From positions 1-64,000 of the forward strand of contig NZ_AP021889.1 of assembly GCF_011398355.1 (NCBI RefSeq): a stretch of 64,000 nt of DNA, given 5' to 3'. Positions 1 to 64,000 of the stretch are shown here, one piece after another (position 1 is the first letter of the stretch; each line of letters starts with the position of its first letter). The notes below the pieces were generated by a model that was not told where the DNA came from, did not search any database, and saw nothing but the letters and a program-made list of their open reading frames with translations. Source of the DNA: Thiosulfatimonas sediminis. Its GTDB lineage: Bacteria > Pseudomonadota > Gammaproteobacteria > Thiomicrospirales > Thiomicrospiraceae. A program made the position numbers and the translations under genes.

Positions 1-135
1 ATAGCGATTTCCGCTTGTTGATCCTTTCTGATCAACGCTTTAGGCTCTTTTTCTGTCACCAAAACACTTTTTTAACTTTGTCTGCCATTGCAGTGCGTTT
101 TGCTGCCTGGCCCACTATTCACTAAGGAAACTACA
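1..135. other. dnaA upstream region (partial)
   Basis: This is the non-coding stretch before dnaA, cut by the window edge. It holds one clear inverted repeat, GTTGATC (17-23) and GATCAAC (30-36), with a 6-nt loop; both arms contain a GATC site. It could be the end of an upstream terminator or a regulatory site. I see no consensus DnaA box TTATNCACA here, so this part gives no support for an origin directly upstream of dnaA. Confidence 0.4.
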
Positions 136-1503
136 TTGTCTTCACTTTGGGCACAGAGTCTTAAGATTCTAGAAGATGATCTCAACGATCAGCAGTTCCA
201 CACATGGATTTTGCCATTGCGCGCAATCGAAGATAAAGACACCATTCGTCTTATTGCCCCGTCCACTTTTATTCTTGACTGGGTCAACAAGCGTCTGATG
301 GATAATGTTCGTCAAGCCGTTGCACGCGTTGCACCGATAAATACTCCAGAAGTGATTATCGAAATGGGTGACTATGCCCTCAACGATTTTGAAGAAGATT
401 CTCAGCCAACCGTTCCGCAGCCCTTAAAAGAAAAGAACAAACCGGCGCCACGTAAAAATGAAGCGGGACAATCCGGTATTCAAAGTAACCTCAACACCAA
501 CTTTACGTTTGATACTTTCGTACAAGGTAAAGCCAACCAGCTTGCAGCGGCAGCAGCACGTCAAGTAGCAGAAAATCCTGGGGGCAGCTACAATCCGTTC
601 TTTATTTATGGTGGCGTTGGTCTAGGTAAAACGCATTTAATGCACGCCATCGGCAATCAGCTACTGGCGGATAATCCTAAAGCACGGGTGGTCTATTTGC
701 ATTCCGAAAGGTTTGTGCAAGATATGGTTAACGCCTTACGCCATAACAAAATTGATGAATTTAAACGCTTTTATCGCTCTTTAGATGCGCTGTTAATCGA
801 TGATATTCAGTTCTTTGCCAACAAAGAACAGTCGCAAGAGGAATTCTTCCACACCTTTAACACACTGCTGGAGGGCAATAAACAAGTTATCTTAACTTCT
901 GACCGTTTCCCGAAAGAAGTCGATGGCTTAGAAGATCGCCTAAAATCCCGTTTTGGCTGGGGACTAACCATTGCGGTTGAACCGCCTGAATTTGAAATGC
1001 GCGTTGCCATTTTGTTGAAGAAAGCCTCGGAATACAACATCAGTTTAAGCGAAGAAGTCGCCTTCTTTATCGCCAAACGATTACGCGGCAATGTTCGTGA
1101 TTTAGAAGGCGCACTAAAACGCGTAGACGCCTTCGCACAATTTAGTAATCGTCGTCCGATTACCGTTGAGACGGTTAAAGAAGCGCTAAAAGATTTATTA
1201 GCTCTACAACAGAAAATGGTCACTTTAGATAATATTCAGAAGACCGTTGCCGACTATTACAAAATCCGTGTGGCCGATTTACACTCCAAACGCCGCTCAC
1301 GCAATGTCGCCCGACCCCGTCAAATTGCAATGGCGATTGCAAAAGAGTTGACCAACCATAGCTTACCGGAAATCGGCGATGCATTTGGCGGCCGAGATCA
1401 CACCACGGTGTTACACGCTGTCCGTAAAATCAAAGAATTGCGTGAAACTGAGCATCAGTTGGATGACGACTACAACAGCTTGATTCGAATTATTACCAAT
1501 TAA
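136..1503 (+). CDS. dnaA: Chromosomal replication initiator DnaA
   Basis: DnaA is the AAA+ ATPase that binds DnaA boxes and opens the origin. The sequence shows an N-terminal domain I, a proline- and charge-rich linker (about residues 85-120), an ATPase core with Walker [10 protein letters not shown] and a downstream LIDDIQF Walker B, and the C-terminal DNA-binding signature [11 protein letters not shown]. The open frame reaches back to an ATG at 88, but I prefer the TTG at 136: it has an AAGGAA ribosome site 6-7 nt upstream (124-129), and the protein then begins SSLWAQSL, as family members do. The 16 residues added by the ATG at 88 look unrelated. The product is 455 aa, close to the usual 450-470. 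dnaN follows after 29 nt, so the two are probably co-transcribed. Confidence 0.97.
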
Positions 1504-1532
1504 CTCTGCAAAAGCATGACAAAGGCATTGGC

Positions 1533-2642
1533 ATGAAAATCACCATTACCCGTGAAAATCTTTTAAAAGTTCTCCAGACGGTTGGTAGCGTTGTTGAAAA
1601 ACGCCACACCATGCCGATTTTGAGCAATCTCCTGTTTGTCGTTAATAATAATGTGCTGACGGTGACCGCTTCCGATTCGGAAATCGAAACCCGTGCGCAA
1701 ACCGAACTGGAATCCTGTGATTTGGAACATTTCAGCACCACATTACCAGCGCTGAAACTCATTAACATCGTACGTTCACTGCCAGACGGTTTGACCGTGG
1801 TATTGGATTTTGACGAAACCCGTTGTGCGCTTTCTGCTGGTCGTTCGCGTTTTAAATTATCCACGCTACCAGCAGAAAACTTTCCGATTATCGACCTTAC
1901 ACAAAGTGAACTCACTCTGTCTTTATCGCAAAAGCAGTTAAAACAGTTAATCAGCCATTCCAGTTTTGCCATGGCCAGTCAAGATGTGCGTTTTTACCTG
2001 AACGGTATGCTGTTTGACATCAGCAACCAAACCCTGCGCGTGGTTGCCACCGATGGACACCGTTTATCAACCTGCTCAACCGAACTGGCGATTCAAGGTT
2101 TACCGGCAACACAAGCCATTCTGCCACGTAAAGGCGTTTTGGAGCTTTCAAAACTGATTACCGATGAAGACACCCTAGTACAAGTGTCTTTGGCGAAAAA
2201 CTATCTCACTGTTGAGCTGGATTCAACCGTATTTACCTGTAAATTGGTGGATGGACGCTTCCCAGATTACCGTCGGGTTATCCCGCAAAATAACGACCAA
2301 GTCGTACAAACCGACCGTGAAATGTTACGCAGCTTACTGCAACGTGCTTCGATTCTGTCGAATGATAAATTCAAAGGTATCCGCTTGAACTTAAGCCACA
2401 ATTTACTGGCGGTCAGTGCGTCGAACAGCGAACAAGATGAGTCGCACGAAGATATGGCGATTGATTACGCTGGCGCGGACATCGAAATCGGTTTCAATGT
2501 AAGTTACATTTTGGATGTCTTGAACTCGATTCAAGATGACTGCGTCACGCTTTTGTTCAAAGACGCCAGCAGCAGTTGTTTGCTATCCGCCAGTAACAAC
2601 AACTGCGCTTGTCAGCACGTCATTATGCCAATGCGTCTTTAG
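1533..2642 (+). CDS. dnaN: DNA polymerase III sliding clamp (beta subunit)
   Basis: The beta clamp encircles DNA and tethers polymerase III. The 369-residue product has the family's normal length. It starts MKITITRENLLKVLQTV, and the PILSNLL and ATDGHRLS segments are typical of the first and second clamp domains. It ends in a CQHVIMPMRL tail like other clamps, which end in MPMRL. An AAAGG ribosome site sits about 10 nt before the ATG. It follows dnaA at 29 nt and is closed by a hairpin terminator at 2673-2702, so dnaA-dnaN is probably one transcript separate from the metal transporter and recF. Confidence 0.97.
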   Translation: MKITITRENLLKVLQTVGSVVEKRHTMPILSNLLFVVNNNVLTVTASDSEIETRAQTELESCDLEHFSTTLPALKLINIVRSLPDGLTVVLDFDETRCALSAGRSRFKLSTLPAENFPIIDLTQSELTLSLSQKQLKQLISHSSFAMASQDVRFYLNGMLFDISNQTLRVVATDGHRLSTCSTELAIQGLPATQAILPRKGVLELSKLITDEDTLVQVSLAKNYLTVELDSTVFTCKLVDGRFPDYRRVIPQNNDQVVQTDREMLRSLLQRASILSNDKFKGIRLNLSHNLLAVSASNSEQDESHEDMAIDYAGADIEIGFNVSYILDVLNSIQDDCVTLLFKDASSSCLLSASNNNCACQHVIMPMRL

Positions 2643-2672
2643 TCAAAACGTGGCACTGCCAACTCAACCATT

Positions 2673-2702
2673 AAGAGTCGATGCACTGCACCGGCTCTTT
2701 TT
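2673..2702 (+). terminator. Terminator after dnaN
   Basis: AAGAGTCG (2673-2680) pairs with CGGCTCTT (2692-2699), with one G.T pair and an 11-nt loop, and runs straight into TTTTT. It lies 30 bp after the dnaN stop and separates dnaA-dnaN from the next gene. Confidence 0.7.
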
Positions 2703-2798
2703 GCATTTTAACGCCATCAAATTCCCACTATTTGCGTGAAATGCTTTTTTCTATAGAATAACGCCTGTCGATTTGCGACGGTTTTAGGTGTCTCGATT

Positions 2799-3701
2799 AT
2801 GACCAACGCACAACTTGTTCGCATTGCAACCTTAGCGTCAGTCAGTGTTGCGGTGACGATGTTGATGATTAAATTCTACGCCTGGCTGCAAACCGATTCG
2901 GTGAGTATCCTTGCTTCTTTGCTTGATTCCGGTTTTGACATCATCGCCAGTCTCATGATTATGCTGGCGGTATACATCGCACAAATCCCCGCTGACAAAG
3001 AACACCGTTTCGGCCACGGCAAAGCTGAGCCACTGGCGGCTTTGGCGCAAAGTGTATTTATTGCTGGCTCTGCCCTTTATCTGATGATTTATTCTGTGGA
3101 GCGTATCTGGGTGGATACGCCGGTAGAAAATGTCAATATCGGCCTGAGCGTCATGGTGTTATCTCTCGTTTTAACCACCAGCCTGGTCATTTTTCAAAAA
3201 TATGTGGTGCACAAAACCCGGTCTACCGCAATTGCGGCTGATGCGCTTCATTATGTGTCTGATGTATTCGCAACGATATTAATTATCGTCAGCCTATTTT
3301 TTGTGCACCTAAATTGGATAGACCCGATTTTAGCAATGCTCATCGCCTTATGGATTTTACACAGCGCCTACCAAATTGCCCAAGAGGCATTAAATCAATT
3401 GCTCGACCGTGAATTAAGCGAATCAATGCGCAGTGAAATCAGCGAAATTATTCTTTCAACTCCCCAAGTACGCGGGTTTAACGACTTACGCAGTTACCAA
3501 TCTGGGCCAAATTGCTTTGTGCAACTCGACTTGGAACTGGACGATCACTTAACGTTACTGCAAGCCCACGATATCACCGAACAAGTGACTGAACGCTTAA
3601 AAAACCGCTTTGACAATTTGGATGTGCTAATACATCAAGAACCGGTCAGTTTAAGGCACGATCGTCATCATCACACTTGGGGCAAAGAATACAACGAATG
3701 A
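2799..3701 (+). CDS. Cation diffusion facilitator metal exporter, FieF/YiiP type
   Basis: This is an inner-membrane metal/proton antiporter expected to expel Zn2+, Fe2+ or Cd2+. The 300-residue protein aligns well with FieF (YiiP): six hydrophobic segments, the HRFGHGKAEPLAAL loop, and a soluble C-terminal domain. The four transport-site ligands are present: D43 and D47 in the second helix (LLDSGFD) and H151 and D155 in the fifth (HYVSD). It sits between dnaN and recF, an unusual place for a transporter. Its TGA overlaps the recF ATG (ATGA, 3698-3701), suggesting translational coupling. The metal preference cannot be read from sequence. Confidence 0.9.
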   Translation: MTNAQLVRIATLASVSVAVTMLMIKFYAWLQTDSVSILASLLDSGFDIIASLMIMLAVYIAQIPADKEHRFGHGKAEPLAALAQSVFIAGSALYLMIYSVERIWVDTPVENVNIGLSVMVLSLVLTTSLVIFQKYVVHKTRSTAIAADALHYVSDVFATILIIVSLFFVHLNWIDPILAMLIALWILHSAYQIAQEALNQLLDRELSESMRSEISEIILSTPQVRGFNDLRSYQSGPNCFVQLDLELDDHLTLLQAHDITEQVTERLKNRFDNLDVLIHQEPVSLRHDRHHHTWGKEYNE

Positions 3702-4792
3702 CTCAACTTACCCGACTGCAGTTACAAGCATTTCGCAATGCCGAGCAGATTAACTGTCAGCTTTGCTCCGGATTAAATCTGTTTATTGGCGATAATGCCG
3801 CCGGAAAAACCTCGCTGATTGAAGCCATTTGGCTTCTGGCCACCGGACGCTCATTTCGCAGTCGTTTGATACATCAACTGATTCAACATGACAAAACGGA
3901 AACCGTGATTTTTGCCGAACTGCAAAGTCACATTAAACCTTACTCCAACCATCGAATAGGGATGCAGCGTAGCGCGCAAAATATGACCTTGCGTTTGGAC
4001 GGTGAAACCATTCGCGCACAAAGTGAAATTGCCCAAAAGCTACCAGTACAATTACTAACGCCCGAGAGCCATCGTTTACTTGAAGAAGGACCAAAAGCCC
4101 GCCGCCAATTTGTCGACTGGGGCTGTTTTTACCAGTTTCCGGAATTTATCCAATGGTGGCGACAGCATAAGCGCCTACTCAAACAACGCAACCAAGCACT
4201 TAAACAACGCCTACCTGCCCTGCAGATTCAACTATGGGATACGCAACTGGTAGAGACCAGTTTACAGATTGACCAATTACGGCGCCGCTATGTAGAAACT
4301 CTGACGCCGCTGATTGAGACCTATTGCCAGGCGCTCATGCCGGAACTCGAGCAAACACTGGGCTGTCACTATCGTCCAGGTTGGCCAAAAAGCGCAGACA
4401 GTCTCGCGCAGTTAATGCAAGCCAATCTGAACAAAGACCTACAATTGGGACACACGCAATATGGCGCCCATCGTGCCGATATCCGTTTTCGTTTTGGCAA
4501 TTACGAAGCTCTACAAACCCTCTCACGTGGCCAGCAAAAATTATTTGTCTGCGCGCTCATGCTGGCGCAAGCACAACTACACCAACAGGTCACCCACGAG
4601 CCCGCAATTATGTTAATTGACGACCTACCCGCCGAACTGGATTTACTGCACCGCGAGAAATTGATGGAACTACTGGATAACTTACAAATCCAACATCTTG
4701 TCACCAGTACCGCGCAATCACTCATTCCGATTATCAATCCAGAAAATAGCCAAATTTGGCAGCTTAAAAAAGGCAAATTAAACGCCTTGTAA
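3698..4792 (+). CDS. recF: DNA replication and repair protein RecF
   Basis: RecF is an SMC-like ATPase that helps load RecA at single-strand gaps. Visible features are Walker A GDNAAGKT (residues 31-38), the ABC signature LSRGQQKLF and Walker B MLIDDLPAELD near the C-terminus. An in-frame ATG at 3677 exists, but the product then gains seven residues inside the transporter gene. The ATG at 3698 gives the expected start MTQLTRLQLQAFRN and a 4-nt ATGA overlap with the preceding stop. The 364 aa length fits the family. No clear terminator follows; instead a copy of the interspersed repeat begins about 70 bp downstream. Confidence 0.94.
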   Translation: MTQLTRLQLQAFRNAEQINCQLCSGLNLFIGDNAAGKTSLIEAIWLLATGRSFRSRLIHQLIQHDKTETVIFAELQSHIKPYSNHRIGMQRSAQNMTLRLDGETIRAQSEIAQKLPVQLLTPESHRLLEEGPKARRQFVDWGCFYQFPEFIQWWRQHKRLLKQRNQALKQRLPALQIQLWDTQLVETSLQIDQLRRRYVETLTPLIETYCQALMPELEQTLGCHYRPGWPKSADSLAQLMQANLNKDLQLGHTQYGAHRADIRFRFGNYEALQTLSRGQQKLFVCALMLAQAQLHQQVTHEPAIMLIDDLPAELDLLHREKLMELLDNLQIQHLVTSTAQSLIPIINPENSQIWQLKKGKLNAL

Positions 4793-4860
4793 AGCACTCA
4801 AAAAGGCACTGCAAAATAGCCCCCTTACCGCTATACTTAAGAACAATACGACTAAGACGT

Positions 4861-5030
4861 CACAGAATAAGCCCAGATGGCTTCAGGCACAGAACAATTT
4901 GGCCGGGCAAGGCGTTTGTTTGCAGTCATGTCTAAAGAGGACAAAAACAAGCAACACAGTGCAGTCGAATTGTTCAAAGCCTCCACAGGCGAGGCTTGCT
5001 GAAGTCAATTGGGACCAATCCAGTGTCTCT
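4861..5030 (+). repeat. Interspersed intergenic repeat, copy A
   Basis: Non-coding. This 170-bp stretch lies between recF and the DUF4870 gene. It starts CACAGAATAAG and ends CAGTGTCTCT. It contains a perfect 7-bp hairpin, AAGCCTC (4978-4984) with GAGGCTT (4990 onward), then GCTGAAGTCAATTGGGAC. By eye it is homologous to copies at 21830-22083, 50556-50657 and 53366-53498. Copy B matches its first about 70 columns nearly without gaps (roughly 65-70% identical), and 27 of its last 33 bases. An open frame at 4899-5207 crosses it but looks spurious. Confidence 0.65.
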
Positions 5031-5061
5031 AACCAATCGTTTTTATCTTTGAGGATTCAAT

Positions 5062-5436
5062 ATGCACCCAGTCAGCCCTGTAACGCCACCGCCAGTCGAA
5101 ACGCCACCGGCTTCAAACACCCTGCCAACCATTATTTATGTCCTATTTCTCGCGAATATTATGGTGCCGTTTACCGGCTTAATCGGTGTGATTATGGCGT
5201 ACATTAACAGAGGCGATAATATCTACCTTGATAGCCATTACCAGTTCCAAATCCGCACCTTTTGGATTGGGCTTTTATTTGGCTTTATCGGCTTTTTATT
5301 GCTGGCGCTGGTTATCGGATGGTTGGTTCTATTTTTAGTGGTTGTTTGGTTAATTGTTCGCTGCGCCATCGGCTTAAAATATCTTAATAAACAACAAGCA
5401 ATCCCGAATCCAACCAGCTGGGGAACGGGGCGTTAA
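5062..5436 (+). CDS. DUF4870-family small membrane protein
   Basis: The 124-residue protein has a proline-rich N-terminus (about residues 1-20) followed by three hydrophobic segments (about 22-48, 67-85 and 86-107). The pattern IYLDSHYQFQIRTFWIGLL is typical of DUF4870/Tic20-like small membrane proteins, whose function is unknown. A TTGAGGA ribosome site precedes the ATG. It lies between recF and gyrB, with an interspersed repeat upstream and a terminator downstream, so it is probably its own transcription unit. Confidence 0.75.
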   Translation: MHPVSPVTPPPVETPPASNTLPTIIYVLFLANIMVPFTGLIGVIMAYINRGDNIYLDSHYQFQIRTFWIGLLFGFIGFLLLALVIGWLVLFLVVVWLIVRCAIGLKYLNKQQAIPNPTSWGTGR

Positions 5437-5446
5437 AGCCATTCAG

Positions 5447-5482
5447 ACGCGCCATCAAACCCGTATTTTGGCGGCGCGTTTT
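5447..5482 (+). terminator. Terminator after DUF4870 gene
   Basis: ACGCGCC (5447-5453) pairs with GGCGCGT (5473-5479), followed by TTTT. The 19-nt loop is long and the T-run short, so this is a moderate terminator. The rest of 5437-5736 is non-coding leader before gyrB; I see no other clear structure in it. Confidence 0.5.
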
Positions 5483-5730
5483 CGCCTGCAATCGAAACAT
5501 CAATTCTCCCTAATCGTCGCTCAAAATTCGGTATTGCCCAAAAGCCCCTCAACATAGACGACAAACAAAATACCAAAAACTCCCTTAACACCTTGAATTT
5601 ACTGCCTAAAACGCTGGTTTTTTCCGACTTTATCCCCCCTCTTAAGGCCGGATTTTATTCGTATCTGACTAAGGGAAATATGGTAAAATCGGCAAACATT
5701 TTTTGTTCGTTAATACCTAAAAGACGCTGA

Positions 5731-8169
<2,439 letters not shown>

Positions 8170-8281
8170 AGCGCGCCCGATGTCTAGCGTGTTGAATTAT
8201 TTTCTTTGAAAATAAGCCGCATTTGGTTTTTAATATCGGCCATTAGTCTAAAGCTGTAAAAATTTCATAAAATCAAAGCTG

Positions 8282-8314
8282 TCATTAACTATTTGAAATA
8301 GTTAATGATTTTTT
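8282..8314 (+). promoter_or_regulatory. 27-bp palindrome and T-run just before prk
   Basis: A near-ideal palindrome with 13-bp arms (8282-8294 and 8296-8308) centred on G8295 is followed at once by six T. The prk ribosome site AGGAG starts only 7 nt later (8321-8325), with the ATG at 8332. As RNA it would form an AT-rich hairpin plus U-run (a gyrB terminator or a prk attenuator). As DNA, its AT-rich dyad symmetry also fits an operator for a LysR-type regulator such as CbbR. The sequence alone does not decide. Confidence 0.6.
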
Positions 8315-8331
8315 AAATTTAGGAGACATTT

Positions 8332-9267
8332 ATGTCAGTAGAACATCCAATTGTTACGGTAACAGGATCATCTGGTGCCGGTACTTCTTTCGTAAAACGC
8401 GCTGTCGAAAAGATTTTTGACCGCGAAAATCTGAACGTTGCCATTGTTGAAGGCGATAGCTATCACAAATTTGGCCGTGCAGAAATGAAAGAAAAAGTTG
8501 CCGAGTCAAAAGCAAACGGTGGCCCAGTTCTTACTCACTTCTCTGAGCACGCCAACCTGTTCAACGAACTTGAAGCCCTTTTTAAAGAATACAAAGAGAG
8601 CGCAACAGGTAAACGTCGTTATTACATCCACTCTGACGAAGAAGCGGTTGAACACAACGCTCGTCTAGGTGGTACTAACTTCAAATCCGGTGAGTTCACG
8701 CCTTGGGAACCGATTCCAGAAGGCACTGATGTTCTATTCTACGAAGGTCTACACGGCATGGTTAAGCGTAAAGACCACGGCCCAGAAGAAGGGATGCACG
8801 ATGTTGCCCAGTACGTTGATCTAGGTATCGGTGTTGCACCGTCTATCAACATTGAGTGGATGCAAAAAATCTTCCGTGATACCGCTGAGCGTCCTTATTC
8901 AGTTCAACAAGTACGCGATGTTATCCTAGAGCGTATGCCGGACTACATTGAGACCATCGTGCCTCAGTTCCACCGTACACACATTAACTTCCACCGTGTA
9001 CCATTAATTGATACCTCTGATCCGTTCTCAACCATGTCGCCAGATGCACCTATGGGACCAGCGCCAGAAGATTCCTTGATCATCTGTCACGTACGTCACC
9101 AAGACATCGATCTTGAAGCCATTAAAGATCAAATTCCTGGGGCTTTCTTGCAGAACGACGAGACCCTGGTTTGTAACGGTAAGTACATGATTGACGCAAT
9201 GGACCTGATGATGACTCCAATCATCCAGAATCTAATCGCGAAAAAACGTGCCGCAATGGGTGCTTAA
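8332..9267 (+). CDS. prk: Phosphoribulokinase, class I
   Basis: This enzyme phosphorylates ribulose 5-phosphate with ATP to ribulose 1,5-bisphosphate, the CO2 acceptor of RuBisCO in the Calvin cycle. The 311-residue length and sequence match the proteobacterial (class I) type. Walker A is GSSGAGTS (residues 12-19), followed by VEGDSYHKFGR, YYIHSDEEA and FYEGLHGM, all typical of the family; the related uridine kinases are shorter and lack these. The ribosome site AGGAG is strong. The gene stands alone, with a palindrome upstream and a terminator downstream; no rubisco gene is in the window. Its presence marks the organism as an autotroph. Confidence 0.95.
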   Translation: MSVEHPIVTVTGSSGAGTSFVKRAVEKIFDRENLNVAIVEGDSYHKFGRAEMKEKVAESKANGGPVLTHFSEHANLFNELEALFKEYKESATGKRRYYIHSDEEAVEHNARLGGTNFKSGEFTPWEPIPEGTDVLFYEGLHGMVKRKDHGPEEGMHDVAQYVDLGIGVAPSINIEWMQKIFRDTAERPYSVQQVRDVILERMPDYIETIVPQFHRTHINFHRVPLIDTSDPFSTMSPDAPMGPAPEDSLIICHVRHQDIDLEAIKDQIPGAFLQNDETLVCNGKYMIDAMDLMMTPIIQNLIAKKRAAMGA

Positions 9268-9300
9268 GACTTTAACCCTGTGTTAATTTCTTAAAGCGAT

Positions 9301-9336
9301 AAAAAGCCCGAGTTGAACCTTCAGCTCGGGCTTTTT
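9301..9336. terminator. Bidirectional terminator between prk and DUF389 gene
   Basis: AAAAAGCCCGAG (9301-9312) pairs perfectly with CTCGGGCTTTTT (9325-9336) over a 12-nt loop, with A and T runs on both sides. It serves the convergent prk (+) and DUF389 (-) genes. Confidence 0.9.
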
Positions 9337-9352
9337 GCTTTCTAGCAAACCG

Positions 9353-11293
9353 CTAACGCTTTATCGCCAAGACGGCTTCAAGTTCAATCTTACGGCCCAA
9401 TTGTTCCTCTAACCTCTGTTTAATCAAATCCAAATCGTCATTTTGCAACGGACGGTTTGCCAATAAGGTTGCAGAGACTTTTAATGGATTCGCGCCATGC
9501 AGGCGAATATCACGCAAGGTAACAGGCGAATCTAAACCGGTACACTGCCACTGCTCAAGCATGTTTTGCATACGCTGCTCTTGCACCATCGAATTAAAGG
9601 CTAAAAGCAACGGAACACTCACTGCGATGACAAATACTGATGAAACAAACAAGCCACGTTGCGCCAAACGGAACGGGCTAAACCCCATCACCAAAAAGGT
9701 GGCCGCCGCCGCTAATACAATCCCAAACAAGTTGGTAATAAATAATAAGAAAGCACCATAGAAGACGTGCCAATCCATCCAGCCAATGCCAATCCCGGAA
9801 ACCGCTAAAGGCGGCACCAAGGCCACCGCAATCGCCACTCCAGCCAAACTTTTGGCCACTTCTGATTTCGCATTGGCATAGGCCCCTGCAATACCGGAAA
9901 TAATCGCCACCCCTAAATCCAAAATGGTTGGACTGAGACGTGCGGATATTTCGCTATTTAAGCTCTGTAGCGGCATTAAAACCGTAAACAACACAGCAAA
10001 CAATAAACTGAGAATAATCCCCACCAGCAGGGTTTTAGTGGCATTAAAAATCAGATCTGGTGTCTGGCGTAACAACCCCATAGACAGCGAAATAATCGGG
10101 CTCATCAAAGGCGCGAGAATCATCGCACCAATAATCACCGGCGTAGAATTAGCAAACAAACCGACTGTCGCCAATAAAGTAGACAGCACCATCAAAACCA
10201 AATACGGCTGGCTCGTTTTGCTGCTCTCTTTAAGCATCACAAACGTGTCTTTAATCTCTTCGGGATTGGCGTGATCAATCCACGGCAAAGGCCGCATTGC
10301 CAAATCCTTAATCACTTCTCCCTTCGGCAAGCCAACAATCCGCACCGACTCTTTTAATTCCGCATGATAAGCGTTATCTGGATAGTCCTGATTCAGAATA
10401 CTGAGCACTTTAGGCTGTAACGTCAAAAACAACTCATCCGCTTGCTTGAGCTCCCCATCCAAACTGTAATCCAGCGGACGACCACTGCAATGGATACGCA
10501 AGGATTCGCTTTTTATCTTCCCTAAATAAAGACGATTACTGCCATTCTCAAAACGACGTGAGAAAAACCGATGGTAAACAAAATTCAGACCATCCAAAAT
10601 GCTACGCGGTGCAAAAATAACCGCATTTAAGCTACTCTCATCTTCTTCACTGGGTTCTAACACTCGGCGGGTAAAATCATTGTCTTCACCGCGATACACC
10701 ATCGTCATACCAATTGCCGCGGTATGCACCAAAGTCTCTTTTGCAGTCTGTATTTTATAAGGCATCAAGCGCGACTGAGTAACATGCACACTCATGCCGA
10801 TAAATTGCTTTAAGCGGCCCCACCAACTTAAAGGCACTTGCGATGCCGGACGCATCAATTGTGGATCGCCAATCATCACCGACGTCATCACCAATTGCTG
10901 ATTGCAATACATCAAATCGACTGGTTTCGTGGCCGTTGCTTGCAAAATCTGCTCACAAGCTTGCATCAATTTAACGGCCACTTTAAAACGCCGTTGAGTG
11001 CGGATATTTTGAATATGCGGTAAAAAAGCCAATTGCCAATTTGATGCGGCGGGCATTTCAAGTAAAGCCCGTTGGTTGCTGTCATTCAGCCAACACACCA
11101 AAGGAAGCGTCGCATCAATCTCTGTAAGATTCGTCTGCTCTAAATGCAATCCTTGCCAAGCGCTTAAACGCCCTTCTTTAATTAACGCATTCAGCTGTGG
11201 CGCAACTTTTTGACTAAATTCACTACTATCTTGGTCACTAAAAAGTACTTGCCAAACAGGCGCATTAAGAGACTCTGTTAATTCTGATGACAT
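9353..11293 (-). CDS. DUF389 membrane protein with N-terminal kinase-like domain
   Basis: The 646-residue protein has a long soluble N-terminal part (about 1-340). Its segments GMTMVYRGED, IFAPRSILDGL and PLDYSLDGE resemble the diacylglycerol-kinase/NAD-kinase fold found in longer DUF389 proteins. A membrane domain of five or six helices follows (about 345-585) with the DUF389 pattern PVIIGAMILAPLMSPI and VALVPPLAVSGIG, then a soluble tail. DUF389 function is not settled. It lies tail-to-tail with prk and shares its terminator, so the proximity to a carbon-fixation gene is suggestive only. Confidence 0.8.
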   Translation of the reverse strand: MSSELTESLNAPVWQVLFSDQDSSEFSQKVAPQLNALIKEGRLSAWQGLHLEQTNLTEIDATLPLVCWLNDSNQRALLEMPAASNWQLAFLPHIQNIRTQRRFKVAVKLMQACEQILQATATKPVDLMYCNQQLVMTSVMIGDPQLMRPASQVPLSWWGRLKQFIGMSVHVTQSRLMPYKIQTAKETLVHTAAIGMTMVYRGEDNDFTRRVLEPSEEDESSLNAVIFAPRSILDGLNFVYHRFFSRRFENGSNRLYLGKIKSESLRIHCSGRPLDYSLDGELKQADELFLTLQPKVLSILNQDYPDNAYHAELKESVRIVGLPKGEVIKDLAMRPLPWIDHANPEEIKDTFVMLKESSKTSQPYLVLMVLSTLLATVGLFANSTPVIIGAMILAPLMSPIISLSMGLLRQTPDLIFNATKTLLVGIILSLLFAVLFTVLMPLQSLNSEISARLSPTILDLGVAIISGIAGAYANAKSEVAKSLAGVAIAVALVPPLAVSGIGIGWMDWHVFYGAFLLFITNLFGIVLAAAATFLVMGFSPFRLAQRGLFVSSVFVIAVSVPLLLAFNSMVQEQRMQNMLEQWQCTGLDSPVTLRDIRLHGANPLKVSATLLANRPLQNDDLDLIKQRLEEQLGRKIELEAVLAIKR

Positions 11294-11353
11294 TCAACGA
11301 ACCCTCAAATAATCTTTATAAGCAGATAAATTACCAATTTTTAAATACAAAAA

Positions 11354-11379
11354 AACCCCTAATCGTAAAATTAGAGGTT
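11354..11379 (-). terminator. Terminator of the outer-membrane protein gene
   Basis: AACCCCTAAT (11354-11363) pairs with ATTAGAGGTT (11370-11379), with one mismatch. On the minus strand the hairpin runs into TTTTTTT, as expected for the gene ending at 11405. Confidence 0.7.
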
Positions 11380-11404
11380 CTATCTACAAATAAACTACGT
11401 TGCA

Positions 11405-12106
11405 TTAAAAACGGTAAGTCACTGCCATGCGAACAATCGGTAAAAACTCTAAATCGGACACATCTGCTTGCAATTTGGCTTCCTCTTCCGCCAAGACTTC
11501 TTGGCCTTGCGTGCTGTCTAAACTAAACGTATTGCTACCATCAGTGACTGTTCCTGTACCATTTAAAGAAACATTACTTGCACCGGTAAAAGCCGCGCCC
11601 ATTTCAAATAAAAAGCCTAAGCCTTGAGACGGGCTGTGTCCCCAACCAAAACTGAGCGTTGGAGCGCTATCCCAATCAAAATCAGAACGAATGTTAACCG
11701 GCGTATCGGCGGTATAAGAGGTATCCCCTAAATCAAATTGATTACCCTGCTCAACACTGCCGCTACCACTTAGCGAAAAACTGCTCAAACCATAACCAGC
11801 GGACAAGAAAAAAGAGCCTTTAAATGGACGAACATCTACTGCCAAGCGATTAATGGCACCATCTACCTGCAAATTATAATCAATCCCTTCTTCTTCTTGC
11901 GTTTTATCAAACGACCAACCAGTCGATAAACTTCCACGCAAACTGACATAGTCAGTAACAGGGTAACTTAATTCTAAGGTAGGACCAGAAATCAAATCAA
12001 CACCAACGGCGACCCCAACTTGTCCAAATGGCTGGGTTTGTGCATAGCTGTTACTGACCGCTAAAATACTGGCCGCCATTGCAGTGAGTGCTAAAATCTT
12101 TTTCAT
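11405..12106 (-). CDS. Putative outer-membrane beta-barrel protein
   Basis: The 233-residue protein has a clear Sec signal peptide (MKKILALTAMAASILAVSNSYA, cleavage before QTQ). A mature part of alternating hydrophobic strands rich in G, S, T and aromatic residues follows, and it ends VTYRF, a typical C-terminal barrel signal. A short acidic, glutamate-rich stretch (about 195-212) lies before the last strand. I do not recognise a specific family. An imperfect hairpin with perfect 7-bp arms ATGAGTA/TACTCAT (12175-12192) lies about 70 bp upstream of the start and may be a regulatory site. Confidence 0.6.
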   Translation of the reverse strand: MKKILALTAMAASILAVSNSYAQTQPFGQVGVAVGVDLISGPTLELSYPVTDYVSLRGSLSTGWSFDKTQEEEGIDYNLQVDGAINRLAVDVRPFKGSFFLSAGYGLSSFSLSGSGSVEQGNQFDLGDTSYTADTPVNIRSDFDWDSAPTLSFGWGHSPSQGLGFLFEMGAAFTGASNVSLNGTGTVTDGSNTFSLDSTQGQEVLAEEEAKLQADVSDLEFLPIVRMAVTYRF

Positions 12107-12314
12107 CGCTAAATCCTTACTATATAAATTAAATCACAGCACGAATACACTGCAGAAAAACTATACCACAAAAGATGAGTACTTTTACTCATGATGTAAA
12201 CGGCTATTTTTAATATCGAAAAAGACAGCGAGACTTTCGCTTGTACCGATTTAAAGGATTAGATACAAGCTGATTTTAGGGCGGGAACTTAATAAAAACG
12301 ACGAAAGATTATGG

Positions 12315-12710
12315 TTATTTATAAGCCAATTCTTTAAGCAAAATTTTTGTTTTACTTAAACTCAGCTGTGTCAACTTGCGATAAGTGTGCGGAAAACCAG
12401 TCAAAGCGATGTAGTACAGACCATTGATTTCACTGGACTGCATATAAAAGTCAAAACGTACTTCGTTGCCGTCGTTCGTGTAAACACTGTACGAAATTAA
12501 TTTCCCAGACTCTTCCTGCTGGTTAATAAAATCATTAAAAAGCTTTTTCACCCAAATATAATCTTTGGTCACCACCAGCGAATCAATCCAGACAATACCG
12601 ATCAAATCATCCCCTGTTTGACCGTGCATAAGGTGATTTTCAGGATCACTGAAACGAACCACAACACCGTTATGATCCAGAATTACATGAAAAGGTTTGT
12701 GTGTATCCAT
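12315..12710 (-). CDS. Small PAS-like protein
   Basis: The 131-residue protein reads like a single PAS sensor fold: HVILDHNGVVVRFSDPEN (first strands), a middle helix HGQTGDDLIGIVWIDSL, and GNEVRFDFYMQSSEINGLYYIALTGF (last strands). A short helical tail follows. No kinase, cyclase or DNA-binding domain is attached, and no conserved haem or flavin ligand is evident. It may be a stand-alone sensor or an adaptor. The assignment is by pattern only and the role unknown. The gene is isolated between the outer-membrane protein gene and the IS66 cluster. Confidence 0.5.
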   Translation of the reverse strand: MDTHKPFHVILDHNGVVVRFSDPENHLMHGQTGDDLIGIVWIDSLVVTKDYIWVKKLFNDFINQQEESGKLISYSVYTNDGNEVRFDFYMQSSEINGLYYIALTGFPHTYRKLTQLSLSKTKILLKELAYK

Positions 12711-13158
12711 TATCTTTTATTCAATCCAAACTGGTTGCAAAATCTATGTTTTCAATTCCGCTAACCTAATCATTTTGGGTGCCGAACAAACACTTCAATT
12801 CTTTTTTCGGCAAACCTTATAAAACAAAAGCCCCTATGCATAGATAGATTGGCTTGTGTGCCCAATCTTCATAAGTAACGCCAGCCTAAGGCGATACTTT
12901 TGAAGATAGTTCATCACCTTGTTTCTCAACAATTGGGTGACCCAAAATGACCAATTATACAAAAGTTGTTTATTTTACTTTACATAGCCGACTTTACACC
13001 AGACAATTAAATCAAAAATTACGATAGAACCCATGATTCTAAAGGGATGCGAAGGCATATTTTTAAATAAAAAAGCAAAAAGGATATGGCTCAGTGAATC
13101 TATATACCTGAATTATTCACAATCCGCACTGATAATCTCAACATAATGCAAAAAAAAT
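12711..13158. other. Non-coding region left of the IS66 cluster
   Basis: No gene is seen. An 11-bp perfect inverted repeat, TCATTTTGGGT (12770-12780) and ACCCAAAATGA (12940-12950), brackets a 181-bp segment. Its right arm overlaps a short palindrome TTGGGTGACCCAA. This could be a tiny non-autonomous element or chance. The stretch next to the IS (13000-13158) is AT-rich. Confidence 0.35.
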
Positions 13159-13189
13159 GTAAGCGACAATTTACCCACACCCTAGTTTT

Positions 13190-14713
13190 CTAGGATGCGG
13201 TGTGATTCCACGGCAGAAGTGCTTCGAACTGCTCGAGGGTGTCGCAGTTGGGGAGGTCTCGGAAGAGATCGGTGAGATAGGCTTGGGGTTCGAGTCCGTT
13301 GGCTTTGGCGGTTTCAATCAAGCTGTACAGCATCGCACTGGCTTTGGCGCCTTTAACCGATTGGCTAAAGAGCCAGTTCTTGCGTCCAATCGCGAAGGGA
13401 CGAATGGCATTCTCAACCGGGTTGTTGTCGATATTCAATCGCCCATTCGTGGTGAAGATTTGAAGCTTTTCCCAGTTTTTCGCAAGATAGCTCAAGGCCT
13501 CACCGAGTTTGCTTTTGGGCACGGTGCTGTTGAGGCTTTTATCCAACCACGTTTTGAGCTGTTCTAAAACCCGCAGGCTTTCGGTTTGCCGGATCTCGAG
13601 TCGTTTATTTGGTGGTTGGTCTTTGATGTGTTGTTCAATTTGATAGAGCTTTTGAATGAGATTGAGTGCCATGTCCGCCTTGCCGGTTTTATTCTTAGGC
13701 AGTACTTTTTTGGCATCCATAAACTTACGTCTGGCATGGGCCCAACAACCTAGATGGGTAATCTGTTCCGTTGCACCGATTTTGTGATAACCCGCATAGT
13801 CATCGGTTTGTAGGAAGCCTTTAAACTCAGGCAATAAATTCATGGCGGTTTGTGTGGTGCGATCCGGTGCATAGTCGAATAACACCACTGGGTGTTTTTG
13901 ATCGCCCGTCTTGCGTACCCACATGTAACTGTGGCTCTCTGCGGTTTTCCCCACCTCATTCAACACTTGCACACGCGTTTCATCCATGTGCACATAACCA
14001 CTGTCGAGCAGATGATCTTGCAGTAGGTTGTACAGTGGCTGACAGAGTTGGACCCCCTTAATCATCCAGTTGGCCATCGTTTGGCGTGACAGTTCGACCT
14101 CTAAACGTTCAAAGGCTTTTTCTTGACGATACAGCGGTACGCCATCTTGGTATTTCGCTGTGGCAATGTAGGCAAGTAACCCAGGACCCGCAATGCTTTT
14201 GGGAATCGGCTGTTTGGGCATGGACGCTAACTTAAGCGAACCGTCACACCCTGGGCAGGCGTATTTTTTACGCACTAACTGACGAACAATGATTTTGGCA
14301 GGAATAATTTCTAATTGCTCAGAGACCTCTTCACCGATTTCTTTGAACTCTGAGCCGCAGTCACATTTCTCACCGACCGGTAAGCGATGTTCAACACGTT
14401 GACGGGGTAGATTCTTTGGTAAGGGTTTACGACCAGCTTTTGACTTTTCTTTTGGTAGGTCATTCGATGATTTAGAAACGCTGTTTTTAAGTACTGAGCT
14501 GTCTTCGACTTCTGGCTCATTAAACAACTCGGCTTGATCCGGGTGTTTTTCACTGCTTTTATAGAATTGACGAACCTTAAAGAACATGACTAATTCAGAC
14601 AGGCGACTGACTTCCGTTGATAAGGTGTCGATGTGCTGGTCTTTTTGCAAAACCAAGGCTTTTAAGGCATCGATATCATCGGGTAAATCGTGAGCAGTCA
14701 GAGGTGTTTTCAT
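13190..14713 (-). CDS. tnpC: IS66 transposase TnpC (element 1)
   Basis: This is the main DDE-type transposase of IS66 elements, 507 residues, full length. An N-terminal coiled region (about 12-50) is followed by a zinc-binding segment (CDCGSEF and CPGCDG). The catalytic domain has candidate acidic residues in YVHMDETRV, LQTDDYAGYH and NPVENAIRPFAIGRKNW. A C-terminal IS66 tail follows. It is the last gene of the element, 20 bp after tnpB. Confidence 0.95.
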   Translation of the reverse strand: MKTPLTAHDLPDDIDALKALVLQKDQHIDTLSTEVSRLSELVMFFKVRQFYKSSEKHPDQAELFNEPEVEDSSVLKNSVSKSSNDLPKEKSKAGRKPLPKNLPRQRVEHRLPVGEKCDCGSEFKEIGEEVSEQLEIIPAKIIVRQLVRKKYACPGCDGSLKLASMPKQPIPKSIAGPGLLAYIATAKYQDGVPLYRQEKAFERLEVELSRQTMANWMIKGVQLCQPLYNLLQDHLLDSGYVHMDETRVQVLNEVGKTAESHSYMWVRKTGDQKHPVVLFDYAPDRTTQTAMNLLPEFKGFLQTDDYAGYHKIGATEQITHLGCWAHARRKFMDAKKVLPKNKTGKADMALNLIQKLYQIEQHIKDQPPNKRLEIRQTESLRVLEQLKTWLDKSLNSTVPKSKLGEALSYLAKNWEKLQIFTTNGRLNIDNNPVENAIRPFAIGRKNWLFSQSVKGAKASAMLYSLIETAKANGLEPQAYLTDLFRDLPNCDTLEQFEALLPWNHTAS

Positions 14714-14733
14714 GGGCGGGTAAGATACCCGAA

Positions 14734-15090
14734 TTAGCTCACGTTGTCATAGAAAAGTGACTCATGCGGTTGTTGAAAAATATCCAAGCCATCGAGTAAC
14801 TGATTGAGCTGTTTGCCGGTAACTTCAATCGAATCCTTTGTTTCCTGAGGATTGAGCCATTTAAACTTGTGTTTCTCTAATCGCTTGTACCAGAGCACAA
14901 AGCCATTGCGCTCCCAGTAGAGGAGTTTGACCTTATCGCGAGAACGGTTGCAAAACACAAACAGTGCACCATTCATGGGAGAATGTCCCAGCTCAGCTTC
15001 CACAATGGCCGCCAGTCCATTAATGGATTTACGCATATCCACCGGATCCCGATAGACAAAGACGTGTGCATCAAAGCTTGGTCTAAGCAT
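14734..15090 (-). CDS. tnpB: IS66 accessory protein TnpB (element 1)
   Basis: The 118-residue protein belongs to the IS66 Orf2/TnpB family: DPVDMRKSINGLAAIVE, FVFCNRSRDKVKLLYWERNGFVLWYKRLE. It is required for transposition in studied IS66 elements, but its molecular role is unclear. The gene start overlaps the end of tnpA by 8 nt, as usual in this family. This IS66 protein is unrelated to the TnpB nucleases of IS200/IS605. Confidence 0.93.
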   Translation of the reverse strand: MLRPSFDAHVFVYRDPVDMRKSINGLAAIVEAELGHSPMNGALFVFCNRSRDKVKLLYWERNGFVLWYKRLEKHKFKWLNPQETKDSIEVTGKQLNQLLDGLDIFQQPHESLFYDNVS

Positions 15091-15382
15091 GACGATTCAA
15101 CTCGGTGATTAATTGCGCTAATTGCACCACGGAACACTCAAATACCAATCCTTTTGCCTTGACTGCAATGCTGGTTGAGCACGGTTCAGGCTGATCGTGA
15201 ATCACCATCGGCAAAAAGGCAGAAGATTCTTTGATGGGTTCTTGGCTTAAGTTTCGAAGCCTACGTCGCCAAGTATAAAAGGTTGAAATCGCCAAGCCTT
15301 GCTGCTGGCAAAATGCCCGTTGTGAAAGACCACTGGCTTGCCAATCGGCAATCCGCTGCACCCAAAGTTCGTGTTTGCTCAT
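15083..15382 (-). CDS. tnpA: IS66 accessory protein TnpA (element 1)
   Basis: The 99-residue protein has the IS66 Orf1 pattern: an N-terminal helix-turn-helix of IS3/Tn3 type (WQASGLSQRAFCQQQGLAISTFYTWRRRL) probably used to bind the element ends, then a variable tail. A TTG three bases earlier (15385) could also start the frame; the ATG at 15382 is preferred because an AGGAG site lies about 9 nt upstream. Confidence 0.88.
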   Translation of the reverse strand: MSKHELWVQRIADWQASGLSQRAFCQQQGLAISTFYTWRRRLRNLSQEPIKESSAFLPMVIHDQPEPCSTSIAVKAKGLVFECSVVQLAQLITELNRHA

Positions 15383-15465
15383 CAAAATTCTCCTGTGATT
15401 GAAAACACATAGAAGAATAACGAACTTTATTCAGGAATTTTAGATGTGGGTAAATTGACGCTTAC

Positions 15466-15522
15466 CTACAAACCGATGACTATGCGGGTTATCACAAAAT
15501 CGGTGTAACCGAACAGATTACC
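15466..15522 (+). pseudogene. 57-bp relic of an element-1-type IS66 tnpC
   Basis: This stretch encodes, on the plus strand, a 19-residue piece starting LQTDDYAGYHKIG that matches the catalytic-core segment of the element-1 transposase with one residue changed. At DNA level it differs from the intact copy (opposite strand, near 13795-13851) at about 2 of 57 positions. It fills exactly the gap between element 1 and element 2. It is a remnant of a third IS66 copy, into which element 2 inserted and which was then mostly deleted. Confidence 0.85.
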
Positions 15523-15605
15523 GTAACTATCCGGTAAACACCTCTTACCAACCACACTTATCTGTGAATAATTAGGTGCCCACGTATTTTAAATGGGCAC
15601 TTATT

Positions 15606-15956
15606 ATGACAGACACACTATCAACGCTTCCCACAGTCAAAAAGATTCGCCGTCGCTACTCACGGGAATTCAAACAGCAGGTTTTGACCGCTTGCGAGGA
15701 CCCTAACACCTCGATTGCACAAGTGGCTCGAGACTACGGCATCAATGCCAATCAAATACAGAACTGGAAGCGTCAGCTTAAAAAGCGCCATGCTTCCCAA
15801 GCGGCATTTATTCCGCTGGTCTTGAACGATCTGCCGCCGTCATCGCCTCAAACGCTCTTGGTCGAACTGCCTGCACCTCAAGGCAAGATTGCTGTGCACT
15901 GGCCTGTCACAGAATTGGCCAAATTAAGCGCCTTTGTCAAGTCGGTGCAGTCATGA
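15606..15956 (+). CDS. tnpA: IS66 accessory protein TnpA (element 2)
   Basis: The 116-residue protein has an IS3/IS66-type helix-turn-helix (RRRYSREFKQQVLTACEDP then IAQVARDYGINANQIQNWKRQL). The frame opens at 15576, but the ATG at 15606 is more likely because homology begins there. The ribosome site is weak. The end overlaps tnpB by 4 nt. Confidence 0.87.
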   Translation: MTDTLSTLPTVKKIRRRYSREFKQQVLTACEDPNTSIAQVARDYGINANQIQNWKRQLKKRHASQAAFIPLVLNDLPPSSPQTLLVELPAPQGKIAVHWPVTELAKLSAFVKSVQS

Positions 15957-16282
15957 TTCGCATTGATCATTATTGGCTGGCGACTGAACCCATGGATATG
16001 CGTGCAGGACCCGATACCGCATTAGCTCGTGTCATTGCCGTGTTTGGTGAGGCCAAACCCCATCATGCGTATCTGTTTGCCAATAAGCGTGGCAATCGAA
16101 TGAAGATACTGATCCACGATGGCTTAGGCATCTGGCTGTGTGCTCGACGTTTGAATCAAGGTAAATTCCATTGGGCTGAGCTGTGGCGGGGCGATTCCGT
16201 GACACTCTCCCCTGAACAATGTCTGGCACTGGTGCAGGGCTTGCCTTGGCAACGGCTCGAGACTTCCTTATCACTGAGTTAG
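15953..16282 (+). CDS. tnpB: IS66 accessory protein TnpB (element 2)
   Basis: The 109-residue IS66 Orf2 protein has PMDMRAGPDTALARVIAVFG, AYLFANKRGNRMKILIHDGLGIWLCARRLNQGKF. It overlaps the tnpA stop (ATGA), suggesting coupled translation, and ends 17 bp before tnpC. Full length for the family. Confidence 0.92.
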   Translation: MIRIDHYWLATEPMDMRAGPDTALARVIAVFGEAKPHHAYLFANKRGNRMKILIHDGLGIWLCARRLNQGKFHWAELWRGDSVTLSPEQCLALVQGLPWQRLETSLSLS

Positions 16283-16299
16283 TCTTTATAATCCGCGGC

Positions 16300-17853
16300 A
16301 TGAAAACAATGCCAAACCTCCATCAACTCTCTGCTGACCAGTTACGAACACTGGCGGCGCAGTTGTTGGTTCAGGTTGAAGAAAAAGACCAGCGCATCGC
16401 CGCCGATGCCAAAGCCATTCAACAAAAAGAGCTTAAAATCGATCAACTCACCTATGAGTTAGCCTATCTCAGACGTTTAAAATTCTCACACAAAAGTGAA
16501 CAGATCAGCGCCTTACAGATGACACTGTTGGATGAAGTGACCGATGCCGACATTGCCGCGATTGAATCGGAACTGGATGCGCTTAGAGACAAAACCGACA
16601 CAGCGCAACCAAAGAAAAAACCTAAGCGTCAGCCGCTACCCGAACACCTACCTCGTCTTGACATCCGTCATGATCCCGAATCCACCACCTGTTCATGTGG
16701 CTGTCAATTACGCCATATTGGTGAAGACGTCAGTGAAAAGCTGGATTATCTGCCCGGGACGTTTCAAGTTGAACGTCATATTCGCTCCAAATGGGCGTGC
16801 GATACCTGTGAAACTCTGATTCAAAAACCGATGCCCCCACAAATCATTGATAAAGGTCTGCCCACCTCTGGGTTACTCGCACATCTGCTCATCGCCAAAT
16901 ACGCTGATCACTTACCGCTGTATCGTCAAGCTCAGATCTTTGAACGGGCCGGTGTTAAATTACCCAGTTCCACTTTAGCCGAATGGGTCGGCGTCTGTGG
17001 TGTTCAACTTGAACCGGTGGCTCAAGCACTCAAAGACTTTTTGCTGACGCAACCGGTCTTGCACGCCGATGAAACCCCAGTGCCCATGCTCAAGCCGGGG
17101 AATAAGAAAACCCATAAAGCCTATCTGTGGGCCTACACCAATCCAGCCAATGCACAACATAAGGCGGTGTATTACCACTTCAGTGAAGGACGAAACGGCA
17201 AGTTCGCAAGAGAGGTGCTACAGGATTGGAAAGGATTGTTGGTGTGTGATGACTATCCTGGGTACAAAGCCAGTTTTAAACAAGGCGTGAGCGAAGTGGG
17301 CTGTATGGCGCATGCCCGTCGTAAGTTCGTGGAACTGCATGAAAGCGGCAAAAGCACGATTGCCATTCAAGCCATTGAACTAATGGGACAACTTTACGCC
17401 ATTGAAAAAGAGATTCAACCCTTAGCCCCAGAGGAACGACAGATAATCCGGCAGCAAAAATCCAAACCGATCATGGACTTGCTGCTCAAATGGCTGAAGG
17501 TCCATCGAGAAAAAGTGCCCAAAGGTGGGGCAACGGAAAAAGCGATTCACTATAGCTTGAAACGTTGGGATGCCTTAAGCCGATACCTTGGAGATGGCCG
17601 CCTGCCCATCGATAATAACTGGGTAGAAAATCAAATCCGACCTTGGGCGTTAGGTCGCAAGAACTGGCTGTTTGCCGGCAGTCTACGCAGTGGTCAACGT
17701 GCGGCGAATATTATGAGCTTGATTCAATCAGCTAAAAACAATGGTCTGGATCCTTACGCCTATCTCAAAGACGTGCTTGAACGCTTACCCACCCATAAAG
17801 CCAGTCAAATCGACCAACTCCTACCGCACAATTGGCAACCTAGCAATCGGTGA
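16300..17853 (+). CDS. tnpC: IS66 transposase TnpC (element 2)
   Basis: The 517-residue DDE transposase has an N-terminal coiled coil (about 10-70), a zinc-binding region (CSCGCQL and CDTCE), and catalytic segments LHADETPVPML, VCDDYPGYKA and NWVENQIRPWALGRKNW, then the IS66 C-terminal tail. An earlier in-frame ATG at 16219 would overlap tnpB by 64 bp; the ATG at 16300 gives the usual start before the leucine-rich helix. Intact and possibly functional. Confidence 0.93.
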   Translation: MKTMPNLHQLSADQLRTLAAQLLVQVEEKDQRIAADAKAIQQKELKIDQLTYELAYLRRLKFSHKSEQISALQMTLLDEVTDADIAAIESELDALRDKTDTAQPKKKPKRQPLPEHLPRLDIRHDPESTTCSCGCQLRHIGEDVSEKLDYLPGTFQVERHIRSKWACDTCETLIQKPMPPQIIDKGLPTSGLLAHLLIAKYADHLPLYRQAQIFERAGVKLPSSTLAEWVGVCGVQLEPVAQALKDFLLTQPVLHADETPVPMLKPGNKKTHKAYLWAYTNPANAQHKAVYYHFSEGRNGKFAREVLQDWKGLLVCDDYPGYKASFKQGVSEVGCMAHARRKFVELHESGKSTIAIQAIELMGQLYAIEKEIQPLAPEERQIIRQQKSKPIMDLLLKWLKVHREKVPKGGATEKAIHYSLKRWDALSRYLGDGRLPIDNNWVENQIRPWALGRKNWLFAGSLRSGQRAANIMSLIQSAKNNGLDPYAYLKDVLERLPTHKASQIDQLLPHNWQPSNR

Positions 17854-17891
17854 TTGCCGGACGCTTACAAATAAGCGAATAATTTGTTCAC

Positions 17892-17929
17892 AAAAAAACC
17901 GAGTTGGATGCCCCAAACTCGGTTTTTTT
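17892..17929. terminator. Bidirectional terminator between IS66 element 2 and pgl
   Basis: AAAAAAACCGAGTT (17892-17905) pairs perfectly with AACTCGGTTTTTTT (17916-17929). It serves the convergent pgl gene and would also stop transcripts leaving the insertion element. Confidence 0.9.
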
Positions 17930-17957
17930 ACGCCTCAGAAAACACAGATTTGAATCC

Positions 17958-18689
17958 CTAACCTAGAAAAGCCTTGGAATCCAGCAAGGTTAAAGTCTGT
18001 TGTCGCCCGCTAATTTTAGCAATCGGTAAATCGGCAAGCTTGCCCGTTTGCAAAGCTTGATACCACAACTGGGTAACCTCAAATTTTGCCGAACCGGTAA
18101 TCAATTTTAAAATCTTAGCCGCCGAATTAATCCGCTGGTAAGACAAACTGAGTCGCTCATTCGGTGCTTTAGGCGATTGTGTTTCGCTAATCACACCACG
18201 CACATCCTTTCGGTTATGCCCTGGAAACAAGCTGGCGGTATGCCCATCTTCTCCCATGCCGAGCAAGACCAAATCAAAGTGAACACCTTCAATCATATCG
18301 CGATAAATAATTGCCGATTCTTCCAGCCCAAGTTCGGTTGGCATAAAGAAAATCTGTTCACTCGGCACGCTGCCATTCTTTAACCAAGCTTGTTCAGCTG
18401 CCAGGCTATTGCGCTCCGGGTGATCACTCGGATATACCCGTTCATCACCCATAAACAAACACCATTTTGAAAACTGTGCTTCTGCTTCACTTAATTGCGC
18501 CAGTTGTTTGTAAATAGCAATCGGTGTCGTGCCCCCAGCCAATACCAAATTAAACGCACCACGCGCCTCAATCGTTGCGCTAGCGGCTTGCAATATATAA
18601 GCCACCGCCGCCTGCACCAAAGCCTCGGTTTTTGAGTAAATCTGCCACTCTTCAGAACTGTCGCTAAACGTTACTGTCTGTACACTCAT
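17958..18689 (-). CDS. pgl: 6-phosphogluconolactonase
   Basis: This enzyme hydrolyses 6-phosphogluconolactone to 6-phosphogluconate, step two of the oxidative pentose phosphate pathway. The 243-residue product has the DevB/Pgl signature: AGGTTPIAIYKQLA, FMGDERVYPSDHPERNS, LLGMGEDGHTASLFPG. The frame opens at 18728, but the ATG at 18689 lies two bases after the zwf stop (TAGTAATG) and gives a normal start, MSVQTVTF. Last gene of gnd-zwf-pgl. Confidence 0.94.
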   Translation of the reverse strand: MSVQTVTFSDSSEEWQIYSKTEALVQAAVAYILQAASATIEARGAFNLVLAGGTTPIAIYKQLAQLSEAEAQFSKWCLFMGDERVYPSDHPERNSLAAEQAWLKNGSVPSEQIFFMPTELGLEESAIIYRDMIEGVHFDLVLLGMGEDGHTASLFPGHNRKDVRGVISETQSPKAPNERLSLSYQRINSAAKILKLITGSAKFEVTQLWYQALQTGKLADLPIAKISGRQQTLTLLDSKAFLG

Positions 18690-18691
18690 TA

Positions 18692-20173
18692 CTAGGCACA
18701 CTCCGGCGTATAGTGATATCGCCAACATTGCTCAGGATGGTCAAATAACTTCTTCGCACCATCTGGCCCCCAAGTTCCTGCAGGATAGGTGTCAATATAA
18801 GCCGTTTCTGCCGCCCAAGCTTGTAGCACTGGGTCAACCACATTCCAAGCAGCCTTGACTTCGTCATACCGTAAGAAGAGAGATCGGTCTCCTTTTATCA
18901 CGTCCAACAACAACTCTTCATAAGCATCATAAGTATTGTTGTCATCCCCTTTTAACGTCGCATCCAGACTGGTCTGCTCAGTCATAATTTCCAGACCAGG
19001 CTGCTTAGCAGTGATTTCGATACGAATCGATTCCTCGGGCTGTATCCCAAAAACCACCCAATTAGGCTCCATTTTCTTAACCTGCGACTCACGGAAAAAC
19101 TGCTTAGGCGGGTGTTTAAAGCGAATCGCCACAATCGTACGATTTTTCGGCATATTTTTACCGGTTTGAATGTAAAACGGCACCCCCGCCCAACGCCAAT
19201 TATCAATATACAATTTTAAAGCCGCGTAAGTTTCCGTCACACTGTCCTCAGCAACATCCGGCTCTTGCAGATACGCTGGCACAGTTTGACCATTCACCAC
19301 CCCTTCAGCATACTGCGCACGATAAGCCTGATTATGCACATTCTTTTTCATAATAGGCCGAACAGATTGCAGCAATTTTACCTTTTCGTTACGCAAAGCT
19401 TCAGCTTCCATTGATGCCGGAGGCTCCATCGCCACCAAAGCCAAGAGTTGCAATAGATGCGACTGAATCATATCGCGCATCGCGCCACTGGTATCGTAAT
19501 AACCGGCGCGCGTGCCGACCGATTTATCTTCCGCATGGGTGATTTGAATGTGATCAATATAGTTACGATTCCATAATGGTTCCATCATCAAATTAGCAAA
19601 CCGGAAAACCATTAAATTTTGCACCATACCTTTGCCAAGATAGTGATCGATACGGTAAGTCTGCTCTTCATCCAAGTGTTTATTCAAGCGCTTTTGCAAC
19701 TGTTTTGCGCTTTCCGCATCATAGCCAAATGGCTTTTCTAACACCACTCTACGCCATCCAGAATCTTGCTTCAGCAGACCGGCTTTACCAAGATACTCAA
19801 CCGCAGGAGCAAATTGATCCGGCCCTAATGACAAATAAAAAGCCATATTGGTCGGCCAATGATTCGCACTAATATGCTGCTTCAAATTCTCATACTCATC
19901 CGCCGCAAGAATATCCATTTTGAAATAATCTAGCCGCTGACAAAATCGCTCGCAAACATCATCGGTAATTCCGCCACGCGCTTTGGGTATGACTGCGTCT
20001 TTGACCGTTTCTAACCACTCTTCACGGTTCCAATCACGACGCCCTATGGCAAGAATTTTGACATCATCAGCCAAACGTCGATGCTTTTCCAAATGGTAAA
20101 AAGCAGGCATTAGCTTTGTCATTGAAAGGTTTCCAGTCGCGCCGAAAACCACATAAGTACAGGATTGCGCCAT
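18692..20173 (-). CDS. zwf: Glucose-6-phosphate 1-dehydrogenase
   Basis: It oxidises glucose 6-phosphate to 6-phosphogluconolactone with NADP+ (or NAD+). The 493-residue protein has the N-terminal nucleotide-binding GATGNLSMTKLMPA (commonly GASGDLAKRKL in the family, so somewhat divergent) and the active-site motif RIDHYLGKGMVQN. The frame extends to 20224, but the ATG at 20173 lies two bases after the gnd stop, with a GAGGTG ribosome site inside the end of gnd. Tight spacing on both sides points to one operon with gnd and pgl. Confidence 0.96.
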   Translation of the reverse strand: MAQSCTYVVFGATGNLSMTKLMPAFYHLEKHRRLADDVKILAIGRRDWNREEWLETVKDAVIPKARGGITDDVCERFCQRLDYFKMDILAADEYENLKQHISANHWPTNMAFYLSLGPDQFAPAVEYLGKAGLLKQDSGWRRVVLEKPFGYDAESAKQLQKRLNKHLDEEQTYRIDHYLGKGMVQNLMVFRFANLMMEPLWNRNYIDHIQITHAEDKSVGTRAGYYDTSGAMRDMIQSHLLQLLALVAMEPPASMEAEALRNEKVKLLQSVRPIMKKNVHNQAYRAQYAEGVVNGQTVPAYLQEPDVAEDSVTETYAALKLYIDNWRWAGVPFYIQTGKNMPKNRTIVAIRFKHPPKQFFRESQVKKMEPNWVVFGIQPEESIRIEITAKQPGLEIMTEQTSLDATLKGDDNNTYDAYEELLLDVIKGDRSLFLRYDEVKAAWNVVDPVLQAWAAETAYIDTYPAGTWGPDGAKKLFDHPEQCWRYHYTPECA

Positions 20174-20175
20174 GA

Positions 20176-21633
20176 TTACACCTCGTAGGTGGTTGAGCTC
20201 ACCCGACCACCAGATTGAATCCAATCGGTATGGAAAAAAGTACCTCGCGGCGCATCCACGCGTTCATAAGTATGCGCGCCAAAATAATCACGTTGTGCTT
20301 GCAACAAATTGGCCGGTAATTTAGCGGTTTTATAACCGTCAAAGAAAGCCAAAGCGGAACTTAACGCTGGGGTTGGAATCTGTTGTTGAATCCCAAAAAT
20401 AACCGCTTTACGCCAGTTTTCATGACTCTCTTGCAACGCTTTACTGAAGAAATCGGCGATTAACAAATTGCTTAAACCTGGATTGCTTTCAAAGGCATTT
20501 TTGATTTCGCCAAGGAAAGTCGAACGAATAATACAGCCGCCGCGCCACATAAGCGCAATACCACCATAGTTTAACTGCCAGCCAAACTCTTTGGCCGCTT
20601 CACGCATTAGCATATAACCTTGCGCATAAGAGATAATTTTTGAAGCGTAGAGCGCATCGTGAATCGCTTTTAACAGCGCTTTACGCTCAGCCTTATCGAA
20701 CTTAGGCGGTTTGGGCGCCTTACCAAACACTTTTTGCGCTTTGTTTCGTTCGTCTTTTAAAGCGGAAAGACACCGTGAATAAACCGATTCGGTAATTAAG
20801 GTTACCGGAATCCCTAACTCTAAAGAACTGATTCCCGTCCATTTTCCAGTCCCTTTTTGCCCAGCAGCATCCAAAATTTTATCCACCAACGGTTTACCGT
20901 CAGCATCCGTAAATTTCAAGATTTCAGCGGTGATTTCAATCAAATAACTGTCTAACACCCCCTTGTTCCACTTAGCGAAAATCTTCTGGCATTTTTTCGC
21001 ACTCAACCCCATGCCATAACGCATCAAATGGTAACTTTCTGCAATCAACTGCATATCGCCATATTCAATTCCGTTATGTACCATTTTGACGTAATGCCCG
21101 GCTCCGCCATCGCCAACCCAATCACAACATGGCGCGGCATCGGCTTTAGCAGAAATTGCTTGAAAAATCGGTTTAACTGCCTGCCAAGCGTCTGGATTGC
21201 CGCCTGGCATAATAGAAGGCCCAAAACGCGCACCCTCCTCTCCACCGGAAACACCTGTACCAATAAATAAAATACCTTGTTTTTGTAAGGCCTCGGTACG
21301 ACGCTGTGAATCGGTATACAAAGAATTACCACCGTCGATAATAATGTCACCCGCTTGCAGATGCGGTAATAACTGTTCAATAAACAGATCAACCACTTGA
21401 CCCGCTTTAACCATCAACATAATTTTGCGCGGTGCTTGCAGCGAATTAACTAAATCTGCAATGCTAAAACAACCGACTAAATTCGGGTTATCTGGCTCGG
21501 CGGCGAGAAACTCCTCAGTTTTGCTGGGCGAACGGTTGTAGACCGCCACTTTAAAACCGTGATCGGCCATATTTAGAACCAAATTCTGTCCCATTACGGC
21601 CAGCCCGATCAATCCAATATCTGCCTGCTGCAT
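20176..21633 (-). CDS. gnd: 6-phosphogluconate dehydrogenase, decarboxylating
   Basis: It converts 6-phosphogluconate to ribulose 5-phosphate plus CO2 with NAD(P)+. The 485-residue protein has an N-terminal Rossmann motif GLIGLAVMGQNLVLNMADHGF, the substrate signature GTGVSGGEEGARFGPSIMPGG, catalytic KMVHNGIEYGDMQL and a C-terminal helical domain. Two close ATGs exist. The first (21642) abuts the AAGGAG site, so the second at 21633, about 9 nt from it, is the better start. First gene of the gnd-zwf-pgl operon. Its product, ribulose 5-phosphate, is also the substrate of phosphoribulokinase. Confidence 0.95.
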   Translation of the reverse strand: MQQADIGLIGLAVMGQNLVLNMADHGFKVAVYNRSPSKTEEFLAAEPDNPNLVGCFSIADLVNSLQAPRKIMLMVKAGQVVDLFIEQLLPHLQAGDIIIDGGNSLYTDSQRRTEALQKQGILFIGTGVSGGEEGARFGPSIMPGGNPDAWQAVKPIFQAISAKADAAPCCDWVGDGGAGHYVKMVHNGIEYGDMQLIAESYHLMRYGMGLSAKKCQKIFAKWNKGVLDSYLIEITAEILKFTDADGKPLVDKILDAAGQKGTGKWTGISSLELGIPVTLITESVYSRCLSALKDERNKAQKVFGKAPKPPKFDKAERKALLKAIHDALYASKIISYAQGYMLMREAAKEFGWQLNYGGIALMWRGGCIIRSTFLGEIKNAFESNPGLSNLLIADFFSKALQESHENWRKAVIFGIQQQIPTPALSSALAFFDGYKTAKLPANLLQAQRDYFGAHTYERVDAPRGTFFHTDWIQSGGRVSSTTYEV

Positions 21634-22370
21634 TGTCGACATCTCCTTGCAAAAAATTGAGTAATAATCTCGTGAAACGGCTTATCACATTGCCTAATAG
21701 ACGTAAAAAAAGAAAGTGAATTTTTTTTTATCTTTTATAAAAATGATTTCAGATTTGTCTGTTGGGTAAACGAAAGAACGCAGAACGCACAATAGTGGTG
21801 CAAGTCCAACAACGCTCTTTGTTTAATTAAGAGGCACAGAATAATCCCCATTGACTGCCGCAAGGGATTGCAAAGCCTCAATTCCAGACTCCCCTCAAAG
21901 TAGATAGCAAAAGCAATGAATCAAAAGGTCAATAACAAAACCGCCTTGTAAGCCTTACCTGTAGGCGCTTTGAACCACATCGCAATGCTGCTTTCTAGTA
22001 TTGTCAAACCACGACATGACACTAAATAGCCACTTTGCTCAGCCAAATGGTTCTATAACTAAAGCCATTTAGATTTATTCTGCGCCGCCTAGGTTATACG
22101 CTGTTTTAGCAAAGACCATGCTAAACAATCGCAACACCGCAAAAATTCACTCGACTAAAACGCTATTGCGACATTTCGTATCCACCAAAGTAAATTAACT
22201 TATTGTTTTTATTATTAAAAAAATAATCGATTAAAAATAATTAAAAAAAATGATTTTTTTTGAAACTAAATCGTTACCTCATCGGTAGTACCTATTGAAA
22301 GCGCACAAAACTCGCTCATTCATTCTGCGGAATGATATGCAACTAACTTTGAAATTTAGGAAGCTACACA
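21634..22370. other. Long non-coding region between gnd and the DUF3455 gene
   Basis: No gene is seen in this 737-bp divergent region. It holds repeat copy D (21830-22083). On the right is a very AT-rich tract (22190-22270) with long A and T runs, probably the promoter region of the DUF3455 gene. A small hairpin CATTC-TGCG-GAATG (about 22320-22333) lies in its leader. An AT-rich stretch at 21700-21750 is a likely gnd promoter area. Confidence 0.5.
21830..22083 (-). repeat. Interspersed intergenic repeat, copy D (longest)
   Basis: Read on the minus strand it starts GCGCAGAATAAATCTAAATGG and carries the same ordered blocks as copy A: ATGGCTT-AG, AGAAC-ATTTGGC, GTCATGTC, TTCAAAGC with a 21-nt hairpin block (16 of 21 identical to A), then GTCAATGGGGAT and GTGCCTCT. 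It has about 95 extra bases before the last block. Its two ends are inverted repeats of each other (GCGCAGAATAAATC and GCACAGAATAATCC), so it looks like the most complete copy. No target duplication is obvious. Confidence 0.65.
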
Positions 22371-22901
22371 ATGAAAAAAATCATCAGCAACTCCCTTACA
22401 CTTGTCGGTTTATTCGCCATTGCAACCTCTGTACAAGCGGGAGCTTTTAACCAGTCTACTCTTCCAGAATCAATTCAAGTTCCTGCAGGTAACGAACTTG
22501 CTCTTGTTACACACGCTAAAGGTAATATTACTTGGGAATGCAAAACGACAGACGGCAAAACCGGATGGGCATTCGCTGGACCACGTGCAATTTTGAGTGA
22601 CATTCAAGGCAATGCAGCAATCTCTTATTTTGGACCACCAGCAACTTGGGAAGCGTTTGACGGTTCTTCAATTACTGGTAAACAACTTGCCGTTTCTCCA
22701 TCAAAAGCAGGCAGCATTCCAATGCAACTGGTTAAAGCAAACGCCTCTGAAAAAGACGGTCTGCTAAAAGGCGTAACCTACATCCAACGTATCAACCTAA
22801 ACGGCGGTAAAGCACCTGCTGAAGGCTGTAACACGAGCAAAGTGGGTCATAAAATGGTTGTAAACTATTCTGGTGACTACCTATTCTGGAAAGCTAAATA
22901 A
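22371..22901 (+). CDS. Secreted DUF3455-family protein
   Basis: The 176-residue protein has a Sec signal peptide (cleavage about VQA-GAF, residue 23). The mature part matches the DUF3455 pattern: PAGNELALVTHAKGNITWECK, TWEAFDGSSITGKQL, IPMQLVKA, LLKGVTYIQRINLNGGKAP and a C-terminal Y-SGDYLFWKA. Two cysteines (C57 and C154) could form a disulfide. Function is unknown. A strong AGGAAG ribosome site and the long AT-rich leader suggest regulated expression. The next genes encode an ECF sigma factor and its anti-sigma factor, so regulation by them is plausible but unproven. Confidence 0.75.
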   Translation: MKKIISNSLTLVGLFAIATSVQAGAFNQSTLPESIQVPAGNELALVTHAKGNITWECKTTDGKTGWAFAGPRAILSDIQGNAAISYFGPPATWEAFDGSSITGKQLAVSPSKAGSIPMQLVKANASEKDGLLKGVTYIQRINLNGGKAPAEGCNTSKVGHKMVVNYSGDYLFWKAK

Positions 22902-22969
22902 TTATTTAACTGACCCAAAATAGCACCCAAGGAGACACTGAGCACCTTTAAATGATTTCAAGCACCACA

Positions 22970-23193
22970 AAATTTAGGATTAGATAAAGGATGACCGATG
23001 ACGGTTATCCCGAATCTGAACCAGACAGGTAACGAGCCTAAAAATTTTGTAATGCCCCTTAAAAATAGAGGCGTGCTATGCCTCATCGAAACCCAATAAA
23101 GAAGGACTCTCTGTTTCCTGAAATATAGCGGGTAAAAAACCCGTATGAATATTTAACAGACCTCAGCCCAGTTCGCTATACTGGGCTTTTTTT
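22970..23193 (+). ncRNA. Candidate structured leader or small RNA before the sigma-factor gene
   Basis: Non-coding. In order: a 9-bp hairpin with ATGA loop (GGATGACCG ... CGGTTATCC, about 22988-23010) enclosed by AAAATTTAGG and CCTAAAAATTTT; a hairpin GAGGC-GTGCTAT-GCCTC (about 23068-23084); a small GGGT-AAAAA-ACCC hairpin; and a strong terminator at 23165-23193 ending 20 bp before the sigma-factor ATG. This could be a free small RNA or a leader with attenuation. I do not recognise a known riboswitch class. Confidence 0.35.
23165..23193 (+). terminator. Intrinsic terminator just upstream of the ECF sigma gene
   Basis: AGCCCAGT (23165-23172) pairs with ACTGGGCT (23180-23187) over a 7-nt loop, followed by seven T. 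It may end the DUF3455 transcript or a small RNA, or act as an attenuator for the sigma-factor gene. Confidence 0.9.
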
Positions 23194-23212
23194 ATAGGGT
23201 CTAAAGAGACAA

Positions 23213-23779
23213 ATGGGTATGTCACAATCCTTGTTTGATTACGAAGCGGCGCTATTAGCGTGTGCCGCCGAACAACGTAGCGCTTTAACCGCCCTATACC
23301 AACAAGAGGCGCCTCGCTTAATCGCCGTGGTTTACCGGATACTGCAAAATCAAAGTTTGGCAGAGGAAATTGTGCACGACGCCTTTATTAAGATTTGGAC
23401 CAGTGCGCAAACTTACCGTCCAGAACTCGGTTCTGCACGAGGTTGGATTTATACCTTAACACGTAATTTAGCTTTAAACGCTCTGCAAAAAAACCAACGA
23501 CAGGTGCAAGCCGATCCGGAGTTTTTGACCGATTTGATGGATCAATTACAAGCCGAAAACGAGCACAACGCCAGCAACGAAGCAGAAAATTCGCTGCACA
23601 ACAGAAATTTGTATCACTGTATCGAACAGCTTAACGAAGCCAATAAGCAATGCATCTTACAGGCCTATATCCACGGCTACACGCAAGAAGAAATTGCACA
23701 TTTAATGGATAAACCGATTGGTACCATTAAAACCTGGATAAGACGAAGCCTGCAGGCTTTAAAGGAGTGTCTGCAATGA
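23213..23779 (+). CDS. ECF-family RNA polymerase sigma factor
   Basis: The 188-residue sigma-70 factor has only regions 2 and 4. Region 2 includes ILQNQSLAEEIVHDAFIKIWTSAQTYRPELGSARGWIYTLTRNLALNAL; region 4 has the helix-turn-helix YTQEEIAHLMDKPIGTIKTWIRRSLQALKECL. It resembles the SigK-type factors paired with RskA-like anti-sigma proteins. A second ATG lies two codons in; ribosome-site spacing does not separate them. Its stop overlaps the anti-sigma ATG (ATGA). Confidence 0.93.
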   Translation: MGMSQSLFDYEAALLACAAEQRSALTALYQQEAPRLIAVVYRILQNQSLAEEIVHDAFIKIWTSAQTYRPELGSARGWIYTLTRNLALNALQKNQRQVQADPEFLTDLMDQLQAENEHNASNEAENSLHNRNLYHCIEQLNEANKQCILQAYIHGYTQEEIAHLMDKPIGTIKTWIRRSLQALKECLQ

Positions 23780-24510
23780 GTCAACACACTCAACAACATG
23801 ACCCGCAAATCAACGCCGAACTTTATGTTTTGGGCTTATTGGATTTTGCACAAAAAAATGCGTTTGAAAAGCAAATGCAGCAGGACCCGGCCTTGCAAAA
23901 ACAAGTTAATGACTTTCAAAATCAATTACTTGCAATAACAGACCAACTACCCACTGTGCCGCTAGCACAACCGCTTAGTGCTAAAATTGAACGCAGTTTA
24001 GACGCTTTAGAACGCCAGAATAAAGCCTTTCAACCACGCCAAAAATCGCAAAGTCTTAGATATTTTTGGCAAAGCTTAAGCTTATGGCGTGGTTTTGCTT
24101 TGGCTGGTTTTATAACAAGCTTGTTGCTCAGTATTCAACTATTTCAATACGTACAACAAGCGCCCGGAAAAACCACTTATATTGCTGTACTGGTGGAACC
24201 GCAAGCTAAATCGCCAGGTTGGGTGATTCAAGCAGGTAATAACCAAAAAATTGAGTTAATTCCGCTCGGTTCAGTGGAAATTCCAGAAGGTAAAGCTCTG
24301 CAATTTTGGACTAAAGCGGACGGCTGGAACGCACCCATATCGCTTGGCTTAGTCAAAAAAGGACAAAGCTTACAAGTGGATATTGACAAACTCCCACCGT
24401 TACAACCAAATCAGCTCTTTGAATTAACTTTAGAAGATGAAACAGGTTCTCCAACCGGCAAACCCACTGGGCCAATTTACTCAATCGGCCGTGGTAAACC
24501 AGCTATTTAA
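23776..24510 (+). CDS. RskA-like anti-sigma factor
   Basis: The 244-residue membrane protein should hold the upstream sigma factor inactive. It has a cytoplasmic N-terminal domain (YVLGLLDFAQKNAFEKQM is the usual anti-sigma helix), one membrane helix at about residues 110-130 (GFALAGFITSLLLSIQLF) and a periplasmic RskA-type domain (IELIPLGSVEIPEGKALQFWTK ... LFELTLEDETGSPTGKPTGPIYSIG). The ATG at 23776 has AAAGGAG 8 nt upstream and overlaps the sigma-factor stop by 4 nt; an earlier GTG at 23767 lies on the ribosome site and is rejected. Confidence 0.9.
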   Translation: MSQHTQQHDPQINAELYVLGLLDFAQKNAFEKQMQQDPALQKQVNDFQNQLLAITDQLPTVPLAQPLSAKIERSLDALERQNKAFQPRQKSQSLRYFWQSLSLWRGFALAGFITSLLLSIQLFQYVQQAPGKTTYIAVLVEPQAKSPGWVIQAGNNQKIELIPLGSVEIPEGKALQFWTKADGWNAPISLGLVKKGQSLQVDIDKLPPLQPNQLFELTLEDETGSPTGKPTGPIYSIGRGKPAI

Positions 24511-24543
24511 GCGACACAATATAGGTCTCTTAAACCAAACCCA

Positions 24544-24573
24544 AACCGCCTAATGAATCTTTAACAGGCGGTT
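24544..24573 (+). terminator. Hairpin after the anti-sigma gene
   Basis: AACCGCCT (24544-24551) pairs with AGGCGGTT (24566-24573). The downstream sequence AAACACTTTTC has only a short T-run, so this is a moderate terminator 33 bp after the stop. Confidence 0.5.
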
Positions 24574-24727
24574 AAACACTTTTCTAACTAGCGGCGCGAT
24601 TGCAAACTCAATCAAACTTTCAACATAATCAAGTCTGAATTTTCATCAACCTTTGGGGAAATACAGAACAAATCCCGTCGCTGGAATGTGTTCAAATAAC
24701 CTGAATCGTAAAATTTAAAGACATTTC

Positions 24728-26077
24728 ATGACTGCACATCCAATTATTCAAACCCCAACAAAACATGACTTTTGGTTTTTACCGCTTGGCGGCACCGGCG
24801 AAATCGGCATGAATATGAACCTTTACGGCCACAATAAACAGTGGCTGATGGTCGATTGCGGCATGGGATTTTTGCATGAAGGTTTACAGGAAAAACGCGT
24901 CTGCGCAGATCCGCAGTTTATCGAACAGCAAAGCGAAAACCTGCAAGCAATCATCGTCACTCATGCGCATGAAGACCATCTGGGGGCGATTATGGAACTC
25001 TGGCCGCGCTTACAAGCACCGGTCTATGCTTCCCCATTTGCTTATCAATTGTTGCTTAATAAACTCAATTCAGTCACTTGGGGACATTCGATTCCGCTTT
25101 TTCAAATTGAATTTCAGCGATCCTATGATTTCGGTGAATTTAGCGTCACTTGGCTGCCGATGCCACACTCAGTGCCAGAAGCAGCTAGCCTGCTTATCGA
25201 AACACCGATTGCTAAAGTCCTGCACACCGGAGACTGGAAAATCGATGCGAATCCGGTGCTTGGACAGCCTTTTAATCCGCAACTTTACAGTCTGATTGGC
25301 AGTTACGGTATTGATGCGATGATTTGCGACTCAACCAATGCGGTTAAAGAAGGCAGTACCCTGTCAGAAAGCGCCTGTTATCAAGGGTTATATCAAACCA
25401 TTGCCAAGTCGAAAAACCGCGTCGTAGTCGGCTGTTTTAGCTCTAATATCGCGCGACTGGTGACCATCGCCAAAATCGCTGCCAAAACCAAACGTAAAAT
25501 GGCCACTTTCGGTCGTTCAATGGAAACGATGGTATCGATTGCCAAACGTCTCAACTACTGGCCGAAAAACTTGGAACTGATTGACCCTAAACACATCGGT
25601 TATTTACCACCAGAAGAAGTTCTTGTGGTCGCCACCGGCTCGCAAGCCGAACCGCGCGCCGCACTCACCAAGTTAGCGAATCAACGCCACCCTTGGCTAT
25701 TTTTAGATGAAGGCGACACGGTGATTTTCAGCTCGATTAAAATTCCGCCAAATAAAGAACGCATCGACCGTTTAATCGAACGCCTAAGAAGCCAGCAAGT
25801 CGAAGTGATTCATGCCGAAGACAGCACCATTCCGCTACACGCCTCCGGTCATCCGGCGAAGCAGGATTTATTGCAATTATTCAATCTGGTCAAACCGAAA
25901 ACACTGATTCCGACACATGGCGAACCACAACACCTGCAAGCTTTAGCCGACTTGGCAAAACAAGCCGGAATTAACGAAGTTTGTCACGGAAGTAATGGCG
26001 ATCTGTTTAAGATTGCACCATTCGTCAAAAAACAGGCTGAATTTACTAAAACCGGATTTATCGAACTCAGCATTTAG
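24728..26077 (+). CDS. RNase J-like metallo-beta-lactamase nuclease
   Basis: This is a predicted zinc-dependent RNA nuclease of the beta-CASP group. The 449-residue protein has the metal motif THAHEDHLG (H79, H81, D83, H84), further ligand regions HSVPEAA and HTGDWKID, and beta-CASP motifs ICDSTNA, GCFSSNIAR, ATGSQAEPRAAL, and the late LHASGHPAKQDL and IPTHGEPQHL. It is about 100 residues shorter than classic RNase J because the C-terminal domain is missing, as in many gammaproteobacterial relatives. It ends 3 bp from the convergent SDR gene. Confidence 0.85.
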   Translation: MTAHPIIQTPTKHDFWFLPLGGTGEIGMNMNLYGHNKQWLMVDCGMGFLHEGLQEKRVCADPQFIEQQSENLQAIIVTHAHEDHLGAIMELWPRLQAPVYASPFAYQLLLNKLNSVTWGHSIPLFQIEFQRSYDFGEFSVTWLPMPHSVPEAASLLIETPIAKVLHTGDWKIDANPVLGQPFNPQLYSLIGSYGIDAMICDSTNAVKEGSTLSESACYQGLYQTIAKSKNRVVVGCFSSNIARLVTIAKIAAKTKRKMATFGRSMETMVSIAKRLNYWPKNLELIDPKHIGYLPPEEVLVVATGSQAEPRAALTKLANQRHPWLFLDEGDTVIFSSIKIPPNKERIDRLIERLRSQQVEVIHAEDSTIPLHASGHPAKQDLLQLFNLVKPKTLIPTHGEPQHLQALADLAKQAGINEVCHGSNGDLFKIAPFVKKQAEFTKTGFIELSI

Positions 26078-26080
26078 CGG

Positions 26081-26812
26081 CTAAGGTTCGATAATATTGC
26101 CGGCAAAATCAATTAACTGGCCACTGTGCGCGAGCTTAACCTCTGCAAATAAATCGCAAATTTTTTGCGCGGTAAATTCAACCGTTTGTAGTTGCTCCGG
26201 CGGTAACCCTTTTTGAAAAGGTTTGGAAAGACGAGTATCGGTAGTCCCTGGTTGAATGGCAAAAACCGTGATCGGCGAGCGTTTCATTTTCAACTCAATA
26301 GCGATGTTTTTCAGTAGCATATTTAACGCGGCTTTGCTGGCTCGATAGGCATGCCAACCACCCATTTTATTGTCAGAAATACTGCCCAAACGAGCGGATA
26401 AAACACCAATTTTCATTGGCGTTTTTACGCCAAAGTTTTGCAATATCGCTTGCACTAACATGACTGGGCCAATCGCATTTAACTGGTAAGATTTTTGCAG
26501 ATGTTGCGCGTTTAATGCACGGTAGGTTTTCTCCGGCTGGGTATCGGCATCATGCAACCAACCACTGGCAATCAACACATAATCCGGCGCCCCCAATTGG
26601 CTAGCGACTTTAATTACATCTAAAAACTGCTCCGGCTGAGCCAAATCAAATGCAAAACTTTGCTGAAACACCGAGGCATCAATTTTTTCTGGATTGCGTG
26701 CAAAACCGACAAGCTGACAGCCCGCAAAGCGTTTACTGAGCTCTTTTCCAAAAGCCGCACCGATTCCGCCAGTCGCGGCAAAAACCCAAACACGCTTTAC
26801 AGATTCACTCAT
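26081..26812 (-). CDS. Short-chain dehydrogenase/reductase
   Basis: The 243-residue Rossmann-fold oxidoreductase has an N-terminal cofactor loop in a slightly unusual form (ATGGIGAAFGKEL in place of TGxxxGIG), the NAIGPVMLVQA strand, serine in VLSARLGSIS and the catalytic YRASK. The substrate is unknown; it resembles SDRs named C-factor. It is followed upstream at 6 bp by the DUF429 gene and then the cupin gene, so these three probably form one operon. Confidence 0.85.
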   Translation of the reverse strand: MSESVKRVWVFAATGGIGAAFGKELSKRFAGCQLVGFARNPEKIDASVFQQSFAFDLAQPEQFLDVIKVASQLGAPDYVLIASGWLHDADTQPEKTYRALNAQHLQKSYQLNAIGPVMLVQAILQNFGVKTPMKIGVLSARLGSISDNKMGGWHAYRASKAALNMLLKNIAIELKMKRSPITVFAIQPGTTDTRLSKPFQKGLPPEQLQTVEFTAQKICDLFAEVKLAHSGQLIDFAGNIIEP

Positions 26813-26818
26813 AACCCC

Positions 26819-27442
26819 TCACAAAATAAAATCCGGCTGGCCAATAATCTCTGACTGAATCTGCCAATTAGACAGGTTACGACTAAGATTGTAAGCACTT
26901 AGCATGGCGCTTAACGCCATTAAATCGTGATCTGATCGAATGTTCGGTAAACGCATTGAATCTGGCAAACATCGTGCTAATTGCTCGTAAATACTCTGAA
27001 TGGCTTGCGGCTCGGTTTTGATTTTTTGCACCAACTCATAATCGATTCCAGAACAAACCAGTGCCGCCCCCGGGTGGGTTTCAAACAGCTGAATTTGCGA
27101 AAATTCTCGGCAGATCTCTTTCAAGCGCAGACCTCGCAGAGTCAGGTAAGCCATGCGCGTCATGGTCGGCGCCATGACTCCAATTTTTTTAAAACCTTGT
27201 TGATTTAAATGCTGACGCAATGCTCGGTCAATATCGCGAAAACCGCCACCGTCTTGATAGGTTAAAGGTGCGTCCGCAGCAATAAAAACCGCTTGATCAG
27301 TCGGTAGCAGCTGCAAAATCTCGATAATTTTTTGGTCATTGCAATCGTTGTATAAAGTTATTGCAGAATCCGAGAGCAGACAAAGGCTAGTATCTTGTGC
27401 ATTAGACGGCCCTGAGAGGTCGATACCGATGCAAATAGGCAT
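26819..27442 (-). CDS. DUF429 family protein
   Basis: The 207-residue protein shows the DUF429 pattern: an N-terminal IGIDLSGP resembling an RNase H/actin-like fold, FIAADAPLTYQDGGGFRDIDRALRQ, and IQLFETHPGAALV. The role is unknown. A GTG at 27448 overlapping the cupin stop could also start the frame, but the ATG at 27442 is favoured because MPICIGID matches family starts. Middle gene of the cupin-DUF429-SDR set. Confidence 0.75.
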   Translation of the reverse strand: MPICIGIDLSGPSNAQDTSLCLLSDSAITLYNDCNDQKIIEILQLLPTDQAVFIAADAPLTYQDGGGFRDIDRALRQHLNQQGFKKIGVMAPTMTRMAYLTLRGLRLKEICREFSQIQLFETHPGAALVCSGIDYELVQKIKTEPQAIQSIYEQLARCLPDSMRLPNIRSDHDLMALSAMLSAYNLSRNLSNWQIQSEIIGQPDFIL

Positions 27443-27447
27443 AGACA

Positions 27448-28128
27448 CTACAGGTGCCCTACCTTAACCAAAATAAGCGTTTCCTGCTCGACAAACGGAT
27501 GATGCCGGCTTTGATGGGGATTGCGTAACCAAGTGCCTTTCGGATAAACACCCTGCTCGTCGGCAAACTCGCCACTGAGCACCAAAATTTCTTCACCGCC
27601 CATATGAATATGCGGCTGGAAAACTTCACCCGCAGGCCACCAGACCAGGGCGGTATGCTCGCCTTTAAAACTGTGCAGTGGTAAAACCTTTAAATTGCCC
27701 TGCCCCGGTTGCCATTGCGCGCTTTCTGTCTGAATACGCACGGATTCACTATCGTCGGCATCAAAATGATCCAGCTTTACAAACAACGTACAGCCCTGCT
27801 TGGAAAATGGCGAATGCCGTGAATTCGGTGGATTACGCAAATAACTGCCGGCAGGATAGTCACCGTTTTCATCAGAAAAGACACCTTCCAAAACAAAGAT
27901 TTCTTCACCTAATGGATGTGAATGTTCAGGAAAGTAACTACCCGGCGCAAAACGCACAATACTGGTCGTTCTGCCACTCTCCAACGACTCTCGCTCTAAA
28001 GGTTTACGAAATACCTTTTTAGACGGACTTTCCAACCAAGGATGGTTTGCAGTATTGGCGACAACCCGTTCCGACAGATCCATATTCAACGGTGCGGTAT
28101 CGGTTTGATATTGGCTAGCAACAGACAT
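27448..28128 (-). CDS. Double-cupin protein, ChrR-like
   Basis: The 226-residue protein has two tandem ChrR-type cupin domains (about 45-120 and 150-226). Each has the metal-binding pattern: PEHSHPLGEEIFVLEGVF and QPHIHMGGEEILVLSGEF, followed by YPAGSYLRNPPNSRHSPF and YPKGTWLRNPHQSRHHPF. In ChrR this cupin senses singlet oxygen or peroxides, but the ChrR zinc anti-sigma domain is absent here. The protein may be a metal-dependent enzyme or sensor. First gene of the cupin-DUF429-SDR unit, next to the cassette array. Confidence 0.8.
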   Translation of the reverse strand: MSVASQYQTDTAPLNMDLSERVVANTANHPWLESPSKKVFRKPLERESLESGRTTSIVRFAPGSYFPEHSHPLGEEIFVLEGVFSDENGDYPAGSYLRNPPNSRHSPFSKQGCTLFVKLDHFDADDSESVRIQTESAQWQPGQGNLKVLPLHSFKGEHTALVWWPAGEVFQPHIHMGGEEILVLSGEFADEQGVYPKGTWLRNPHQSRHHPFVEQETLILVKVGHL

Positions 28129-28226
28129 AATCGTTAATCCTTACAAAAGACGTTTCTAGGATTCTACGATAACTGATTTGTGAAAAGACTAAAGAAAGTT
28201 TGGATTTCAAACTCCTTGCAACGGGC

Positions 28227-28286
28227 AGTTAACGCTAAAGTTCAGCCGCGCCGCTTTTTGGCGTCGGCTGGAACGCCTTGTTGGGC
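28227..28286 (-). other. attC site after the DUF3800 cassette
   Basis: Minus-strand reading: outer box GCCCAAC (28280-28286), then a nearly perfect foldback (CAGCCGACGCC-AAAAA-GCGGCGCGGCTG) and outer box GTTAACT (28227-28233), which departs from GTTRRRY at one position. It closely resembles the well-known attC sites of resistance cassettes. The DUF3800 stop lies inside it. Confidence 0.88.
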
Positions 28287-29408
28287 GCTTACGGTCATAC
28301 CTTCCAGTCTTCTCTTTTCATCGAGAGCCATGAGCTCTCTGCCTTTTTTCATTTGCTCTTCTGTTGGCTCCGGCAAATCTTCAAACCACTTTTCCCACCT
28401 TGATGCTATGGCATTAATAGAAATTTCATCAGTTCTGCTTTTATGCATTTGCTTTTGAATGATTGGATATGTTTCTGGTGCTAGTTCTTTCTCTTCCATT
28501 AAACGTTTAAATATCCATAGATACACATCCACCAACTCAAGACCAGCACTATCAGTACCTGCTTTAAATGAAATTGGTATTGTCGGCATGCCTTTAAAGC
28601 TAATTTCGGGCAACCCTGGGCCAGTAACCATTGGAACATCCCGAGCTGATGCGTAAAATTCAGCTAGCGTTTTTTGCGCTTTATTAAATTGAGACTGTTG
28701 ATCGACTGTAATTTGAGACGCTTTCTTGCCGTTTTTCAGTAGGCGCAACGTAATTCCATGCATTACAGACTGAAACCCGATTAGATTTGGCGTGATAGAA
28801 AGCATGTCCTTTTTTCTTTTTGCGTTGTAGTAAATCGCGGAGGGGTTATTTTCAGCCCAATTTAGAGTGTCGTAGATTAATGTTCTTGACCTTTCATCTG
28901 GCAATTCTCCGACTCTGCCTTTAATTATATTGCAGACTTCTACTAAGCCAGATTCTGCTTTTTGATCATTAAGCTCTATTCTTGCGTTCCATGCTTTTTT
29001 TAGTGTTTCCTCGTCAAATAAATATGCCAGTTTTAGCAAAAGGACGTAACGCATTGGCGTCCAGTAACCTGACCACGTAATTGCCGGATTTAGGCCTTGA
29101 TCAAAAACCTGGTCGAAAAAACTTATTAATGCATGATCGGCTTTTGCCACTCTGTAGATATCAAATCTGAGATCATGCCTTTTCTGTAGGTTATATATTT
29201 CCGTTGATATTTGCGCTATTCCAGCATTACCTAACTCATTTGCATGCAACCTGTTTACGCCTAGTCGTTTTCTAAGCGCACTTAGCGTGTTCTCAGCTAA
29301 TACATCAATGTTGACCCTACTAGACAATACACCGTAGTAGAGAATCGGTTGATTTTCGTCAAAAAGGTTTGTGCCTGTATGGCCGCTTTCATCAACGTAA
29401 AAGTACAA
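28242..29408 (-). CDS. DUF3800 protein (cassette gene)
   Basis: The 388-residue protein starts MYFYVDESGHTG, the DUF3800 signature (an acidic D-E-S-G motif, proposed to belong to an RNase H-like nuclease fold). Further acidic and DSAGLELVD motifs lie near the C-terminus (about 315-325). Biochemical function is not established; such proteins are common in mobile and defence-associated regions. The last about 15 residues, SAQQGVPADAKKRRG, are encoded by the attC site, showing that the reading frame runs into the recombination site. Base composition is more AT-rich than neighbouring core genes, which fits transfer. Confidence 0.8.
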   Translation of the reverse strand: MYFYVDESGHTGTNLFDENQPILYYGVLSSRVNIDVLAENTLSALRKRLGVNRLHANELGNAGIAQISTEIYNLQKRHDLRFDIYRVAKADHALISFFDQVFDQGLNPAITWSGYWTPMRYVLLLKLAYLFDEETLKKAWNARIELNDQKAESGLVEVCNIIKGRVGELPDERSRTLIYDTLNWAENNPSAIYYNAKRKKDMLSITPNLIGFQSVMHGITLRLLKNGKKASQITVDQQSQFNKAQKTLAEFYASARDVPMVTGPGLPEISFKGMPTIPISFKAGTDSAGLELVDVYLWIFKRLMEEKELAPETYPIIQKQMHKSRTDEISINAIASRWEKWFEDLPEPTEEQMKKGRELMALDEKRRLEGMTVSAQQGVPADAKKRRG

Positions 29409-29427
29409 ACTTGCTTTCCTTATTTAC

Positions 29428-29496
29428 GCCCAACGCCGTGCTCTGGGGTAAACCGAAGCGCAGCGTAGGTTTGTCCCTAGCAGCACTTTGTTAAAT
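29428..29496 (-). other. attC site after the TIR-like cassette
   Basis: Minus-strand reading: ATTTAAC (29490-29496, fits RYYYAAC), GTGCT, inner stem GGGACAAACC paired with GGTTTACCCC, AGCAC, then GTTGGGC (29428-29434, fits GTTRRRY). The length of 69 bp is normal for an attC. It sits 7 bp after the TIR-like stop. Confidence 0.88.
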
Positions 29497-29502
29497 GGCA
29501 AT

Positions 29503-30192
29503 TTAGATGCGAGCAACATCAATGTTATACCCTTGAGCACACATTTCTTTTGCCAGAATTAAACCTGCCTCTTTAGCAAGGTCATCTTTGAATGGGATAT
29601 ATATTAGCCCTTGGATATCTGAAGGGCGCTCCATGTTTTCTTGTTGCTTAAGGAGAATCGCCACCCGCTTTCGGCCTAATTTAGAAAGCAACATACCGAG
29701 TTCGAGAACCACATTTTGCCTCGCCCTGTACGCCGATTCATCTGGGTGTTCAGACCGATGCCCTTTATCATCAGGTGTTGCCAAAACGACCGCAAATTGA
29801 ACATCGGCCGTATAGGCTTCCAATTTTTCGATAATAGTTTGACCTTCCGATGGCAGCTGATCAAGGATTAGAGGCTCCATACCCCAGCGCCGCAGCATTG
29901 CCTCTAACTGGGTACGAGCTGGCTCATCATGACCATAAACAACGAAAACTTTATTATTACCACGTACGATGCCTGCTGCTGGCACGGCTGCAGGTTGACC
30001 ACCTGGATTAAGACCAAGCAATGCTTTTACATTGTCCTGCTCTTTACCACCAACAACTATCTTTCCTGAATCGTATACATTCACCGATGAGCCATTGGTG
30101 AATTTAATTTGCTGCCCATAGCCAATGGCTTTTATTTCATCAACCATATATCCATTGGCAACAAGTATTTCCTGTACTTTCTCTAAATCCAC
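29503..30192 (-). CDS. TIR-like nucleotide-binding protein (cassette gene)
   Basis: The 229-residue protein has two parts. Residues 1-60 look like a small beta-rich domain (QIKFTNGSSVNVYDSGKIVVGGK) similar to the TBP-like substrate-binding domain of RNase HIII. Residues 80-229 match the TIR-like nucleotide-binding family (PF10137-type, as in CBASS Cap12 effectors): VFVVYGHDEPARTQLEAMLRRWG, ILDQLPSEGQTIIEKLE, FAVVLATPDDKG, RARQNVVLELGMLLSKLGR, and ERPSDIQGLIYIPF. The glutamate in NVVLELG (E164) sits where the catalytic residue of NAD-cleaving TIR domains is expected. A role as an NAD-degrading anti-phage or toxin-like effector is inference. No sensor partner gene is adjacent. Confidence 0.8.
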   Translation of the reverse strand: MDLEKVQEILVANGYMVDEIKAIGYGQQIKFTNGSSVNVYDSGKIVVGGKEQDNVKALLGLNPGGQPAAVPAAGIVRGNNKVFVVYGHDEPARTQLEAMLRRWGMEPLILDQLPSEGQTIIEKLEAYTADVQFAVVLATPDDKGHRSEHPDESAYRARQNVVLELGMLLSKLGRKRVAILLKQQENMERPSDIQGLIYIPFKDDLAKEAGLILAKEMCAQGYNIDVARI

Positions 30193-30211
30193 TCAAAAAT
30201 CTCCTATTGCC

Positions 30212-30273
30212 ATTTAACGACTGGCATAAGCGGAAGCCGCGTAGCGGCTGTCCGACTTTATGCTTTTGTTATA
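30212..30273 (-). other. attC site after the GNAT cassette
   Basis: Minus-strand reading: ATATAAC overlapping the GNAT stop codon, then AAGTCGGACAGCCGC-TAC-GCGGCTTCCGCTT foldback, and GTTAAAT (30212-30218, fits GTTRRRY). It has the asymmetric stem with unpaired bases that is typical of attC. Confidence 0.88.
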
Positions 30274-30754
30274 TCTTATTTATTAATTTTGTATATGAGT
30301 AAGCGGGCTCCCCCGAAAAAGAATCTGTACATTCTCTAGGATCGCTATTAAATACTTTCGATACCACTTTTTGTGATGGTATGTTTGTTCTGCTAACAAT
30401 GGCCTCTAAATAAAAGCTATCAATGTCATTACTATTAAATGTATGAAGGCTAAATTCATCAATAGCTTTGGTTAGAATATCGGTTGCAAACCCTTGATTA
30501 CGATACTCCACGGGAACAGCATAACCTACACCTAAACAAGTTCGTCCCTCTAGGGGTTCAGCAAGGACTAAAACACAAAATGCTATGATTTTACCGCCTT
30601 CAATTCGAGCATAACTAAACCTGTATTCTTCATTGGGCCTATCGAATAGGAAGTTGATTTCAGGATGTAGCTCACATTGCGTCATTTGAACCAATTTATT
30701 ATCAAGAGCTTTCTGTAACTCGTTTAAACCATCATGAGGGTCGGTCATTTCCAT
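30269..30754 (-). CDS. GNAT-family N-acetyltransferase (cassette gene)
   Basis: The 161-residue protein has the acetyl-CoA-binding signature VGYAVPVEYRNQGFATDILTKAI (R-x-x-G-x-A form) and strands GKIIAFCVLVLA and SFYLEAIVSRTNIPSQKVVSKVF, the usual GNAT core order. The substrate is unknown; it could modify a small molecule, a protein or an antibiotic. It is the outermost cassette on the right and its stop codon overlaps an attC. The upstream sequence has no recognisable attI. Confidence 0.8.
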   Translation of the reverse strand: MEMTDPHDGLNELQKALDNKLVQMTQCELHPEINFLFDRPNEEYRFSYARIEGGKIIAFCVLVLAEPLEGRTCLGVGYAVPVEYRNQGFATDILTKAIDEFSLHTFNSNDIDSFYLEAIVSRTNIPSQKVVSKVFNSDPRECTDSFSGEPAYSYTKLINKI

Positions 30755-30940
30755 AATTTAGAACCATTTTTGAGATATAACTATTATTAGACATCCTAAA
30801 TGCTATATATTGCGTGTGTCAATCATTGTTTTTGTCGCCGTTTTATATAATTATTTCGTAATGTAATTTACACTAACCTACTGTTTTTGTTAGAGAATAA
30901 AGGTGTCAGAGTAAAATTAATTTGTGTAATTTACTCTAAA
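30755..30940. other. AT-rich boundary between cassette array and leuA
   Basis: No gene. There is a long AT-rich foldback: AGAGTAAAATTA (30908-30919) with TAATTTACTCT (30927-30937), followed by ATTTTATTTTTT. A related half-copy TGTAATTTACACTAA lies about 60 bp left (near 30860). It may be a terminator or array boundary. No attI or integrase remnant could be recognised. Confidence 0.35.
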
Positions 30941-30964
30941 TTTTATTTTTTGAGCATTATTAAA

Positions 30965-31000
30965 ACAAAAAAGCAGCATTTCCCGTTAGAAAATACTGCT
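30965..31000 (-). terminator. Terminator of leuA
   Basis: On the minus strand AGCAGTATTTTC and GAAATGCTGCT pair around a short loop, with one internal mismatch, and run into TTTTTTG. It lies 36 bp after the leuA stop. Confidence 0.75.
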
Positions 31001-31035
31001 ATTCGGAGTGGTTTAGTTATAGATGGTAGGCGATT

Positions 31036-32694
31036 TTAGCTCGCCATAATGCCTTTAAGCGTGGCTTGAATCATCGCTGAAACGGTGTCTTGTGCGGTGG
31101 CGACGCCGACTTTTTTGCCTTCATCGGTTTGCAGAAGTACATAGGCAACTGCAAAGGCGTCTTTGCCGTTGGACATATTTTCCATGTGCACCGCATGTTC
31201 AGCGTAATCGACGACATCTATGCTTTTGCCGGTTTTTTGCTGATAGGCATCACATAAAGCGCTTAGGGTGCCGCTGCCATTACCCGACCAAGTTTCACCG
31301 TCAAACTGTAAACTTATAGTTTCAACATCGCCGTCTCGATTGACTTGATACGATTCGATGCGGTTATTCAATTGACCGAATTTATAATAGGTTTTGAAGG
31401 CGGCAAACAGATCAACATGACTGACCACGCCGCCCTGCTCTTCTGCCAATTTTTGTGCCGTTCCGGCAAAATCCATCTGCACCCATTTCGGCATATTCAA
31501 GCCGTATTCCTGTTCCAGAATAAAAGCTGAACCGGCTTTACCGGATTGCGAATTAACGCGAATAATCGCTTCGTAATCGCGACCGATGTCTTTCGGATCA
31601 ATCGGCAGATAAGCGACATTCCAAGGTTGATTGTCTTGCTGTTTAAGCAAACATTTACGAATCGCGTCTTGGTGACTGCCCGAATAAGCGGTATAGACCA
31701 CATCACCAACCCAAGGATGACGCGGATGAGTTTGAATTTTGGTGACTTCTTCGACCACTTCAACCCATTTTTCCGGATTATTGAAATCCAGCTGTGGGTC
31801 AATTCCTTCGCTATATAGGTTCATCGCCAAGGTGACAATATCCATATTACCGGTGCGCTCGCCATTGCCTAGCAAGGTGCCTTCAATGCGATCCGCCCCC
31901 GCCAATAGCGCCAATTCGGCAGCCGCCACCGCACAACCACGGTCGTTATGGGTGTGAATCGAAATCAATGCCGCATCGCGATTTGGCAAATTGCGAATGA
32001 AATACTCGACCTGATCGGCAAAACGGTTGGGCGAGTTGCTTTCCACGGTTGCCGGCAGGTTCAAAATACAGGGTTTATCTACTGTCGGTTGCCAAACCCC
32101 CATTACCGCCTCGCAGACTTCGACCGCGTAATCGGTTTCAGTTTGCGAAAAACTCTCTGGTGAGTATTGGAACACCCATTCGGACTGTGGATTTTCAGCA
32201 GACGCTTTTTCGGCGTATTCCTGCACCCATTTTGCGCCCTGCACCGCCATCGCTTTGATTTCGTCTTTGGACTTTTCAAAGACATTTTCGCGCTGCACGA
32301 TTGAGGTGGTGTTATAGACGTGAATTACCGCCTTTTTAACGCCCTTTAATGCCTCGTAGGTGCGCGCAATCAAATGTTCACGCGCTTGCACCAAGACTTG
32401 CACATAAACGTCGTCAGGGATGCGATTTTCGTCAATTAGGCGGCGAGTAAAATCAAACTCCGGCTGCGAAGCCGACGGAAAACCAATTTCGATGGTTTTA
32501 AAGCCTATGTCCACCAACTCATGCCAAAGTTTTAGCTTCTGCTCAACATTCATTGGTGTGGCTAGAGCTTGGTTACCGTCACGTAAATCGACACTGACCC
32601 AAATCGGCGCTTTTTCAAGATGGTTATTCGGCCACTGGCGGTCGGGTAAATTAGGTGTTGGATTACGGCGATATTTGGCAGGATTCATTGTCAT
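31036..32694 (-). CDS. leuA: 2-isopropylmalate synthase (LeuA type 2)
   Basis: It condenses acetyl-CoA and 2-oxoisovalerate, the first step of leucine synthesis. The 552-residue protein is of the longer class found in actinobacteria, fungi and some proteobacteria: an N-terminal [15 protein letters not shown], catalytic-domain start [13 protein letters not shown], the HxH metal motif in [18 protein letters not shown], the GNGERTGN loop, and a C-terminal LeuA regulatory domain (about 430-552) that mediates leucine feedback in the family. It is transcribed divergently from an Lrp-type regulator, which may control it. Confidence 0.95.
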
Positions 32695-32769
32695 TTTGGT
32701 ATTCCATGCGAATTTTTTAATCTTGGCATTATTTTACTGCGCGTAACACGCATTTTTATTGCAAATAAT

Positions 32770-32784
32770 TGACTTATAAAGTCT
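32770..32784. promoter_or_regulatory. Dyad element between leuA and Lrp gene
   Basis: GACTT-ATA-AAGTC (about 32771-32783) is a 5+5 palindrome overlapping a TATAAT-like hexamer (32784-32789) that could be the -10 box of the Lrp gene. Its place between divergent leuA and the Lrp regulator makes it a candidate operator, but it is short. Confidence 0.35.
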
Positions 32785-32861
32785 ATAATCACAATTAAAT
32801 TCTAATTAAACTAAATAATTCGCAGACTATTGCGAAAAATTAAAGATTATTGATAGTAGCG

Positions 32862-33323
32862 ATGAAATTAGACCAATACGATAAAGCGATTTTAAATGCC
32901 TTGCAAAATCATGGGCGTTTAAGCAATCAAGAGATCGCCGATCAGATTGGGTTATCGCCTTCTGCCTGTCTGCGGCGTTTTAAAGCCTTGGAAAACAGTG
33001 GCATTATTCGCGGTTATTTAGCGCAATTAGATGCAAAAAAACTGGGCTTGGATTTGATGGCGTTGGTGCATATTTCGATGGATAAGCACACCAAAGAGCG
33101 TTTTGAAGAGTTTGAACGCGAAATTCAAAAATTGCCGAATGTGATTGAATGTTTATTACTCACCGGACAAAGTGCCGACTATCAACTCAAAGTTGTGGTG
33201 AAGGATTTGGACGCTTATCAAGAATTATTGCTGAATAATCTTACCAAGATTCCGGGGGTGAGCGGCGTACATACCAGTTTTGTGTTACGTAAGGTAGTCT
33301 CTGGTGGCGCTTTACCACTATGA
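32862..33323 (+). CDS. Lrp/AsnC-family transcriptional regulator
   Basis: The 153-residue protein has an N-terminal winged helix-turn-helix (LDQYDKAILNALQNHGRLSNQEIADQIGLSPSACLRRFKALENSGII) and a RAM ligand-binding/oligomerisation domain (residues about 65-150, VIECLLLTGQSADYQLKVVVKD). The ligand is probably an amino acid, as in Lrp. The frame opens at a TTG at 32850, but the ATG at 32862 gives the normal start MKLDQYDKAIL. Head-to-head with leuA across 155 bp, so a leucine-responsive role is plausible. Confidence 0.92.
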   Translation: MKLDQYDKAILNALQNHGRLSNQEIADQIGLSPSACLRRFKALENSGIIRGYLAQLDAKKLGLDLMALVHISMDKHTKERFEEFEREIQKLPNVIECLLLTGQSADYQLKVVVKDLDAYQELLLNNLTKIPGVSGVHTSFVLRKVVSGGALPL

Positions 33324-33463
33324 AAATGACACCGAAAAAACCACTGTGGCAAAGGGGAACTCCTTAACCCTATAAAAAATAAATAAATTCAGTAAAATAC
33401 CTTCCGATATAAATTTTTTTTATCTATGTTAATTTAAGTTTCCTAGAAACACAGGAATGTTAT

Positions 33464-34846
33464 ATGAAAATGCCCTTTTCTAAAAAAGAGTATCACCTAG
33501 AATCGCCTTGGGAAAGGCCATTCACTAAAATCATAACGCCATTTGAATCTTTTTTGCATCATCAGATGACCACTGGTTTGATTCTGATTTTTATGACCAT
33601 TTTGGCGCTTTACCTAGCGAATAGTGCCGCTTATGCGGAAGCTTATCAGCACTTTTTTCATACTTATTTTGGTATGAGCTTTGGTGATGCTGAAGTCAAA
33701 TTAACACTGCACCACTGGATTAACGATGCGTTAATGGCGATTTTCTTCTTCCTTGTCGGTTTAGAAATTAAGCGCGAAATGATGGTGGGTGAATTATCCG
33801 ATCCGAAAAACGCGATTCTGCCGATTGGTGCTGCGGTTGGCGGAATGGTCTTCCCTGCGCTGTTTTACGTCTATTTCACTTACGGTACCGAAGCAGTCAA
33901 TGGTTGGGGTATCCCAATGGCAACGGATATTGCGTTTGCTATTAGTGCCTTGATGATTTTGGGTAAACGCGTTCCGCCAGCGCTGGTAACGTTCTTAGTT
34001 GCTTTGGCTATTGTCGATGATTTGGGTGCAGTCACCGTTATTGCCCTCTTTTACACTGCAGATCTGAATTTATTTGCTTTAGGTACAGCATTTGCGCTTT
34101 TCGGTTTGCTATTGGCATTTAATCGTTTTGGTATCCACCGTGTTTTACCTTATGCGATTGTTGGTATTTTGATGTGGGCGGCAATGCTTTCATCTGGTGT
34201 ACACGCAACGATTGCAGGTATTTTGACTGCTTTAGCGATTCCTGCGCGTCCAAAATTTAATCCACACTTTTTCAGTGACCATATGGATGATTTAACCGAG
34301 CAATACAAAAAACATGACAAAAAAGATGAAAATTATATGTTGTGTGAAAACCGCGAAGGGATTTTAGCGGAAATGGAAACCAGCATTAAGCGCGTACAAC
34401 CACCGCTTAACCGTTTAGAACATGGTTTGCATTTACCTGTCGGTATTTTAATTATTCCGATTTTTGCTTTAGCGAATGCCGGTGTTGCCATCAATTGGTC
34501 AGAAATGGATACCTTATTGATTGAGCCAGTTGCTGCTGGTGTTATCAGTGGTTTGGTACTCGGTAAGTTAATTGGTATTTTTGGCGTCGCGTGGTTAATG
34601 ATTAAATTTGGAATTGCCCGTCTGCCATCCGGTTCGAGTATGAGTCAACTATTTGGTACCGCTTTCTTAGGTGGAATTGGTTTTACCATGTCGATTTTCA
34701 TTGCTGAACTGGCTTGGGTTGATCCAGGGATTATGTTAGTTGAAGCCAAAACCGGTATTTTATTTGCGTCTGTTATCGCTGCGGTAATTGGTCTAACTTG
34801 GTTACGTTTTATTGCTAAGCCAGCCCCGGATTATAAACCGGAATAA
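33464..34846 (+). CDS. nhaA: Na+/H+ antiporter NhaA
   Basis: This inner-membrane antiporter exports sodium in exchange for protons. The 460-residue protein has the NhaA core: LHHWINDALMAIFFFLVGLEIKREMMVGELSDPKNAILPIGAAVGGM, the paired aspartates of helix 5 in VALAIVDDLGAV, the conserved GWGIPMATDIAFA, and the late LGGIGFTMSIFIAELAW. It is longer than the E. coli protein (388) because of an extended N-terminus and an insert (about 255-320) that is charged and hydrophilic. It is separate from the Mrp antiporter at 57.5-63.5 kb. A strong terminator follows. Confidence 0.95.
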   Translation: MKMPFSKKEYHLESPWERPFTKIITPFESFLHHQMTTGLILIFMTILALYLANSAAYAEAYQHFFHTYFGMSFGDAEVKLTLHHWINDALMAIFFFLVGLEIKREMMVGELSDPKNAILPIGAAVGGMVFPALFYVYFTYGTEAVNGWGIPMATDIAFAISALMILGKRVPPALVTFLVALAIVDDLGAVTVIALFYTADLNLFALGTAFALFGLLLAFNRFGIHRVLPYAIVGILMWAAMLSSGVHATIAGILTALAIPARPKFNPHFFSDHMDDLTEQYKKHDKKDENYMLCENREGILAEMETSIKRVQPPLNRLEHGLHLPVGILIIPIFALANAGVAINWSEMDTLLIEPVAAGVISGLVLGKLIGIFGVAWLMIKFGIARLPSGSSMSQLFGTAFLGGIGFTMSIFIAELAWVDPGIMLVEAKTGILFASVIAAVIGLTWLRFIAKPAPDYKPE

Positions 34847-34862
34847 GTTCGCTTTTTAAGTG

Positions 34863-34909
34863 CCATAAAAAACCCGCTTAGGTTCTTAGCTAAGCGGGTT
34901 TTTTTATGG
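34863..34909 (+). terminator. Terminator after nhaA
   Basis: ACCCGCTTAG pairs with CTAAGCGGGT, extended outward by A and T runs (arms 34863-34881 and 34890-34909), with seven T after the GC core. Confidence 0.92.
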
Positions 34910-35018
34910 TTAAACCAAATTTTACGGTCCATAAGCTTTTGCGAGGTATTACAAATCACTACCTTACTCAGTTAAATTCTTATATTTTTGAAATCAATTG
35001 AGTTTATTTTGCGTATTT

Positions 35019-35804
35019 TTAGTCAAAATTAAAGTTATCTAATGCTGGAATTGGCGGTTTGCCATTGTAAAGCTCACCCATTCGCAACTGAATATAGCTC
35101 TCACGCGCAAGCTCATAGGCCCCTACTTGTTCAATTAGACCATCAAGTAACGGACTTACTTTGGTATAGGAAACGAAGCCTGAAGCAGCAAATACGGAGG
35201 TGCGTTGTTCATCAGATAAATCGACTTGTTGATAAAATTCCAAAGGATCTGCAATACTTTGTGCACTATTTCCTAAAAAACCTCGTGTTGTTGTTGGCCC
35301 CAACAGCGGCAATACTAAATAATTAGATTCTGGCCAAATCCCCCATACAAACAAAGTTTGTCCAAAATCTTCGTTTTTAGAAGCCAATCCCATTTCAGTA
35401 GCAATATCTAAGATGCCAAAAATTCCTAGGGTACTGTTAAAAGCAAAACGCATCAGACCAGTTAACCCCCCTTCAACGTCACCTTGTAAAAAACTATTTA
35501 ACATCGAAAAAGGTTCATTCAAATTATTCAAAAAATTTTCTACACCCAATCTGGCCGGGCGAGGAATTTCGCGATAAGCATTACTTAACGGTCGTCCAAC
35601 ACTGTCATGGAAAGCAAGATTAAAGGCGAACATCTCGCGATTGAAGTTAGCATAGGGATCTGTTTTGCTAATGGCTTCGTTGTTAACGATTTTGTTATCA
35701 CTAGCCTTAACAGTGACATCGTGAAACAAGTAGTCGTACTCATTTGCATAGGATTTTGACTGCAAAAACATTAAAAACGCGAATAAAAATAGTATTTTTT
35801 TCAT
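35019..35804 (-). CDS. MlaA/VacJ-family protein without lipobox
   Basis: MlaA removes phospholipids from the outer leaflet of the outer membrane. The 261-residue protein matches the family: DPYANFNREMFAFNLAFHDSVGRPLSNAYREI, FLNNLNEPFSMLNSFLQGD, the GEDFGQTLFVWGI-like block (NEDFGQTLFVWGIWPESNYLVLPLLGPTT) and a C-terminal R-SY-QLR segment. Unlike typical MlaA it has no lipobox cysteine; the signal peptide MKKILFLFAFLMFLQSKSYA should be cut by ordinary signal peptidase. An earlier start at 35825 overlaps the regulator gene; the ATG at 35804 is preferred. It is not with other mla genes but directly follows an OxyR-like gene. Confidence 0.85.
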   Translation of the reverse strand: MKKILFLFAFLMFLQSKSYANEYDYLFHDVTVKASDNKIVNNEAISKTDPYANFNREMFAFNLAFHDSVGRPLSNAYREIPRPARLGVENFLNNLNEPFSMLNSFLQGDVEGGLTGLMRFAFNSTLGIFGILDIATEMGLASKNEDFGQTLFVWGIWPESNYLVLPLLGPTTTRGFLGNSAQSIADPLEFYQQVDLSDEQRTSVFAASGFVSYTKVSPLLDGLIEQVGAYELARESYIQLRMGELYNGKPPIPALDNFNFD

Positions 35805-35814
35805 TTTTTTAGAC

Positions 35815-36744
35815 TTAATTATCAATCGGAATAGTGCAAGGAATATTAATATTTTTAATAACGTTTTTTAAAACTTTTAATACTTCAGTGCGTGGAAAAG
35901 TTTTTCGCCAAGCCAAAGCAACCACTCTATTCGCATGGTCTTTATGGGCTAGTTCACGTATTTCAAATAAATCATTATCCCGCTCAGAAAGGGAAGTGCA
36001 TGGGAAAATCGAGATCCCTGCGCCTGATGCAACCATATATCGAATCGTTTCTAATGAACTGCCTTCAAAGGTCTTTTGTAGACGATCGCTTTGATAGTTC
36101 ATATGCAACAAGTTTGGGTAGGTTTCAACGACTTGATCACGGAAACAATGTCCAGCCCCCAATAACAATACGGTTTCATCTTTAATTTGGTTTAAAGAAA
36201 TTTTGCCATCCTTGCCTGCCAAATTATGCTTTTTAGGAATAATTACCTTAAAAGGCTCTTGATAAAGCGCCATTGTTTCGATGTTAGGCTCTTGAAATGG
36301 CAAAGAAATTATCGCTACATCTAAATCTCCCGATTGCAATTTTTCTGCAAGGATGTGTGTGTAATTTTCTTCAATAATCAACGGAATATTGGCTGCTTGT
36401 TTGCTAAATTCAGGGATAAATTGCGGCAGCAAATAGGGTGCTACCGTGTAAATAGCTCCGATTTTCAATTGTGATGACAAATCACCTTGTGATTCTAACG
36501 CAATCGTTTTTATGTCATGGGTGCGTTCAAGAATCTGTTCTGCAAGAGCAATGACTTTTTTGCCTATTGGGGTAACGATCACATCTTGCTTACGTCGTTC
36601 AAATAAGATAATTCCTAATTCTTCTTCCAGTTTTTTAACCGCGACACTCAAAGTGGGCTGACTAACAAAGCAAGTTTCTGATGCTTTGCGAAAATGTTTT
36701 TCTTTAGCCACGGCAATAATGTATTTCAGTTCACTTAAAGTCAT
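35815..36744 (-). CDS. OxyR-like LysR-family regulator
   Basis: The 309-residue protein has an N-terminal LysR helix-turn-helix (HFRKASETCFVSQPTLSVAVKKLEEELGIILFERR) and a substrate domain closest to OxyR. The peroxidatic cysteine is kept in GHCFRDQ (C200, equivalent to E. coli Cys199), but the resolving Cys208 position is Tyr209. Other cysteines are C25, C249 and C303. Peroxide sensing may thus differ from the E. coli disulfide switch. It probably shares a transcript with the MlaA-like gene 10 bp downstream. The upstream intergenic region has a dyad AGTAAC/GTTACT (about 36785-36802) that could be its operator. Confidence 0.88.
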   Translation of the reverse strand: MTLSELKYIIAVAKEKHFRKASETCFVSQPTLSVAVKKLEEELGIILFERRKQDVIVTPIGKKVIALAEQILERTHDIKTIALESQGDLSSQLKIGAIYTVAPYLLPQFIPEFSKQAANIPLIIEENYTHILAEKLQSGDLDVAIISLPFQEPNIETMALYQEPFKVIIPKKHNLAGKDGKISLNQIKDETVLLLGAGHCFRDQVVETYPNLLHMNYQSDRLQKTFEGSSLETIRYMVASGAGISIFPCTSLSERDNDLFEIRELAHKDHANRVVALAWRKTFPRTEVLKVLKNVIKNINIPCTIPIDN

Positions 36745-37060
36745 AGAAAAAATATTACCTGTTATTAATTTAACTTATATTGTGAGTAACGCGAGAGTGT
36801 TACTAAAATATTATTTGTAGTATATAAACCTTATTATTATTACTATTAGGGTTAAGATTTCTGTAGATAAATTGAGTTTACAGAAAAAAATCAATAACTT
36901 AACCAGTTATTAAGCTGTGTGTAGGGCTTTTTATAACCCATGTGAATAAAAGTGGGTGAAATGGGGATAACTTTTTGGATTTTTAAAAAAGCATTACTTA
37001 TCCACAAAACAACACACCTTATCCCAAGGGTTGGTGCAAATCGGCTTAATTTTTTGTTTA
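36745..37060. other. Candidate replication origin: DnaA-box cluster beside AT-rich DNA
   Basis: This intergenic region (36745-37228, no gene) has two consensus DnaA boxes TTATNCACA: 36941-36949 (minus strand, TTATTCACA) and 36998-37006 (plus, TTATCCACA). One-mismatch boxes lie at 36962-36970 (minus, TTATCCCCA) and 37019-37027 (plus, TTATCCCAA). An AT-rich stretch (36760-36890, with TTATTATTATTACTATTA) lies next to them and could be the unwinding element. G/C strand bias appears to flip near here. A role as a DnaA-regulated promoter instead of oriC is possible. Confidence 0.5.
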
Positions 37061-37228
37061 TGATACTGGCAAAGTACGGAATTTGCATGGTTTGCGGGCT
37101 TGTTAAGGACCGAAATGTTAAAAAATTTTTTTAAAAGTGTGCTTTTTCTAAGATTTGCTAGTAATCCATGCAAAAATTTCTAAAATGACGAAAATTGATT
37201 GTCATAACAGAGCGTAAAAAGGGATTGA

Positions 37229-37828
37229 ATGAGTATCGACAAGACGGGATTATTGGAATTAATTAAATCGCGTAGAACGTGTTATCTGTTTAATCCGAAA
37301 CAACAAATGCCGTTGACGGATCAGCAAATTGAAAGCTGTTTGGAGGCTGCGATTTGGGCGCCAAATCATAAATTAACCCAGCCTTGGCGGTTTTGGGTTC
37401 TTGGTGAACAGACTCAGCAAGATTTGGCGGCCGTGTATGCCTTGCTAAGAGCTGATAAACGGGCGCAAGCTGGGAGTGATAACCATCAAGCGATTTATGC
37501 CTCAGCCTTGACTAAATTTAATGAATTTCCTCGGATTATTTTAGTTGGGCAAATCATTGCGCAAGATGAAATTGTGCGTAAAGAGGATTATGCCGCTTGC
37601 GCGTGCGCTATTCAGAATTTGCAATTGATGGCATGGCAGGAAGGGATAGGAGTGCAATGGAGCACTGGGCCGATTTTACAGGCGCAACAGACTTATCAAG
37701 CAATAGGTCAATTGCCTGAACAGGTGGAATTAATCGGCGCCTTATATATGGGGCATTTACGCGGCGATTGTAGTGCGCAAAACGCTAAGCGCAAGCCGGT
37801 ATCAGATGTGACTGAATGGCTTGTTTAA
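37229..37828 (+). CDS. Nitroreductase-family flavoprotein
   Basis: This is a probable FMN-dependent oxidoreductase of the nitroreductase superfamily, YdjA-like. The 199-residue protein has the N-terminal IKSRRTCYLF, APNHKLTQPWRFWVL FMN-binding block, a central YAACACAIQNLQLMAWQEGIGVQWSTG stretch and a C-terminal GALYMGHLRGD. The substrate cannot be predicted. Its strand is strongly G-rich over C. A strong terminator follows. Confidence 0.88.
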   Translation: MSIDKTGLLELIKSRRTCYLFNPKQQMPLTDQQIESCLEAAIWAPNHKLTQPWRFWVLGEQTQQDLAAVYALLRADKRAQAGSDNHQAIYASALTKFNEFPRIILVGQIIAQDEIVRKEDYAACACAIQNLQLMAWQEGIGVQWSTGPILQAQQTYQAIGQLPEQVELIGALYMGHLRGDCSAQNAKRKPVSDVTEWLV

Positions 37829-37877
37829 CGGCTGCTAAGCGCTTTTTTTACAAAAGCATACCCTAGTAAACAAAAAT

Positions 37878-37916
37878 GCCATAAAGGCCTTAAATTAGGC
37901 CTTTATGGCGTCTTTT
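37878..37916. terminator. Terminator after nitroreductase gene
   Basis: GCCATAAAGGCCT (37878-37890) pairs perfectly with AGGCCTTTATGGC (37897-37909), then CTTTTTT after two bases. It separates convergent genes. Confidence 0.88.
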
Positions 37917-37942
37917 TTAAGATTTAAAGTCTACTAAGATTC

Positions 37943-38284
37943 TTAGAGTTGAATCATGTCATCATCTTCAAATACGGGTGAGTTATTTTGACTAAGGTGA
38001 CGTAAGCGCTTTTTGAATAACATGATGTTCTGCACTGGCTCAGGCAGGTCGGTAACCAACATTAAATCTTTGTCGATTAGGATTTGCACGATATCTTCAA
38101 TCGAACGAATCATTTTTAAATCAAGGCGGTTTAGTAACTCGAAGATGATTTTTTGACTATTGTCGGATTCGGCAATAAAACGGCTTACTTCTGCATCGGT
38201 AATACTGATTTCTTTAAATCCGCTTTCTGGTGAAAATTCAATTTCGTTGATGCGGCCGTCAGCATCTTTTTTTACGTATAACAT
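37943..38284 (-). CDS. Conserved small protein of unknown function
   Basis: The 113-residue acidic protein contains ITDAEVSRFIAES, LLNRLDLKMIRSIEDIVQILIDKDLMLVTDLPEPVQNIMLFKKRLR and a DDD-rich tail. It resembles a widespread small family in gammaproteobacteria that databases often mislabel as tryptophan synthase beta chain-like; it has no PLP-enzyme motif. It lies 25 bp downstream of the acetolactate synthase gene and may be co-transcribed with it. Function unknown. Confidence 0.6.
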   Translation of the reverse strand: MLYVKKDADGRINEIEFSPESGFKEISITDAEVSRFIAESDNSQKIIFELLNRLDLKMIRSIEDIVQILIDKDLMLVTDLPEPVQNIMLFKKRLRHLSQNNSPVFEDDDMIQL

Positions 38285-38309
38285 AACTTATCCTTTGAGC
38301 ATGCTGTGC

Positions 38310-39953
38310 TCAGTCCTCGATTTCTGATAAAACATTGCCGAGAAGGGTGGTTAAACGATCGTTTTGCGAATAATCTACCGGGCAGTCGATTACTGTAACG
38401 GTTGGACTTTTTAACGCTTTTTGTAGCGCGGGTAATAGTTGCTCGGCTTTTTCGATACGCACTGCATCGGCACCAAATGATTGGGCATAGCGGACAAAGT
38501 CTGGATTTTTAAAATCGATGTAGGCGCTGCGCCCAAAGCGGCGGCGTTGTTTCCATTCAATCAGCCCGTATTGACTGTCGTTCCAAATCAAAATAACAAA
38601 CGGTGTATTGCAGCGTAATGCGGTTTCAATCTCTTGCGAATTCATCATAAAACCGGCATCGCCGGTCACTGCAACTACGGCGCGATCGGGAAACGCCAGT
38701 TTAGCTGCTATGCCGCCTGGCACGGCTATTCCCATACCAGCAAAACCATTTGAAATGACACACGTATTGGGTTGGTCGCAACGGAACATTCGCGCCATCC
38801 ACATTTTGTGCGCACCAACATCACTTATCGCAATGTCTGATGATTGCATGGCGGTGCGAAGATCCCAGATAATTTTTTGCGGTAACATCGGCCAGGCGTC
38901 ACTGCGCGAGCATCGATTCATTTCGTTAATCATCGCTTGGCGCAAATTAAAGGCGATATGTGTCTCGGTAATCGGTTCTTTAATGGCTTTGCCAAGGGCT
39001 TTCAAATTGGCGCCAACATTGCCGATTAACTCAACGCTAGGAATATAGCTGTTATCAACTTCGGCCTTTTTGGTGTCGATATGAATAATTGTATGGCTAC
39101 GGTTTGGGTTCCAAAGATGCGGATGATATTCGACCATATCAAAGCCGACACAAATAACTAAATCAGCAGTAACAAAACCGCCGTTTTCGTAATCGCCTTT
39201 TTGTAGACCGGCAGTTCCCATCGCCATTGGGTTATAGAATGGAATGACGCCCTTGGCCATAAAGGTGTTTACCACGGGGATTTTATGGGTGTCGATAAAG
39301 TGTTCAATGTCCGCTGTCGCTTTTCCGCGCAAAGCGCCGTTGCCGACCAAAATCAGTGGATTTTTTGCTTGGCTAACTAAATCGGCAGCTTTGGCAATCA
39401 GTTCGCGATCGGCAAAGGTTAGACGGTTTTCGCTAAATGGCAATGGCGTTTCATTGACATCCATTTCGGTGATGTTTTCCGGTAGGTCGATAAAAGTCGC
39501 CCCCGGTTTTTCCGCTTGCGCTAATTTAAAGGCTTTGCGAATGACTTCTGGGATGGTTTCTGGTTCAAGTACTTGTGTGGCGTATTTGGTAATAGGTTTA
39601 AACATGCTGACCAAATCAACCACCTGATGTGATTCTTTGTGCATCCGCGTGGTTGCCGCCTGACCTGCAATTGCAACCAGTGGGGCGTTATCCATATTGG
39701 CGTCAGCAACGCCGGTGACTAAGTTTGTTGCTCCAGGGCCAAGAGTTGATAAACAAACGCCGGGTTTACCGGTTAAACGTCCATAAACATCGGCCATATA
39801 CGCTGCACCCTGTTCGTGACGCGTGGTGATAAAGCGAATTTTGGAATCGAGAAGGGCATCCATTATGTCGAGATTTTCTTCACCAGGAATGCCGAAAATG
39901 TATTCAACTTCTTCGTTTTCCAAGCATTGCACAAACAGTTCAGCGGCTTTCAT
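38310..39953 (-). CDS. Acetolactate synthase, large-subunit type
   Basis: This ThDP-dependent enzyme joins two pyruvate molecules into 2-acetolactate. The 547-residue protein has the catalytic glutamate region ITTRHEQGAAYMADVYGR, an LSTLGPGATNL loop and the ThDP/Mg motif VVAVTGDAGFMMNSQEIETALRCNTPFVILIWNDSQYG, where the usual GDG is GDA. No small regulatory subunit gene is adjacent, and the length is nearer to the catabolic AlsS/BudB type than to IlvB. Which pathway (branched-chain amino acids or acetoin) it feeds is unclear. Confidence 0.88.
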   Translation of the reverse strand: MKAAELFVQCLENEEVEYIFGIPGEENLDIMDALLDSKIRFITTRHEQGAAYMADVYGRLTGKPGVCLSTLGPGATNLVTGVADANMDNAPLVAIAGQAATTRMHKESHQVVDLVSMFKPITKYATQVLEPETIPEVIRKAFKLAQAEKPGATFIDLPENITEMDVNETPLPFSENRLTFADRELIAKAADLVSQAKNPLILVGNGALRGKATADIEHFIDTHKIPVVNTFMAKGVIPFYNPMAMGTAGLQKGDYENGGFVTADLVICVGFDMVEYHPHLWNPNRSHTIIHIDTKKAEVDNSYIPSVELIGNVGANLKALGKAIKEPITETHIAFNLRQAMINEMNRCSRSDAWPMLPQKIIWDLRTAMQSSDIAISDVGAHKMWMARMFRCDQPNTCVISNGFAGMGIAVPGGIAAKLAFPDRAVVAVTGDAGFMMNSQEIETALRCNTPFVILIWNDSQYGLIEWKQRRRFGRSAYIDFKNPDFVRYAQSFGADAVRIEKAEQLLPALQKALKSPTVTVIDCPVDYSQNDRLTTLLGNVLSEIED

Positions 39954-40070
39954 AAGATTCCCATTTGGTATTTTTTAGACGATTTTATCGAATTTTGAAG
40001 GGGTTATTATGAATTGTCGTGCATAAAATGACTAGAAAAAGCTGAATTTATATTGATGGCAAATAAGGAG

Positions 40071-40097
40071 GCGAGGTTAAGAAAATTTTAACCTCGC
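40071..40097. terminator. Hairpin after dsbA
   Basis: GCGAGGTTAA (40071-40080) pairs perfectly with TTAACCTCGC (40088-40097) over 7 nt. There is no T-run after it on the minus strand, so it may protect or end the dsbA transcript only weakly. Confidence 0.45.
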
Positions 40098-40111
40098 GGA
40101 GTAATGACGAA

Positions 40112-40735
40112 TTATTTATCGGTTAGCTGGTTGACCACATCCCATAGAGCTTCTCGGCTTCCTGCCATAGGTACGTCGGTTAGGTATTTACCGTTAACAA
40201 TTAACGCTGGTACACCTTCTACTTCGTATTGACGAGTCAACTTACCTGCCTGACGGACGTGCTGTTGAACAGTAAAACTGCTAAACATGTCTTTATAGGT
40301 TTTTTTATCGACACCAAATTGGTTATAGAAATCAGCCAAGGCATCGACGTTAAACAAGGGTTTTTTATCGCGGTGTAAGGCGTCAAAAAACGGTTTATGC
40401 GACTGTTCTAAAACGCCCAATTCTTGTGCAGTAAAGAACACTTGAGCCATGAAAATCCAATTTGGGTTATTAAACACCACCGGCATACGCTTAAATTCAA
40501 TCTCTTCCGGCTTGGTTTTCAGCCATTGGTTTAAGCTCTCTTCCAAGTGATAACAGTGCGGGCAGCTATAACCAAATACTTCGACCACTTGTTTTTTCGC
40601 TGGAGCGATGGAAACAGGGGATTTTAGTATTTTGTAATGCACGCCAGTCATCAGTTCGACTTTCGCCCAACTGTTTGGCGCGAGTAACGCCAAACCGGTT
40701 AGTCCGATGGATTGTAGGAAGTGACGACGATTCAT
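40112..40735 (-). CDS. dsbA: Periplasmic thiol:disulfide oxidoreductase DsbA
   Basis: DsbA introduces disulfide bonds in exported proteins. The 207-residue protein has a thioredoxin fold with the active site CPHC (residues 58-61) and the cis-proline loop VEGVPALIVNGKYL. The N-terminus MNRRHFLQSIGLTGLALLAPNSWA has a twin-arginine pattern (NRRHFL), suggesting export in folded form by Tat. A TTG at 40741 also opens the frame; the ATG at 40735 has AAGGAG 7 nt upstream. It directly follows ccsA, in keeping with the need for thiol control during cytochrome c maturation. Confidence 0.93.
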   Translation of the reverse strand: MNRRHFLQSIGLTGLALLAPNSWAKVELMTGVHYKILKSPVSIAPAKKQVVEVFGYSCPHCYHLEESLNQWLKTKPEEIEFKRMPVVFNNPNWIFMAQVFFTAQELGVLEQSHKPFFDALHRDKKPLFNVDALADFYNQFGVDKKTYKDMFSSFTVQQHVRQAGKLTRQYEVEGVPALIVNGKYLTDVPMAGSREALWDVVNQLTDK

Positions 40736-40746
40736 AGCCAAACTCC

Positions 40747-41922
40747 TTATAGTTCACCGTAAGAGTGCAGACCTGATAGGAACATATTTACACCAAGGAA
40801 TGCAAAAGTGGTAATCAGTAGACCGATGAATGCCCACCAAGCCATTGGATTACCGCGCCAGCCTTTAGACATGCGGATATGCAACCAAGCTGCGTAGTTC
40901 AACCAAACAATCAGAGCCCAAGTCTCTTTCGGGTCCCAAGACCAGTAACCACCCCAAGCTTCAGCAGCCCACATCGCGCCAAGAACGGTCGCAATTGTGA
41001 AGAAGGCAAAACCAAGAGCGATGGTTTTGTACATCAGGTCATCCATCACTTCTAACGAAGGCATTCTGCTAGCGAAAGTGCTGTTTGGGTTTTTCTGTAA
41101 TGCGCGATTAGTCACCAAATAAGCAACACCGATCATCGCTGCAATCGCGAAAGAACCGTAGCCGACGAAGTTAGCCGGAACGTGAATCTTCATCCAGTAA
41201 GACTTCAATGCCGGAACTAGAGGTTGGATTTCATGTGCACCGCGATCGAAGTGGTACCAAAGCAGGAAAGCGACCGAAGCACTGATAACCAGCATGACGA
41301 AACCACCAAGCGCACGTGCGTTGTATTTTACTTCGTAGTACAGGTAAATCAGACCGGTTAGGACTGCGAACAAGATGAATACTTCATACAACGAACTGAC
41401 CGGAATATGGCCGTAATCGAAATTGATGATGTAAGACTCGCGCCAACGCACCATCATGCCGACTAGACCGAAAGTCACGGCTGACCACACCATAGTAGTA
41501 GCGGTTTTGTAGGTGAATTCTGACTTGTTGAAAAGAGCCAAGAAATAAGTCGCTGTTGCCAGAACGAATAGGGCGCTCATCCACATGATTGCCGATTCAC
41601 TGGAAACCAGGAACTTCAAGAAGAAGGCGGTCTCTTTTGCTTCAATGACATTACCGTGATTGCTGTAGGTCCACAGCGCTAATAGAGACATGCCGGCTAC
41701 CCAGTAACTCATGGTCATTAGGCTTGGCCAGAATCGTCCTAGCCAAATCAATGAGATGGCTGTGCCGATTAAAATACCCACTTCATAAACATCCATTAGG
41801 CTGCTGTATTGAGTGTATGCGAAGAAACTGCCAATCAAAACAAAAGCAATCCATACGAAGTCTTTAAACGTATAGGGTACTTTGTCTTCTTGGAGTGAAT
41901 CCATGATGGTTTGTGTTTGCAT
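40747..41922 (-). CDS. ccsA: Cytochrome c biogenesis protein CcsA/ResC
   Basis: This is the haem-handling half of the System II cytochrome c synthetase. The 391-residue multi-pass protein has the haem-binding tryptophan-rich motif WGGYWSWDPKETWALIVWL near the C-terminus and conserved histidines nearby (for example AAWLH). It works in a complex with ResB, encoded directly upstream (26 bp gap), and is followed 11 bp later by dsbA. A later in-frame ATG (MDSLQED) is an alternative start. Confidence 0.93.
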   Translation of the reverse strand: MQTQTIMDSLQEDKVPYTFKDFVWIAFVLIGSFFAYTQYSSLMDVYEVGILIGTAISLIWLGRFWPSLMTMSYWVAGMSLLALWTYSNHGNVIEAKETAFFLKFLVSSESAIMWMSALFVLATATYFLALFNKSEFTYKTATTMVWSAVTFGLVGMMVRWRESYIINFDYGHIPVSSLYEVFILFAVLTGLIYLYYEVKYNARALGGFVMLVISASVAFLLWYHFDRGAHEIQPLVPALKSYWMKIHVPANFVGYGSFAIAAMIGVAYLVTNRALQKNPNSTFASRMPSLEVMDDLMYKTIALGFAFFTIATVLGAMWAAEAWGGYWSWDPKETWALIVWLNYAAWLHIRMSKGWRGNPMAWWAFIGLLITTFAFLGVNMFLSGLHSYGEL

Positions 41923-41947
41923 AGTCGTTACCTACTATTTTGTACTG

Positions 41948-43960
41948 TTATGCTTGTTTACTAACGGTTTGAATTTGCGAACAAATTTTGTCAAATTCGG
42001 TTTTTGTTTCCGGTAAATTTTTATTGTCTTTAGCTGCTAAGGTTAATTCCAATCGTTCTGCTTCGGGCTTGATGTTAACCCAAAAGCGTCTTTGACGAAC
42101 ATAGAACATAAAGAAGACACCAATAATTAACATTGCACTTCCCAAATAAACAATGTCTTTACCCGGCGACTTGGTGATTTGTAAGCCAGTCGCTTGAATT
42201 TGTTTGAAACTATCAATTTCAAAATACATTGGTGGGCCATATTTTGACAAGCTAGAGATCACTGTTAAGGCATCCTCAAACCATGTTTTATCAAAGTCGC
42301 TGATTTCGTCTTGGATAGATTGCACCACACCTTCATCACGAAGTAATCCCATATAAGCGCTTTGTAGGGCAAATGTCGTTTGGCCAAAGTAGTAATCACT
42401 TACTCTTTCACGTTCCGCTTCAGGCACTTGAGTGTTAATAAAATCCGTGATGCCGCTGAAACCTGAACGACGGAACACTGTCATCAACTGTTCTACCAAG
42501 CGCAATTGTAATCCATAGGTACGCTGATCCATTCCTTCGCTAAACGGATATTGTTCTTGGAAAGAGCGTGACACACGTTGTGGATTATTTAATAACGCTA
42601 AGAATTTGAAGAAGCGCGCTTTGCTGCGTTTTGCGTCCGCCGGAATAAACAGATAACGGAATTGATCGGCAGCCGATTCACGCATACCGGTCATAAAGAA
42701 ATAACGACCTTCTTGCTTATTCGCCATCACATAGTTTTCATATTCCCACGCTTTACCTTGTTCATTACGCACTTTGAAGGTAATCGAAGGGCCATTGTTG
42801 TGAAATTTACGGCCGGTTTCTGCTTTTTCTTCATCGCTCATCGGCACCATATTGAAATTGCGGAAATCATCAATTTCTAAACGGAATTTGCCAATTGGTG
42901 TTTTTAAAGGTTCAACTTTATTGACCGCTGTATCAAGCTCTAAAGGAGCAACAGCCGGCGCTAAAAGCGGGTGAATTTTCAGTTTAAGTTCTGTGCCACC
43001 ATCACCAAAAGAGGACTGATAGATCGCATAGTTTTCAAAATACAGAGGTTTGTTGACTTCGATCGTTTTACGAATAGGCTCATCTTGACCTGGCAAATAT
43101 AATTCCAAGTCCGATTCATAGGTTTTAGGCATCCCTGTATCGTAATACTGAATGCGGAAATCTTTATTCACAATAGTGAATGGAAGTTGCTGGACTAAAA
43201 AGCCATTTTCATAAGGTAGAAACAATACGTCAGACTTTTGATTTTCGCCAATATTCACCGTGCCACGGAAAGAGATGTTTTCTTCGCCAACCCAAGCGCT
43301 TTTTGGAATTTGGTCCAAACTCACGGTGCGTGTTTCTGGGATTAAACTGCCGGTTAGCTCTCGGTATTTCAGCAGTAAATTACTGTCTAAAAGGGCGCCG
43401 ATACAGATAACGATAATCGACACGTGAGTAAAAATATAACCTAAACGATTCCAACGTCCTTTTAAACCGGCAACGGTTACTGAGCCGTCTTCACGTTGGT
43501 GTATTTTGGTTTTATAACCTTGTTTTTCCAAAACGATTTGAGCAACTTTCTGCTGGTCATCAAGAGAAATTTCGGTAGTGAATTGCTTGTTATTGGTTTG
43601 ATGTTTGATTGCGGTTTGTGACAGCTTTTCACTAAACTGTTTCATGTCTTTCAAAAAACCAGGGCCATTTCGGCTAACGCAAACACTGGTCGAAATCAGT
43701 AAGAAAACTAAGACAAGAATAAACCATGCAGCGCCATAGACTTGGAACAACCCTAAACTGTTGAATACTTCAGTCCAAAAGGGACCAAATTTAAGGATGT
43801 AATCTTGAAAAGATTGATTTTGTTGCAAAACGGTACCGATGACCGATGCAATCGAGAGCATCACCAATAAGGTGACTGCTAAATTCATTGAACCTAAAAA
43901 ATTCATAAATTGATTTGGTTTTTTAGGTGTCTTGTTGCCGGCGGTTTGTGCGTTACTCAT
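41948..43960 (-). CDS. resB: Cytochrome c biogenesis protein ResB/Ccs1
   Basis: This is the partner of CcsA in System II cytochrome c assembly. The 670-residue protein has N-terminal membrane helices (FLGSMNLAVTLLVMLSIASVIGTVLQQNQ and AAWFILVLVFLLISTSVCVSR), another near 170, a large periplasmic domain, and a last helix (about 600-620) before a short cytoplasmic tail. A CxxC motif is not obvious. First gene of resB-ccsA-dsbA. Confidence 0.92.
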   Translation of the reverse strand: MSNAQTAGNKTPKKPNQFMNFLGSMNLAVTLLVMLSIASVIGTVLQQNQSFQDYILKFGPFWTEVFNSLGLFQVYGAAWFILVLVFLLISTSVCVSRNGPGFLKDMKQFSEKLSQTAIKHQTNNKQFTTEISLDDQQKVAQIVLEKQGYKTKIHQREDGSVTVAGLKGRWNRLGYIFTHVSIIVICIGALLDSNLLLKYRELTGSLIPETRTVSLDQIPKSAWVGEENISFRGTVNIGENQKSDVLFLPYENGFLVQQLPFTIVNKDFRIQYYDTGMPKTYESDLELYLPGQDEPIRKTIEVNKPLYFENYAIYQSSFGDGGTELKLKIHPLLAPAVAPLELDTAVNKVEPLKTPIGKFRLEIDDFRNFNMVPMSDEEKAETGRKFHNNGPSITFKVRNEQGKAWEYENYVMANKQEGRYFFMTGMRESAADQFRYLFIPADAKRSKARFFKFLALLNNPQRVSRSFQEQYPFSEGMDQRTYGLQLRLVEQLMTVFRRSGFSGITDFINTQVPEAERERVSDYYFGQTTFALQSAYMGLLRDEGVVQSIQDEISDFDKTWFEDALTVISSLSKYGPPMYFEIDSFKQIQATGLQITKSPGKDIVYLGSAMLIIGVFFMFYVRQRRFWVNIKPEAERLELTLAAKDNKNLPETKTEFDKICSQIQTVSKQA

Positions 43961-44267
43961 GTTTTTATATGCCTTTAACTTTTAAGTATTTCGAGAGAAG
44001 CACTTAAAATTATTATCCATAAATAAAATTAATTTATACTGGACGGAAAATCGATTGTTTCACGCTTTTGGGCGCAAAAAATTCTGCCAATTCAGTGGGG
44101 TCAATAACTGTTTAGCATACGAACTTTTTCGTTTTTCATCGTTGAAAGTGCCTTTTTATCCGGCTTTCAGCGAATTATCCGTGCAATTATTAGTGGATCG
44201 ATTTAGTAAAAAATAGGATAGAGTATATAATTTTGCAAACAATTGATAAAGTCTTAAAGTAGCCTGT
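43961..44267. other. Divergent non-coding region between resB and engB
   Basis: No gene is seen. It must hold promoters for both resB (-) and engB (+). The best engB -10 candidate is TATAAT at 44226-44231, about 37 bp before the ATG, with only a weak -35. An imperfect hairpin, TGAAAG-GCC with GGC-TTTCA (about 44136-44170), lies in the middle. Confidence 0.4.
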
Positions 44268-44912
44268 ATGCAGCATCCCCTATATCAGCAAGCCCAGTAT
44301 CTAAAAAGTGTACCCACCTTGGATTTATGTCCGCCTGAATTACTGTATGAAGTGGCTTTTGCCGGGCGTTCTAATGCCGGTAAGTCGAGTGCTTTAAATG
44401 TAATTACTTCGCAGAAAGCCTTGGCGAGAACCAGTAAAACCCCAGGACGTACGCAGTTAATTAACTTCTTTACCGTGGATGCCGAACGCGCACTAGTCGA
44501 TTTACCTGGCTATGGTTTTGCAAAAGTGAATGTTAAAGTCAAACGTGCTTGGGAAGCTGGATTAAGCGAGTACATTGAAAAGCGCCCCCAATTGAAAGGG
44601 GTTGTACTTTTAATGGATTCGCGTATGCCGCCGACTGAAATCGATATCACAATGCTTGATTGGACCCTAAGCTTAGATCTTCCGGTACATATTTTATTAA
44701 CCAAATCAGACAAATTAAAAAAAGGCCCAGCTAAAGCCAGTTTATTGAAACTTCGACAGCAGTTAAAAGAGCAGTATCCGCATGCTACAGCGCAACTGTT
44801 TTCTTCGTTGAAACGTGATGGGTTGGTTGAAGTTTGGCAAAAGTTAGATAGTTGGTTTGAATATCAGCGCCCAGAAAAAGCGGAGGAGTCGCCATTGGTA
44901 ATGAGCGATTAA
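44268..44912 (+). CDS. engB: Ribosome biogenesis GTPase EngB (YihA/YsxC)
   Basis: This essential-type GTPase acts in 50S ribosome assembly. The 214-residue protein has the GTP-binding motifs in order: GRSNAGKSS (G1), the TPGRTQLINFF switch, DLPGYGFAK (G3), LLTKSDKLKKGP (G4), and SSLKRDGL (G5). Full length. It stands alone before a strong terminator. Confidence 0.95.
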   Translation: MQHPLYQQAQYLKSVPTLDLCPPELLYEVAFAGRSNAGKSSALNVITSQKALARTSKTPGRTQLINFFTVDAERALVDLPGYGFAKVNVKVKRAWEAGLSEYIEKRPQLKGVVLLMDSRMPPTEIDITMLDWTLSLDLPVHILLTKSDKLKKGPAKASLLKLRQQLKEQYPHATAQLFSSLKRDGLVEVWQKLDSWFEYQRPEKAEESPLVMSD

Positions 44913-44932
44913 TTTTGTATCGATAATTTTTA

Positions 44933-44971
44933 CCCATAAAAAAACCGACATTTTGTCGGTTTTTTTATGGG
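44933..44971. terminator. Bidirectional terminator after engB
   Basis: A perfect 17-bp stem (44933-44949 and 44955-44971) has a CCGAC/GTCGG core flanked by seven A and seven T. It serves engB and the convergent outer-membrane protein gene. Confidence 0.93.
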
Positions 44972-45054
44972 TTGTTACTTAGTAGACAATGCTGAATAGG
45001 CGACAAAAATAAATCGGCATTAGCTTCTGCCATTTTGGTTTATTTTTTGTCTGC

Positions 45055-45774
45055 TTAGAAACGGTATCCAGCTTTAATTGAGTAGTTGTTGTTATCGCCA
45101 ATTTGGTTATAACCAAACAAAATATCAAATGCAAATAGGTTGATATTTAACCCGGCAGAGACTTTCATCAAGGTCGGTTTTTCTTCTTTTAAAGTGGTAT
45201 TTAAGATAGGGTCAACCATCGAGGTAACCATGCCGATATTGGCATAAGGGGTGATATTCGCAAAACCTTTAGAAACACCAAAATCTACACCAAATGATTG
45301 GTAGTCTAAAGCGTCGATACCCGAGGTTTGTGAGTACTGACCGCCAACACTAAAACTTGGGTAAGCAACACCGCCTTCTAAGATGGCATAGCGTAATTCA
45401 CCGCTGATGCTGGAGGCATCACTGTCTAGTAATTTGCTGTATTGCACACCAATATCAAACCCGCCAGGTAAGCCTTTTTGGGCATTTACGGTGACTAAAT
45501 TGACACGGTGATTGTTGTCAGTTTGTTGGTTATTTAATTTGAATTTGGATTCGGCTGATGTAGCGCTGATACCAATATCAAATCCTAAAACCCCCAGTGG
45601 TTCACCCGGCAATAAAGTTTTGAATGCAAATACATTGGTTACGCTTTCAGCGAAATCGGCAAATTGCGCCTGATTCAGATTAACGCTGTTAATATCATTG
45701 TCACCAGCAATTGCTTGATTACCATTAAGCGCACTCAATGTAAGTGCTGCAACTATAAATTTACGCGTTAACAT
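45055..45774 (-). CDS. Putative outer-membrane protein
   Basis: The 239-residue protein has a signal peptide (MLTRKFIVAALTLSALNGNQAIA, cleavage before GDN) and a mature part of amphipathic strands with many G, S, N and aromatic residues. It ends SIKAGYRF, a C-terminal outer-membrane barrel signal. I do not recognise a transport or adhesion family. An inverted repeat AGTGGTA/TACCACT (45800-45806 and 45831-45837) in its leader may affect expression. It follows polA on the same strand after 237 bp. Confidence 0.6.
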   Translation of the reverse strand: MLTRKFIVAALTLSALNGNQAIAGDNDINSVNLNQAQFADFAESVTNVFAFKTLLPGEPLGVLGFDIGISATSAESKFKLNNQQTDNNHRVNLVTVNAQKGLPGGFDIGVQYSKLLDSDASSISGELRYAILEGGVAYPSFSVGGQYSQTSGIDALDYQSFGVDFGVSKGFANITPYANIGMVTSMVDPILNTTLKEEKPTLMKVSAGLNINLFAFDILFGYNQIGDNNNYSIKAGYRF

Positions 45775-45799
45775 TTTAAAACCTCAAAAATTATTTTGC

Positions 45800-45837
45800 A
45801 GTGGTACGTAATTTTTACCCTGCCTAAGCATACCACT
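45800..45837 (-). promoter_or_regulatory. Leader inverted repeat of the outer-membrane protein gene
   Basis: AGTGGTA and TACCACT (7 bp each) are separated by 24 nt, 26 bp upstream of the ATG. As RNA this would form a stem just before the ribosome site. The purpose is unknown. Confidence 0.35.
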
Positions 45838-45947
45838 TATTCTAATCTTTTAATTATACTTTTATTTTATGGTTCATAAAACAGTAAATGCTAATGTATG
45901 ACGGTTTTTAAAGTTAAAAGTTGCATTTTTGATTGTTAAAAGCGTAA

Positions 45948-45968
45948 CAGCCATTTAAAAAATGACTG
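45948..45968 (-). terminator. Hairpin after polA
   Basis: On the minus strand CAGTCATTT and AAATGGCTG form a 9-bp stem (one G.T) around TTT, 44 bp after the polA stop. No T-run follows, so it is a weak terminator candidate. Confidence 0.4.
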
Positions 45969-46011
45969 CTTATAAAAAATATTTACGATAGAAAATGCGC
46001 TTTATTCAACC

Positions 46012-48828
46012 TTAATGAGCCTGTTCCCAGTTGTCGCCAATGCCAATTTCAACCAACAATGGGACTTCTAATGCCATTGCGGATTCCATTAACTGTTTAA
46101 TGGTTTCTTGTGTAGCGGGAATATCTTTTTCGGCAACTTCGAACACCAGTTCATCGTGCACTTGCATAATCATTTGCACATCTAATGGACTTTGCGCTAA
46201 CCATTTATCAATCGTAATCATCGCTGTTTTGATGATATCCGCGGCAGTACCTTGCATTGGTGCATTAATTGCCGTACGTTCTGCGTATTGGCGTAATTGT
46301 CCATTGCTTGATTTAATGTCTGGCAGATACAAGCGACGACCACTTAAAGTTGAGACATAACCGTTTTCTTTGGCTTGCTCTTTGGTTTGTTGCATATAAT
46401 CCAACACCCCAGGATAGCGGGCAAAATACAGATTAATATAATCCTGTGCGACATCTCGCGGCACATTTAATTGCTTAGCCAAACCGAACGCAGACATTCC
46501 GTATATCAGACCAAAGTTAACCGCTTTTGCGCTTCGTCTCTGTTCCGTTGTGACGCTCTCTAAGGGAACGCCGAAAATTTCCGCAGCAGTGGCTTGGTGA
46601 ACATCTTTACCAGTCGAAAACGCAGTTAACAATCCCTTGTCGGCTGATAAATGGGCCATGATACGCAGTTCTATCTGAGAATAGTCAGCCGCTAAAATTT
46701 TATAACCTGGGCGAGGAATAAAGGCGTGACGAATCCGGCGACCTTCAGCAGTACGCACTGGAATATTTTGTAAATTTGGTTCAGTCGAAGACAAGCGTCC
46801 AGTTGAAGCAACCGCTTGTTGGTAAGAAGTATGGATGCGGCCAGTTTTAGGATTAATCTGTTTTGGCAGGGAATCGGTGTAGGTGGATTTCAGTTTCGCT
46901 AAACTGCGGTACTCTAAAATCAACGTCGGCATTTCATGGCCGTCTTCTGCCAATTGTGCCAATACCGGTTCTGCAGTCGACGGCACGCCTTTAGGGGTTT
47001 TCTTGATAACTGGTAAGGCCAGGTTCTCAAACAAAATCGTTTGCAGTTGTTTTGATGAGTTTAAATTGAATTTAGTGCCAGCAATAAGATGCGCTTGCTG
47101 TTCTAATTCATCGAGTTTTATGGTCAGTTCTTCGCTTTGTTGAGCAAGCATGGCCGTATCCACCAATACACCGTTATGCTCAATACGTGCCAGTACGGGC
47201 ATTAGTGGCATTTCGATTTCGGTCAATACTTTGGCTAATTCTGGTTGTTGTTGTAATTGTGGCCAAAGCGTTTGATGCAGTTGTAAGGTAATTTCAGCAT
47301 CCTCTGCTGCATAATTTGCGGCAGTATCGATATCGATTTGGTTAAAGGTAAGTTGTTTTTTACCCTTGCCAGCGACTTCTTCAAAGTGAATTGTTTTACG
47401 CCCAAGATATTTCAGTGCTAAGTCGTCCATATTGTGACGGGTGGCAACACTGTTGAGTGTGTAAGATTCAAGCATCGTATCAAACTGCATCCCTTGCAGT
47501 GTAATTCCATGGTTTTGGAGAACGTGCCAGTCGTATTTTAAATTTTGTCCAACTTTCTGAATTTTGGCATCTTCCAAAATTGGTTTTAAAGCATTTAGCA
47601 CCATTTTGCGCTCAAGTTGCACTGGTGCATCTGGGTAGTCATGTGCCAATGGAATGTAACAAGCGTACATTTTATTATCGCGATTGACGGCTAAACAAAC
47701 GCCAACGATTTCAGCCTGCATTTGATTGAGCGACGTGGTTTCGGTATCAATCGCAAATAGATCGGCTTGCTGAATCCATTGCAGCCATTGGTCGAATTGC
47801 GTTTGGGTAAAGAGTGTCTGATATTGTGCTGGGTTATTTGCCTCAACAGCGAGTGCTTCTGTCGTTGTCTCGGCTGTTGGGGTATTTTTCTTTTGCAGGG
47901 TTTGGCTGTGGGCACGTGCGCCATTATTTTTGCTAAAAGGCATTTCGCCTTGAGTGACTTGCCCTAACCAAGTACGTAGCTCGTATTCGCTAAATAGCTC
48001 TTTTAATTGAGCCATATCAGGCGATCCACGGGTAATATCCGCCAGTCCAATTGGTAATTCACAATCTAATTTTATGGTGGTTAATTGTCGTGAAAGTTCG
48101 AGTTGTTCTAGATTATTGCGCAAATTTTCGCCAATCTTGCCTGTAATCATTGATGCGTTCGCGACCAAATTATCAATGTTTCCAAAGCCGTTTAGCCATT
48201 TAACAGCGGTTTTAGGGCCACATTTTGGGATACCAGGAATGTTATCCGAACTGTCGCCCATCAGCGCAAGGTAATCAATAATCTGGTCAGGACGCACGCC
48301 AAATTTATCGACTACACCTTGCGGAGTCATTAATGTATCGGTCATGGTGTTAATCAAGGTGACGTGTTCATTGACCAGTTGTGCCATGTCTTTATCACCA
48401 GTGGATATCAACGTATCGTGTTGGGCAAGCGTGGCTTGATGCGCTAAGGTGCCCATCACATCATCGGCTTCCACACCTTCAATAACCAATAATGGTAGGC
48501 CAAGTGCTTTAACGATCTGATGAATTGGTTCAATTTGGCTGCGTAATTCATCAGGCATCGGTGGACGATGCGCTTTATATTGCGAATACATTTTATGTCG
48601 AAACGTTGGGCCTTTGGCGTCAAAAATAACCGCCATTTTTTCTGGCTGATACTGTTCGAGTAGTTTACCGAGCATATTGATGACGCCAAAAATCGCTCCG
48701 GTAGCTTGACCTTTTGAATTAGAAAGTGGCGGCATAGCGTGAAAAGCGCGGAACAGATAAGATGAGCCGTCAACTAAGATAAAAGGGCTATTTGGGTTGA
48801 TTGGAAAATCGATTTTGGAATCAGTCAT
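46012..48828 (-). CDS. polA: DNA polymerase I
   Basis: It fills gaps and removes RNA primers during replication and repair. The 938-residue protein has all three domains. The 5'-3' exonuclease (about 1-300) has VDGSSYLFRAFHA and VEADDVMGTLA. The 3'-5' proofreading domain (about 340-530) has FAIDTETTSL and YAAEDAEITLQL. The polymerase (about 540-938) has motif A ADYSQIELRIMAH, motif B RRSAKAVNFGLIYG and motif C MQVHDELVFEV. The key acidic residues are present, so all activities should be intact. Its usual genomic neighbour engB is close by. Confidence 0.98.
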   Translation of the reverse strand: MTDSKIDFPINPNSPFILVDGSSYLFRAFHAMPPLSNSKGQATGAIFGVINMLGKLLEQYQPEKMAVIFDAKGPTFRHKMYSQYKAHRPPMPDELRSQIEPIHQIVKALGLPLLVIEGVEADDVMGTLAHQATLAQHDTLISTGDKDMAQLVNEHVTLINTMTDTLMTPQGVVDKFGVRPDQIIDYLALMGDSSDNIPGIPKCGPKTAVKWLNGFGNIDNLVANASMITGKIGENLRNNLEQLELSRQLTTIKLDCELPIGLADITRGSPDMAQLKELFSEYELRTWLGQVTQGEMPFSKNNGARAHSQTLQKKNTPTAETTTEALAVEANNPAQYQTLFTQTQFDQWLQWIQQADLFAIDTETTSLNQMQAEIVGVCLAVNRDNKMYACYIPLAHDYPDAPVQLERKMVLNALKPILEDAKIQKVGQNLKYDWHVLQNHGITLQGMQFDTMLESYTLNSVATRHNMDDLALKYLGRKTIHFEEVAGKGKKQLTFNQIDIDTAANYAAEDAEITLQLHQTLWPQLQQQPELAKVLTEIEMPLMPVLARIEHNGVLVDTAMLAQQSEELTIKLDELEQQAHLIAGTKFNLNSSKQLQTILFENLALPVIKKTPKGVPSTAEPVLAQLAEDGHEMPTLILEYRSLAKLKSTYTDSLPKQINPKTGRIHTSYQQAVASTGRLSSTEPNLQNIPVRTAEGRRIRHAFIPRPGYKILAADYSQIELRIMAHLSADKGLLTAFSTGKDVHQATAAEIFGVPLESVTTEQRRSAKAVNFGLIYGMSAFGLAKQLNVPRDVAQDYINLYFARYPGVLDYMQQTKEQAKENGYVSTLSGRRLYLPDIKSSNGQLRQYAERTAINAPMQGTAADIIKTAMITIDKWLAQSPLDVQMIMQVHDELVFEVAEKDIPATQETIKQLMESAMALEVPLLVEIGIGDNWEQAH

Positions 48829-49042
48829 TGAGTCACTCTTATGCGAGAGACTTTTTGTATTGTGCAGAATGCGGTAAAAAGCTGAAAATTTTCCTTAAAA
48901 ACAGAGCCCAGCAGCCTATTAAGCGCGTGTTTTGCTTTGTAATGAGAAAATTTTTCGCATTTTCAGTCCGAGTTCTGACTCGTACAAAGGTCTCGTGGTA
49001 AAATTTGCCAAATCATTTTAGCGAATTACGAGATATTACTCT

Positions 49043-49993
49043 ATGTCTGTCTATACCGTCGTTGAACAAAGCGATTTGGTCGAATTTTTACAAGATTATT
49101 CTGTCGGCGAACTGGCCGATTTCCAAGGCATTAGTGCCGGCATTGAAAACACCAATTATTTTGTCAATACCCTGCAAGATGGGCAGACTCGCCAGTTTGT
49201 TTTGACAATTTTTGAGCATCATAGTTTTGCAGAACTGCCGTATTTCTTAAATATTATGGCGTTTATGGCAGAGCATGAAATTCCGACAGCGCACCCGATA
49301 AAAACGCTTTCTAACGGCTATTTGAAAGAATTAAAAGCGAAGCCGGCGGCGTTGGTTGAGCGTTTGAAGGGCGGCGGTGTTGATCATCCAAACGACATAC
49401 AGTGTTCGGTAATGGGTGAGTATTTAGCCCGTTTTCATCAAGCAGGTCAGGATTTCAGTGATTTTCGTCCAAATGATCGTGGTCTGGATTGGATGGTTTC
49501 AACTTACCAATTAATTCAGCAGTATCTTCCAAGCGATGAGCAGGCGATGATTGAAGCCGAATTGGCGTACCAAGCGCAAATTGATTGGGCGCATCTGCCT
49601 TCTGGGGTGATTCATGCGGATCTTTTTTGTGATAACGCGCTTTTTTCCGGCAATCAACTGTCCGGTATTATTGACCTTTATTACGCTTGTAATGCGGCAT
49701 TTTTGTATGATTTGGCTGTCATGGTCAATGACTGGTGTCGAATTAATGAAGGCGACGTGGAAAATATTCATTTTGACGCGACTAAAGTCGAACAGATGGT
49801 GCACGCGTATCGTCAGCAAAGACCGTTAAGTGAAGAAGAAGAACAGGCTTGGCCGGCGGCACTGCGTTTAGCAGCACTGCGTTTTTTCCTGTCGCGCTTA
49901 AAAGATAAGCATATGCCGCGCGAAGGCGAAATGACGCAAATTAAAGACCCGAATGTCTTTAAGCAAGTACTTCGTATTCATCGTCAGGCGTAA
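49043..49993 (+). CDS. thrB: Homoserine kinase, APH-fold type
   Basis: It phosphorylates homoserine in threonine synthesis. The 316-residue protein belongs to the aminoglycoside phosphotransferase-like ThrB group: ISAGIENTNYFV near the start, the catalytic loop GVIHADLFCDN (D in the HxDxxxxN pattern) and the metal motif GIIDLYYAC. GHMP-type ThrB looks different. It is 5 bp upstream of tsaC, an operon in which both genes concern threonine (synthesis and its use in tRNA modification). Confidence 0.92.
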   Translation: MSVYTVVEQSDLVEFLQDYSVGELADFQGISAGIENTNYFVNTLQDGQTRQFVLTIFEHHSFAELPYFLNIMAFMAEHEIPTAHPIKTLSNGYLKELKAKPAALVERLKGGGVDHPNDIQCSVMGEYLARFHQAGQDFSDFRPNDRGLDWMVSTYQLIQQYLPSDEQAMIEAELAYQAQIDWAHLPSGVIHADLFCDNALFSGNQLSGIIDLYYACNAAFLYDLAVMVNDWCRINEGDVENIHFDATKVEQMVHAYRQQRPLSEEEEQAWPAALRLAALRFFLSRLKDKHMPREGEMTQIKDPNVFKQVLRIHRQA

Positions 49994-49998
49994 ACTAA

Positions 49999-50547
49999 AT
50001 GGCGCAGATTACGCTTGTGCAAGCGGTACAACAATTGCAAGCAGGGCAAGTGATTGCTTATCCAACCGAGGCGGTTTATGGCTTGGGTTGTGATCCATTT
50101 AATCAAACGGCTATGCAAACCTTGCTTCACGTGAAGCAGCGTCCTTTGGAAAAGGGGGTGATTTTAATTGCTGCCAGTATTGAGCAAATATTGCCTTTGG
50201 TTAAATTGCAAGGCGAACCTTGGCAAGCTGCGGTTGAACGAACTTGGCCGGGGCCGGTGACTTGGGTTTTACCGGTTCAAAAGATATTACCGATTTGGAT
50301 AACCGGTGGGCGCGATACCGTTGCGGTTAGGGTAACTGCACATCAAGATGTGCAGCAGCTTTGTAGTGCTTTTGGCGGGCCTTTAATATCAACCAGTGCC
50401 AATCTTACTGGCTCTGAACCGGCGCGTTCCTGCCAAGAGGTTGCCGCGATTTTCGCTGAACAGCTTGATTGTTTACAAGGTGAATTAGGGCAGCTTAGCC
50501 AACCAACTCAAATTTTCGATGCTTCAAGTGGAAGGCAGTTGCGTTAA
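49999..50547 (+). CDS. tsaC: L-threonylcarbamoyladenylate synthase TsaC
   Basis: It makes threonylcarbamoyl-AMP from threonine, bicarbonate and ATP for the t6A base of ANN-reading tRNAs. The 182-residue YrdC-type protein has IAYPTEAVYGLGCDPFN, HVKQRPLEKGVILIA and GGPLISTSANLTGSEPARS, and is of the short TsaC type. It ends just before repeat copy C. Confidence 0.94.
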   Translation: MAQITLVQAVQQLQAGQVIAYPTEAVYGLGCDPFNQTAMQTLLHVKQRPLEKGVILIAASIEQILPLVKLQGEPWQAAVERTWPGPVTWVLPVQKILPIWITGGRDTVAVRVTAHQDVQQLCSAFGGPLISTSANLTGSEPARSCQEVAAIFAEQLDCLQGELGQLSQPTQIFDASSGRQLR

Positions 50548-50555
50548 CTTTAATC

Positions 50556-50657
50556 CGTTCCGATAGACCGCGAATTGACTGCAAACAGCCCACCTTGGTT
50601 AGCTAAGCTCTTCTGTTTCTTTTGTGCCTAAAGCCATTTGGATTTGTTTTCCTTAGA
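50556..50657 (-). repeat. Interspersed intergenic repeat, copy C
   Basis: On the minus strand it reads AAAACAAATCCAAATGGCTTTAGGCAC..., CAAGGTGGGCTGTTTGCAGTCAATTC, matching copy D at its start (18 of 24) and copy A in the middle (TTTGCAGTCA). It fills the gap between the tsaC end and the protease gene end, 7 bp after the protease stop. It lacks the internal hairpin block, so it is a short copy. Confidence 0.55.
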
Positions 50658-50664
50658 GTAACGG

Positions 50665-51501
50665 CTATTTGAATTGCTTTTTAGCAGCCAAATACAAAGG
50701 CTCTACTTTTTTAGCGTATTTTTGCAAATCTTGAATACGAGAGTCATGCGAAGGGTGGGTGCTTAATAGTTCGGGTGTTTTTCCGCCTTCGGTAGCTTTG
50801 CCCATTTTTTGCCATAGCGAAATGGCGGCATAAGGATCATAACCGGCGCGTGCCGCGAGCTCAACGCCAATACGGTCGGATTCGGTTTCATGTGTGCGAC
50901 TATTGGGAAGTGTCAGGGTGACATTCATCGCTAAGGAGGTTAAATCCATACCGACTTGTCCCATGCCTGTCACCGCACCTAAAACCGCTAGACCAGTTTG
51001 TTGTGCAACTTGTTGCGAGGCACGTTCACGGCTGTGTTCGCGCAATGCGTGCGCCATTTCATGTCCCATAATAGCGGCAATTTCTGCATCGGTAAGGTTC
51101 AATTTTTCAATAATGCCGGTGTAAAAGGCGATTTTTCCGCCAGGCATACACCAAGCATTGAGTTGCTCTGATTCCAAAACATTCACTTCCCAGTCCCATT
51201 TTGGCGCATCGGCACGGAAAACGCCGGTTTGTGGTATTAAACGGTCGGCTATAAGACGAACCCGCTTAGTAAGTTTGGGGTTGGTGTTAAGGGTTTTTTC
51301 TTCTTTGGCTTTACCCAAGACTTCAGCATAAGCGGCTTTGCCGCCTTGCATAATCTGCTCTTCAGAGACCAACATAAGTTGGGTACGCTCTATGCCAACG
51401 GTTCCTTTTTGGGTGGTTGCTGTGCCGCAACCGCTAAGGCTACTTGCCGCAAGCAGAATGGTGGCGCTGATAAAGAAAGGTTTTTGGTTCAGTTTGATCA
51501 T
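50665..51501 (-). CDS. M48-family metalloprotease lipoprotein
   Basis: This periplasmic zinc protease is similar to LoiP/YcaL-type proteins that help with outer-membrane quality control. The 278-residue protein has a lipoprotein signal with lipobox LSGC (C25), the zinc motif HEMAH, and a downstream ETESDRIGVELAARAGYDP glutamate region. Only the catalytic domain is present, without TPR repeats. Its ATG overlaps the stop of the upstream DUF4197 gene (ATGA). Confidence 0.9.
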   Translation of the reverse strand: MIKLNQKPFFISATILLAASSLSGCGTATTQKGTVGIERTQLMLVSEEQIMQGGKAAYAEVLGKAKEEKTLNTNPKLTKRVRLIADRLIPQTGVFRADAPKWDWEVNVLESEQLNAWCMPGGKIAFYTGIIEKLNLTDAEIAAIMGHEMAHALREHSRERASQQVAQQTGLAVLGAVTGMGQVGMDLTSLAMNVTLTLPNSRTHETESDRIGVELAARAGYDPYAAISLWQKMGKATEGGKTPELLSTHPSHDSRIQDLQKYAKKVEPLYLAAKKQFK

Positions 51502-52256
51502 TTTTGAAACACTTTTTTCAGAAGTTCAGTGGTTTGTTTTGCAGGGTCTTCACGAATCGCTTTTTCTTGTTCCGCTAAATACAAAAAAATGCTATCGATG
51601 CCTTTGTCCAAAACGTGTTGTTGTAAGTCAGCATTAATGTTTGGTACCAATGGGTAGCTTTGGTATTTTGCGCGGATTTGTTCATAAACTTGTAAAGCTC
51701 CGACCTCTTGTAATTTCGCATTCACTATGGGCCCCATTTGCGTACGAATTTTGTCGGCGGTTTTACTTTTTAGGTATAGAGTCGCCGAGTCGTCAGCACC
51801 TTGATAAATTTTACGAACATCATCAAACGACATCTCTTGAATGGCATTCATAAAAAGGGCTTTTGCTTGTGGTGTCGCTTCTTCCGCAGCTTGGTTAAGT
51901 TTAAGTTCTAAGTTATCGGTCAGTTGGCCATAACCAAAACGATCCAGCATTTTATGGACGCTTTGTAAGCTACTTGGTAGGCTGATGTGCGCCTTGGGAT
52001 CAAGATTAAAGCCGTTTTCCACCCCAAGTTTAGCAATGACGTTTTCCGCTCCAATATTCAGCGCTTGGCGAAACGCCTTCTGTAGCTCCTCGGCACTGAA
52101 CTGGGATGACATATCGTTGGCTGTGCTATCGTCATTTTGCTGCGAAGTTTGCATCTCTTTATACATATCAACGCCTTTTTCCCACCAATTGGCGTGAGCC
52201 ACTTGGCTGCTCAGCAATAAGCAGCTTAATCCAGCCATCATCAAATGTTTTTTCAT
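51498..52256 (-). CDS. DUF4197 periplasmic protein
   Basis: The 252-residue protein has a signal peptide (MKKHLMMAGLSCLLLSSQVAHA, cleavage before NWW) and the DUF4197 pattern: LQKAFRQALNIGAENVIAKLG, HISLPSSLQSV, LELKLNQAAEEATPQAKALFMNAIQEMSFDDVRKIYQGADDSATLYLKSKT, YIVDKGIDSIF-like LDKGIDSIFLYLAEQEKAIREDPAKQTTELLKKVF. Mostly helical. Function unknown. Coupled with the M48 protease gene by a 4-nt overlap. Confidence 0.85.
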   Translation of the reverse strand: MKKHLMMAGLSCLLLSSQVAHANWWEKGVDMYKEMQTSQQNDDSTANDMSSQFSAEELQKAFRQALNIGAENVIAKLGVENGFNLDPKAHISLPSSLQSVHKMLDRFGYGQLTDNLELKLNQAAEEATPQAKALFMNAIQEMSFDDVRKIYQGADDSATLYLKSKTADKIRTQMGPIVNAKLQEVGALQVYEQIRAKYQSYPLVPNINADLQQHVLDKGIDSIFLYLAEQEKAIREDPAKQTTELLKKVFQK

Positions 52257-52399
52257 AAACTTATTCCTTGGGCAAATGTTTAGAAAGGATAATCGGCACG
52301 ATGGATAACGGCAATAGCTAAGGATAAAAATTTGCTGGCAAAAATATTGATTTAAGCTTAAAAGTGGTTGTTAGAATAAGGCACGATAAAAAATATTGA

Positions 52400-53356
<957 letters not shown>

Positions 53357-53365
53357 TTAGAGTGA

Positions 53366-53498
53366 CGCAGAATAAGGTTAATTGACTTTAGGCAGAGAAT
53401 AATTGGATTGCAGCAAAGCGGCTATTTGTCGTTATGTCGATACTTGCCAAAAACAGGCAATATCGCGCTGAAGTCAATCGGGACTGGTCTTGTGTCTC
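53366..53498 (+). repeat. Interspersed intergenic repeat, copy B
   Basis: This starts CGCAGAATAAG, includes CTTTAGGCAGAGAATAATTGG, TTATGTC and a hairpin (CGATA-C-TTGCC and GGCAATATCG, 53438-53464), then GCTGAAGTCAATCGGGAC and TGTGTCTCT. Its ends form an inverted repeat (AATTGACTTTAGGC at the left; GATTGACTTCAGC in the reverse complement of the right). It is about 37 bp shorter than copy A in the middle. It lies between hemF and the Fur-like sites of the iron operon. Confidence 0.65.
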
Positions 53499-53533
53499 TT
53501 CAGCAGTGTCAAAGCCAGATAATTAATAAAAAC

Positions 53534-53643
53534 TATTATCATTTAGGTTTTGTGCAAAAAATTAAATGATGCTTTGTCTCAATTGATATTGAAAACAATT
53601 CTTATTTAATTTAATATTCGAGTTGTTAATTATTATCATTTAG
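53534..53643 (+). promoter_or_regulatory. Promoter with two Fur-like sites before the iron operon
   Basis: A 13-bp direct repeat TATTATCATTTAG occurs at 53534-53546 and 53631-53643; ATTATC is the Fur hexamer read in reverse. Between them are a good -35 (TTGAAA, 53589-53594) and -10 (TAATAT, 53612-53617) at 17-bp spacing. The second site sits near the expected start of transcription. The ATG of the ATPase gene is at 53665. Iron repression by Fur is inferred. Confidence 0.6.
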
Positions 53644-53664
53644 ATATAGAAGCTGGAAAATCAG

Positions 53665-54327
53665 ATGTTAGCACTCGAAAAAGTCACTGTAATCCATGAT
53701 CAGTTGCCAGTACTTAATACTTGCGATTTGCAGCTAGCTGCAGGTGAAATTGTCGGTTTAATGGGCGAAAGCGGTAGTGGTAAAACAACTTTATTGCGAA
53801 CCATTGCCGGTTTTCAGCGCTTACATCAGGGCGAAGTGATGGTGGCAGGGCGTTGTTTAAGTTGTACTCAATATTGTACAGCTCCAGAACAACGCGGCAT
53901 TAGCATGGTTTTTCAGGATTACGCGCTGTTTCCACATCTTACCGTGCAAGAGAACATTGCTTTCGGTCTTAAACGCCTTTCTAAGGCCGAGCGTGCGATT
54001 CGTGTCGATGAGTTGGCGCAAATGATGGATATTCAATCTTTGCTAGCACGTTATCCTCATGAGCTTTCAGGTGGACAGCAACAGCGTGTGGCGATTGCCC
54101 GTGCTATGGCACCTAAGCCAGATTTGCTTCTTTTAGATGAACCTTTCTCGAATTTAGATCGCCCCTTGGCGATGCGTTTAGCGCAAACCTTGCGCGAATG
54201 GATTAAACACGAAAATATCTCGGCATTAGTGGTTACCCATTCTGCCGATGAAGCGCAGGTGCTTTGCGATCGCATGGCGCATTTGCGTGGTGGTGTTTTG
54301 CATTTTGACCACCAGTCTGTTGCTTAA
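53665..54327 (+). CDS. Ferric iron ABC transporter ATPase, short form
   Basis: This is the ATP-hydrolysing subunit of an Fbp/Fut-type Fe3+ importer. The 220-residue protein has Walker A GESGSGKTT, Q-loop VFQDYALFPHLTV, signature LSGGQQQRVAIARAM, Walker B LLLLDEP and the H-loop VVTHS. Typical FbpC proteins are about 350 residues with a C-terminal TOBE domain; this one stops after the nucleotide-binding domain. First gene of an operon with the binding protein and permease. Confidence 0.9.
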   Translation: MLALEKVTVIHDQLPVLNTCDLQLAAGEIVGLMGESGSGKTTLLRTIAGFQRLHQGEVMVAGRCLSCTQYCTAPEQRGISMVFQDYALFPHLTVQENIAFGLKRLSKAERAIRVDELAQMMDIQSLLARYPHELSGGQQQRVAIARAMAPKPDLLLLDEPFSNLDRPLAMRLAQTLREWIKHENISALVVTHSADEAQVLCDRMAHLRGGVLHFDHQSVA

Positions 54328-54364
54328 CTTTTAAGCTATTTCTAAAATAATCAAGGAATTTGCT

Positions 54365-55402
54365 ATGCTGCAAAAATATTTGCCTAATGGGTTGGCAATG
54401 AGTCTTGCTGTGTCATTTTTATTGCCTGCTTCATTGATGATGAGTTCATCGGGTGTGTATGCTGCCGAAGATGCGATTGTTATTTACAGTGCGCGTAAAG
54501 AGCATTTGATTAAGCCTCAATTGGATGAGTTTACTAAGCAAACAGGTATTAAAACTTTGTTGTATACCGGTAAAGATGGTGCTTTGATTGAGCGCGTCAA
54601 GGCTGAAAGTGAACGCACTGAAGCGGATATTTTAATGATGGCTGATGCCGGTAATTTGGGTTATGCAGCTGAGCAAGGGCTGTTTCAACCGCTTAATTCT
54701 TCTGTGATTAAACAAAATATTCCGTTGAATTTACGCGATGCTGATGATTTTTGGACAGGACTGTCGGTGCGAGCACGTACATTGGTCTATGCCACGGAAC
54801 GTTTGCAACCTAACCAACTGAAAGATTATGAAGATTTGGCGGATGCAAAATGGCAAGGTAAATTGTGTTTGCGTACCTCACAAAAAGTGTATAACAAATC
54901 GTTGGTTGCTTCGATAATCGCGCATGATGGTGAGGCGAAAGCCGAGAAAGTCGTGGCGGGATGGGTGAAAAACTTGGCTGCCAAACCCTATGCGAAAGAT
55001 TCTCAAGTGATGGAGGCTATCTTAGCTGGTCGTTGTGATGTTGGTATCGTAAATACCTATTATTTCGGGCGTTTAATGGCAGAGAAGCCAGACACCAAAT
55101 TGGCGTTGTTTTGGGCAAATCAAGAGACTACTGGCACGCACGTTAATGTTTCTGGGGCTGGGATTGTTAAAGCCAGTGATCAGGTAGATAACGCACGTAA
55201 ACTTATTGAGTGGTTAGCACAAGATCAGGCACAGAAAATTTATGCTGAGGTAAACCAAGAGTATCCTGCTAATCCTGCGGTGCCAGTGTCTGCGACCGTG
55301 GCGGCATGGGGTAGTTTTAAAGCAGACGAATTAAGTCTTTCTGAAGTGGTCAGTCGTCAACAGCAAGCGGTGCGTTTAATGCAAAAAGCCGGTTATCGTT
55401 AA
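54365..55402 (+). CDS. Ferric iron ABC transporter substrate-binding protein
   Basis: This is the periplasmic Fe3+-binding protein of the FbpA/FutA family. The 345-residue protein has a signal peptide (cleavage about VYA-AED, residue 34), the N-terminal VIYSARKEHLIKPQLDEFTKQTGI, the central RARTLVYAT, and the iron-binding tyrosine pair in NTYYFGR. It is encoded between its ATPase and permease, as is usual for iron importers, 37 bp after the ATPase stop. Confidence 0.92.
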   Translation: MLQKYLPNGLAMSLAVSFLLPASLMMSSSGVYAAEDAIVIYSARKEHLIKPQLDEFTKQTGIKTLLYTGKDGALIERVKAESERTEADILMMADAGNLGYAAEQGLFQPLNSSVIKQNIPLNLRDADDFWTGLSVRARTLVYATERLQPNQLKDYEDLADAKWQGKLCLRTSQKVYNKSLVASIIAHDGEAKAEKVVAGWVKNLAAKPYAKDSQVMEAILAGRCDVGIVNTYYFGRLMAEKPDTKLALFWANQETTGTHVNVSGAGIVKASDQVDNARKLIEWLAQDQAQKIYAEVNQEYPANPAVPVSATVAAWGSFKADELSLSEVVSRQQQAVRLMQKAGYR

Positions 55403-55505
55403 GGTAATTTAGACTTATTCTGAGTCTTTAAATAACGCAAGTAATGGATGAGAATATGATGGATTTTTACGCGCGTTCGGGCCAGTGTAAACAAAGGTTG
55501 AATAA

Positions 55506-57098
55506 TTGACTCGATTACACGCTTTACGGCAGATGGTCATTTGGACACCAGCGTGGCTTTTATTGGCCACGCTGGTTTTGTTGTTATTATTGCCCAGTTT
55601 ACATTTACTGAGTTCTTGGCAAGAAATTGATACTGAGTTATGGCAGCATTTTGCGGATAGCTTTCTGAGCGAGTTGCTGGTTAATACTTTGCTATTGGTC
55701 GTTGCAGTGGCTTTTGGCACCTTGCTGCTTGGGGTTGGTTTAGCTTGGCTTGTGGTGATGTATGAATTTCCCGGTAGGCGTTGGCTCAGTTGGCTTTTAC
55801 TACTGCCTTTTGCGATGCCAGCCTATGTGTTGGCGTTTGTTTTTTTGGGTACTTTTGATTATGGCGGGACGTTTCAGCAGTGGCTTAGGCCTTATGGAAT
55901 TGAGTACTTTGATATTCGTGAAGGTGTATTTGGCCCCGCTTTAGTGCTAACACTGGTTTTTTATCCTTACGTTTATCTATTGGCGCGTACCGCTTTTGCC
56001 AATCAATCGATCAGTATGATAGAGAGTGCGCGGATACTTGGCTGTAGCCCCTCGCAAGTATTTTGGCGAGTCAGTTTGCCTTTGGCTCGTCCAGCGATTG
56101 CGGCTGGGGTGAGTTTGGCCTTAATGGAAACACTTGCGGATTTTGGTACGGTGGCGCTCTTTAATTATTCAACGTTTACCACGGCCATTTATAGTGTTTG
56201 GGAAGATTTTCGTTCTTTAGCGGCGGCGGCACAGCTTTCCACCTTATTGTTGTTGGTTGCTTTGCTATTATTGGGTGTTGAGAAGTACAGTCGCGGTCGG
56301 CGCTCTTTTGTACAACAAGCGCGTTTAGATCAGCCACCTTTTAGTTTAAAGGTTTGGCAACAGTGGTTTGTTAGCGGACTTGTCTGGTTTGTTTTGCTGG
56401 TGGTGTTAATCATTCCCGTTATTCAACTGTCAATCTGGGCTTATCAGAGCGTTTTGGCAGAGTGGGATAGTCGTTATCTGGAGTGGTTTAATAGCACATT
56501 AATTCTAAGTATTAGCGCCGCTTTAGCTACGGTGTTTATGGCGCTATTGCTGAATGTTTTACGTAAGCGTTTTGCCTCGCGCCCGTTGCGGACGGCTTTG
56601 CTATTGGCGCGTTTGGGGTATGCTTTGCCGGGAATCGTCTTGGCGATTGGCATTATGGCGGTGATGGCCTGGTTTAATTCATTGTTTGCAACCACTTGGT
56701 TTATCGGTGGATTGTTTGCGCTCTACTTGGCTTATATGGTGCGTTTTATTGCTGTGGCTTACGGTCCAATCGAAAGCCGTCTGGATACAATTCGCCCTAG
56801 TGTTATTGAAGCGGCGCGGAATATGGGTGCAGGTTCAGTTCGTTTGGTATGGGAAATCTATCTTCCATTGCTTAAACCAGGTTTGATTGCGGCTTTTATT
56901 TTGGTTTTTTTGGATATCTCTAAGGAACTTCCGGCAACGTATTTATTACGTCCATTTGGTTGGGATACTTTGGCGATTCGCATTTTTGAACTGAGTGCAG
57001 AAGCCCTTTATGAACGAGCTGCCGTACCTTCTTTACTGTTATTGCTGATGGGCGTGGTTGGCTTATTGATTCTGCGTCGTTTAAACTTATTCAAATAA
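55506..57098 (+). CDS. Ferric iron ABC transporter permease
   Basis: This is the inner-membrane permease of the Fe3+ importer. The 530-residue protein has about 12 helices in two fused halves, each with an EAA-like loop for the ATPase (ESARILGCSPSQVFWRVSLPLARPAI and EAARNMGAGSVRLVWEIYLPLLKPGL). Start is a TTG at 55506; the first in-frame ATG is at 55533 and would cut nine residues. The gap of 103 bp before it has no terminator, so the operon continues. Confidence 0.91.
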   Translation: MTRLHALRQMVIWTPAWLLLATLVLLLLLPSLHLLSSWQEIDTELWQHFADSFLSELLVNTLLLVVAVAFGTLLLGVGLAWLVVMYEFPGRRWLSWLLLLPFAMPAYVLAFVFLGTFDYGGTFQQWLRPYGIEYFDIREGVFGPALVLTLVFYPYVYLLARTAFANQSISMIESARILGCSPSQVFWRVSLPLARPAIAAGVSLALMETLADFGTVALFNYSTFTTAIYSVWEDFRSLAAAAQLSTLLLLVALLLLGVEKYSRGRRSFVQQARLDQPPFSLKVWQQWFVSGLVWFVLLVVLIIPVIQLSIWAYQSVLAEWDSRYLEWFNSTLILSISAALATVFMALLLNVLRKRFASRPLRTALLLARLGYALPGIVLAIGIMAVMAWFNSLFATTWFIGGLFALYLAYMVRFIAVAYGPIESRLDTIRPSVIEAARNMGAGSVRLVWEIYLPLLKPGLIAAFILVFLDISKELPATYLLRPFGWDTLAIRIFELSAEALYERAAVPSLLLLLMGVVGLLILRRLNLFK

Positions 57099-57117
57099 AG
57101 AGAATATTGAGTTTGGA

Positions 57118-57486
57118 ATGGACAAATTACGCGTAGACAAATGGTTATGGGCAGCCCGTTTTTTTAAAACGCGTGGCGTCGCGCTGGATGCGATTAAGGG
57201 CGGCAAGATTGAGTTAAATGGCCATAAACCCAAACCGAGTAAAACCCTACAACAAGGTGATAGGCTTAAAATCACCCAGCCGCATCGCCAAATTGAAGTA
57301 ACGGTGTTGGTTGTTAGCGATAAGCGCAGTAGTGCGGAACAAGCGCAGACTTTGTATCAGTTGAATAGCGAATTGTTGAACCAGCGTAAACCTACTGAGG
57401 ATATGGCACTGTTGGGTTATCGTGAAAAAGGAACTGGACGTCCAACCAAACGCGATCGTCGGATGATTAATAAACTCGGCTATTAA
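57118..57486 (+). CDS. hslR: Heat-shock protein 15-like S4 RNA-binding protein
   Basis: Hsp15 binds stalled 50S subunits with peptidyl-tRNA and helps recycle them. The 122-residue protein has an N-terminal S4 domain (RVDKWLWAARFFKTRGVALDAIKGGKIELNGHKPKPSKTLQQGDRL) and a basic tail RPTKRDRRMINK. It follows the iron permease by 19 bp and could be co-transcribed, though unrelated in function. Confidence 0.9.
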   Translation: MDKLRVDKWLWAARFFKTRGVALDAIKGGKIELNGHKPKPSKTLQQGDRLKITQPHRQIEVTVLVVSDKRSSAEQAQTLYQLNSELLNQRKPTEDMALLGYREKGTGRPTKRDRRMINKLGY

Positions 57487-57508
57487 TAAGACGCGCACGA
57501 CATCAGCT

Positions 57509-57856
57509 TTAAGATGATGTATCGCCATCTATCGGATCGAGTGATTTATCAATCGGTGGCTGCTTGTCTTGCTGGTGCAGGGCGACCTGAGCCATTAAAT
57601 GCGCTGCGACCGGTGCGGTGATAAACAGAAACAGACTAATCAATATTTCATGTAGGCTAAGGCTGCCACTTCGTTGGCTAAAATACATGGCTGAGGCGAT
57701 CAGTACTAAGGCGGCACCGAGCGTACTGGCTTTGGTTGGACCGTGTAAGCGAGTAAAAAAATCCGGCAATTTCACCAATCCCCAGGAGCCTATTAAGACC
57801 AGTGTTGCGGCCAGTACGATAAGTACAGATAACAGCATTTCAAACCAAAACGGCAT
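57509..57856 (-). CDS. mrpG: Mrp antiporter subunit G
   Basis: Small membrane subunit of the multi-subunit Na+/H+ antiporter. The 115-residue protein has three hydrophobic segments and the MrpG pattern GLVKLPDFFTRLHGPTKASTLGAALVL. Last gene of mrpAB-C-D-E-F-G, convergent with hslR at 23 bp. Confidence 0.9.
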   Translation of the reverse strand: MPFWFEMLLSVLIVLAATLVLIGSWGLVKLPDFFTRLHGPTKASTLGAALVLIASAMYFSQRSGSLSLHEILISLFLFITAPVAAHLMAQVALHQQDKQPPIDKSLDPIDGDTSS

Positions 57857-57870
57857 TCTCGTTTCCTTTT

Positions 57871-58140
57871 TTATTCCATAATGTCGCCGCGCAATAAAAA
57901 CTTGCAGAGCGCGACGGTGCTAACAAATCCTAAAACCGCAATCAGTAGAGCAGTTTCAAAAAACAGCGCGCTGTCTAATAAAATCCCCGCTAATACTATG
58001 AGCGAAATGCTGTTGATATAGAGCGTGTCTAGCGCCAAAATTCGATCGGCGTTTGAAGGGCCGAGAATCAATCGATAAAAACTCAGTAGCAGAGCGACGG
58101 TAAACAGTAGCAGCGCGAGTTGTAGACTTAGTTGCAACAT
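57871..58140 (-). CDS. mrpF: Mrp antiporter subunit F
   Basis: Small subunit with three membrane helices. The 89-residue protein has the MrpF segment YRLILGPSNADRILALDTLYINSISLIVLAG. Its start overlaps the end of mrpE by 13 nt, consistent with coupled translation. Confidence 0.9.
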   Translation of the reverse strand: MLQLSLQLALLLFTVALLLSFYRLILGPSNADRILALDTLYINSISLIVLAGILLDSALFFETALLIAVLGFVSTVALCKFLLRGDIME

Positions 58141-58631
58141 GATTCAAACACCTCTTTTAACGGATGTTCATAGCGTTGTTTGATTTGTGCAATGTCATGT
58201 TGCGGTTTTGCGCTGTCGAGTGCGTGTACCAGTAAGATTTTACGGTCATCGCTGAGATGACATGAAACTGTTCCAGGCGTTAGCGAAATGGTGTTGGCAA
58301 AAATGCTGATGGCAATCGGGTGCTGCAGGTCGAGCGGAATGGCCAGAAAAGTCGGTTGCAGTTTTTTTGTGCTGCTTAAAATTCGATGCGCGACCACAAA
58401 ATTGGCAACGACTATATCGCCTAGGACGATGAATAGGAATTTAATCAGCGTGAAGGGTTTACGCAAACAGATGGGATGTGGCCAAAAAACTTGAGTGAAA
58501 AGTGGGATTGCCCACGCCAAAAATAATCCTAAAAGCAGTTGACCGGGACTGAAATCATTATTCAATAGCAGCCAAATGAGGAACAGCGTAAGGCTGAGTA
58601 GGGGTTGTGGAAAGCGAGGGACGAATTTCAT
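58128..58631 (-). CDS. mrpE: Mrp antiporter subunit E
   Basis: The 167-residue protein has two N-terminal helices and a soluble tail with the typical ISIFANTISLTPGTVSCHLSDDRKILLVHALD block. It overlaps mrpD by 4 nt (ATGA) and mrpF by 13 nt. Confidence 0.9.
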   Translation of the reverse strand: MKFVPRFPQPLLSLTLFLIWLLLNNDFSPGQLLLGLFLAWAIPLFTQVFWPHPICLRKPFTLIKFLFIVLGDIVVANFVVAHRILSSTKKLQPTFLAIPLDLQHPIAISIFANTISLTPGTVSCHLSDDRKILLVHALDSAKPQHDIAQIKQRYEHPLKEVFESCCN

Positions 58632-60205
58632 TTTATATCCTCCCAGTAGAGGGTTTTATTGGGGTTGTCGAATGGTGCCGTTGTCAGTACTTGCTGTTGA
58701 TAGAGTGTCACTTGTTGCCATTGTGCGCTGATTGATTCTGTTATCTGGTAAATGGGTTGTGCAAACAAGGTTAAAAGAATGCCTATAGATAACAGACCGA
58801 CAATCGCACCACAGCCCTGTGGATTGATATGTGGTGGCAGGCACTGTGTTTGAAGGGCTGAGTCATGGCATCTTTCACGCGGTAGTGTTTGGTAAAACAG
58901 CACCGAACCAACGCGTACTAATGCAATGATAATCAGCAGGTTACTAAGCAATATGGTCGCCAAAATCCACCAAAAATAGGGATGCTGAATTGAAGATTGC
59001 AAAATCAGTAGCTTGCCAAAAAAGCCAGACAGCGGTGGCATGCCGCTGATTGCGATGGCGGCAAAAAGATACACGCCGCCAATTAAGGTGTTTCGCGGCA
59101 TAGCGAAATCGGCGATTAAGCGGTCAGCGTGTTGTGGGCGGCCTTGGCGAACATAGTCGGCAAGTAAAAATAGTCCGGCGGCGATAAAGGTTGAGTGGAT
59201 TAAGTAAAACAGCAGTGCTGGTAGCGTCTGCGTTTGATTTATCCCGATGGCAATCAGCAGAGTGGCGACAGAGGCCAAGACTAAATAGGCGATTGTTTGG
59301 CGCAGGGTTGTCGCTGCTAAGGTGCCAAATGCAGCCAATAATAAGGTTATCAGGCCAAGCCAGAGTAGCCATGGCAAATGTAAGCCAGCGAGGGCGCCTG
59401 CGTTTTCGCCGAACAACATACCGTGGACGCGGATAATCGCATACACGCCTACTTTGGTCATAATCGCAAATAGAGCGGCGACAGGAGCCGTGGTATTCGC
59501 GTAGGCTTTCGGTAACCAGAGATACAGCGGAAAAAGTGCAGATTTAACGGCAAACACCACTAAGAGTAGTAAGCCTGCGGCGGCAACGATAGGCTGGTTG
59601 TCTGCGGGAAGATGTGCGATTTTTTGAGCCAAGTCGGCCATATTGAGCGTGCCTAAGATGCCATAAAGCGTGCCAACGGCAAATAGAAACAAACTTGAAG
59701 CAAGCAGGTTGATGACCACGTAATGCAAGCCAGCTTTAGTATTTTGGCGTCTGCCACCATGCAGTAACAACCCATAAGAAGCCAATAAGAGCACTTCAAA
59801 AAAGACAAATAGATTGAATAGATCACCGGTTAAGAAAGCGCCGTTCAAACCAAAAATTTGCAGTTGCCAAAGAACATGGAAGTGGACACCTTGTTGGTCG
59901 GTGTTTTGACGGACCGCACACCACAGTGCTGCAAGGCTTAAGAGAGCCGTTATTACTAGTAGAAGTCCAGACAATTGGTCGAGTACTAGGATAATTCCAA
60001 ATGGTGCTGGCCAGTTGCCGAGCGCATAGGTTTGTGGCGTAGAGCTGAGTGCAAACCCCATGGCGTAGAAGGTGATTAAGACCAAGCTGCTGCTGGCGAA
60101 TAAGCTGATGCTACGTTGCCATTTTATCCGTTGACTCAATAACAGCAAAACGATTGCGCTTAGCAAGGGTAAAAGCAGTGACCAAATTACCGGATTTAGG
60201 TTCAT
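58628..60205 (-). CDS. mrpD: Mrp antiporter subunit D
   Basis: This is a large NuoN/NuoM-like proton-translocating subunit. The 525-residue protein has about 14 helices, with GAFLTGDLFNLFVFFEVLLLASYGLLL (conserved helix-5 glutamate) and VVFAVKSALFPLYLWLPKAYANTTAPVAALFAIMTKVGVYAIIRV (the conserved lysine and proline broken helix). It overlaps mrpC and mrpE by 4 nt each. Confidence 0.93.
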   Translation of the reverse strand: MNLNPVIWSLLLPLLSAIVLLLLSQRIKWQRSISLFASSSLVLITFYAMGFALSSTPQTYALGNWPAPFGIILVLDQLSGLLLVITALLSLAALWCAVRQNTDQQGVHFHVLWQLQIFGLNGAFLTGDLFNLFVFFEVLLLASYGLLLHGGRRQNTKAGLHYVVINLLASSLFLFAVGTLYGILGTLNMADLAQKIAHLPADNQPIVAAAGLLLLVVFAVKSALFPLYLWLPKAYANTTAPVAALFAIMTKVGVYAIIRVHGMLFGENAGALAGLHLPWLLWLGLITLLLAAFGTLAATTLRQTIAYLVLASVATLLIAIGINQTQTLPALLFYLIHSTFIAAGLFLLADYVRQGRPQHADRLIADFAMPRNTLIGGVYLFAAIAISGMPPLSGFFGKLLILQSSIQHPYFWWILATILLSNLLIIIALVRVGSVLFYQTLPRERCHDSALQTQCLPPHINPQGCGAIVGLLSIGILLTLFAQPIYQITESISAQWQQVTLYQQQVLTTAPFDNPNKTLYWEDIK

Positions 60206-60600
60206 ATTGGGTTTCTCATGCGTCCATTGTTACGCGACTTTGTGGGCGTTTCTTGTTCAGGTGTTTCGTCGTTTGCCCGATGCAATCCATCGACATGGTC
60301 ATTGCCTAATTCAGCGCGTGCTTTAATCGCCAAGGCAATTAAAAAGGCGGTCATTCCGAAAGCGATAACAATGGCGGTGAGAACTAAAGCTTGAGGTAAT
60401 GGGTCGGCATAATCATTAGCTTGCGCATTGATGACCGCTGGTAATCCAATCTGTAAACGGCCCATAGCAAAGAGAAATAGATTGACCGCATAGGCCAAGA
60501 GGGTTAAACCGATAACGACGGCAAAAGTTCGCGCCCGCAACAGGAGAAATACACCGCTTGCGGTTAAGGTTCCGATGCATACAGCGATCAATATTTCCAT
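60202..60600 (-). CDS. mrpC: Mrp antiporter subunit C
   Basis: A NuoK-like subunit of 132 residues with three helices: [32 protein letters not shown] and the [29 protein letters not shown] block. A hydrophilic C-terminal tail (about 100-132) is longer than usual. It overlaps mrpAB by 13 nt. Confidence 0.92.
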
Positions 60601-63455
60601 TTATCGGTCTCCTTAAGGGGGCGCTTTTGGTTGAGTTGGCCAATCTGCACTAAGCTTAAAACGGTGGTGCCGACCACGACTAAGAAAACGCCTAAATCAA
60701 AGCCAAGTGCACTGGCGAGTTCAATCTTACCTATTAGGGGCAAATCAAAGTGCGTAAACGCGGAAGTTAAAAATGGGTAGTCAAACAGCAGTGCGGCCAA
60801 TCCGGTTAGAGCGCTACAGAGTAAGCCCAGCGCAATCACTTTTTGCATATTGATAGCCAAATGTTGATGACTCCAAAAGATTCCGTTGGCTAAATACAGA
60901 AGCGTTATCGCAATCGCTGTTATTAACCCAGCGATAAAGCCGCCACCTGGTAAATTGTGACCTCGCAATAAGATAAAGACCGCAATCAGCAACATCAGTG
61001 GCAGTATGATGCGGCTGAAGGTTTGTAAAATCAGTGGATTGGGTTGGTTGCTGAGATGAAATTTTTCAATAGGTGAAATTTTGGTTTGATTGAGCAAGGC
61101 AACAACGCCTAGACCCGCTAGAGCGAGCACAACGATTTCGCCAAGAGTATCAAAACCACGGAAATCCACCAAAATAACATTGACGATATTGTTGCCGCCG
61201 CCAGCTGAGACGCTGTTAGCGATAAAGAACGAGGCAATTGTTTCAAAGTCGCGCGTGAGCACCATCAAGCTTAACACCGTGACGCTTATCCCAATCGCTG
61301 TTGCAAGAAGTCCGTCGCGCCATAAACGCAATCGATTGGTTTCACGTGGAGCACTCGCCGGCAGATAATAGAGGGCTAAAAGCAGCAGTAGCATACTGAC
61401 AACTTCAATCGACAGTTGTGTCAACGCTAAATCGGGGGCGGAAAATTTAATGAAAGCCAGTGCCGAAATCAAGCCGACAACAGCAAGAGCCAAAAGGCTT
61501 TGTAGGCGCTGACGATACCAAAGCAAGCTATAAAGGCTGACGATGATTAATAGCGCGCCTAGGATGAGGCTAACGGGATCAAGTGGTAGCAGGGTACGCT
61601 CACCAAACCAACTTCCTGGATAATGCCAAAAACCATAGTTCAAGCTGATTAATGCAGCTAAAAGAACCAAAAATATCGAGTTTTGTAGTGAACCCCCATC
61701 AAAATACCCCGTGATTTTACTGGCTACAGAGATTAGAGATTGAATGGTTGTTAGGTAATAGCGTCGCGCATTAATATGCTGATGGCGTTCGTAATTAGCA
61801 ATTAGGTTGTGGCGTTTAAAATAGATAAGTGTGCCAAGGCTTAAAGCCAGTGCGCTCATAATCAGCGGCAAGGTGATGCCATGCCATAAGGTTAAAGTGT
61901 ATTCCGGCACTGCGCTTTGTAAGGTTGCGCCAACGGCGTTGTTTAATATAGGTTGTACGGTATAGGCTGGAAAAATGCCGACCGCCAAACACGTTAAAAC
62001 CAATAAATCGATTGGGATTTTCATTTGCCTTGCTGGTTCGTGCGGTGTACGGCTAAGCTCTTTGGGGTGGCCGTTAAAAAATATGTCGTGAATAAAACGC
62101 AGTGAATAGGCCACCGAAAAGATGCCGCCAACGGTGACTAACAAAGGAATTAACCAAGCAATTGACGTGCTATCGGACATTAATACCGCTTCGGCAAAAA
62201 ACATCTCTTTACTCAAAAAACCGTTGAGAAGCGGCACGCCGGCCATTGCCAGAGAAGCGATAATCGCTAAAGCCGCAGTGTGTGGCATATATCGAATCAG
62301 GCCGTTGAGTTTGCGTATATCGCGTGTGCCAGTTTGATGGTCAATAATACCGGCAACCATAAACAGTGACGCCTTAAATGTGGCGTGGTTGATGATGTGA
62401 AAAATAGCCGCTACCGCTGCGATCTGGGTGCCAAAACCAAACAGCAGGGTGATTAGTCCTAAATGACTAATCGTTGAGTAGGCGAGAAGTGCTTTTATAT
62501 CGTGTTTGAAAAGGGCCGTATAGGCACCAATTAATAGTGTGATTAAGCCGGAGCCGCCAACCAGCCAAGTCCACATTTCAGTTCCGGAAAAGACGGGGAA
62601 AAACCGAGCTAACAGAAAAACTCCGGCTTTGACCATGGTGGCGGAATGTAAATAGGCGGAAACCGGTGTTGGAGCCGCCATAGCTTGCGGTAGCCAGAAA
62701 TGGAATGGAAATTGTGCGGATTTAGTAAAAACAGCTAAGAGCAGTAGCGCTAAAGTGATTGGATAGAGTGGGTCTTGGCGAATAAGGTCGCCACTGGATA
62801 AAACAGCGCTGAGTTGATAGGAGCCGACAATCTCGCCAATCAGTAAGGCTGCACCAAGCAATGCGAGTCCGCCAGCCGCAGTCACATTCAGTGCGATACG
62901 TGCCCCTTGGCGTGCGTCTTTACGGTGCTGCCAGTAACTAATCAGTAAAAATGAGCTGATTGAGGTTAGCTCCCAAAATACAACGAGCTGAATCAAGTTT
63001 TCCGAAAGTACGATGCCGAGCATAGAGCCCATAAACAGCATTAAGTACGCAAAAAATCGTCCCATGCCGTCATTAGCCCCTAAATACCAGCGTGCGTAGA
63101 CAATAACGAGCAGTCCAATGATGAGAATCATTAAGCTGAATAACAGTGACAGGCCGTCAAGCCGGAACGCAAAGTACAGGCCAATTGCTTCAAGCCATGG
63201 CCAGCTTTGTACTATAGGAGCGCCTGCAGATAATGAGCTGATTTGCAGCGTAATAATTAACAGTGCCAGTAATGTCGTTAAGGCACTCAGCCATGCGCCA
63301 GCCAAACGATTATATTTGGCGCCGAAAAATGCCAGTATCGCGCCGAAAAATGGTAGCAGAACGATACTAGGAAGTGAATAAGCCAATAAGTTCACAGGGT
63401 AACGACCATTCAGAAGTGTCTCATTAAAGGCTATCAAAAGTGCTGGCAGAGTCAA
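60588..63455 (-). CDS. mrpA: Mrp antiporter fused subunit AB
   Basis: The largest Mrp subunit combines MrpA and MrpB in one 955-residue chain, as in the six-gene operons. The NuoL-like half has [65 protein letters not shown] and an [13 protein letters not shown] helix. The C-terminal MrpB part (about 800-945) has [21 protein letters not shown]. The start codon is uncertain: the frame opens with TTG at 63455, no ATG lies nearby in frame, and no ribosome site is obvious. First gene of the operon. Confidence 0.92.
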
Positions 63456-64000
63456 TTAAATCTTAGCGAGAGGTGGAAAAGTCCGTATTTTTTCAATGTC
63501 TTTGTATCTATCTTAAACACGAGAGTGATTAATTGGGTTAATCCCATATACAAAAGAGGTATAAGTTATAAGAAAATGAAATTCATATTGATAAGTCATT
63601 AAAAAGTGGCGAAAATACTTATCAAATTTTTTTAGTTTGGTGTGTTTAGCGTTTGAAGACGTATTTTTAACGATACGAGAAGTGCCACTTGCTCGCTAAA
63701 ATTAAAAATAAAATTCAGCAGGGTCTTCTTAGATGATAAAAAGCAAAAAAGTCGATAATAAGTTGTTTTTTTGTACGCTAAACGCGTTTTAATCAATTGT
63801 TGACAGAATTAAGTTTTAACATGACAAGCCTCCAAGGTTTTTGATTGAGCGCATTTAAGTACAGGATGTTTACTTGAACGTGATAAGCAAAGTTTTTTAT
63901 AACTAGTATCTGTGCTATTTTATCCGTTGGTGCCTTTTGATTAGGCATTGCTGGTTAAGAATTTACAGAATCTGTTCTCATTTTTTGGTGAGAAAACACA
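63456..64000. other. Non-coding region upstream of mrp
   Basis: No gene of credible length is seen in 545 bp to the window edge. It is AT-rich and must contain the mrp promoter. Small foldbacks are seen: TGCCT-TTTGATT-AGGCA (about 63931-63948) and TTCTCA with TGAGAA (about 63975-63994). A TTGACA occurs at 63800-63805 without a matching -10 at normal spacing. No copy of the interspersed repeat is apparent. Confidence 0.4.

Follow-up and report, generated by a model that had tools for sequence, protein, structure and literature searches.

Among the intergenic repeats described in bacteria, ERIC, NEMIS, RUP, bcr1 and Nezha are named as MITEs in PMC3733652, and the TIR repeats of TIRtrons and TIRYT genes are described in the same paper. 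Compensatory changes of the kind discussed below are also reported for REPINs (PMC3116915). The repeat reported here was encountered in a window (the whole stretch of DNA analysed, 64,000 nucleotides of Thiosulfatimonas sediminis contig NZ_AP021889.1) and is a real, wide-ranging structured mobile element, undescribed as far as our searches extended. Rfam searches of the window and ten loci returned no match at gathering scores, and at E<=0.5 nine loci yielded HCV_SL588 alone (E 0.18), a chance match. Among the papers listed by our searches of an open-licence library, no title or abstract opening describes such an element, most subscription work lying outside the scope of those searches.

In its complete form the element is about 270 bp long and is composed, in order, of a TIR, a hairpin unit (D1), a short hairpin (D2), a second unit (D3) and a TIR. 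Two models were used to find it. R1 is a sequence-only model built on 32 copies from the window's own genome (alignment A2), these being what was left of 49 located copies after score and end criteria had retained 35 and three with doubtful right ends had been dropped. R2 is a superfamily covariance model of 270 positions, whose 26 training elements include four from the window's genome and none from the window itself.

A sequence-only reading of the window had proposed a family of four copies, A to D, of which A, B and D were recovered by R2, whilst C proved marginal. Copy A (4853-5032, + strand; R2 E 3.3e-28, R1 E 2.5e-35), which is aligned in A2, retains both TIRs, D1 and D2 and is missing most of D3. 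Reading of the sequence places its left TIR, beginning at TA, at 4853-4874 and its right TIR at 5001-5029, both on the + strand. The minimum free energy (MFE) fold and the alignment place D1 at 4892-4975 (+), with an outer stem pairing 4892-4904 with 4964-4975 and a tip near 4924-4932, and the sequence together with the MFE fold places the D2 hairpin AAGCCTC..GAGGCTT at 4977-4997 (+). Copy B (21827-22092, - strand; R2 E 2.7e-21, R1 E 2.9e-30) is near full-length, with the order TIR-D1-D2-D3-TIR, and copy D (53362-53499, + strand; R1 E 3.8e-24) is a short form, TIR-D1-TIR, of which R2 covers 53412-53467 (E 7.1e-9). Copy C (50560-50649, - strand) is a weak fragment matched by R1 alone (E 1.4e-6 in the genome search), with no R2 match at E<=1. 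Another weak fragment, absent from the earlier reading, lies at 34939-35017 on the - strand, where R1 gave E 7.1e-6 when the genome was searched and R2 matched nothing. Separately, the window carries at 34855-34914 a strong palindrome with a run of T after it, resembling a two-way transcription terminator, between ORFs at 33464-34846 (+) and 35019-35825 (-).

That the ends of the copies are inverted repeats of each other, and that the copies differ in length through internal loss, was confirmed. The boundaries first drawn needed revision, as the true ends lie further out and mostly at TA dinucleotides (copy A starts at 4853, and copy B at 22090-22092). When copies were folded singly against dinucleotide shuffles, z was -4.18 for A, -2.44 for B (4 of 200 shuffles being as good) and -4.12 for D.

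The source genome was searched as one contig of 2,722,826 bases (2.72 Mb). With copy A as the query, 43 matches were obtained at E<=10; an eye-made consensus gave at least 67 at E<=0.1 (40 of 115 candidates scored), and R1 at least 122 at the same threshold (150 of 1002 candidates scored, some places being matched on both strands). Counting each place once at E<1e-6, R1 found about 66 places at least. The matches were thus far above chance and not restricted to four weak ones, which supports the proposal of an unrecognised, genome-wide family of a MITE-like or ERIC-like kind whose ends are inverted and whose inner pairing is conserved; neither of the two outcomes named beforehand as refuting it was seen. 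With a later model, one more full-length copy, belonging to a second subfamily, was located at 1916671-1916978 (E 2.7e-55), and the same internal stretch is missing from many of the genome's copies.

RNAalifold found no consensus pair in the 32 own-genome copies taken alone, as would be expected of fossils drifting after landing. The copies of this genome do look like fossils, in that they have diverged and often carry internal deletions, and the genome has, among the families searched, no IS bearing their TIR. PF01609 matched three places there; two contain stop codons and one (L187) is open, and none has the f1 TIR.

Intergenic placement, as first read from four copies, was upheld across the genome. 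None of the 41 copies that could be classified, from the 49 located, lay within an ORF of at least 80 aa, and with ORFs from a simple ORF caller, 21 lay between co-directional genes, 10 between convergent and 10 between divergent ones. Such positions bear on the idea that the repeat is a host-serving regulatory RNA or transcript-end structure, kept in place for the neighbouring genes. At the median, a copy is 30 nt away from a 3' gene end and 130 nt away from a 5' start, and the convergent gaps that hold 10 of the 41 make up 734 of the 7,263 intergenic bases in the window, yet avoidance of promoters would account equally well for the placement. Presence is moreover patchy, with R1 matching, at E<=0.001, 12 of 58 genomes, all of a single genus and among them that of the window, and neither TIRs with target repeats nor the worn copies of the window genome fit a structure maintained for the host. 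We regard a host-serving role as scarcely probable.

Most complete copies start and finish at TA, with TIRs of about 22-30 bp, and 72 of 78 elements measure 265-272 bp. The TIRs match at 16 or more of 22 bases in a set of 29 elements, and 90.0% of the TIR-stem cells are paired in A3, a MAFFT alignment whose 26 copies represent about ten genera (one row lacking its left end). The eye-made consensus adopts a single branched fold of -134.7 kcal/mol (z -11.4), comprising the TIR stem, D1, D2 and D3. The element has no transposase or conserved coding sequence of its own: the longest contained ORF has a median of 57 aa and a maximum of 85, and 48 of 78 elements have stops in all six frames.

The two units are homologous and face each other. 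A D1 HMM matched reverse-complemented D3 in 68 of 78 elements, 64 of them above 10 bits (median 26.4), against none above 10 bits, and a maximum of 4.5, for the controls of forward D3, shuffled D3 and reverse-complemented D1. The element is therefore an inverted pair of one hairpin unit. A one-unit form, of 165-167 bp inside IS5-like ends, occurs in genomes of another class, with one unit match in each of the five that were read. Two further variants were seen: in Thiomicrorhabdus marina, six loci form a subgroup of about 305-308 bp with an extra hairpin-like stretch in D2 (CTCGACTTACCCCTTCGGGCGTCGAG), and five loci (L210, L225, L228, L250 and L251) gave near-equal scores on both strands and are nearly perfect global palindromes.

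Inner segments that keep pairing despite base changes had already been claimed from the four window copies. Conserved pairing was borne out by the alignment of many genera, and only then did covariation become visible; the compensatory examples, in contrast, were mostly mis-registered, and the four copies by themselves show no covariation. For instance, AAGCCTC/GAGGCTT had been set against CGATA-TTGCC/GGCAATATCG, and these are two different helices, one at the foot of D2/D3 in copy A and the other near the D1 tip in the copy at 53366.

The consensus structure of A3 has 100 pairs in 12 helices. Paired cells amounted to 89.1%, against 66.1% (sd 0.6) in 500 shuffles, which keep column make-up and not relatedness and none of which reached 89.1%, and against at most 44.2% when the partner was slid by one to three columns, a comparison that favours the fold because it was scored on its source alignment. 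Changes on both sides were found at 80 of the 100 pairs, with a covariation score of 0.568 versus 0.182. The best kept columns lie largely in loops (CAAGGCG, ATGTCTAGACC, CAACRCAG, GTTGTT and CGCCTAG).

Wobble pairs were counted in a larger alignment, A4 (150 of 157 matches kept), in which each locus was represented by a single row (80 rows, 78 of them distinct). The TIRs show no strand preference (61 GU cells, 50 AC), whereas D1 has 179 GU and 10 AC, and inner D3 has 14 GU and 137 AC once one invariant U-G pair is excluded. Expressed as rates, GU is 6.9% in D1 against 2.8% in the TIRs, and AC 0.4% against 2.3%. Sign tests over columns gave p 4.9e-5 for D1 and p 0.0075 for D3, with the effect of kinship among elements reduced and not removed; the aligner favours GU, which may help the D1 result and works against that for D3. 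The picture was unchanged after removal of 14 of the training rows of R2, and A3 leans alike (D1, 44 GU to 14 AC; D3, 31 to 47 with the invariant U-G column counted). An AC cell becomes a wobble pair when read from the opposite strand, and D1 is therefore kept as a hairpin of the top strand and D3 as a hairpin of the bottom strand; the hairpins are strand-specific, each folding on a strand of its own. The excluded pair, in columns 306-360 of A4, is U-G on the top strand in 75 of 78 elements, which corresponds to A-C on the unit's sense strand, and is perhaps a fixed mismatch within a recognition site.

These data bear directly on whether the repeat is an ordinary MITE, with an interior that is a neutral by-product and a fold that is the trace of an old palindrome. 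Folding is common among bacterial MITEs (PMC3733652), and the copies of one genome alone yield no consensus fold. However, two-sided changes at four fifths of the pairs, kept loops, near-constant length and opposite wobble biases in D1 and D3 together require that the fold has been under selection in the active lineage, and we consider a neutral interior very improbable.

The interior extends well beyond the genus in which R1 found matches, its two hairpins retaining their fold in many proteobacteria. Other species of that genus hold sister copies with different TIRs and the same inner plan, and further TIR types carry the same interior in other genomes. A DNA pattern scan for the D1 tip returned 59 stretches where about 7 were expected by chance, from taxa including Thiomicrorhabdus, Hydrogenovibrio, Motiliproteus, Gynuella, Pontibacterium, Neptuniibacter, Microbulbifer, Shewanella, Thiotrichaceae and Pseudomonadales; 31 of the 59 were read in context, and one (L147) looks like a chance match. 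With R2, the element was found in at least 108 of 369 genomes of the class at E<=1e-4, representing 85 of 271 genera, and in at least 80 of 398 genomes of the phylum at E<=1e-6, 40 inside the class and 40 outside. These genome counts are lower bounds, as the range runs used stricter filters and scored four or five candidates per genome, and the E-values of R2 are rough owing to short calibration.

Two element queries found no match in phages. When plasmids were searched with four element queries, one query matched four records (two of Azotobacter, one of Pseudomonas aeruginosa and one of Halomonas), one gave a partial match and the others none; all four matches were confirmed by R2, with no listed feature beneath the match. 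The copy on the P. aeruginosa PA83 plasmid (L371:2999-3269) lies between an acyl-CoA dehydrogenase gene, whose stop codon is a few bases upstream, and a co-directional CoA-transferase gene that begins just after it. Another P. aeruginosa plasmid has the same gene pair and no element, the intergenic stretch being too different to align. In T. marina 6S2-11 (G013) and in genome G231, many copies lie at contig ends, which for T. marina points to recent, near-identical copies; the element probably breaks both assemblies, and copy numbers there are underestimated.

A candidate mover was found in T. marina, which carries two IS of about 1.19 kb with ends nearly matching those of the local element (TIR scores of 18.5 and 14.5 versus shuffled maxima of 10 and 11). 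Both transposases match NF033581, the IS5 family, with 358.7 and 340 bits against a cut-off of 140, and share approximately 70-73% identity with plasmid-borne IS5-like transposases. Eight further genomes with PF01609 loci gave, apart from the element itself, no TIR match better than the shuffled level, and PF01609 had no match in 8 of 16 element-bearing genomes. For one TIR type, searched in seven genomes, no IS with those ends was found, every matchable facing pair spanning 108-464 bp and single TIRs at contig ends falling outside that count; G231 alone has 62 TIRs of this type, and its reversed-pattern control gave zero. IS1182 (PF13751), which may be the partner of the TAGT type, matched in 6 of 20 genomes, and its transposases (L284-L293) occur in some genomes with TAGT-type elements. 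An origin from a unit inside an IS was rejected, none being found in 44 IS loci, with the sole exception of a whole element beside an IS in locus L279.

IS5 elements duplicate a 4-bp YTAR target. The 4-mers flanking the element on the left and right agreed more often than in shuffles in four sets (12 of 46, 10 of 20, 17 of 31 and 7 of 10), many combinations of length and offset having been tried, and a fifth set of 11 showed nothing. The third of these, the genus set of 31 elements, compares with 5.5 (sd 2.1) in shuffles, and the fourth, the own-genome copies with both ends, with 2.3 (sd 1.2). When the left 4-mer was non-palindromic, the right one was its direct repeat in 12 and its inverted repeat in 1 of 20 cases in the genus set, and in 3 and 0 of 4 for the own-genome copies; a wide set, in which targets are mostly palindromic, gave 2 direct and 3 inverted of 12. 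A search for empty sites matched none of 79 joined flanks to another collected locus across the junction. An origin of the IS630 type (TA target, as for Correia and RUP elements) was also set aside, the own genome having no DDE_3 and the 4-bp repeat standing out above the 2-bp one.

Inverted hairpins could also be recognised as single-stranded DNA and moved by a Y1 (HUH) transposase of the RAYT or TIRYT kind. The plan resembles that of REPINs, which have two inverted hairpins and are proposed to be mobilised by RAYTs (PMC3116915), and Y1_Tnp was present in 18 of 21 element-bearing genomes compared with 5 of 14 controls. Against a Y1 mover, however, stand the direct 4-bp repeats that flank elements in this genus and the positions of the Y1 genes, as R2 elements were near just 2 of 40 Y1 loci (within 2.5 kb on each side), about the chance expectation. 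GGGGWSAS flanks both sides of the gene in 8 of the 18 Y1 loci examined out of those 40, which marks the TIRYT type and is unlike the TIRs of the element, and GTAG is rarer than chance, occurring anywhere in the element in 25 of 78 cases versus 49.3 in shuffles. No Y1_Tnp match was obtained in the window genome, where the copies are, however, fossils. Movement by a Y1 transposase is accordingly rated as unlikely. The eight loci with GGGGWSAS on both sides come from several element-bearing genomes and are arranged as in TIRtrons.

The explanation that we hold to be probable is that the element is an IS5-type MITE, a non-autonomous DNA transposon, carrying a conserved inverted pair of strand-specific hairpins. 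It would move, or have moved, as double-stranded DNA, most likely by means of a DDE transposase of the IS5 type that works in trans on the TIRs, with nTAn as the target. Such a mover is well supported in this genus, whilst elsewhere we infer it, most TIR types there having no known partner. The inner units are kept by selection as single-stranded hairpins, as covariation and the wobble asymmetry show, each strand thereby carrying one hairpin in the sense orientation. The hairpin may then act as RNA in a transcript crossing the element in either direction, and might bind a widely conserved host factor, with lower cost or greater spread of the insertion as the result.

Alternatively, a DDE transposase would move the shell and the hairpins would act without Y1 on exposed DNA strands, one per strand, at the replication fork or during DNA uptake. 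A plan with one sense hairpin per strand fits DNA strands as well as transcripts, and the elements show no orientation bias relative to host genes. Between co-directional genes, own-genome dimers were D1-sense in 12 cases and antisense in 9, and monomers sense in 3 and antisense in 7 of the 10 co-directional cases among 20, so that no dependence on host transcription is seen. The orientation of monomers and own-genome dimers accordingly gives no support to an RNA read from host genes. The GU rate of D1, at more than twice that of the TIRs, is easier to explain in RNA, where GU pairs are stable, if turnover is equal in TIR and D1, and we judge a function in single-stranded DNA to be possible and on balance doubtful as an explanation of the whole. 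Within the preferred reading, an IS5-type MITE with a strand-specific hairpin pair, we lean slightly to RNA over single-stranded DNA, the two standing close to even, because GU cells are more frequent in D1 than one-sided mismatches are in the TIRs.

A broader interpretation, which we offer tentatively and would not expect to hold in full, is that the unit is a phylum-wide selfish hairpin 'cargo', single or as an inverted pair, riding in the inverted ends of different types of DNA transposon. A conserved host factor would recognise the unit as a signal in single-stranded form, most likely as RNA, and the whole would be a bacterial counterpart of SINEs, moved by DNA transposases without reverse transcription.

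If these readings are right, a structured mobile element present in at least 108 of 369 genomes of its class has had no Rfam entry and no description that we found, and its copies can now be located with R2. A transposon that is mobilised through its ends would be expected to have no need of what lies between them, and the retention of a folded, strand-specific interior across a phylum therefore poses a directly testable question.

Compared with known systems, the element is like bacterial MITEs, those of the IS5 family included, in being non-coding, shorter than 310 bp, bounded by TIRs, capable of foldback and mostly intergenic, and it is like IS5-family MITEs in its direct target repeats in this genus and in the T. 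marina IS5 partner with nearly the same ends. It is unlike them in its interior, two homologous hairpins conserved as an inverted pair, in which wobble is specific to the strand and the loops are kept, and in the occurrence of this interior with several TIR types across a phylum; we know of no MITE with such a pair. With Rfam families it shares a conserved, covarying secondary structure. REPINs and BIMEs resemble it in having two inverted hairpins, with one sense hairpin per strand, but the element also occurs in one-unit forms, and its units are about 85 nt long and lie inside TIRs, with no GTAG tag, away from Y1 genes and, in this genus, between direct 4-bp repeats. TIRtrons and TIRYT-linked repeats are likewise TIR-bearing families, and TIRYT-like genes are present in many of the element's genomes; their TIRs, however, carry GGGGWSAS and flank Y1 genes, and those of the element do neither in the loci seen. 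The element thus combines the behaviour of an IS5-type MITE in this genus with a REPIN-like plan, and differs from both by its conserved, strand-specific inverted hairpin pair.
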